From positions 1 to 30,711 of the IMG/VR virus record IMGVR_UViG_3300027782_000256: a DNA stretch of 30,711 bases. One strand, written 5' to 3'. Positions 1-30,711 of this stretch are shown here, in pieces (within the stretch, counting starts at the first letter, position 1; each line of letters opens with the position of its first letter). The position numbers and the translations under genes are program-made. The notes under the pieces were generated by a model, which was given only the letters and a program-made list of their open reading frames with translations, had not been told where the DNA came from and ran no database searches. Source of the DNA: a virus.

Positions 1-1056
1 GGTAAAACTTATAACATAATTTTATGGATGGTGATAAACATTCTCAATCAAGAAGACAAAGTTTATTCTATTGTTCGTAAAACTTTACCCGCCCTTAAAG
101 GTTCAGTTCTCCGTGATTTAAAAGACATCCTAATAAGATTAGAATTATATGATTCCAACAAGTGGCATTCAGTAGATGGTTATGTTCAGATTGGTAGTAA
201 CATTATAGAATGGATATCATGCGATGATGAAACTAAACTTCGTGGTCGTAAAAGAGATATTTGTTTTGTTAATGAAGCCACAGAAATAAGTTACGATGAA
301 TATGTACAATTATCATTAAGAACATCTGAACGAATGATAATGGATTTTAACCCATCATTATGGCAGTCATGGTTATATGATTTAGAAGAACAAGACGATA
401 CATTCTATACAATTACAACATATAAAGATAATATATTTTTACCTCAACAACAAGTAGAAGAAATTGAAAAGTTAAAAACAAGAGACCCCAACTTATGGAG
501 GGTGTTTGGTCTTGGACAAAAAGGTGTTCCCACCAGAGTTGTATTTAATCACCAACAATTCTATTCTGAATTACCACCATCAGCCAAACTCATTGGATAT
601 GGAATTGACTTTGGATTTTCTGACCCTTGTACTTTAATCAAAGTTCATAAAGATGGGGACTCCATTTATTGTGAAGAGTTATTATACTTAAGGAATGTTA
701 CCATACCTGATTTTATTTACAAGATAAAGGACTTGGGAGTCAATCTAACAGACGATTTTATATGTGATAGTGCCAACCCCCAAGCAATAGCAGAGATGTC
801 CCGTAATGGAATAAATGCAAAGCCAGTTAAGAAGGATACAATCCTATCAGGAATAGACCAAATTAAAAGATGTAATTTCTTTGTTCACGATAACTCAAAG
901 AATCTACAAGAAGAATTAAACTCCTATGTTTGGAAGACAAATAAAGATGGAAATAATTTGGATGAACCAGAAGATAAAAACAATCACCTTATTGACCCCA
1001 TCCGTTATCTTCTTACAATGAAGGTAATGAGAAACACTGGTGTGTATGTTTATTAA
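1..1056 (+). CDS. terL: Terminase large subunit, 3' part (gene continues from window end)
   Basis: DNA-packaging motor: ATPase plus nuclease that cuts the concatemer and drives DNA into the procapsid. Frame 1 is open from base 1, so the ATG at 28 is internal. The 5' end lies at 30621-30711 and joins through the shared ggtaaaa to give about 379 residues. Seen here: GKT of Walker A at the first codons; a Walker B-like strand ICFVNEATE with Asn where Asp is usual; the following MIMDFNPS strand; and nuclease acidic residues in GIDFGFSDP, FICDSANPQ and NHLIDPIRYLL, the last being the typical closing Asp motif of the RNase H-like domain. Length and motif order fit the SPP1/Terminase_3-like families. 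It is followed 39 bases later by the tail chaperone-like gene. Confidence 0.95.
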   Translation, partial: GKTYNIILWMVINILNQEDKVYSIVRKTLPALKGSVLRDLKDILIRLELYDSNKWHSVDGYVQIGSNIIEWISCDDETKLRGRKRDICFVNEATEISYDEYVQLSLRTSERMIMDFNPSLWQSWLYDLEEQDDTFYTITTYKDNIFLPQQQVEEIEKLKTRDPNLWRVFGLGQKGVPTRVVFNHQQFYSELPPSAKLIGYGIDFGFSDPCTLIKVHKDGDSIYCEELLYLRNVTIPDFIYKIKDLGVNLTDDFICDSANPQAIAEMSRNGINAKPVKKDTILSGIDQIKRCNFFVHDNSKNLQEELNSYVWKTNKDGNNLDEPEDKNNHLIDPIRYLLTMKVMRNTGVYVY

Positions 1057-1077
1057 AATGAACACATCAATAAAAAG

Positions 1078-1090
1078 ATATTTACTAATA
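1078..1090 (+). promoter_or_regulatory. ATATTTA start-proximal motif
   Basis: ATATTTACTAATA lies 5 bases before the ATG at 1096. The identical 13-mer occurs at 16491-16503 directly before another late gene. It may be a phage late promoter -7 element or a translation-initiation element; the sequence alone does not decide. Confidence 0.4.
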
Positions 1091-1095
1091 TAGTT

Positions 1096-1838
1096 ATGAC
1101 TACAACACACATAGAATACCAAGGCAAGAAATACGAGGTTAAAGAACCAACCATTGAAACTTGGAAAAACATAATGGTCTTCAAGGATTTGTTAGATGAA
1201 GAAGAAATGTATGTGAAGATGATATCAGAGGTAACAGGATTATCTGTATCACAAATTAAAGAAGCCGATGCCCTACAAATTAGAATTGCGGGGAACAAAT
1301 TGTGGAGACATCTTAACCAAGAATCAAAAGAATTACATAGACATATTGAACACAAAGGTGTTCATTATACATTGGTTGATGTTAACAAAATATCATTTGG
1401 TCAGTTTGTGGATATTGATACATTTTTAAAGAAGGATGAATCGTATAAAGTTGCTAACTTAAATGAACTTGCAGCCTATTTATATTGTGAGTCAGGAACA
1501 ACCTATTCAGATTCTGATTTCACTAAAAGAATTGAAGCATTCAAAGATTTGCCAGTTAAGTATATTGAAGCAAGCATTTTTTTTTTGGTGAATTTAGCCG
1601 AGGGATTGCTACAAATTACCACACTCTATTCCAAGAGCAAGATATTATGGTCGGTGATGAGGCTGAAGATAGCTTTTATCAGTTTTACGGATGGTATGCA
1701 GCGATTTCTTTTCTTGCCGAAGACAAGGTCTGGCAAATTGACCATGTTACTGCTCTCCCCCTTGTGGCTTGTCTTAATCATCTTGCTTACATTGTGGACT
1801 TCAATAACGAAAAAGAAAAACAAATGAAACAAAAATAG
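1096..1838 (+). CDS. Tail assembly chaperone-like protein, -1 frameshift fusion (247 aa)
   Basis: The first ~160 residues (IEYQGKKYEVKEPTIETW..., then SFGQFVDIDTF) resemble the tail assembly chaperone-type proteins of Bacteroidota phages. The zero frame runs on to a stop at 1827, but after the T10 run at 1577-1586 it encodes an implausible Leu/Ile/Lys-rich tail. A -1 shift at the run enters a frame open from 1569 to 1838 that gives GWYAAISFLAEDKVWQIDHV..., which looks like a normal C-terminal chaperone domain. The -1 stop TAG abuts the ATG of the next gene, as expected for coupled translation. The two readings are lambda G/GT-like programmed frameshifting or a homopolymer length error. The chaperone assignment is inferred, and the gene lies far from the tape measure gene (14323), which is unusual. 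Confidence 0.7.
1577..1586 (+). other. T10 slippery run, candidate -1 frameshift site
   Basis: Ten consecutive T. In the zero frame of the 1096 gene this includes T TTT TTT (1578-1584) and T TTT TTG (1581-1587), both classic -1 slippery heptamers. I see no convincing downstream stem-loop or pseudoknot. A run of this length is also a common site of sequencing or assembly length errors. Confidence 0.65.
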
Positions 1839-3572
1839 ATGACTGGTCAAACAATCAACTTCAAGACATTAGCAGATGATTTTTCAAATCTGGCATTTCA
1901 CCACAAACAATTAAACTCGTTTGGTCTTGGGGATGTTACGCAGTTATCCTATTGGACAACCTTAAGGGATAAGGAAGATAATACACATTTCCAAGCCCCA
2001 TACTATCCGTTATTGTATGTTGTTCCATCACAGGTAACAAATCACTTAAGATATAAGACATGGGAGTTTAATACCGTTGTTGCTGATATTGGTGAAGTAG
2101 ATTTGGCTAACCAAGTTGATACCGTATCAGACACCCTACAAATATTACAAGATGTTATCAGTCAGTTTAGATTATCTGTAACACCTTATTTGGGGAATTA
2201 CAACGACAAGTATTATCTTGATGAATCAGTTGTATGTACACCATTCTTGGGTAAACGAGATGATAACTTAAATGGTTGGAATGGTTTATTAAAGATTAAG
2301 ACAATGACCTTCTTGGATAGATGTGCTGCGGCTTACAACACATTTACTGGTACCCCAATTCAACATCTTGAAGGAATTAACTTTAAGACATTCCACGATG
2401 ACTTTGAATTACTTGCCAACTATCATAAAGAATTAAACTCATTTGGGTTTGGTTCAATGGATGACTTTACCTATTGGACGGAATCAAGAGACAAAGAAGA
2501 AAACACACATTTCCAAGCCCCATATTATCCATTGTTGTATGTTGTTCCTGGTGAGGTAGAACAGAACTTTGGATTTATGAATTATTCCTTTACGGTTATT
2601 GTTGCCGATATAATTGAAAGGGATTTAACCAATCAAACTGATGTCCTATCTGATACCAACCAAATCATGGATGATATCATAGGTCAATTTAGATTATCTG
2701 TTACTGACTCATTGGGTAATTTTAACAATGAATATTATTTGGATGACTCAATTACTTGTACCCCATTCCTTGAAAAGTATGATGACTTATTAGGGGGATG
2801 GACAGCAGAGTTAAACATTGAGGTTAAGATTCCACTTAATAGATGTGATGCTGCGTTTGATTCATTCTTGGTTAGTCCTACTCCGACTCCTACCACAACA
2901 CCGACCCCTACCCCAAGTATTACTCCAACACAAACCATTACACCAACACCTACCAATACTGAAACACCAACTCAAACGCCTACTCCAACTAATACTGAAA
3001 CTCCGACTCAAACTCCTACCACAACACCAACTCCTACTAACACTATGACTCCGACAAATACGGAGACACCTACTCAAACGCCTACCCCAACCAATACTGA
3101 AACTCCAACTCAAACTCCTACTCCGACTAACACAGAAACGCCTACTGTTACACCAACAGAGACACCAACCAATACTCCAACAAATACATCAACACCAACG
3201 CCTACTAATACAGAAACTCCAACAACAACACCGACCCCAACTGTAACTGAAACACCAACCAATACACCTACTGTTACTCCAACAGAGACACCGACAAACA
3301 CACCGACTGAAACTCCAACAAGTACACCAACCAATACACCAACGGTAACACCGACAGAGACACCGACAAACACACCGACTGAAACTCCAACAAGTACTCC
3401 AACGGTAACACCAACAACAACCGAGACACCTACTGCGACTGTTACTGAAACCCCAACCAATACACCAACACCTACTTCAACACCAGCTGTTGTTGGAATC
3501 AATAAGTTAATGACTGAAGATAATGACCATATCCATACAGAATCAAATGTTGGATTATTAACAGAACAATAA
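1839..3572 (+). CDS. Virion protein: duplicated 174-aa domain plus long Pro-Thr tract
   Basis: 577 residues. Residues about 6-175 and 180-349 are two copies of one domain: both begin INFKT, share [16 protein letters not shown] and a (V/I)VADI...D..NQ.D.(V/L)SDT.QI..D.I.QFRLSVT core, and end near RC.AA. The core resembles tail terminator/completion-type proteins, but that is a weak inference. Residues about 348-553 are almost pure Pro/Thr with Asn, Glu, Ser and Val in a 2-6 residue rhythm, a flexible stalk. The last ~27 residues ([16 protein letters not shown]...) are non-repetitive and could be a capping peptide. The start ATG directly follows the TAG of the frameshifted upstream product. Function unknown; a structural tail role is inferred from neighbours. 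Confidence 0.8.
2874..3484 (+). repeat. Pro-Thr coding repeat tract
   Basis: About 610 bases of degenerate hexanucleotide-like repeats (ACxCCx ACx...) encoding the PT stalk of the 1839 gene. An exact 43-base copy occurs at 3283-3325 and 3355-3397 (period 72), so the tract is still expanding or contracting by slippage or recombination. Similar shorter tracts lie in the genes at 8581 and 12319. Confidence 0.9.
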
Positions 3573-3575
3573 AAT

Positions 3576-3587
3576 ATATTTATAATA
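3576..3587 (+). promoter_or_regulatory. ATATTTA start-proximal motif
   Basis: ATATTTATAATA, ending 7 bases before the ATG at 3595. A TTG 22 bases upstream of TATATTTA gives a loose Bacteroidota promoter layout. Confidence 0.35.
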
Positions 3588-3594
3588 AACTACT

Positions 3595-3996
3595 ATGGCA
3601 AACATAAAAATATCAGCACTACCAATTTACTCGGCAAGTTCCACCGTCAATACTTGGTTAGTGTTAAACAATTCAGGTGAAACAGAAACCTTCAAAATAG
3701 AAAAAGAAGATTTAATTTCTAATACCTACACAACAATCACTGGTGTTACATTATCATCAAGTGGTTGGACTTATAATTCAGGAACAACATATTATGATTA
3801 CACTTATTCTAATACGGGTATTACTTCAACTTCAATAGTTGATTTTACTCCAAACAGTGCATCACTATTTACAGCGTTGACTTCAAGAGTTCAGCCTTTA
3901 AATACGGTTGCCACAGGTAGTTCAATATTTATATCACAATATGCACCATCAGGAGATATTACTGGAACAATAAACATATTCAAACAAACTTTATAA
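3595..3996 (+). CDS. Small tail fibre/adhesin-like protein (133 aa)
   Basis: The N-terminus (ANIKISALPIYSASSTVNTW followed by LVLNNSGETETFKI) has the KISxLP...LVxxNxGxTxxxxI pattern that opens many Bacteroidota phage fibre and appendage proteins, where it probably forms a virion attachment or trimer-start segment. The rest is Ser/Thr/Tyr-rich beta-strand sequence with no Cys and no membrane segment. It sits one base before the LRR adhesin gene, suggesting the two are made together. Exact role unknown; fibre or fibre-adaptor is inferred from composition and neighbours. Confidence 0.6.
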   Translation: MANIKISALPIYSASSTVNTWLVLNNSGETETFKIEKEDLISNTYTTITGVTLSSSGWTYNSGTTYYDYTYSNTGITSTSIVDFTPNSASLFTALTSRVQPLNTVATGSSIFISQYAPSGDITGTINIFKQTL

Positions 3997-3997
3997 T

Positions 3998-6178
3998 ATG
4001 GCGTTTAACATTCCAAATCAAACATCTTATGTCTTACAAAGACCAGTAAATCCATTTCCAAGAGTGTGGGTTAGACCAAGTGATTGGATTGCAATTACTG
4101 ACACCCCAAATGAAATACAATTTTTGGTTAGTGATATACAATTACCTGCGACTTATAGAATAGAAACAACTTATACACAACCCGCAGCACAAAATCTTTA
4201 TATTGATTGGGGTGATGGAATAACAGATACAATATCAACCGCAGCAGCTACATCAACAACACATACATATACCACAGGTGGAACAGCTTGTTCTATTGGT
4301 TATAATACTTGGAAGATTAGAATATATGTTGACGCTGGTGCAACATTAACACAAGCAACACATTTAATCCCCACAGCATTTGGTTCTATGCAACCAATTA
4401 GCGGTTTATTAGAAGAATATTATGGTAATGGAACAATAACTACTGCAGCATATTTACATAGTTTTTCAACCACAAGACCATTATTTTATAATTTACAATA
4501 TTCTAAATTACCAGCAACAATAACAACAAATGCGGCAATTTTCCAAGAAACTTATACGAATTGCCAATCATTAGGTAAAGTGGTATTACCAACATCAGCG
4601 CCAAACGCTACAAGTATTGCCAATATGTTTCAAGGTTGTTGGAACTTAACAAGCGTTGTATTACCACAGGATATGAGTGGTTCAAGTTTTAATACGATGA
4701 CGACCGCTTTTAGTGCTTGTTATACTTTAACTGGTATAACTTTACCACCAGCATTACCTAATATAACATCATTACAAAACACATTTACAAATTGTTATAA
4801 TTTAACTTCAATTCAATTACCTACCCTACCATTATGCACAAGCTTCGTAAGTGCATTTCAAAATTGTAGGTCTTTAATAACGATGGAAATACCACAATTT
4901 TATTCTGGTTCATCAGGATTTATAGATTTTAATAGTTGTTTTAATGGTTGCACATCTTTAGAATATGTTAAAATGCCTACTTATGCAAATCCAACACCAT
5001 TATTTTACGCAAATAATATGTTTAACAATGCATATAATCTTAAGTCATTTATTTTTCCACCAAACACAAACTTACAAAACTTATCAGGAACATTTTCATC
5101 ATGCTATAGTTTATCAAGTGTATCATTACCTATGACTACATCTATAACTGATATGCAAGGAGCGTTTTTTAGTTGCTACAATTTACAAGAAATTACACTA
5201 CCAACAACAATAGGGGCGTCAGTCAATATTACTAATATGTTTAGTAGTTGTTTTACATTATCTAAAGTTAATTTTCCAAGTTCATATAATATAACATCTA
5301 TGCAGGGGACATTCCAAAACTGCTCATTACTTAATACTTGCACATTACCAACAACACAGAATAGTTTGGTTAATATGTTTTCTACTTTTAATGGTTGTAA
5401 TAGTTTGGTTAATCTTACTTTACCAACATCTATGAGTTCGTTAAACACAATTCCAAATTGTTTCTTAAATTGTTGGAACTTAACAGGTATTACAATACCT
5501 TCTAATTCTACTTTAATAACAAACTATGCTAGCACATTCCAAAATTGTTATAATTTAACAAATGTTTCTTTACCAACAACAAGTGTAGCAACAACATTCG
5601 CCAGTATGTTTTCAGGAGCTTATAGAATTAAAAGTGTTGTATTACCTAATTCAACTGGTGTATTAACAACTATGTTAAATACATTTACAAACTGCTATGC
5701 ATTACAAAACGCAACATTACCAACAACACAGAGCACTTCAATAACAACAATAAATGGTATTTTTAATAACGCTTCTTCATTAACGGGAACTACAAATGTT
5801 GATAAAATTGGTAGCACATTAACCGCATCAACAATCTATGTGGATGGAACAAACGCAGGTGTTGCGGCTTATGAATTACCGACATTAGATTTTTATACCA
5901 AGTTTAGTAAATTAACACTTAATGGTATTTCAACAAGATTAACAAAACTGACTTCATTAAGATTAAGAAATAATGGTGCGGGTCAATATGCTGGAACATC
6001 CCCACAAATTGATATATCATATACATCTTTAGGTCAGGCGGCATTAGTTCAAGTATTTAATGACTTACCAACAATCACATCAAAAACAATAAACATTACA
6101 GGAGCATCAGGAGCCGCAGCATTAACTGCACCTGAAAGAGCAATCGCTACTGGTAAAGGATGGACTATAACAGGATAA
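3998..6178 (+). CDS. BspA/DUF285-type leucine-rich repeat tail adhesin (726 aa)
   Basis: Probable receptor-binding or cell-surface-binding virion protein. The N-terminal ~130 residues include IDWGDG followed by a THTYTTGG segment, a PKD-like beta domain. Residues ~180-620 hold about 16 repeats of 23-28 residues with the pattern (M/T/A)FxxCxxLxxxxLP, e.g. TFTNCYNLTSIQLP and TFQNCYNLTNVSLP, typical of BspA-like (LRR_5/DUF285) repeats. A C-terminal cap (DISYTSLGQAALVQVFNDLP ... AIATGKGWTITG) matches the usual end of such repeat arrays. Similar repeats in bacterial surface proteins bind host molecules. No signal peptide is visible, as expected for a phage structural protein. Confidence 0.8.
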   Translation: MAFNIPNQTSYVLQRPVNPFPRVWVRPSDWIAITDTPNEIQFLVSDIQLPATYRIETTYTQPAAQNLYIDWGDGITDTISTAAATSTTHTYTTGGTACSIGYNTWKIRIYVDAGATLTQATHLIPTAFGSMQPISGLLEEYYGNGTITTAAYLHSFSTTRPLFYNLQYSKLPATITTNAAIFQETYTNCQSLGKVVLPTSAPNATSIANMFQGCWNLTSVVLPQDMSGSSFNTMTTAFSACYTLTGITLPPALPNITSLQNTFTNCYNLTSIQLPTLPLCTSFVSAFQNCRSLITMEIPQFYSGSSGFIDFNSCFNGCTSLEYVKMPTYANPTPLFYANNMFNNAYNLKSFIFPPNTNLQNLSGTFSSCYSLSSVSLPMTTSITDMQGAFFSCYNLQEITLPTTIGASVNITNMFSSCFTLSKVNFPSSYNITSMQGTFQNCSLLNTCTLPTTQNSLVNMFSTFNGCNSLVNLTLPTSMSSLNTIPNCFLNCWNLTGITIPSNSTLITNYASTFQNCYNLTNVSLPTTSVATTFASMFSGAYRIKSVVLPNSTGVLTTMLNTFTNCYALQNATLPTTQSTSITTINGIFNNASSLTGTTNVDKIGSTLTASTIYVDGTNAGVAAYELPTLDFYTKFSKLTLNGISTRLTKLTSLRLRNNGAGQYAGTSPQIDISYTSLGQAALVQVFNDLPTITSKTINITGASGAAALTAPERAIATGKGWTITG

Positions 6179-6179
6179 T

Positions 6180-6377
6180 ATGATATACAAATTATTTATA
6201 GAAGATGGGGATTATCAAGATATTGATACCAAAGAACCCCGCAATATGATGGAGGCAGAAATAGCATACACTCCTGATGGAATTAACATAGGCTGGGACG
6301 AGTTTAATTCAAAAGATGAAGCTATGTCTCACTACAACATTCAAGTTAAACCAGAGGTCTTAAACGAAGAAGAATAA
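6180..6377 (+). CDS. Small acidic hypothetical protein (65 aa)
   Basis: Begins one base after the adhesin stop and shares one base with the next start (TAATG), so it is translationally embedded in the tail operon. Acidic, with KDEAMSHYNIQVKPEVLNEEE at the C-terminus; no recognisable domain. It could be an adhesin chaperone or a minor virion protein, but the sequence gives no direct support. Confidence 0.65.
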   Translation: MIYKLFIEDGDYQDIDTKEPRNMMEAEIAYTPDGINIGWDEFNSKDEAMSHYNIQVKPEVLNEEE

Positions 6378-6937
6378 TGTTTGAATTAGCTGACGATGCC
6401 TTATTAGCAATTGGTCAAATCTTCGTTGATATGATGAAGAAAAAGATTCAAGAAAAAATCTATCCCTATGGTAATCCAAATGTTAAGGGGATGGGGAATA
6501 AGGTTGCATCAGGTAAATTATTAAACTCGTTAAGTGTTACATTGGTTCCTGGTCAAGGAGGTAACGCAGGGGAACTACAAATTACATACGAAGATTATTT
6601 CAAGTATGTTAACTTGGGTAGAAAGGCTGGTAAAAAAATGGTTCCAATACCAGCAATCCTTGAGTGGATTAAGATTAAAGGAATCAGGGGAAGAAATAAA
6701 AAAGGTCAATTCATACCAAGATTAAGTTTTGCATTTGCCATTAGACAAAGCATATTCAAGTATGGTATTAGACCTGCTAATATTTATGATAAAGGGCTTG
6801 ATTCATTAGAAGACATTTTTAACAATCCCCCACCTGAATTGATGGAAGCATATAATGACTTATATGCAGCAATTGAAAACGATGTGGCAAACTTTATTGA
6901 ATCAAATATAACCGAAATTGAAATAACAACACCGTAA
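6377..6937 (+). CDS. HK97 gp10-like tail completion/neck protein (186 aa)
   Basis: Residues ~45-140 show the gp10-like layout: a small basic domain with SGKLLNSLSVTL, then ITYEDYFKYVNLGRKAGKKM and a helix with FAFAIRQSIFKYGIRP. Family members join head and tail or complete the tail. The gene overlaps both neighbours by single bases. The family match is by pattern only, and its position among tail-tip genes rather than next to portal and connector is unusual for gp10. Confidence 0.55.
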   Translation: MFELADDALLAIGQIFVDMMKKKIQEKIYPYGNPNVKGMGNKVASGKLLNSLSVTLVPGQGGNAGELQITYEDYFKYVNLGRKAGKKMVPIPAILEWIKIKGIRGRNKKGQFIPRLSFAFAIRQSIFKYGIRPANIYDKGLDSLEDIFNNPPPELMEAYNDLYAAIENDVANFIESNITEIEITTP

Positions 6938-8577
6938 TGAGTTTAGAATTAAACATAAGACAAATGCCACTGGCAGTCACACCAACCCACTCTGACCATA
7001 CTTGGAATGTGGTAATGAATGATTACTCTGCTTATACAGATATTAGATTGGTTGTGGACATTTATAAAAACCCCTACCAAAACGATTCTGGTTCAACCCA
7101 AGATTATGGTAAGGTAGCAAGATTATTGGTTCCACCAAATGAATATGGAAACTGTATCTTCAATGTGGAGACAATCATTTATAACTTAACAAATGGTAAT
7201 CCAAGAAATATGGGTGGTTATGTTTCAGCATCATTAAATGCTGAAAGAATGAATCCTTATGCTGTTCTTTATGCCAACTCACAAACAACCGTTACAACAG
7301 GTCAAACATCTCAAGCATTTATCGGTAATCAATTAAGCTCAACAATATCGTTTTCTAATGGATTTAACGGAGGTTATGAAGGATTCCAAAACATATATCA
7401 CATCAATGAATATCGTTGTTTATTCGGTATCCAATACACCAACACAGGGGGAACAACAACTGTTACCGTTCCTGTAAATTATTCAACATACACAGGATAC
7501 ACTGGTGGTTCAATATCAATCACATCTGCCGCAGGTCAACCTTATGGAGTTATGATTTATCCTGGTGTTCAGAACAACAAACAACTATCAACAAAATATT
7601 ATTATTCAGGTAATAACTTGAATGGTCAATATAACTACTTGAATACTCAAGTTTATGATTATCAAATGTCCACAGGTGATACTGGTTATTTTATGTCCAC
7701 ATTTGGAAGTGAAACAATACCAATGACCATCTTTGGTTCATCAGTTTATCAGACAAGATATAGAACTCATTACTACAAATGTCCTATTGTAATTGGATTT
7801 ATGTATGGTGGTAATCCATTGTTTAATAACACATCTCAAGTTAAAGCAATTACTTACCTACAAAAGACACAGACCAATAACCAAATGGATTATGATGTTG
7901 TCCAAAGTAATGCAATTGATTTCACAGCAAGAGCAAACGCTCAATCAAACGCCCCATACGGATATCTTCAACAAAGAATCGCTTATGGAATATACAAACC
8001 AAACCCAACATTAAGGACTGATTCTGATATCGCAATATTCTTATCCAATACTTGTAATGGTATTGATTATGAGATTAACGGTGTATCTGAAATAGTACAA
8101 TACAAAATGGTTGGGGAAGAATGTTTTAACGACCCCATTTCGTTCTTATTTATGAATAGACAAGGTATTTGGGATACATATACATTCACCAAAAAGTTCA
8201 CCAAGAAATATGGTGTTAATAAAAAAACATACAACCAACAAAAATCATTAAACACTCAATACTGGAATAGACAATCTTACGATTCAAGTGAGACCACATT
8301 CTATGGTGATGCTGAAGAAATGGTTACTGTTGATTCAAACTTCGTAATCCAAAATGATGTAGATGTTATTGAAGAATTGTTAATGTCCCCTTATGTTTAT
8401 ATGATAATGGACAGCTGGTTACCTTTGGCAAACATGAATGAAATATACCCTTATTTAATTCCATGTACGGTTCAGAATAAAGAGGTAAAAGAATATATCA
8501 ACAAATACGAGCGTATATTCCAATACACAATAGAACTTAAACAAGTACCATACAGACCATTCTACTTACCATTCTAA
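6937..8577 (+). CDS. Putative distal tail protein (546 aa)
   Basis: Large Tyr/Asn/Thr-rich protein with no Cys cluster, transmembrane segment or catalytic motif. It begins MSLELNIRQMPLAVTPTHSD and ends in a region (EELLMSPYVYMIMDSWLPLA) that looks like a packed structural domain. It directly precedes the 1240-residue tail-tip hub with a 3-base gap, the usual slot for a Dit-like distal tail or baseplate protein. Assignment rests on size, composition and position; I do not recognise the family with certainty. Confidence 0.55.
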   Translation: MSLELNIRQMPLAVTPTHSDHTWNVVMNDYSAYTDIRLVVDIYKNPYQNDSGSTQDYGKVARLLVPPNEYGNCIFNVETIIYNLTNGNPRNMGGYVSASLNAERMNPYAVLYANSQTTVTTGQTSQAFIGNQLSSTISFSNGFNGGYEGFQNIYHINEYRCLFGIQYTNTGGTTTVTVPVNYSTYTGYTGGSISITSAAGQPYGVMIYPGVQNNKQLSTKYYYSGNNLNGQYNYLNTQVYDYQMSTGDTGYFMSTFGSETIPMTIFGSSVYQTRYRTHYYKCPIVIGFMYGGNPLFNNTSQVKAITYLQKTQTNNQMDYDVVQSNAIDFTARANAQSNAPYGYLQQRIAYGIYKPNPTLRTDSDIAIFLSNTCNGIDYEINGVSEIVQYKMVGEECFNDPISFLFMNRQGIWDTYTFTKKFTKKYGVNKKTYNQQKSLNTQYWNRQSYDSSETTFYGDAEEMVTVDSNFVIQNDVDVIEELLMSPYVYMIMDSWLPLANMNEIYPYLIPCTVQNKEVKEYINKYERIFQYTIELKQVPYRPFYLPF

Positions 8578-8580
8578 TTT

Positions 8581-11500
8581 ATGTTACAGATACGCACAAC
8601 AATCAATAGTGATTTTATTTACCTTGACCTGTATAAAAACGAACCAGTGTTTTTGTCTTTGTCGTTCGCTGAACTTCAAGACATAACCAAAAAGAACTCA
8701 AACTTTTCAAAGTCGTTTTCATTACCAGGTTCAAAGAATAACAATGCTACATTTAACTTCTTTTATGACCTTAATTCAGTTCCAACAACATTCAACCCCA
8801 ACGATAAGTTTGAGGCAGAATTGTTATGGGATGGATACGAGATTATGAGGGGTTATATCAGATTAAACTCTGTATCAATATCAAATGGTGAAATAATCTA
8901 TTCTGTTACATTCTATAATCAAATTGGAGACCTGATGGCAAACATTGGGGACAACTTCTTATTTGAGTTGGATTTGGATTATCTATCACATCCTTATTCA
9001 GAACAGGTTATTCTTGAATCACAACTTGACCCAAGCTTATTTTCATTAACTGGTACAACAAACTATTCATATCAGAATGGAAAAACGATGTGGGGATTAT
9101 TCAATATTGGATACAACTATCTATCAGGTAATACCGTATTCGCCCAAACAACCCCATTGGTTCAATTTACACCAGTATTAAATGGTGATACATACATACC
9201 AGTATCTGGTAACTTTGACTTTTCAGGAACACCTGTTAGAGATTACTATTATAAGCCAGCAATTCAAGTTAAAGAATTATACGAACAGATTGTTCGTGAA
9301 GCTGGATATGTTGTTGAATCAGCCTTTTTTGAAACATCATATTTCAAGAATTATTATTTGCCATTAAAGTTTGCGGATGAAACAATTTATGCCAAGAACG
9401 CAATACCCCCATGTTATACAGTAACAGCCGATACTGTAACAGCAGAGGTTTACCTTGCTATGGTTGTTAATCAATCAACAGGTGTTACTTGTAATGCCTT
9501 TGGATGGTCAGCAAGCACTGTATATCCATATCAACTTACAATACCATCAGGAAATACTGGTATCTATACATTTAGATTTACCTTTTCTGCAAGACCAGTC
9601 ATACCTTGTCCTTCAGGTTCATCAAATAACTTATCATTCTTTTTTGAAGACCCAGTAAATACGGTTCAATTATACTCCAACATATTCTGTGATACTGGTA
9701 ATACAACAACAGTTAGTTTTGACCAACAATTTATATTTACAGGACAATCAACTTTTGACTTCTTTTTCACAAGCACAGATGTTGAAGTAACGGATTATAA
9801 ACAAGAGATTATTGATGGTCCGAGATTCATTCCAACAGGAGCGATGATTGACTATTCAATAGAGTTTCCACAGAATGATTATAAGCAACTTGATTTTATC
9901 ACATCTGTAAACAAATACTTTAATTTAATTGTTGTTCCAAACCCCGATAAACCAAGTAATCTAATCATTGAACCAATCGTTGATTATGTTGGAACTGGTG
10001 AAGTGTTGGATTGGACAACAAAGGTAGATTTTAACCAGACCCAAAACTTATATCCAACCACAGCACTTGTTAATGGAACATTGGAGTATTCATTTAAGTT
10101 AGACCAAGATTATACCAACCAAGATTTTAATTCACAAGCCAATAGAATATTTGGAAACGATAAGTTCTTATTGAATTTACAATACAAAGATTCAACCACC
10201 AAGTTTGATTATATCTTCTCATCCCCGATTGATATTACGGTAAACAACGCTTATGTGCCGTTGATTACCATTCCATCAATGTCCAAGTTAAAACAGGTTG
10301 ATATTAGTGGAGCAACTCAACAAACATTTGTTCCATTTAAGATATTACCAAAATTATTGTATAGAGGTGTTACATTTCCAAATGATAACTATGGTTATTT
10401 TGGAAGCACAGGATATACAGAAAACCCTAATTGTGTTACCAGTGTTTCAATCACAGTAACTTCAGCAGGTTATGTTCAATATTATACTTGTACTAATGAA
10501 CAAGTTGTAAATTATTATAATGTTGGGTCATACACTTTAACAAACCCTAATTGTATTTTAAGTAATACAGTAGGTCCAAGTTACGCATACCCACCTTATT
10601 CAAACTTAACGGTTGACTCATTGGGGTCAGCATGTACTCCTGAAAACTTATATTCAAACTACCAGTATTATTATATGAATAATAATCAAATGGATAGATG
10701 GACAAACATAAATAGATTTACAACATACCCATTCAACTACCTTAATTTTTCTCATTACACAAACTTTAGAGGTGAGGATAAGACCAATGTAACCCCACAG
10801 GAGTATTCATTCGTTGCAGACGATTTATACAATGTCTATTACGAAGATTATGTTGAAGATATTATATCAGAAGAAAACAAGATTTATTCTTGTAAGATTT
10901 ATCTATATCCACAAGACATTCAACAGTTAAGATGGAATGAAAGAATCCTAATCAATAACACTTATTTTAGAATCAATAAGATTACCAACTTTAATGCGTT
11001 GGAACCATCAATTTGTGATATTGAATTGGTTAAATTAACCAAGACATATAACCCCCATGCTGTTAAGTATTATAAGTTTGAAAGTTGCCCTTGTGTTTGT
11101 AAGTCATATACTGTTACAAACGATAGTATGGAAGCACAAGCTACCATTGATTATTTAGATTGTTATGGTGTAGCACAACAAGATATATTAAATCCAAATA
11201 CAGGTCAATCATTCTGTGCTTGTGAAGGAACTGTTATCGCTGGATTCGGTAGTGAGGTTACAATAACTTTAATGGGAGGTTGTACTCCTGAACCACCAGC
11301 ACCATCAGGAACAACAGTTAACTATTCAAATAGTGATTTAATGTATCACGCATACGCTTATGTTGGAAACAAAGTTAAGTTATATGATGACTCATTAAAC
11401 TACTTGGGATGTTTTGCAGTATCATTAGATACATACGACCCATTAAATGACTATCAACATTATTATTTCACATCAGCATATACCGCCAATTTAGTTGGGG

Positions 11501-12303
11501 TTTATAGTGATTGTAATTGTACCAATAGAACTCAATTTATTGTGGTTCAAGAAGAACCTGCAACAACACCATTCTTCTATTACTTGGGATATGAGTGTGG
11601 TGATTTAACTGTTGAGTATCAATTCAAATCAACAGGTTCAACATTAAACCCATCAGCTGTTTATAAAATATACAATAGTGGAACATCACAAAATGTTTGT
11701 GTAACGAACATTATTCCAAATTACTTACTACCAACCGATTGGGTTGAAATTGATGTGTTTAATGATTGTGAGACATGTTTAATTGTTCCTACTCCAACTC
11801 CTACTCCTACTCCTGTTGTATGTGTATGTTGGTCTTATACTATTTTGAATAATAGTTTAGAATCACAAGCATCAATCACTTGGACTAATTGTGATAACAC
11901 ACCAAATGGAACAATATTAAATCCTGGAACAGGTGTATCAATATGTGCATGTCAGGGTTCAGTTGTTGTTGGGTTTGGTGATGATGTAACAGTTACAGAT
12001 ATGGGAGCATGTGGAGGACCAGAACCTACCCCAACTCCAACTCCAAGTTGTACATCAAAAGGATGGTTAATATCCACTTGTGCTAACACTTGTTCTGGTG
12101 GTATTTGTACTTGTGCTTTTGGAACATCACTTGTTGTTTATACAAATTGTACGGTAACTGATATAACAGATAATAGTACCGCATTATTCCTCAATTCAAC
12201 ATTAACCACACCTTATGTAGGATTCTTTAGTAGAAATGGGTCAATATGGGATTCAGATGGTATTAGTGTACTTGAAGAATGTAATATTGGTGATGCGTGT
12301 TAA
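8581..12303 (+). CDS. Tail-tip/baseplate hub protein with Cys-rich C-terminal modules (1240 aa)
   Basis: Residues 1-~130 (FAELQDITKKNSNFSKSFSL, PGSKNNNATFNFFYDLN, LWDGYEIMRGYIRL) form the N-terminal hub domain common in Bacteroidota siphophages, comparable in position to Tal or gp27-like hubs. The middle ~130-830 is beta-rich structural sequence. The C-terminus carries two copies of a Cys module beginning CVC at residues 838 and 1081, with shared CxC..YT..N.S.E.QA.I, the ILNPxTG motif and CACxGxV.xGFG...T.T.MG. Short PTPTPT linkers separate it from a final Cys-rich domain (CTSKGWLISTC...). The modular C-terminus suggests exposed adhesion domains. No peptidoglycan hydrolase motif was seen. Confidence 0.75.
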   Translation: MLQIRTTINSDFIYLDLYKNEPVFLSLSFAELQDITKKNSNFSKSFSLPGSKNNNATFNFFYDLNSVPTTFNPNDKFEAELLWDGYEIMRGYIRLNSVSISNGEIIYSVTFYNQIGDLMANIGDNFLFELDLDYLSHPYSEQVILESQLDPSLFSLTGTTNYSYQNGKTMWGLFNIGYNYLSGNTVFAQTTPLVQFTPVLNGDTYIPVSGNFDFSGTPVRDYYYKPAIQVKELYEQIVREAGYVVESAFFETSYFKNYYLPLKFADETIYAKNAIPPCYTVTADTVTAEVYLAMVVNQSTGVTCNAFGWSASTVYPYQLTIPSGNTGIYTFRFTFSARPVIPCPSGSSNNLSFFFEDPVNTVQLYSNIFCDTGNTTTVSFDQQFIFTGQSTFDFFFTSTDVEVTDYKQEIIDGPRFIPTGAMIDYSIEFPQNDYKQLDFITSVNKYFNLIVVPNPDKPSNLIIEPIVDYVGTGEVLDWTTKVDFNQTQNLYPTTALVNGTLEYSFKLDQDYTNQDFNSQANRIFGNDKFLLNLQYKDSTTKFDYIFSSPIDITVNNAYVPLITIPSMSKLKQVDISGATQQTFVPFKILPKLLYRGVTFPNDNYGYFGSTGYTENPNCVTSVSITVTSAGYVQYYTCTNEQVVNYYNVGSYTLTNPNCILSNTVGPSYAYPPYSNLTVDSLGSACTPENLYSNYQYYYMNNNQMDRWTNINRFTTYPFNYLNFSHYTNFRGEDKTNVTPQEYSFVADDLYNVYYEDYVEDIISEENKIYSCKIYLYPQDIQQLRWNERILINNTYFRINKITNFNALEPSICDIELVKLTKTYNPHAVKYYKFESCPCVCKSYTVTNDSMEAQATIDYLDCYGVAQQDILNPNTGQSFCACEGTVIAGFGSEVTITLMGGCTPEPPAPSGTTVNYSNSDLMYHAYAYVGNKVKLYDDSLNYLGCFAVSLDTYDPLNDYQHYYFTSAYTANLVGVYSDCNCTNRTQFIVVQEEPATTPFFYYLGYECGDLTVEYQFKSTGSTLNPSAVYKIYNSGTSQNVCVTNIIPNYLLPTDWVEIDVFNDCETCLIVPTPTPTPTPVVCVCWSYTILNNSLESQASITWTNCDNTPNGTILNPGTGVSICACQGSVVVGFGDDVTVTDMGACGGPEPTPTPTPSCTSKGWLISTCANTCSGGICTCAFGTSLVVYTNCTVTDITDNSTALFLNSTLTTPYVGFFSRNGSIWDSDGISVLEECNIGDAC

Positions 12304-12305
12304 TA

Positions 12306-12317
12306 ATATTTATAAGA
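12306..12317 (+). promoter_or_regulatory. ATATTTA start-proximal motif
   Basis: ATATTTATAAGA ends one base before the ATG at 12319, in the 15-base gap after the hub gene. Confidence 0.35.
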
Positions 12318-12318
12318 A

Positions 12319-14154
12319 ATGAGTTGTAATTTATATGTCCATAATGACCCGATTGGGGGTTCAAAATATATCATAGGAACACAATGTGATGGTAGTGAAG
12401 GAAGTTATACACTTACCTATGGTCAATCATTGTGTATGAATAACGACCTTCCAATCAGTTATGAATGTGGACTAACAATAAGCGGGGAATGTTTAGCAAC
12501 AACCCCAACACCAACTCCCACACCAAATACATTTTGTTATATTAGTGGAACAGAATTTCCAACATCTGAATTTATTTGTCCTTTTGATGGTAATACTTAT
12601 TACAATATCTATGGCAATTTAACTATTGTTATCGCAATAAATGGTGTTCCAACTTCATCACACCCACCATATACATTTACCCTTATAAACGCTAACTTCC
12701 AAACCGTAACAATTACCATTCCTGATGGTCAATCAAGTTTTACATATACATTCCCATTCAAGATTTATTCTATTGGAACACCTTGTGGCTCAAGTACTGG
12801 TACAACTTGTGGGTATGTTGATTATGATGAATGGTTTATTAACTCTGCTCCAATATCAGTTTGTATAATACAACCAACACCGACTCCTACTGTTACTCCA
12901 ACAATAACGCCAACTAAAACTGTAACACCAACTATTACTCCTACTAAAACATCAACACCGACCCCAACATCTAACCCTGTTTGTCCACAACAAATCGTTG
13001 TTTCTAATTTCACATATTTTGTTACTGATTTAGACGGAACATACGACCGAGTTTATACATACACTGGTGGAACATTCAATTATGGTTATACAACATATAA
13101 TTCATTTACTGGTAATTATGATTTTATACCTGGTTCTTATTTAGGAAACAATTATCCTGTATTTACATCAAATCCAGTAGATAGTCCGTTCAAACCAGCA
13201 ACAATCGTGTTTAACTCTGATTATAATAATTGGATAATGTTATATGGTAATTTAACATCAATTCCTTTAAGTAGTGCATTCATTGTATTTAGTTCATCTA
13301 CAATTTCAATAGGAGGAGGATTATATCCAACAAGTGGAACAAAAGTTCAATTTGATGCGCCAGAAGTAAGTTTTGATTTATCTTATCCTGCTACTTGTCC
13401 AACTCCTACTCCTACTAATACAACAACTCCAACTATTACTCCTACTAAAACAACAACTCCAACTATTACTCCTACTAAAACAACAACTCCAACTATTACT
13501 CCTACTAATACAGTAACTCCAACCAATACAATTACACCAACATCAAGTCCAACAACATCATTATTATCATTTTTAATTACATCAGGACAAAGTGAATATG
13601 AAGCTTGTAATGGTGTTTCAGGAACGGTATATGCACAAGATATTGGTAATTGTGGTGGATGTTATGGTGCTGGATTAAATTGTTGGGCTTGTTTAACCAC
13701 AACACAAGGAATATATTTAGACGCCGCATTAACAATTTTAGCTCCAAATGCTTACTACGCCAATGAAATGGCACCTGGTAATTATGGAATTATTGAAGTT
13801 AGAGGTGGAAAACAAATACCTGCAGGATTTACTGGTGGTTGTCCTGCCAGTCCACCATCACCACCAACAGGAGCCCATGCTTATAGTTACACAGGTTATT
13901 CTGCAAATACAACATACTCAACTTCTTGTGATGCATATACTGGCGGAACTCCATGTATTCTTTATAGTGATTATCCAAATATTGATGAAAGCCCATATTT
14001 GTATAATGTTTCAAGTGGAAGTTCAACAACTAACTTATTTGGTTCATATAGTATGAGACAAAAACCTGATGGAACTGGTGTATTTATCTGTTTCTATTTA
14101 GATAGTTATGGAAAATTAACATCAGCATATACTTTATGTAGTTCAATATGTTAA
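12319..14154 (+). CDS. Modular Cys/Pro-Thr tail fibre (611 aa)
   Basis: Beads-on-a-string protein: an N-terminal ~60-residue Cys domain; a short PT linker (~62-70); domain A (~72-190); PT linker 2 (~191-218); domain B (~220-355); PT linker 3 (~357-412, with PTITPTKTTT units); and a C-terminal Cys/Gly-rich domain (EACNGVSGTVYA ... IYLDAALTILAPNAYYANE). The ACNG...YxDAALTxLAPxxYY signature recurs in Bacteroidota phage and surface proteins of unknown function. The module style matches the C-terminus of the hub gene upstream, so both probably extend from the tail tip and contact the host. No chaperone or enzyme motif was seen. Confidence 0.7.
   Translation: MSCNLYVHNDPIGGSKYIIGTQCDGSEGSYTLTYGQSLCMNNDLPISYECGLTISGECLATTPTPTPTPNTFCYISGTEFPTSEFICPFDGNTYYNIYGNLTIVIAINGVPTSSHPPYTFTLINANFQTVTITIPDGQSSFTYTFPFKIYSIGTPCGSSTGTTCGYVDYDEWFINSAPISVCIIQPTPTPTVTPTITPTKTVTPTITPTKTSTPTPTSNPVCPQQIVVSNFTYFVTDLDGTYDRVYTYTGGTFNYGYTTYNSFTGNYDFIPGSYLGNNYPVFTSNPVDSPFKPATIVFNSDYNNWIMLYGNLTSIPLSSAFIVFSSSTISIGGGLYPTSGTKVQFDAPEVSFDLSYPATCPTPTPTNTTTPTITPTKTTTPTITPTKTTTPTITPTNTVTPTNTITPTSSPTTSLLSFLITSGQSEYEACNGVSGTVYAQDIGNCGGCYGAGLNCWACLTTTQGIYLDAALTILAPNAYYANEMAPGNYGIIEVRGGKQIPAGFTGGCPASPPSPPTGAHAYSYTGYSANTTYSTSCDAYTGGTPCILYSDYPNIDESPYLYNVSSGSSTTNLFGSYSMRQKPDGTGVFICFYLDSYGKLTSAYTLCSSIC
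13411..13500 (+). repeat. 30-base tandem repeat, three units
   Basis: Units at 13411-13440, 13441-13470 and 13471-13500, each encoding PTKTTTPTIT (first unit N for K). Units 2 and 3 are identical at every base, and unit 1 differs by one base. Conserved synonymous positions indicate recent duplication within PT linker 3 of the fibre gene. Confidence 0.9.
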
Positions 14155-14165
14155 AAAATTAAATT

Positions 14166-14330
14166 ATGGAATTAAATATATTTTTAGATGGAGAGCCAGT
14201 TGAATTAAAATCATTGGTTCCCCCAAAACAAATAAACGAAAACTTAACCCAACTTCAAGAGTTGTTCCCATTGTTAGTTGATAATGGAAAGAACATTGAA
14301 TTCTTGGGACAATATATGAATAATGGCTAA
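14166..14330 (+). CDS. Small protein upstream of tape measure (54 aa)
   Basis: ATG at 14166, stop TAA at 14328-14330, overlapping the tape-measure start by 8 bases. The sequence MELNIFLDGEPVELKSLVPP, then QINENLTQLQELFPLLVDNG, is acidic and amphipathic. Tight coupling to the tape measure suggests a role with it, possibly as a small chaperone or tail-length factor, but no family is recognised. Confidence 0.6.
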   Translation: MELNIFLDGEPVELKSLVPPKQINENLTQLQELFPLLVDNGKNIEFLGQYMNNG

Positions 14331-16467
14331 AAAGAAGATAGAAGTTGATGTACAAGTTGATTCCAATTTGGATGGGTCAATTAAACAACTTAAAGAACTA
14401 AAACAACAGTTAAAAAATGTTTCTGTTGGTTCTGAAGAGTTCAAAAAGATATACGGACAAATTGATGACTTGGAAGATAAAATCAAGTCAGCAAAGAATG
14501 TATCATCTGATTGGGTTGACTCATTAGAACAAGCTGGTGGTCCGTTAGGAATGGTTGGTAAGGGTATCAATACCCTTAAAGTATCAACGCAATCATTTGG
14601 TGCTGCATTAAAGGCAACTGGTATTGGTTTAATTGTGGGCTTATTGGGTGGAATGGCTGCCGCTTTAAGTCAGAATGAAAACACAATGAAGAAACTTCAA
14701 CCTGTGATGATTGGGTTGCAAAAAATCTTAGGTGGTATCTTCAAAGCAATTGAACCCCTATTAGATATATTCATTGATTTAGCAATTACTGCTTTACCTT
14801 ATGTTACTAAAGCAATAGGTGGAGTATATGCAGCGTTTTCAGGATTCTTTACCTTCATTAAAAACTATGCTTTTGGGGTTGGAAAAATCCTTAAAGGTAT
14901 ATTCACATTAGATTTTGATTCATTAAAAGAAGGTGTTAAAGACCTTGCTGGTAATTTTGGTAAATCTTGGGATGCGGCTAAAGACACTTATGGTAAGTTT
15001 GAGGCAGGAACCAAAGAACAAACCAAGATTGAAAAAGAAGAATCTGAAAAAAGAAAAAAGAATGCCGCAGATGCCGCAGCAAAAAGAAAAGAACAGGCAG
15101 ATAAGGAATTAGCACAAAGAAAGGCTGACCTTGATGCGAAGATTAAATTAGAAACAGATTCAGAAAACACTTCAAGGGATAACCTTAAACTTCTATTAGA
15201 CCAGAGAATGGCTTTAGAACTACAACAAGTAGGTTTAACTGAAGCACAAAAAGAAGTTATCCGTCAGGATTACGCAAAGAAATTAGAAGAAGCATTAAAG
15301 GTTGATGAAGCCAAAAGAATGCAAGCAAGAGCATCAGAACTTGATGCCCTTATTCAATTAGAAACAGACAAACAAAACACATCAAGAGAACAATTAAAAC
15401 TGTTGCTTGATGAGAGAATGAATATTGAACTTCAGAACAAAGAATTAACTGAAGCTCAAAAAGAAGTCATTAGAGCAAAATACGCAAAACAATTAGAAGA
15501 TGCGGTATTGGCTGATGAACAAAAAATAGAACAAAAAAGAACTGAAACTTTTGATAAAGAACTTATCGCAACTGACGATAAGTATGGTGAGTTAAGAAGA
15601 TTTAGTGAAGATTATTATAATGACTTAAGAGCTCTATACGACAAGAATGATGCAGACCTTAAATCAGCATTGGATAGGGGTGCAATCAGTCAGGATGAGT
15701 ATACAAAGAAATTAGCAGCATCAGGTAAAGCAAGACGAGAAATTGATAAGTTAGAAAAGATGTCTGCAATTGAAAAAACCAAATTGGTTGCAGATGCATT
15801 AGGTCAGTTATCAACTATTGTAGGACAGGATACAGTTGCGGGTAAAGCATTCGCAGTTGCAAAGGCAACCATTGATACCTACCAATCAGCAGTAGCGGCA
15901 TATAAGTCATTAGCGGGTATTCCTGTAATAGGTCCAGCATTGGGTGGTATTGCGGCAGCAGCGGCAGTTGCAACAGGTATCGCAACCGTTAAGAAGATTG
16001 TTGCAGTTCAAGTTCCAAACGCACCAGGTGGTGGAGGTGGAGGTTCAACTGGTGGTGGAGGAGCCCCAACCGCAGCAGCTGGTCCATCAGGAGCGGCAGG
16101 TCCAATCCTTGTTAATTCAACACCAGTAAGAAAAGCACAAGGTGGTTTAATTCGTGGAGGTGGTGGTGGATTCTCTGACTCAATACCAGCATTATTATCC
16201 AATGGTGAGTTTGTTATCAATTCAAGGTCAACCAGATTATTTCAACCATTATTAAATTCAATTAACGATGTTGGTAATTTACCTCAATTTGCTGTTGGTG
16301 GACAGGTTAATAAAAAGAACTTACCACAACAGGATAACACAGAAAGAATTGTCCAAGTAATTGGAGAAACATTTGCTCAAGCACCGATTAGAACTTATGT
16401 AAGTTCAACAGAAATATCTAACACCCAACAGTTTGACCGAGTTATTAAATCTCGTTCTTTAATCTAA
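14323..16467 (+). CDS. Tail tape measure protein (714 aa)
   Basis: Sets tail length and is ejected with the DNA. The N-terminal ~60 residues are a charged helix (MAKKKIEVDVQVDSNLDGSI). A hydrophobic Gly/Ala helix block at ~95-180 (ALKATGIGLIVGLLGGMAAA) is typical of tape measures. A long Lys/Glu/Ala coiled coil follows at ~235-480, containing two 70-residue repeats (starting ~267 and ~337) with shared LET..xNTSR..LKLLLD.RM..EL and LTEAQKEVIR. A second hydrophobic segment lies at ~505-560, then Gly-rich linkers and a short C-terminal domain with SDSIPALLSNGEFVINSRST. By the usual 0.15 nm per residue rule the tail would be near 105 nm, short for a siphovirus. Confidence 0.9.
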   Translation: MAKKKIEVDVQVDSNLDGSIKQLKELKQQLKNVSVGSEEFKKIYGQIDDLEDKIKSAKNVSSDWVDSLEQAGGPLGMVGKGINTLKVSTQSFGAALKATGIGLIVGLLGGMAAALSQNENTMKKLQPVMIGLQKILGGIFKAIEPLLDIFIDLAITALPYVTKAIGGVYAAFSGFFTFIKNYAFGVGKILKGIFTLDFDSLKEGVKDLAGNFGKSWDAAKDTYGKFEAGTKEQTKIEKEESEKRKKNAADAAAKRKEQADKELAQRKADLDAKIKLETDSENTSRDNLKLLLDQRMALELQQVGLTEAQKEVIRQDYAKKLEEALKVDEAKRMQARASELDALIQLETDKQNTSREQLKLLLDERMNIELQNKELTEAQKEVIRAKYAKQLEDAVLADEQKIEQKRTETFDKELIATDDKYGELRRFSEDYYNDLRALYDKNDADLKSALDRGAISQDEYTKKLAASGKARREIDKLEKMSAIEKTKLVADALGQLSTIVGQDTVAGKAFAVAKATIDTYQSAVAAYKSLAGIPVIGPALGGIAAAAAVATGIATVKKIVAVQVPNAPGGGGGGSTGGGGAPTAAAGPSGAAGPILVNSTPVRKAQGGLIRGGGGGFSDSIPALLSNGEFVINSRSTRLFQPLLNSINDVGNLPQFAVGGQVNKKNLPQQDNTERIVQVIGETFAQAPIRTYVSSTEISNTQQFDRVIKSRSLI

Positions 16468-16490
16468 TTTGGTATAAATTAAATTAACCC

Positions 16491-16503
16491 ATATTTACTA
16501 ATA
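16491..16503 (+). promoter_or_regulatory. ATATTTA start-proximal motif with upstream TTTG
   Basis: ATATTTACTAATA abuts the ATG at 16504 and is identical to 1078-1090. TTTG at 16468-16471 lies 18 bases upstream of CATATTTA, near the Bacteroidota -33/-7 spacing, making this the best promoter-like member of the set. Confidence 0.45.
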
Positions 16504-18120
16504 ATGAATCTAACTAAAATTGTTGAATTATTCATTGATGACGATTACGAAGATGCTGGTATTGAAGCCATATCTTTAGTATCAAAACCTGCTCACGAGG
16601 AAGAATGGATGGCGTTTAACACACAGACAATCTCAAGTGAAAAGGAGTTTTCACCATATAGAATTGTGGAGGATGACTTCTGCACTCACAATACAAAATT
16701 AGATACATTAGGTGAGCCATATTCACAGTTAATCAACGAGGGTTGGGAAATTGTTAAGATGGAAAAGATAACCCCACAGATGGTTCATAAAATGAATCAA
16801 AATCATTTTTCATTTCCAAATGACCCATCTGAATTAGACACCGAAGATACAAGAGTAAGATTCAAGTACATAGGTCCAAGAGATAATAAAAACAGACAAT
16901 TCTGTTCTGATATGTTATCAAAGAATAGAGTATATCGTAATGAAGACATTGATGATTTAACCAATGAGGTTGCTAATCCCCAATTCGGTAGATATGATAT
17001 ATTCTTATGGAGGGGTTCTTATAACTGCCGTCATGTATGGGTTAAACTCATATACAAAAAAGAAGGTAAGATTATCAACAACGCTAACTCAACCAGAGGT
17101 CTTGAAGATACAGATAGTTTGGGTGGAACAGTTCAACCTGATACAAGAAACGATGCTACGGTAGCAAACCCTGGTAAGAATACTTGGAGACCAGGAACCC
17201 CAAGAAATGGTAATTTGTTTGCCGAATCAAAAGGATTGGAAGATGCATGTTGGGAAGGATATGAACCAATTGGACTAAAAGACGATGGTTCCCCTAATTG
17301 TGTTCCAATTAAAATGACTGAAAATGATTTTGCGGAATCAATCAATGACTATCCTGAAGGTGTAAAGAACGCAGCATCTAAAGCTGTTGCTTATGCTGAA
17401 AAGAATGGATGGGGAAGTTGTGGAACTGCTGTTGGTAAGACAAGAGCATCACAACTGGCAAAGGGTGAACCCATTTCAGTTGATACATTAAAAAGAATGT
17501 ATAGTTATCTATCAAGACATAAGGCTGACTTAACTACTTCAAAATCTTATGATGATGGATGTGGTAAGTTGATGTATGATTCTTGGGGTGGAGAAGCAGG
17601 TTTAACCTATTCAGAACGCAAGATAAAGTCATTAGAAAACCAGAAGATGGTATTTGCTTTTGATGATGAAAAGAGAATCGTAGTTGGAGCAGCAATGGTT
17701 CCAAATAAAATGATTTCAAGATACGATGGTCAAGGTAATCTTTACTATGTATTCTTTTCAAAGAAATCAATTAAACAGATGGCTGATAAGTTCTTAAAAG
17801 AAAGAAGAACTGATGAAACATCTGTTGAACACGATGGGGTTAAATTGGGTTCAGATAAAGTATTCGTAACAGAATCGTGGGTATCTGAAGACCCAACATT
17901 AGACAAGTCACACTTCTATGGATTTGAATTACCTGCTGGAACTTGGTTCGTGGCAATGAAGATAAGAGATGATAAGGTGTGGAAGATGATAAAAGAAAAA
18001 TCCTTAACAGGTTTTTCAGTGGAAGGATTATTCGCTGAAAAAAGCGTTTTCTCAAAAGAAGACAAACAAATAAACCAAATAAGAAAACTTATTACTAAAA
18101 TTAAAGATTATGACCAGTAA
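16504..18120 (+). CDS. Multi-domain head protein: MuF-like region plus XkdF-like protease (538 aa)
   Basis: Domains in order: an N-terminal ISLVSKPAHEEEWMAF segment; residues ~116-190 with KYIGPRDNKNRQFC and FGRYDIFLWRGSYNCRHVW, resembling the C-terminal part of Mu gpF-type head morphogenesis proteins; a short Cys segment (ACWEGYEPIGLKDDGSPNC); a ~280-370 domain (AASKAVAYAEKNGWGSCGTA ... RMYSYLSRHKAD ... WGGEAG) common in phage head polyproteins but of unknown function; and residues ~381-510 matching the XkdF-like (Peptidase_S78_2) prohead protease, where H443 (SVEHDG) and S505 (GFSVEG) are plausible catalytic residues. It overlaps the scaffold gene by 11 bases and precedes the capsid, as expected for a maturation protease. 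Combining so many head functions in one chain is notable. Confidence 0.8.
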   Translation: MNLTKIVELFIDDDYEDAGIEAISLVSKPAHEEEWMAFNTQTISSEKEFSPYRIVEDDFCTHNTKLDTLGEPYSQLINEGWEIVKMEKITPQMVHKMNQNHFSFPNDPSELDTEDTRVRFKYIGPRDNKNRQFCSDMLSKNRVYRNEDIDDLTNEVANPQFGRYDIFLWRGSYNCRHVWVKLIYKKEGKIINNANSTRGLEDTDSLGGTVQPDTRNDATVANPGKNTWRPGTPRNGNLFAESKGLEDACWEGYEPIGLKDDGSPNCVPIKMTENDFAESINDYPEGVKNAASKAVAYAEKNGWGSCGTAVGKTRASQLAKGEPISVDTLKRMYSYLSRHKADLTTSKSYDDGCGKLMYDSWGGEAGLTYSERKIKSLENQKMVFAFDDEKRIVVGAAMVPNKMISRYDGQGNLYYVFFSKKSIKQMADKFLKERRTDETSVEHDGVKLGSDKVFVTESWVSEDPTLDKSHFYGFELPAGTWFVAMKIRDDKVWKMIKEKSLTGFSVEGLFAEKSVFSKEDKQINQIRKLITKIKDYDQ

Positions 18121-19138
18121 AGAAGCAATCAAAAAAATAATGTCTGTTCTTAATTTAACAAACGAATCATTCTTTGAAGCGAAAACCGAACAAGGTGTTT
18201 CGTTAAAAATGGAAGGTGATTCTATGGAAATTGGAAAGATGTTATATGTAGCGACTGATGAGGGGATGATTCCCGCACCATCAGGAGTTCACAAACTTGA
18301 AGATGGTTCAGAAGTAGAAGTTGATGAAGAAGGCAAAGTTTCTAAAATTAAAATGGGCGACATGGAAGAAAAAACCAATGATGCCAAAATTGAAGAAAAG
18401 AAAAAAGAAGCTGAAATCAAAGACCAATCTATGGCTGAATCTCAAGAACCAGAAATTGAAATGGAAGAAGGTGATATCAAACTTGCTGACGGTAGCGTAT
18501 TAAGAATTGGTGGAGATAATCCAGAATTCGGCGTTAATGTTAAAAAAGTAACTTATGATGGAGCATTAACCGCAATCGCTGATGGTTCTTACGAAACTGC
18601 AGACGGAAGAGTTATGCAAATCGTGGGTGGAGAAATTCAAGGTATCCAATCAAAAGAAGCTGAAATGGCAAGAGGTGGCATGTTCACTGAAGCAAAATCA
18701 GGTGATTTAACATTAGAATCCCCAACATTTGATGTGGGTGAAACTCTTGATGTCGTTGGAGCAGACGGCGAGAAATCAAAAGCACCAGATGGAGAACATG
18801 AAGTTATCCTAAAAGATGAATCAGGAAATGAAAACAAGATTAGAGTAGTTGTTAAAGACGGTATGATTACCGAAAGAGAGAATGTTGAAGAAGAAACAGA
18901 AGACGAAATGTCTGCGTTTGTTGAAGCATTTGCAACAGCTATGAAAAGAATGGAAACAAAACTTGACGAATTAACAAACAAAACAATGGTTTTGGAGAAG
19001 TCATTTAAAAAATTCTCTAATGAACCATCAGGTTCACCGATTAAAAAACAAATAAACCCAGAATCTTTTACAATTTCAACCAATAATAAATTGGAAGGAT
19101 ATAAAAGATTAAGAGAAACTTTTTCTCAAAACAATTAA
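18110..19138 (+). CDS. Putative capsid scaffold protein (342 aa)
   Basis: Highly acidic and Lys-rich, lying between protease and capsid genes, the usual scaffold slot. Three weak repeats of a DG-rich beta motif are visible near residues 58-85 (GVHKLEDGSEVEVDEEGKVS), 145-175 (SYETADGRVMQIVGGEIQGI) and 225-255 (GEHEVILKDESGNENKIRVV). The C-terminal ~265-310 is a coiled coil (AFATAMKRMETKLDELTNKT), which in scaffolds commonly binds the capsid. Overlap with the upstream gene suggests coupled translation. No catalytic motif was seen. Confidence 0.7.
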   Translation: MTSKEAIKKIMSVLNLTNESFFEAKTEQGVSLKMEGDSMEIGKMLYVATDEGMIPAPSGVHKLEDGSEVEVDEEGKVSKIKMGDMEEKTNDAKIEEKKKEAEIKDQSMAESQEPEIEMEEGDIKLADGSVLRIGGDNPEFGVNVKKVTYDGALTAIADGSYETADGRVMQIVGGEIQGIQSKEAEMARGGMFTEAKSGDLTLESPTFDVGETLDVVGADGEKSKAPDGEHEVILKDESGNENKIRVVVKDGMITERENVEEETEDEMSAFVEAFATAMKRMETKLDELTNKTMVLEKSFKKFSNEPSGSPIKKQINPESFTISTNNKLEGYKRLRETFSQNN

Positions 19139-19155
19139 AATAAAACTAAAATAAA

Positions 19156-20124
19156 ATGAAAAAAAATCTTTCAAAATTGAATTTTTCATACGACTTGGGT
19201 GGTTTAACTTCTTATGTTGATGCGTTAAATAGCGATATCATCAGCGAAGCGGTTTTAACTCCAGCGACTATGGAGTATTGCAACGTTATTCCTGGTATTA
19301 AAGGAACACAAAACGTTAACTTGTTATCTGAAACATTGGCTGTACAAACTGGTACAACTTGTGGATGGAGCAACGAAGGAGCTGTAACCTTCACAACTGC
19401 AGCAGTTACTGTTGCGGCATTAAAAGTGAATCAATCACTTTGTTTACAGCAGCTAAATACACTTTGGTTGGGTCAATTCTTGAATCCTGGTTCATATAAT
19501 GAGACAGCACCATTTGAGCAAGCAATCATTGATTTGCAAACTAAACAAATCAAAAGATATAACGAAGATTTGTTATGGGCTGCATCAAGTGCAACTACTT
19601 CATTTAGTGGTTTCAAAGAATTATTAGCTAACACAGCTGGTGTTGTTAAATTAACAGGTCAAACTGCATTATGTTCTGTAACAGGTACTAACGCAACTGA
19701 AAAGGCGAACAATGTATTAGCTCAAGTTGATAACATGATTAACTCTTTAGACAGAAATGTTTATGATAGAGACGATATCGTTATCTTCATGAGTCAAGCA
19801 CAATTCAAGTGTTACTTAACTGCAATCAGAAATGTTAACAACTTCTACATTGATTCAAGTGAAAACAAATTAGGTTCAGTTTATTCTGTATACCATCCTC
19901 AAACAAACTACAAAGTTGTAGGTGTACCAGGATTGGCTGGAAGTAACTTAATCGCTATGGCTCCTGCTCAGTATTTCTTAGTAGGTGTTGATTTAACATC
20001 TGATGAGGATTCATTCAGAGCTTGGTGGTCACAAGATTTCCAAGAAGTAAGAATGATGGCTGCATGGAAGTTAGGAACTCAAATTGCGTTCCCACAGTTC
20101 TTTGTTACTAACGGATTATCTTAA
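19156..20124 (+). CDS. Major capsid protein, HK97-fold type (322 aa)
   Basis: Position after protease and scaffold, length, and sequence pattern fit an HK97-fold capsid protein: N-arm plus E-loop-like region (~40-100, with AVTFTTAAVTVAALKVNQSL), spine-helix region with IKRYNEDLLWAASSA, and P/A-domain segments (VYDRDDIVIFMSQAQFKCYL, VVGVPGL, VRMMAAWKLGTQIAFPQFFV). Seven Cys residues are scattered along the chain. No start-proximal ATATTTA motif; the leader is A-rich. A strong hairpin follows the stop at 20135-20166. Confidence 0.85.
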   Translation: MKKNLSKLNFSYDLGGLTSYVDALNSDIISEAVLTPATMEYCNVIPGIKGTQNVNLLSETLAVQTGTTCGWSNEGAVTFTTAAVTVAALKVNQSLCLQQLNTLWLGQFLNPGSYNETAPFEQAIIDLQTKQIKRYNEDLLWAASSATTSFSGFKELLANTAGVVKLTGQTALCSVTGTNATEKANNVLAQVDNMINSLDRNVYDRDDIVIFMSQAQFKCYLTAIRNVNNFYIDSSENKLGSVYSVYHPQTNYKVVGVPGLAGSNLIAMAPAQYFLVGVDLTSDEDSFRAWWSQDFQEVRMMAAWKLGTQIAFPQFFVTNGLS

Positions 20125-20134
20125 TCCAACAATA

Positions 20135-20166
20135 TTGATATGGGGGAGCAATCCCCCACATATCAA
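20135..20166 (+). other. Intergenic hairpin after capsid gene (GCAA loop)
   Basis: GGGGGA (20142-20147) pairs with TCCCCC (20152-20157) around a GCAA tetraloop of GNRA type. After a two-base bulge, TTGATAT (20135-20141) pairs with ATATCAA (20160-20166). No T-run follows, so it is more like a transcript-stabilising, processing or partial-attenuation element than a terminator. Confidence 0.75.
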
Positions 20167-20200
20167 ACAAAATAAACTAATCTAATAATAAAACAAAAAT

Positions 20201-20731
20201 ATGGCATGCAATCTTTCAAGTGGTATTTTATTAAGTTGTCGTGATAATGTGGCAGGTGTTCAAACAATCTGGGTAACAGATTTCACAAACATTGACTCAA
20301 TCACGAAAAACTCTGGTGATACCATTACATCAATCTCAGGCTCAGGCACTTTCTATGAGTTCCAATTGATTAGAACCAGTTCTCAATACACTGAAACAGT
20401 AAATGCTTCATTGGAAAACGGAACTGTATTCTATACTCAAGAACTTGTAACTTATTTTGCTAAATTAGACCAAACAAAAAGAAACATCCTTAAAACATTG
20501 GCTCAATCTCCAAGATTGGCTATTGTGATGGAAGATAATAACAACAATTACTTCTATTTGGGTGAAACTTATGGTTCATTTATCTCTGCTGGTTCATCTG
20601 TAACTGGTAAAGCATTAGGTGACCAAGCTGGTTATAATTTAACATTCCAAGCTCTTGAACCAAACCCAATGAACGAATTATCGGGTTCATTATCAAGTGT
20701 AGCAACTGGTATAACAGTTCAACTTAACTAA
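20201..20731 (+). CDS. Major tail tube protein (176 aa)
   Basis: Compact beta-rich protein of typical tube-subunit size, ending in a GYNLTFQALEPNPMNELSGS segment like the closing strands of tail-tube folds. It is flanked by two strong intergenic hairpins, like the neighbouring capsid gene, which fits high-level expression. The start ATG follows an A-rich leader. Tail tube assignment is inferred from size, composition and place; a head decoration protein is the main alternative. Confidence 0.65.
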   Translation: MACNLSSGILLSCRDNVAGVQTIWVTDFTNIDSITKNSGDTITSISGSGTFYEFQLIRTSSQYTETVNASLENGTVFYTQELVTYFAKLDQTKRNILKTLAQSPRLAIVMEDNNNNYFYLGETYGSFISAGSSVTGKALGDQAGYNLTFQALEPNPMNELSGSLSSVATGITVQLN

Positions 20732-20745
20732 ACCAAATTAAAATA

Positions 20746-20776
20746 AACATAGGGGGATTAAACATCCCCTTATGTT
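20746..20776 (+). other. Intergenic hairpin after tail tube gene
   Basis: AACATA (20746-20751), G752 and GGGGAT (20753-20758) pair with ATCCCC (20764-20769), T770 and TATGTT (20771-20776): 13 pairs with one G-U, loop TAAAC. Its 3' arm runs directly into the ATATTTA motif of the next gene. Confidence 0.75.
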
Positions 20777-20788
20777 ATATTTATAGAT
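20777..20788 (+). promoter_or_regulatory. ATATTTA start-proximal motif
   Basis: ATATTTATAGAT directly before the ATG at 20789; its first base abuts the hairpin stem ending at 20776. Confidence 0.35.
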
Positions 20789-21211
20789 ATGCTAATAATC
20801 AGAACAGGACAACCAAACACATTAGTGGTTACGGTATCGCAGAATGCGACAATACCTAACCCAGAATGGTTATTTAGTTTCACACATATATTCTCCAAAG
20901 AACAAGTCCAATTCATTCCAACTGATATCTCAACTCATAAGGTTAGATACGATGAGTTTGTATTTGTTGAAGGAAGTGGTGTTGGTGAGATTCAATTTCC
21001 CTATGAGGGACTTTATACCTATGGTGTTTATCAACAAACACAAGGTTCTGGTAACTTGAATCCACAATATTCTCAAGGGATTATTGAAGCAGGACAAGCA
21101 CAAGTTATTGTTCAATCGGCAAACACTACAAATGATTATTATATTGAGTATGTTTCAAACAATGAATATAACTCAAACTATATCTTTGCCCCGAATGAAA
21201 TTAACCCCTGA
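20789..21211 (+). CDS. Conserved-looking virion protein of unknown function (140 aa)
   Basis: Beta-rich, no Cys, no membrane segment. Sequence such as IRTGQPNTLVVTVSQNATIP, FSFTHIFSKEQVQF and GLYTYGVYQQTQGSGNLNPQ suggests an immunoglobulin-like small structural domain, as in minor tail or decoration proteins. It lies between tail tube and portal. I do not recognise a specific family. Confidence 0.6.
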   Translation: MLIIRTGQPNTLVVTVSQNATIPNPEWLFSFTHIFSKEQVQFIPTDISTHKVRYDEFVFVEGSGVGEIQFPYEGLYTYGVYQQTQGSGNLNPQYSQGIIEAGQAQVIVQSANTTNDYYIEYVSNNEYNSNYIFAPNEINP

Positions 21212-21229
21212 TTATTAGACAAAAAAATT

Positions 21230-21243
21230 ATATTTAATAGTAT
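21230..21243 (+). promoter_or_regulatory. ATATTTA start-proximal motif
   Basis: ATATTTAATAGTAT immediately before the portal ATG at 21244, in a 32-base gap. Confidence 0.35.
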
Positions 21244-22428
21244 ATGGAAGAACAAAACAAAGAAGATTTATTAAGGGTCTTTAACTTTGCAGTAGCCAGA
21301 GTTCCAATTATTGAAGAACAAATCCAAACGAATGTGAGATTACCTTACATTTTTTATGGTATCGCCAATCTTGCACCCCAAGAACTTATTAGATTATTTA
21401 ATAGTTCTCCGACCCACAGAGCGTCTATAATGTCCAAATGGTATGGTGTTAGGGGAGAAGGTATTTCGTTGAAGGGCGGGGACGATAAGAGGTTACAAAT
21501 GGTTAATTCTGCTGGTGATACAATGTATGACCTTTGGAATAAATGTACTTTGGATTTTATACTCTATGGGGCAATGAGTATAAATATTGTTTGGAAGAGA
21601 GACAGAGAACTTGGATTTGAAATGTATTCAATGGATACATCAAAATTAAGAGCAGGTAGAGCTGATATGGATGACCATGTTAAAGATTACTATTTCTCAT
21701 CTGATTGGGCATTCCCAAAGAAGTTTGTTCCAAGAAAAATCGCATCATTTAATGTTGCAAACGAAGAACCTTCACAAGTTTTTTATTATACAACACATAG
21801 CCCTGGAAATGAATATTATTCTTGTCCGACATATTGGGGAGGTGCTACCGCAATTGCTACCGAGATTGAGGTTTATAATTGGTGGCATTCAAACATCATC
21901 AACGGGTTGAACCCATCACTATTTGTTTCATTGAATAGTGGTATTCCTTCACCTGATGAAAGAGAACAAATCTACCAAACCTTAACAGCAAAATATTCAT
22001 CATCAAATAATCCTGGTAAGTTAATGTTAACATTCGCCAATTCAAAAGAAGAAGCACCAGAGATTACAACCATTTCTCCAAATGGTTCAGACAAGATGTG
22101 GATTGAAATGAACACAGCAGTTCAACAAGCAATCCTTACATCACATCAGATATCTTCACCTGAATTATTGGGTATCCAAACCCCATCTGCTCTTGGTACT
22201 CCAAATCACTTGGAGGCACAAGACCACTTCCAACACTTGGTTATTAAACCAATTCAAGAAGAGATTAAAAAGGTATTTGAAAAGTTATTATTATTAAGAG
22301 ATAAAATACCAGCAGAAATTGAAATCAAACAATTTGAGATGGTTACAATTCCTGATTCAAAACCAATAGAAACAGTTGATGTTGAAAAAACAGAAACCGT
22401 TGATAATATAGATAAACCAACAGAATAA
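21244..22428 (+). CDS. Portal protein (394 aa)
   Basis: Dodecameric DNA gateway at the capsid vertex. Recognised from the N-terminal wing pattern (RLFNSSPTHRASIMSKWYGV, GEGISL), the LYGAMSINIVWKRDR strand with YSMDTSKLRAG, the clip region (WWHSNIINGLNPSLFVSLNS) and the C-terminal helix with HQISSPELLGIQTPSALGTP, where portal proteins typically place residues facing the tunnel. The C-terminus is a short acidic extension. The connector gene starts two bases after the stop. Length is at the short end for portals. Confidence 0.85.
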   Translation: MEEQNKEDLLRVFNFAVARVPIIEEQIQTNVRLPYIFYGIANLAPQELIRLFNSSPTHRASIMSKWYGVRGEGISLKGGDDKRLQMVNSAGDTMYDLWNKCTLDFILYGAMSINIVWKRDRELGFEMYSMDTSKLRAGRADMDDHVKDYYFSSDWAFPKKFVPRKIASFNVANEEPSQVFYYTTHSPGNEYYSCPTYWGGATAIATEIEVYNWWHSNIINGLNPSLFVSLNSGIPSPDEREQIYQTLTAKYSSSNNPGKLMLTFANSKEEAPEITTISPNGSDKMWIEMNTAVQQAILTSHQISSPELLGIQTPSALGTPNHLEAQDHFQHLVIKPIQEEIKKVFEKLLLLRDKIPAEIEIKQFEMVTIPDSKPIETVDVEKTETVDNIDKPTE

Positions 22429-22429
22429 T

Positions 22430-23044
22430 ATGAGTGGCTTAATACCTCAAAATGTCTTACTGGTTAGTGAGACAAAAATCAAAAACTTTACAGACATTGA
22501 CCAAAATGTTACCAGTGCGGTATTACTTCCATTTATATCTGTTGCTCAACAAACAAAGTTGGAATACATCATTGGTGGAAGATATTACAGACAACTTTTA
22601 GAACAAGTTTCAGGTAATACTTTAACTCAAACAAATGAAAACTTCATCAATTATTTTGCTGCTCCCCTTGTATTATGGGCGGGTTATAGCGAATGTTTGC
22701 CAAGCGTATGGGGCAGAATTAAAAATAATGGTATCGTAAATGGTGCAGAACAATCTGTAACATTAAAAGAAATGCAATGGTTTGTTGAAAAGGCTAATGA
22801 TAGAAGCCAATTCTTTGAAGCCAGAATGATTGAACAAATTATTTGGAACTCAAACTTATATCCATTAGTTTTTAATTATAATACAAATGATGGTATGATG
22901 CCACATCTTGGTAAGAACTACTTTAGTGGATTACATTTAACCAATGGTAGATATTCAGGTTATGAGATTGCTGTTGGAATGAGAAGAGCTGGTATTGGTT
23001 ATTATTCAGGACCAGAGTTTGCTTGTTTATACGGAGGGTGTTAA
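22430..23044 (+). CDS. Head-tail connector/adaptor protein (204 aa)
   Basis: Helical N-terminus (IPQNVLLVSETKIKNFTDID, then SAVLLPFISVAQQTKLEYII) with the pattern of connectors that bind below the portal, followed by YYRQLLEQVSGN. The C-terminal half is Gly/Tyr-rich with MRRAGIGYYSGPEFACLYGG. Position directly after the portal supports a head-completion role. Family match by pattern only. Confidence 0.65.
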   Translation: MSGLIPQNVLLVSETKIKNFTDIDQNVTSAVLLPFISVAQQTKLEYIIGGRYYRQLLEQVSGNTLTQTNENFINYFAAPLVLWAGYSECLPSVWGRIKNNGIVNGAEQSVTLKEMQWFVEKANDRSQFFEARMIEQIIWNSNLYPLVFNYNTNDGMMPHLGKNYFSGLHLTNGRYSGYEIAVGMRRAGIGYYSGPEFACLYGGC

Positions 23045-23046
23045 TT

Positions 23047-23316
23047 ATGAGTGAAGGAACAATTTTAATCATATCAAATGCTTTAACCGCCATTGCTGGT
23101 TGGTTTATTGGTCGTAGAAAGACAGAAGCAGATAGTGATAATGCGATATTGAATAATCTTGCTACATCAATACAGATTTATCAAACGATAATTGAATCCT
23201 TGAAAAACGAAATACACGAACTTAATATTAAGGTTCAAGACCTTGAAAAAAAGGTTGATGACTTAATGGTGGAAAACAGAAAATTAAAAACTAAAAGTAT
23301 TAACCCAAATAATTAA
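23047..23316 (+). CDS. Membrane-anchored coiled-coil protein (89 aa)
   Basis: The ATG at 23047, just after the connector stop, is preferred to the in-frame ATG at 23023, which overlaps the connector gene and puts Arg residues before the membrane segment. One transmembrane helix (ILIISNALTAIAGWFI) is followed by a positive GRRK stop signal and a coiled coil (SLKNEIHELNIKVQDLEKKV). Similar proteins recur near phage structural genes in Bacteroidota. A spanin- or holin-like lysis role is possible but unsupported. Confidence 0.65.
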   Translation: MSEGTILIISNALTAIAGWFIGRRKTEADSDNAILNNLATSIQIYQTIIESLKNEIHELNIKVQDLEKKVDDLMVENRKLKTKSINPNN

Positions 23317-23327
23317 AATACTAAACA

Positions 23328-24119
23328 TTGCCTATCCCGACCCCATCCAAAGAAGAAAAATACGAAAACTTTTTAAGTAGATGTATTAAAGCCATCTATG
23401 ATGAGTATGGACAAGAACAGGCAACAGCAATTTGTAGCTCACAATGGGCGAATAGAAATATGAAACAACAAGAAGAAATCTTTGTGTTAACCCCAAAGAA
23501 AAACGAGAACAGAGGTAGTTATTTATCAAGATGTTCTGCTCATACAAAAATGAGAGCTCAATTCCCTAACATGAAAGAAAGAATGGGAACTTGTCTAAAC
23601 GCATTTAACTCATACTACAAATATTGGAGTAAGTTAGAAGAGTTTACAGAAGGAACCGCTATTGGTGATTGTATTGCAAAAGAAAAAGCCAAGGGGTTTG
23701 ATTATCGTGAAGCATACCAACATTGTGCCAGTAAGGTTGTTGTTACTCCTGGTCCCATTGTATTATCAAATGAGGACAACTTAATCGTTGAACCTGTCGC
23801 AATGTCTGAAGATGTATCTGTGGACTTTGACGATACATTCAACACAGAGCGTGGAAAAGAATTAGTCCAAAAACTAATTGATAGTGGTATGATTATTCAT
23901 ATCATTACCAGAAGGCAACAATCAGCCTCTAAACCTGTTTATGACCTTGCAACTGAATATGGTATTCCAAGAGATAGAGTCCATTTCACCAACGGAAAAC
24001 TTAAATGGGAAATGATTAAAGAATTGGGTATCAAAAAACACTTTGATAATAACCCTGACGAGATTAAAGCAATTAAGGAAAACTTACCAGAGGTAATAGC
24101 TGAAAAGTTTTTTGATTAA
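23328..24119 (+). CDS. Cys-pair repeat protein fused to HAD phosphatase domain (263 aa)
   Basis: The start is TTG at 23328: the codon two before it is a stop, there is no ATG nearby, and PIPTPSKEEKYENFLSRC resembles the usual N-terminus of this Cys domain in phages. Three modules carry spaced Cys pairs (C19/C36, C69/C89, C115/C133) with repeated YxxxLSRC and C.S.W or C..A patterns, perhaps disulfide or metal modules. Residues ~163-263 form a HAD hydrolase with all motifs: VDFDDT (D166, D168), IITRR (T194), K226 or nearby, and HFDNNPDE (D240). HAD enzymes transfer phosphate; the substrate here is unknown. Last gene before the operon terminator. The fusion is unusual. Confidence 0.75.
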   Translation: MPIPTPSKEEKYENFLSRCIKAIYDEYGQEQATAICSSQWANRNMKQQEEIFVLTPKKNENRGSYLSRCSAHTKMRAQFPNMKERMGTCLNAFNSYYKYWSKLEEFTEGTAIGDCIAKEKAKGFDYREAYQHCASKVVVTPGPIVLSNEDNLIVEPVAMSEDVSVDFDDTFNTERGKELVQKLIDSGMIIHIITRRQQSASKPVYDLATEYGIPRDRVHFTNGKLKWEMIKELGIKKHFDNNPDEIKAIKENLPEVIAEKFFD

Positions 24120-24145
24120 AGTTGATTACCAAGATACTATTTTGT

Positions 24146-24298
24146 ATATTTAGTATTAGAATGGTCGGGGGATATCGCTGTTTTATTTTTTTATTCTGAA
24201 TGTCTCTATTTATCTACACAATCCCCCACCTTCTTTTTTATATTTAATGTCCCATCATTATAAATTCCAATCTCCTAAAAAAAGATTGGTTTTTTTTT
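24146..24298 (+). ncRNA. Candidate non-coding RNA at end of late block
   Basis: The 239-base gap between the HAD gene and the 24359 gene holds an ATATTTAGTA motif (24146), a GGT-C-GGGGGAT arm (24163-24173) able to pair with ATCCCCCACC (24221-24230) across a 47-base loop, a T-rich tract and then a strong terminator. This could be a small transcribed RNA or just a large 3' untranslated stem. No conserved RNA family is recognised. Confidence 0.3.
24267..24298 (+). terminator. Rho-independent terminator of late block
   Basis: CCAATCT (24267-24273) pairs with AGATTGG (24283-24289), loop CCTAAAAAA, followed by nine T (24290-24298). Closes the long + strand structural operon. Confidence 0.9.
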
Positions 24299-24308
24299 GT
24301 CTATTCGC

Positions 24309-24339
24309 TTGACTAATATACCTACCTATACTATATTTT
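24309..24339 (+). promoter_or_regulatory. Candidate promoter for 24359 gene
   Basis: TTG at 24309 and TATATTTT at 24332 are 20 bases apart, close to the Bacteroidota TTG / TAnnTTTG layout. TTGACT and TATATT also give a sigma-70-like pair with 17-base spacing. It lies right after the terminator and ~20 bases before the next ATG. Confidence 0.45.
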
Positions 24340-24358
24340 AATTATAAATTAGATAGAT

Positions 24359-24532
24359 ATGGAAACAATTAAAAACTTAAATGAATGGAATGTTGATAGC
24401 ATCCTTGAAGTAAAACCTAAAACCGTTAAAGATGTTGTTACGACTCTTTTGGATGACGAGTGGTTTGATAAAATGTCCACCTGTGGATTGACCTATGGTG
24501 AAATAAATGAATTAGAAAAATATAACAAATAA
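24359..24532 (+). CDS. Small hypothetical protein (57 aa)
   Basis: ATG at 24359, stop TAA at 24530-24532. The product begins METIKNLNEWNVDSILEVKP and is acidic with two short helical segments. It starts 60 bases after the late terminator and sits 4 bases before the next gene, so it probably opens the early block. No domain recognised. Confidence 0.6.
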   Translation: METIKNLNEWNVDSILEVKPKTVKDVVTTLLDDEWFDKMSTCGLTYGEINELEKYNK

Positions 24533-24536
24533 GAAT

Positions 24537-24785
24537 ATGGGACAGACAAAAAATTATGACGATTACCAACTTGGATTTGATAGAACCCAATTATGGAAGG
24601 AGTATGAAGCTCCTATGATTAGAAGACAAACCGCATTAAACGCAGCACAATCATTCTTTGCAAACAACGATATCAAGTATTCAGCAATTGAGTTAAAGAC
24701 ATTGTATGTAAGATTTCTTAATATGATTGAAAATGGTGATACTAATTTCTTTGAGGAATTGGACAAACATATTAAAAAAAAGTAG
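24537..24785 (+). CDS. Small hypothetical protein (82 aa)
   Basis: Helical, charged protein (MGQTKNYDDYQLGFDRTQLW, EYEAPMIRRQTALNAAQSFF, LDKHIKKK). Probably co-transcribed with the 24359 gene. Its stop codon TAG is the first three bases of a repeated terminator module (24783-24838). No recognised family. Confidence 0.6.
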   Translation: MGQTKNYDDYQLGFDRTQLWKEYEAPMIRRQTALNAAQSFFANNDIKYSAIELKTLYVRFLNMIENGDTNFFEELDKHIKKK

Positions 24786-24838
24786 TTCTACTCCCATCTA
24801 CTATTTCCCCAACTCAAAAGGTTGGGGTTTTTTATTTT
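24783..24838 (+). terminator. Repeated terminator module, copy A
   Basis: A 24-base leader at 24783-24806 precedes a stem CCCCAAC (24807-24813) / GTTGGGG (24821-24827), loop TCAAAAG, then six T, A and four T. The leader recurs exactly at 27188-27211 in copy B, where the stem is one pair longer with a compensating base on both arms. Confidence 0.9.
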
Positions 24839-24846
24839 AAAATAAT

Positions 24847-24877
24847 TTTGGCAGTATCAAAATAATCAGTATCTTTG
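24847..24877 (+). promoter_or_regulatory. Bacteroidota-type promoter P1
   Basis: -33 TTTG (24847-24850) and -7 TATCTTTG (24870-24877) with a 19-base spacer, ideal for the Bacteroidota sigma consensus. It lies ~25 bases before the ATG at 24902 and directly after terminator copy A. Confidence 0.8.
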
Positions 24878-24901
24878 TAAGACACTTAACAACTAAAGAA
24901 A

Positions 24902-25084
24902 ATGGAGCACATTAAATTAAACCCGATTGAAGATTACACCTATGTTGATATGACCTTATATCTTGGTGATGTAAAAATCTTGTATAACGCTTGTATTGAT
25001 ATTATCAACGAGCATCCTGAAATGATTGGTTATGAAAAAACCGCAAAAAAATTATTGATGATTTTGGAGCAACATAACAAATAA
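24902..25084 (+). CDS. Small hypothetical protein (60 aa)
   Basis: Has its own promoter P1. Sequence includes IKLNPIEDYTYVDMTLYLGD and YEKTAKKLLMILEQ; small alpha/beta protein of unknown function. Small early proteins in phages often modulate the host, but nothing here identifies a target. Confidence 0.6.
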   Translation: MEHIKLNPIEDYTYVDMTLYLGDVKILYNACIDIINEHPEMIGYEKTAKKLLMILEQHNK

Positions 25085-25096
25085 TCAGTATCTTTG
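25063..25096 (+). promoter_or_regulatory. Bacteroidota-type promoter P2
   Basis: -7 TATCTTTG (25089-25096), with the flanking AATAATCAG identical to P1. The nearest TTTG (25063-25066) gives a long 22-base spacer, so P2 may be weaker. ATG at 25122 follows 25 bases on. Confidence 0.65.
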
Positions 25097-25121
25097 TAAA
25101 CACACTTAAAAAAAATAGAAG

Positions 25122-25343
25122 ATGACCAAACGAATCATTATCCAAGATTATCCTGCAACATTTCACTTTGATGTAAGAAAAGATTTACCTGACTTTGATG
25201 ACTACTGTAAGGTAAGACAAGAAATCCTCTTACGTCAGTTCAAAAAACAGAATATTGATAGTCCTTGTCACGGATATAACGAGTATGTTATTGAAATGGT
25301 TGAACCAATATTTGATGGTGAGATTTGGATACTTGGTTCATAA
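25122..25343 (+). CDS. Small hypothetical protein (73 aa)
   Basis: Driven by P2. Short protein with MTKRIIIQDYPATFHFDVRK and VRQEILLRQFKKQ, ending EPIFDGEIWILGS. No domain recognised. Its end overlaps a long in-frame upstream extension of the next gene, which I reject as the start of that gene. Confidence 0.6.
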   Translation: MTKRIIIQDYPATFHFDVRKDLPDFDDYCKVRQEILLRQFKKQNIDSPCHGYNEYVIEMVEPIFDGEIWILGS

Positions 25344-25347
25344 TTTA

Positions 25348-25379
25348 TTTGGCAGATTAAAATATTATACATACCTTTG
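25348..25379 (+). promoter_or_regulatory. Bacteroidota-type promoter P3
   Basis: TTTGGCAG (25348-25355, identical to P1) and -7 TACCTTTG (25372-25379), spacer 20. Lies between the 25122 gene and the ATPase, 25 bases before the ATG at 25405; this spacing decides the ATPase start. Confidence 0.8.
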
Positions 25380-25404
25380 TAAGACACTTAAAAAACACAT
25401 AGAC

Positions 25405-26253
25405 ATGACACCAACTACATTTACCCCCGACATGATTAACGCTTTAACTCAAGGTTCAAAGAATCGTAAGAGATTATCTTTCTTGGGTTCACAGATATCT
25501 ACCAGTGACTTGAACGCAAGTTACAACCATATGTATATCTACTCTGTTCCTGGTCTTGGTAAGACCCACACTATCAACGAAGCGATGGCTAATCGTGGTG
25601 TGAACCATGTGACTATATCAGGTAATGTATCCATGTTCGCCTTTGGTGTTCAGTTGGCACTTATCAACTTCCTTTGTCCTGACCAACTTACTATCGTATC
25701 AGTTGACGATTGTAATGAGATATTAAAGGACAGTTCAAACATCAACATCATCAAGAACATCTTGGAGAACCCTAAAAAGTTCCACTACCAAAAACACTTG
25801 GGTGGTTTGATTACTCAACTTGACGGTCTACAACAACAGGCGATTGAGAGTCACATTATTGAAGGCACTACAGGTTTCGTTGTCCCAACTGACAACATGA
25901 TGTTTGTATTCACCGCCAACGAGCGTCTACCTTATGATGATGAGGTTAACGGCAAGAAGGTTCGTGACAAGATGATTCACTTGAACGCTATTCGTAACAG
26001 ATGTCGTGTATACGACTTTATCTTGGAAGATGATGTACAGTGGGGTTGGATTGCTGATGTTGTCTTAAACACACCCGCAATGAGCGACACAGGAATCACA
26101 GGTGATGGTAAAGTTCTTGTATGTGAGTTCATGTATAAGAACTGGCAGAACATGAAGACCAAGTCCATCAGAACTGCCAAGATGTTATGTGAGGACTTTG
26201 TTCGTTACGGAGATGACGCAGAGTTTGTATGGGAAGCAGAATATTTGAAATAA
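25405..26253 (+). CDS. AAA+ ATPase (282 aa)
   Basis: ATP-driven machine, probably replication- or remodelling-related. Start set at ATG 25405, after P3; an in-frame ATG at 25255 would bury the promoter and overlap the upstream gene. Walker A VPGLGKT at residues 48-54, Walker B IVSVDDCNE at ~97-105, sensor-1-like FVFTANE near residue 170, and a candidate arginine finger in RNRCRVYDF. No DNA-binding or protease domain is fused. GC content and codon use look higher than neighbouring genes, a possible sign of separate acquisition or high expression. It is the only recognisable nucleotide-driven enzyme outside packaging, so it may recruit host replication proteins. Confidence 0.8.
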   Translation: MTPTTFTPDMINALTQGSKNRKRLSFLGSQISTSDLNASYNHMYIYSVPGLGKTHTINEAMANRGVNHVTISGNVSMFAFGVQLALINFLCPDQLTIVSVDDCNEILKDSSNINIIKNILENPKKFHYQKHLGGLITQLDGLQQQAIESHIIEGTTGFVVPTDNMMFVFTANERLPYDDEVNGKKVRDKMIHLNAIRNRCRVYDFILEDDVQWGWIADVVLNTPAMSDTGITGDGKVLVCEFMYKNWQNMKTKSIRTAKMLCEDFVRYGDDAEFVWEAEYLK

Positions 26254-26274
26254 TAACCTTAACTTTGTTGAACG

Positions 26275-26751
26275 ATGAAAACACTACAAGAAATATTAGA
26301 TGACTTTAGAGAGTCAAACGCATCCAAGTTATCAAGACGACAGATTGGTGGTCTAATGACTATGAGAAAGAATGGGTCAGGTACTGTTGTATGTCCAATA
26401 TGTAAAAGTGTTGGTAGTAAATCGGTGATGAAAAGCATACACTTTGAGAACTGTGTTAGACCAAGTGGTTATTCTAATCAGGTAATAGTTGATAAGTATG
26501 TTAGTGGTCTTTCCCCTTCTCATATAGCATTAGAATGTAATATTACTGGTACATCAGTTAGAAGAATCTTAGCAAAGATGGGTCATGACCCTGTAACTAA
26601 AATGGTTACAGATAGAGATGACTTATACAATAAAATCATAGAGTTGAAGAAACAAGGTTATACTAATGAAAAAATAAAGAATAAACTTAACACATCAAAC
26701 GGAACAGTAGATAGAGCAATAAGAAAATGGAAAACATACAACAACATATAG
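26275..26751 (+). CDS. Zinc finger plus tandem HTH protein (158 aa)
   Basis: Residues C40, C43, H56 and C60 (CPIC ... HFENC) form a likely CCHC zinc finger like those attached to phage HNH/homing endonucleases. Two helix-turn-helix-like segments follow: ~66-100 (VDKYVSGLSPSHIALECNIT) and ~112-150 (KIIELKKQGYTNEKIKNKLN). No nuclease motif is visible, so a DNA-binding regulator or a homing-endonuclease remnant are both possible. A TAACTTTG at 26260-26267 lies 8 bases before the ATG without a well-placed -33. Confidence 0.65.
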   Translation: MKTLQEILDDFRESNASKLSRRQIGGLMTMRKNGSGTVVCPICKSVGSKSVMKSIHFENCVRPSGYSNQVIVDKYVSGLSPSHIALECNITGTSVRRILAKMGHDPVTKMVTDRDDLYNKIIELKKQGYTNEKIKNKLNTSNGTVDRAIRKWKTYNNI

Positions 26752-27161
26752 ACAACCTATTGAACTCTGATTTTGGTAAATCAAAAGATTCTAATATTCA
26801 TAATATTGCCAATAGAAAAAAAGTATATCAGTTTGATGAAACTGGTAAGTTGATTTGTGAATATGATTCAATAAAAACTTGGAAAAAAAAGTTTGCACAA
26901 AGCGATATAAGTTCAATCACATTATCGTATAAATGCAAAGGATATTATTTTTCATTTGATATTGAGTTTAAACCACCCACAAAAAACAATCGTGGTATTA
27001 AAGGTGAACCAGTTCAACTAATCAAAGATGGTATTGTTATGTATGAGTTTGATACTGTTAAACAGGCACAGGACTTCTTACAGGTAAATCGTTCAACAAT
27101 CAACGATGCTGTGAATGGAAGACAAAAAACCTGTAAGGGATATATTGTGAAAAAAAAGTAA
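26727..27161 (+). CDS. Tandem NUMOD1 DNA-binding protein, no nuclease (144 aa)
   Basis: Overlaps the previous gene by 25 bases. Two NUMOD1-like modules: residues ~32-75 (KVYQFDETGKLICEYDSIKT) and ~95-142 (EFDTVKQAQDFLQVNRSTIN, then AVNGRQKTCKGYIVKKK, the typical xNGxxKTxxGY ending). NUMOD1 normally directs homing endonucleases to DNA; here no GIY-YIG or HNH domain accompanies it. It may act in trans with the nearby zinc-finger proteins or be a domesticated regulator. Confidence 0.7.
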   Translation: MENIQQHIDNLLNSDFGKSKDSNIHNIANRKKVYQFDETGKLICEYDSIKTWKKKFAQSDISSITLSYKCKGYYFSFDIEFKPPTKNNRGIKGEPVQLIKDGIVMYEFDTVKQAQDFLQVNRSTINDAVNGRQKTCKGYIVKKK

Positions 27162-27187
27162 AATAGTTTTGGTAGATTAAAAAATAT

Positions 27188-27244
27188 TAGTTCTACTCCC
27201 ATCTACTATTTCCCCCAACTTAAAAGGTTGGGGGTTTTTTATTT
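27188..27244 (+). terminator. Repeated terminator module, copy B
   Basis: Same leader as copy A (27188-27211), then CCCCCAAC (27212-27219) / GTTGGGGG (27227-27234), loop TTAAAAG, six T, A and three T. Directly upstream (27168-27190) lies a P3-like half promoter with TTTGGTAGATTAAAA but no -7 element. Confidence 0.9.
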
Positions 27245-27628
27245 ATAATCAGGGTTAACATCACCATTACACAAATACAAATTCTCTGAGTTTGCTGGTC
27301 GTTTTTTTGGTTTCATTTGTTTGGGAATTTTAGCGTTCCATTTGTCCAAGAATTGTTGGTGGATATCACCATCCTTACAATCATAGCCCAGACCTCGTAG
27401 GAAGTCGTACATTGAACGATATTGTTCTTGGTTGACTCCATACAACCTGAACCAATTTTTGTCGTATGTGTCCCTTAATTCAGGTTCTTTAACATCGGAT
27501 ATTCTCCTCTTTAATTTTGAACATCTTTTACAGATGTTTAATCTACCACTTTTAACATTTTTTGATTCGTAGTACTCGGTAATTGGTTTGTCTATATTAC
27601 AAACTCTGCATGTTTTATTTTCTTCCAT
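27239..27628 (-). CDS. Zinc-finger protein, possible degenerate HNH/endonuclease VII relative (129 aa)
   Basis: The only minus-strand gene. C7/C10 and C33/C36 (CRVC ... CKRC) make a zinc ribbon typical of the N-terminus of phage HNH proteins, and WFRLYGVNQEQYRSMYDFLR recalls the YGxTxEQY helix of recombination endonuclease VII relatives, but no His-Asn-His set follows. The C-terminus is basic. Its start is preceded on its own strand by ATATTTA, five bases before the ATG. Lying opposite the genome direction between homing-type genes, it looks like an inserted cassette. Confidence 0.6.
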   Translation of the reverse strand: MEENKTCRVCNIDKPITEYYESKNVKSGRLNICKRCSKLKRRISDVKEPELRDTYDKNWFRLYGVNQEQYRSMYDFLRGLGYDCKDGDIHQQFLDKWNAKIPKQMKPKKRPANSENLYLCNGDVNPDYK

Positions 27629-27633
27629 AACAA

Positions 27634-27640
27634 TAAATAT
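27634..27640 (-). promoter_or_regulatory. ATATTTA start-proximal motif (minus strand)
   Basis: ATATTTA on the minus strand, five bases before the minus-strand ATG. Its presence on the correct strand for the only reversed gene supports a functional, strand-specific signal. Confidence 0.4.
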
Positions 27641-27781
27641 AACGAAAAATAAAAAAGTTTCAAAAACTATTTAACTTTTGGTGTAGTTGAATATACTTAT
27701 AATCGTAAGGGTTGAAATACTTTTACTCACTTGTCTATAATTCAGGGACTTATAAAAGACAACCATAACCATTCAGGTTAT

Positions 27782-27849
27782 AAAGTGATACGAAACCTAG
27801 TCATTAAAACCATATTTGTAAATGGGGGACTAGGGGGACTTATCACTTT
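27782..27849. other. Nested inverted repeat, candidate structured RNA or origin element
   Basis: Outer arms AAAGTGATA (27782-27790) / TATCACTTT (27841-27849), 9 perfect pairs. Inner arms CCTAGTC (27796-27802) / GACTAGG (27828-27834), 7 pairs. Internal loop CGAAA opposite GGGACT, apical loop 25 bases. The 3' side also holds GGGGGACT twice in tandem (27824-27831, 27833-27840). Confidence 0.6.
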
Positions 27850-27861
27850 TCCATTCCCTTC

Positions 27862-27886
27862 AGATTATATAATCTAGTATAACTAG
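27862..27886. other. Palindrome pair
   Basis: AGATTATATAATCT (27862-27875) is a perfect 14-base palindrome. It overlaps CTAGT-ATA-ACTAG (27874-27886). Such sites often bind dimeric regulators. They lie 55-79 bases before the GIY-YIG start. Confidence 0.5.
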
Positions 27887-27940
27887 CAATAATATTTGAT
27901 TCATTGATTTTAATTTTATATCATTTCAAAAAATAAAAAT

Positions 27941-28528
27941 ATGAAAAGACAATTTGAAGAACACATCCAAAACTTAATTCTTAATGAAGATAATTTTATC
28001 TATAAGACAAATCTAGAACTATTAAGATTATACTATAATTTTTTATATTCAAAGTTTGAAGATGAAGAATTATGTAGTTTGTATTTAGACCAATTTGATT
28101 CAATTAGTAAAATTACATCATCAAATATTGAAAGTAATTTTAGTGATTTACTAATTGAGTATATGTCTGAATCATTTAATACTAGTGATTTAGATGAATT
28201 AGAATCTTGTTCTGGTTTATACTTCATATTTAATGATATTGATAATTTAATGTACATAGGTAAAACTAAAAATTTATCAACAAGACCAATACAATCATTT
28301 ATTAACAAAATGCCTTATGGAGCATCTTATATTAAAATTATTAAGTATGTCCATATTGATACTGTTGAAGCAGTATTGATTGATTATTATTTACCAATGT
28401 ACAATAATAAAAAAGAAACATTACCATCAATAACAAATAGAACTTACACTAAAGGAGTTGAATTTTGCAAAATGGAATTAACTAAATCAAAAGCAATTTA
28501 TCCAATAGAAGATGAAAAACTTAGCTAA
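27941..28528 (+). CDS. GIY-YIG endonuclease (195 aa)
   Basis: Probable homing-type nuclease. Residues ~90-160 carry the GIY-YIG fold: GLYFIFNDIDNLMYIGKTKN, then an Arg in STRPIQSF and a Glu in VEAVLIDYYLPMYNN, the usual metal-binding position. The first ~85 residues are an unrecognised helical domain that may bind DNA. No intron is apparent next to it, so it could be a free-standing homing endonuclease. It overlaps the next gene by 17 bases, and its A/T-rich codons differ from the ATPase block. Confidence 0.8.
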   Translation: MKRQFEEHIQNLILNEDNFIYKTNLELLRLYYNFLYSKFEDEELCSLYLDQFDSISKITSSNIESNFSDLLIEYMSESFNTSDLDELESCSGLYFIFNDIDNLMYIGKTKNLSTRPIQSFINKMPYGASYIKIIKYVHIDTVEAVLIDYYLPMYNNKKETLPSITNRTYTKGVEFCKMELTKSKAIYPIEDEKLS

Positions 28529-28724
28529 CATACCAGAACGATTCCATATTTTATTTGAATCAGATTATAATGCGGGAATTGATAGTAAGATGAATTCCCT
28601 TCAACGAGGCTCCTTAAATGATTTGTTCCTTGAATATAATAAATGGAATATCCAACAAGCAATTGATAAATTAAAACCAGTTGTAAAAGAAGAAGTAATA
28701 AGAGGTTTTATTGATATTGATTAA
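28512..28724 (+). CDS. Small hypothetical protein (70 aa)
   Basis: Helical, with MKNLANIPERFHILFESDYN and NDLFLEYNKWNIQQAIDKLK. No recognised domain. Overlaps the GIY-YIG gene and ends 2 bases before the next start, so it is translated as part of the same mRNA. Confidence 0.55.
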   Translation: MKNLANIPERFHILFESDYNAGIDSKMNSLQRGSLNDLFLEYNKWNIQQAIDKLKPVVKEEVIRGFIDID

Positions 28725-28726
28725 CT

Positions 28727-28999
28727 ATGTTAGGATTCAATTTAGAGGACTTATTGGACGACAGGTATGATATAGACATCAGCGACTATTGGAGCCTTAC
28801 AGAGGACGATAAAGACCGAATAACGGATATTGTAGTAACCAATGTATTAGTTCAATTATCATTAGCACCAAACTACTACCCAAGATACATGGAATTGTTA
28901 GATAATTCAATTAAAGTAGCTGGTGAATTTGAACAATATGAAAAAGCAGAAATGTTAAATAGAATGAAAAAAAGATTTTTAGAAATAAAACCTTTATAA
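28727..28999 (+). CDS. Small acidic hypothetical protein (90 aa)
   Basis: Acidic N-terminus (NLEDLLDDRYDIDISDYWSL) and a C-terminal helix (EQYEKAEMLNRMKKRFLEIK). Unknown function. Confidence 0.6.
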   Translation: MLGFNLEDLLDDRYDIDISDYWSLTEDDKDRITDIVVTNVLVQLSLAPNYYPRYMELLDNSIKVAGEFEQYEKAEMLNRMKKRFLEIKPL

Positions 29000-29049
29000 T
29001 ATTTATTATAACCGATACTTAACTATACTTATATTATAAATAAAACATT

Positions 29050-29298
29050 ATGATAAAAAATCCAGTAGAAAAAAAGATTTACGACTACATTATGTCCGAT
29101 ATTGCGACTAATGGAAAGAATTATTCAACATTAACAAACACCGAGATTTGTTTTGCTCTTCAACTATCCCCATTTAGCGTTAGGGATAAAGTAATCAAAA
29201 TATACAAAGCAAACTATTTAGTAGCCTTAATTGACCATTGGGATGAAAATAACAATTACTTCAATAGAAAACTATTAAAGGGTAATGTTATTGGATAA
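29050..29298 (+). CDS. Winged-helix-like DNA-binding protein (82 aa)
   Basis: Residues ~25-65 (TLTNTEICFALQLSPFSVRD, KVIKIYKANYLVAL) follow a winged helix-turn-helix pattern of a small transcription regulator. The leader has TATAAATA at 29035-29042 and ATATTTA at 28999-29005. It overlaps the sigma-like gene by 14 bases, so both may act together in switching transcription. Family not certain. Confidence 0.6.
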   Translation: MIKNPVEKKIYDYIMSDIATNGKNYSTLTNTEICFALQLSPFSVRDKVIKIYKANYLVALIDHWDENNNYFNRKLLKGNVIG

Positions 29299-29821
29299 AA
29301 CGCTAATAACATATGTATTGCTTAACTTTTGGATTACCGAGAATTACAACGAATTAAAAAAGATTTGTAAAAAGATAACACGAGGGCAACAGTGTGATGA
29401 CTTATTGCAAATGTGTGTAGAGCAGTTTTTGAAATCAAAAAGAGTCCCCGAGATTCCTGATTCTCAAAAACTGTTTTTCTTTGCTCGTATTGTTAGAAAT
29501 AATTACAACTCAACCACATCCCCTTATTATCATCAGTATGGTAAATTCAAGTACGATGAAATAGAGAATATTGAAATACCATATTTATCTTATGAAGAAC
29601 CTATTATAAATTTAGATTGGGTTAAAGAACAAATTGAAAAAGATAAAAAGGATGGTGACTGGTATTATAGCAGATTATTTGAAATCTATATTGAGCAAGG
29701 ATGTTCAGTAACAAAGACATCACAGATAACAACCATTCCAATCAATAGTGTTTCAAGAGACCTGAACAAGTATAGAAAACAATTAAACAAATTAAGAGAC
29801 AAAGTATTAAAAGAATTATAG
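29285..29821 (+). CDS. RNA polymerase sigma-like factor (178 aa)
   Basis: Likely redirects host RNA polymerase. Residues ~15-75 (WITENYNELKKICKKITRGQ, DDLLQMCVEQFLKSKRV, FFFARIVRNNYNSTTSPYYH) resemble sigma region 2: helices with an aromatic RN.N stretch. Residues ~115-170 (YSRLFEIYIEQGCSVTKTSQ, TTIPINSVSRDLNKYRKQL) form a region 4-like HTH. Size and domain order fit small ECF-type or phage late sigma factors. It lies upstream of the terminase and virion genes in the direction of transcription. Confidence 0.65.
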   Translation: MLLDKTLITYVLLNFWITENYNELKKICKKITRGQQCDDLLQMCVEQFLKSKRVPEIPDSQKLFFFARIVRNNYNSTTSPYYHQYGKFKYDEIENIEIPYLSYEEPIINLDWVKEQIEKDKKDGDWYYSRLFEIYIEQGCSVTKTSQITTIPINSVSRDLNKYRKQLNKLRDKVLKEL

Positions 29822-29822
29822 A

Positions 29823-30134
29823 ATGGGATGCAATTGCAAGAACAAACAAACAACTGAACCAAAACCAATAGTGGTTCAATCAAATAATGTAACCGAGATT
29901 ATTGATATACCAAATCCAGGTTATACGATAGAAGCTATAATCAGAATCAAAGATTATCTTACATCATCAAATAAAACAGAGACAGAACGAAAGTTTGCTT
30001 CAGATACATTACTCAATGCGTTTGGGGATTTAATCCCCGACTATTGTGATATTGCTTGTATGAATCATATAAGAAGTAGGTTAATTTATATGGAGAAAAA
30101 AGTTCTGGATTATATGAATTTTATAAAGAAATAA
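29823..30134 (+). CDS. Hypothetical protein with CNC N-terminus (103 aa)
   Basis: Begins MGCNCKNK; the middle is helical (TIEAIIRIKDYLTSSNKTET) and the C-terminus has DIACMNHIRSRLIYMEKKVL. The N-terminal Cys pair and the two-base spacing from the sigma-like gene are the only notable features. No family recognised. Confidence 0.6.
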   Translation: MGCNCKNKQTTEPKPIVVQSNNVTEIIDIPNPGYTIEAIIRIKDYLTSSNKTETERKFASDTLLNAFGDLIPDYCDIACMNHIRSRLIYMEKKVLDYMNFIKK

Positions 30135-30141
30135 TTTACAA

Positions 30142-30489
30142 ATGGCAAAGAAGACAAATTATAACCCCAAGTCAAGAGAGAACTTAAGACCAGCAACAAA
30201 GGGTGAGGTTAGAAACAAAACAGGAAGACCTAAAAAACTCCCCAAATTGGATGAATTATTGGCAGAGGTATTAGGAGATACCGAAGAAGGTAAAACTCAA
30301 GCACAGATGATATTAGAGTCACTGGTGAAGAGAGCAAGAAGTGGTGATGTTAAAGCAGGAGCATTACTACTTGATAGAGGTTGGGGTAAGGTCCGTGAAA
30401 ATATAGACATCACAACCAATGAAGAATCATTAAATAAACCTTCAATACAAATTGAGATTATAACAACACGAAAAGATGCCGAAGAGTAA
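30142..30489 (+). CDS. DUF5681-like putative terminase small subunit (115 aa)
   Basis: Residues ~1-95 follow the DUF5681 pattern: NPKSRENLRPATKGEVRNKT, then GRPKKLPKLDELLAEVLGD, ILESLVKRARSGDVKAGALL and LDRGWGKV. These proteins commonly sit before terL in phages and are taken as small-terminase-like DNA recognition proteins. The basic N-terminus fits DNA binding. It precedes terL by one small gene, which supports the packaging role; direct evidence is lacking. Confidence 0.7.
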   Translation: MAKKTNYNPKSRENLRPATKGEVRNKTGRPKKLPKLDELLAEVLGDTEEGKTQAQMILESLVKRARSGDVKAGALLLDRGWGKVRENIDITTNEESLNKPSIQIEIITTRKDAEE

Positions 30490-30670
30490 AAAACGAGGTG
30501 GAGAAAAAACCCACAGAAAAAAGGTTGAAAACAGAAATAACTTAATGAAGAATATGTGGCAAAGACAGGTTAAGTTAGCTTATGAAAAACACGAGGAGTG
30601 GAAAAAAGAAAACGAGTTAAATGAAGATTCAGACAACAAGGGTATTTCAGGATTTAATATCAACGGATAA
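30476..30670 (+). CDS. Small basic hypothetical protein (64 aa)
   Basis: Lys/Arg-rich with a helical charged core (KNMWQRQVKLAYEKHEEWKK). Overlaps the DUF5681 gene by 14 bases and the terL start by 50 bases. Likely DNA- or packaging-related by context only. Confidence 0.55.
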   Translation: MPKSKKRGGEKTHRKKVENRNNLMKNMWQRQVKLAYEKHEEWKKENELNEDSDNKGISGFNING

Positions 30671-30711
30671 AAGAAATTATGTCTTTCAGGGGAGTAGTCG
30701 TGCGGGTAAAA
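30621..30711 (+). CDS. terL: Terminase large subunit, 5' part (continues at position 1)
   Basis: The codon before ATG 30621 is TAA, so this is the only available start. The product begins MKIQTTRVFQDLISTDKRNY and runs into GSSRAGK, then the window ends. Joining to position 1 through the shared ggtaaaa gives GSSRAGKTYN, a canonical Walker A motif at residues 24-31, in the correct frame. The gene overlaps the small basic gene upstream in another frame. Confidence 0.9.
   Translation, partial: MKIQTTRVFQDLISTDKRNYVFQGSSRAGK

Follow-up and report, generated by a model that had tools for sequence, protein, structure and literature searches.

Tail assembly frameshifts are textbook material, and the unshifted protein of these systems simply stops. 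Gene E of phage P2 likewise uses a -1 shift. In phage lambda, gpG forms a coat around the tape measure, the tube subunit is recruited by the T domain, and frameshifting of the G/GT type is found widely among long-tailed phages (PMC5009743). Slippage can also be a property of transcription, since bacterial RNA polymerase slips efficiently on runs of 9 A or T; in E. coli, U_UUU_UUU is a weaker site for the ribosome than A_AAA_AAG (PMC5009743). Programmed transcriptional slippage, as in Thermus dnaX, Shigella spa13 and IS elements, uses runs of about 9 or more A or T (PMC5009743). No case of it in a phage tail gene was found in the literature searched.

The gene described here begins at position 1096 of a 30,711-base virus record with siphophage-like gene content; this whole stretch of DNA is referred to as the window. 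As in lambda G/GT (PMC5009743), there is one start, a shared N part, a -1 slip near the end of that part and a conserved -1 domain, in a siphophage encoding a tape measure protein (TMP). The locus differs from lambda G/GT (PMC5009743) in that the zero frame runs for about 82 more codons, under selection, to a hydrophobic and basic end, making the two forms similar in length, and in that the gene lies after that of the terminase large subunit (TerL) and no stimulator was found. The early end of the zero frame after the slip, a trait of G/GT genes, is absent from the clade of the window (82–94 codons) and present in that of phages P12024S and P12024L. With programmed transcriptional slippage (PMC5009743) the gene shares a run of 9–10 T, a lack of need for stimulators and access to a second frame, the slippage here being putative. 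The alphavirus 6K/TF system (PMC2569925, PMC5009743) is similar in its -1 shift, in the alternative C-terminus encoded over a dual-coding sequence and in the hydrophilic nature of the shifted ending; it differs in belonging to an RNA virus polyprotein with 3' stimulators in most members, and there is no homology. What is new at this locus is that the zero-frame tail, too, is under purifying selection as judged from sequence comparison. With both endings selected over about 80 codons, a ratio-setting switch would have become a choice between two C-termini.

The locus and its relatives

The T10 run is located at 1577..1586 on the plus strand and is the sole T10 of the record (about 0.35 expected from dinucleotide content). 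Elsewhere in the window, a second long T run (T9) lies between listed ORFs at 24290-24298. The zero frame of gene 1096 reads ATT TTT TTT TTG across the T10 run, in the phase NTT TTT TTT TTR. This reading places two -1 heptamers in phase: T_TTT_TTT at 1578..1584, which is the part common to the two distant T9 sister clades, and T_TTT_TTG at 1581..1587, which is T_TTT_TTA in about 40% of representatives. The N-terminal part shared by both products (1096..1575, plus strand, as are the features that follow) comprises 160 codons. The zero-frame tail occupies 1587..1827 (stop at 1825-1827) and is dual-coding with the -1 frame, whose C-terminal domain, conserved in alignments, occupies 1584..1838 (84 codons and a TAG stop at 1836-1838). 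This TAG abuts the ATG at 1839, and the stops of both frames lie at most 14 nt from that ATG.

TerL is encoded at 1..1056 on the plus strand, its N-terminus being cut by the contig end (PF04466, E=2.9e-20; PF17288, E=3.6e-8). The frameshift gene sits between TerL and the gene at 1839..3572 (plus strand), the ATG of which adjoins the -1 stop. This arrangement is stable: TerL is 12–125 nt upstream in all 104 loci with a detectable TerL, and a homologue of the 1839 gene is downstream in 100/100 loci where it could be detected.

IMG/VR was scanned with the N and C parts, used singly and as profiles, and 111 distinct versions of the locus were obtained. Exactly ten T in the same phase relation were found in 111/111 distinct loci, down to about 40–50% identity, and the C part was in the -1 frame in every one. 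The zero-frame extension was 82–94 codons long in 109 loci, the other two being cut by contig ends, and no relative in the window clade had an early zero-frame stop. The first codon of the run was GTT, CTT or ATT in all 46 representatives, as against only 35% of N-part Ile, Leu and Val codons ending in T. The earlier note had proposed, from the window sequence, a T10 run with two in-phase -1 heptamers and two long open frames, a -1 stop touching the next start and a -1 frame change. The run, heptamers and frames were confirmed from the sequence and the 111 relatives, the abutting stop and start were verified, and the frame change was supported by the start-codon data given below. That note had named reads with 9 or 11 T, or relatives with a single continuous frame and no T run, as grounds for rejection; in the window clade no relative has a run of 9 or 11 T or an unbroken frame. 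Some single-frame viral proteins, for example A0A6J7WJY4, weakly match both the N model and the C model, and continuous versions of the gene may exist outside these clades. Searches with the N profile and with the C profile returned no prophage or host genome, and the window protein itself had no match in named phages. The phage group carrying the T10 gene is widespread, uncultured and aquatic.

A protein from Nonlabens phage P12024S was picked up by Foldseek. P12024S (JQ823122, locus L271) and P12024L (JQ823123, locus L258, 23946-24640) are isolated Nonlabens (Persicivirga) phages. The P12024L gene that follows TerL (23946-24473) contains a T9 run, and its -1 frame is matched by the C profile (E=4.4e-9). 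The P12024 genes resemble those of the window clade in their position after TerL, in the phase of the T run and in the homologous -1 C domain. They differ in having T9, in all members of the clade, and a short zero-frame tail of the classical G/GT kind: this frame ends 16–25 codons past the run, the length expected by chance, and is unconstrained. P12024L_40 is annotated as hypothetical and no frameshift appears in the annotation; a single gene frameshifted at T9 has probably been annotated in two pieces, P12024L_40 and P12024L_41. Since ordinary gene calling tracks one frame, it can easily overlook the conserved -1 domain or make it a separate gene; the P12024 annotation is an example. Another Foldseek match, Flavobacterium phage 6H, was rejected (low TM-score, no match to the C profile).

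A third clade (L272, L274, L275, L279 and L286) has T9 before TGG and the C domain in the -1 frame, starting at 2998 in L272. Its zero frame is open for 70 codons (P ~0.01) and has no hydrophobic segment; this is possibly an independent dual-coding tail. As the tail is long but not hydrophobic, a membrane role would not be general. The division into N and C parts at a T run is common to the three clades, indicating that the frameshift is old; the long selected zero-frame tail, by these comparisons, is limited to some clades.

Selection on the two C-termini

To estimate the stops expected in the zero frame, synonymous codons of the -1 protein were redrawn and zero-frame stops were then counted. 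This resampling predicts 4.5–7.3 stops per 75 codons, and 0 were seen (P<=0.0007 for each sequence). In 24 independent pairs, changes silent in the -1 frame and altering the zero frame occurred at 0.134 per site, versus 0.259 in the N part (rate ratio of overlap to N part 0.52, CI 0.39-0.66; lower in 21/24 pairs; Wilcoxon p=4e-5). The zero-frame dNN/dNS was 0.42 (CI 0.34-0.50), versus 0.82 (0.70-0.99) for the N-part control. Synonymous identity was raised over the whole overlap and not merely after the run, which fits coding rather than a local RNA signal. Together, these results strongly support purifying selection on the zero-frame tail of the window clade; combined with an openness beyond chance, they indicate that about 80 codons are dual-coding.

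The zero-frame tail contains the hydrophobic segment LTMLLLSPLWLVLIILLTL (1738..1794, plus strand; mean Kyte-Doolittle 2.55 over 19 residues), followed by a K-rich tail end. The best 19-residue Kyte-Doolittle window had a family mean of 2.36, versus about 1.1 in simulations conditioned on openness, and the position of the peak was shared by 45 of the 46 representatives. The excess was absent in four controls, taken from the overlap in its +2 frame and from other frames of the N part. The hydrophobicity reported in the earlier note thus holds, and on the evidence of simulations and controls it is due to selection rather than accident. The accompanying statement that only the -1 product looks normal was too strong, as purifying selection acts on the zero frame as well.

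Structure prediction for the zero-frame product gave, with moderate confidence, a long C-terminal helix (residues 211-242) containing the hydrophobic segment. The -1 C domain, folded alone apart from the N part, was predicted to be all-helical (pLDDT 65). Mean net charge is about -3 for the -1 domain and about +11 for the zero-frame tail. A fold search of the PDB returned no matches; the models are of medium to low confidence.

Three other accounts of the two frames were weighed. The run might be a sequencing or assembly artefact, or the gene a recent pseudogene, with nine T in the true run and a continuous gene; long homopolymers are error-prone and the window is a single metagenome contig. 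The probability of this is negligible, since identical T10 runs occur in 111 distinct loci out of many assemblies, isolate genomes carry T9 in homologous phase and both frames are under selection; the conserved loci were taken to rule it out, and drift with it. The C domain might instead be a separate, internally started gene and not a fusion. The -1 frame of the window does have an ATG at 1647, which would give 63 aa. Such a protein would lose the conserved C-domain residues F1, F4, L15, F16 and E18; conservation of this domain begins at the run itself (F1, L15, F16 and E18 in the alignment), and in 42/46 representatives the -1 frame lacks an ATG, GTG or TTG early enough to start it. On these grounds internal initiation was discarded as very improbable, and the C domain has to arise as a fusion, reachable only through a frame change. 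Finally, only the -1 product might matter, the zero frame being kept open so that non-shifting ribosomes reach the gene end, with coupling to the next start or avoidance of polarity as the purpose. Coupling of a stop to a nearby start is common in phages, and both stops do lie within 14 nt of the ATG at 1839. We consider this account unlikely: selection sees the amino acids of the zero frame and not merely its stops, the hydrophobic segment exceeds simulations already conditioned on openness, and the P12024 clade copes with zero-frame stops 16–25 codons past the run.

Slippage by the ribosome or by RNA polymerase

Of the features expected for canonical -1 frameshifting, an in-phase X_XXY_YYZ heptamer was present and a stimulatory structure or element was absent. 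No conserved RNA structure was detected downstream of the run (0 consensus pairs; MFE z of +0.3 to +0.5), and synonymous conservation just upstream, where a stimulator or SD-like element would lie, was not raised (obs/exp 0.96). As to run length, for which at least 9 T are expected in slippage, T10 was found in 111/111 loci and T9 in the sister clades, and never fewer than 9. The fourth codon of the run retains its first T across clades while coding for L, Y or W.

Classical ribosomal -1 frameshifting at T_TTT_TTT or T_TTT_TTR, similar to that of lambda G/GT and with both endings used, would give products identical to those of polymerase slippage through a different machinery. Both heptamers are in phase, the T_TTT_TTT core is retained in all three clades and frameshifting of the G/GT kind occurs widely in long-tailed phages (PMC5009743). 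Neither a conserved downstream structure nor a conserved upstream element accompanies the heptamers, however, and the runs never fall below 9 T though 7 suffice, with the first T of codon 4 constant. We place the chances of this ribosomal reading, taken with both endings used, only a little short of even. The missing stimulators and the runs of never fewer than 9 T slightly favour slippage of RNA polymerase at the T run, with a slip by the ribosome on T_TTT_TTT nearly as plausible; the two were kept this close since the heptamer together with amino-acid needs can account for every T. For the same reason, the invariance of T10 was rejected as proof of polymerase slippage.

Proposed function and genome context

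Matches of the N part to phrog_166 ('tail protein') were obtained in the window (1120-1317, E=1e-4) and in 14/21 members (best 6.6e-6). Weak matches to PF10109 (Phage_TAC_7), a family whose description names the phage tail assembly chaperones E, 41 or 14, occurred in 3/21 members (best 4.8e-4), with no match in the window itself. The N part is a putative tail assembly chaperone. The TMP gene (14323-16467) lies 12.7 kb downstream of the frameshift gene and is not adjacent to it, unlike in classical G/GT. An assignment of the locus to the G/GT type thus stands in part: the functional analogy is good and the slippery site is conserved, but the gene lies away from TMP and its homology to chaperones is weak.

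According to the model that we propose, gene 1096 would give rise to two proteins with a common 160-residue N-terminal domain and C-termini of nearly equal length. Without a slip, the zero frame would yield a basic tail ending in a conserved hydrophobic helix followed by Lys and Arg. A slip at T10, by loss of one base or one step back, would lead into the -1 frame and to a soluble, slightly acidic helical domain. By analogy with lambda gpG and the T domain, the zero-frame form would be a gpG-like coat and the -1 form a gpGT-like recruiter of a tail component. While the phage tail is being assembled, the hydrophobic zero-frame end might bind either hydrophobic parts of TMP or the inner membrane. 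That one gene has two selected C-termini with chaperone-like roles of the G/GT type is, in our assessment, probable. The full version, in which host polymerase slippage at T10 produces two chaperone forms over about 80 dual-coding codons and the unshifted tail binds the membrane or the tape measure, is put forward tentatively, at somewhat less than even chances. If true, the G/GT switch would exist here in a dual-coding form that operates at transcription. The locus offers a clean natural test of polymerase slippage in virion assembly, for which the cultured phages P12024S and P12024L are a starting point.

The host of the window phage is likely to belong to the Bacteroidota, since the window TerL is nearest to those of Flavobacterium phages (34%) and Nonlabens phages carry the homologous locus. 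A capsid-like gene at 19156-20124, judged by eye and position, had zero relatives among 50,697 named phage records, indicating that the group is far from cultured phages. An XkdF-like protease is encoded at 16504, and a candidate tail-tube gene lies at 20201-20731. Long Thr/Pro repeat arrays of the TPTPT type are present at 1839-3572 and 12319-14154, both matching phrog_15511. Read by eye only, the ORF at 27941-28528 contains a GIY-YIG-like stretch, GLYFIFNDIDNLMYIGKTKN, and the repeats of the ORF at 26727-27161 resemble NUMOD-type DNA-binding modules.
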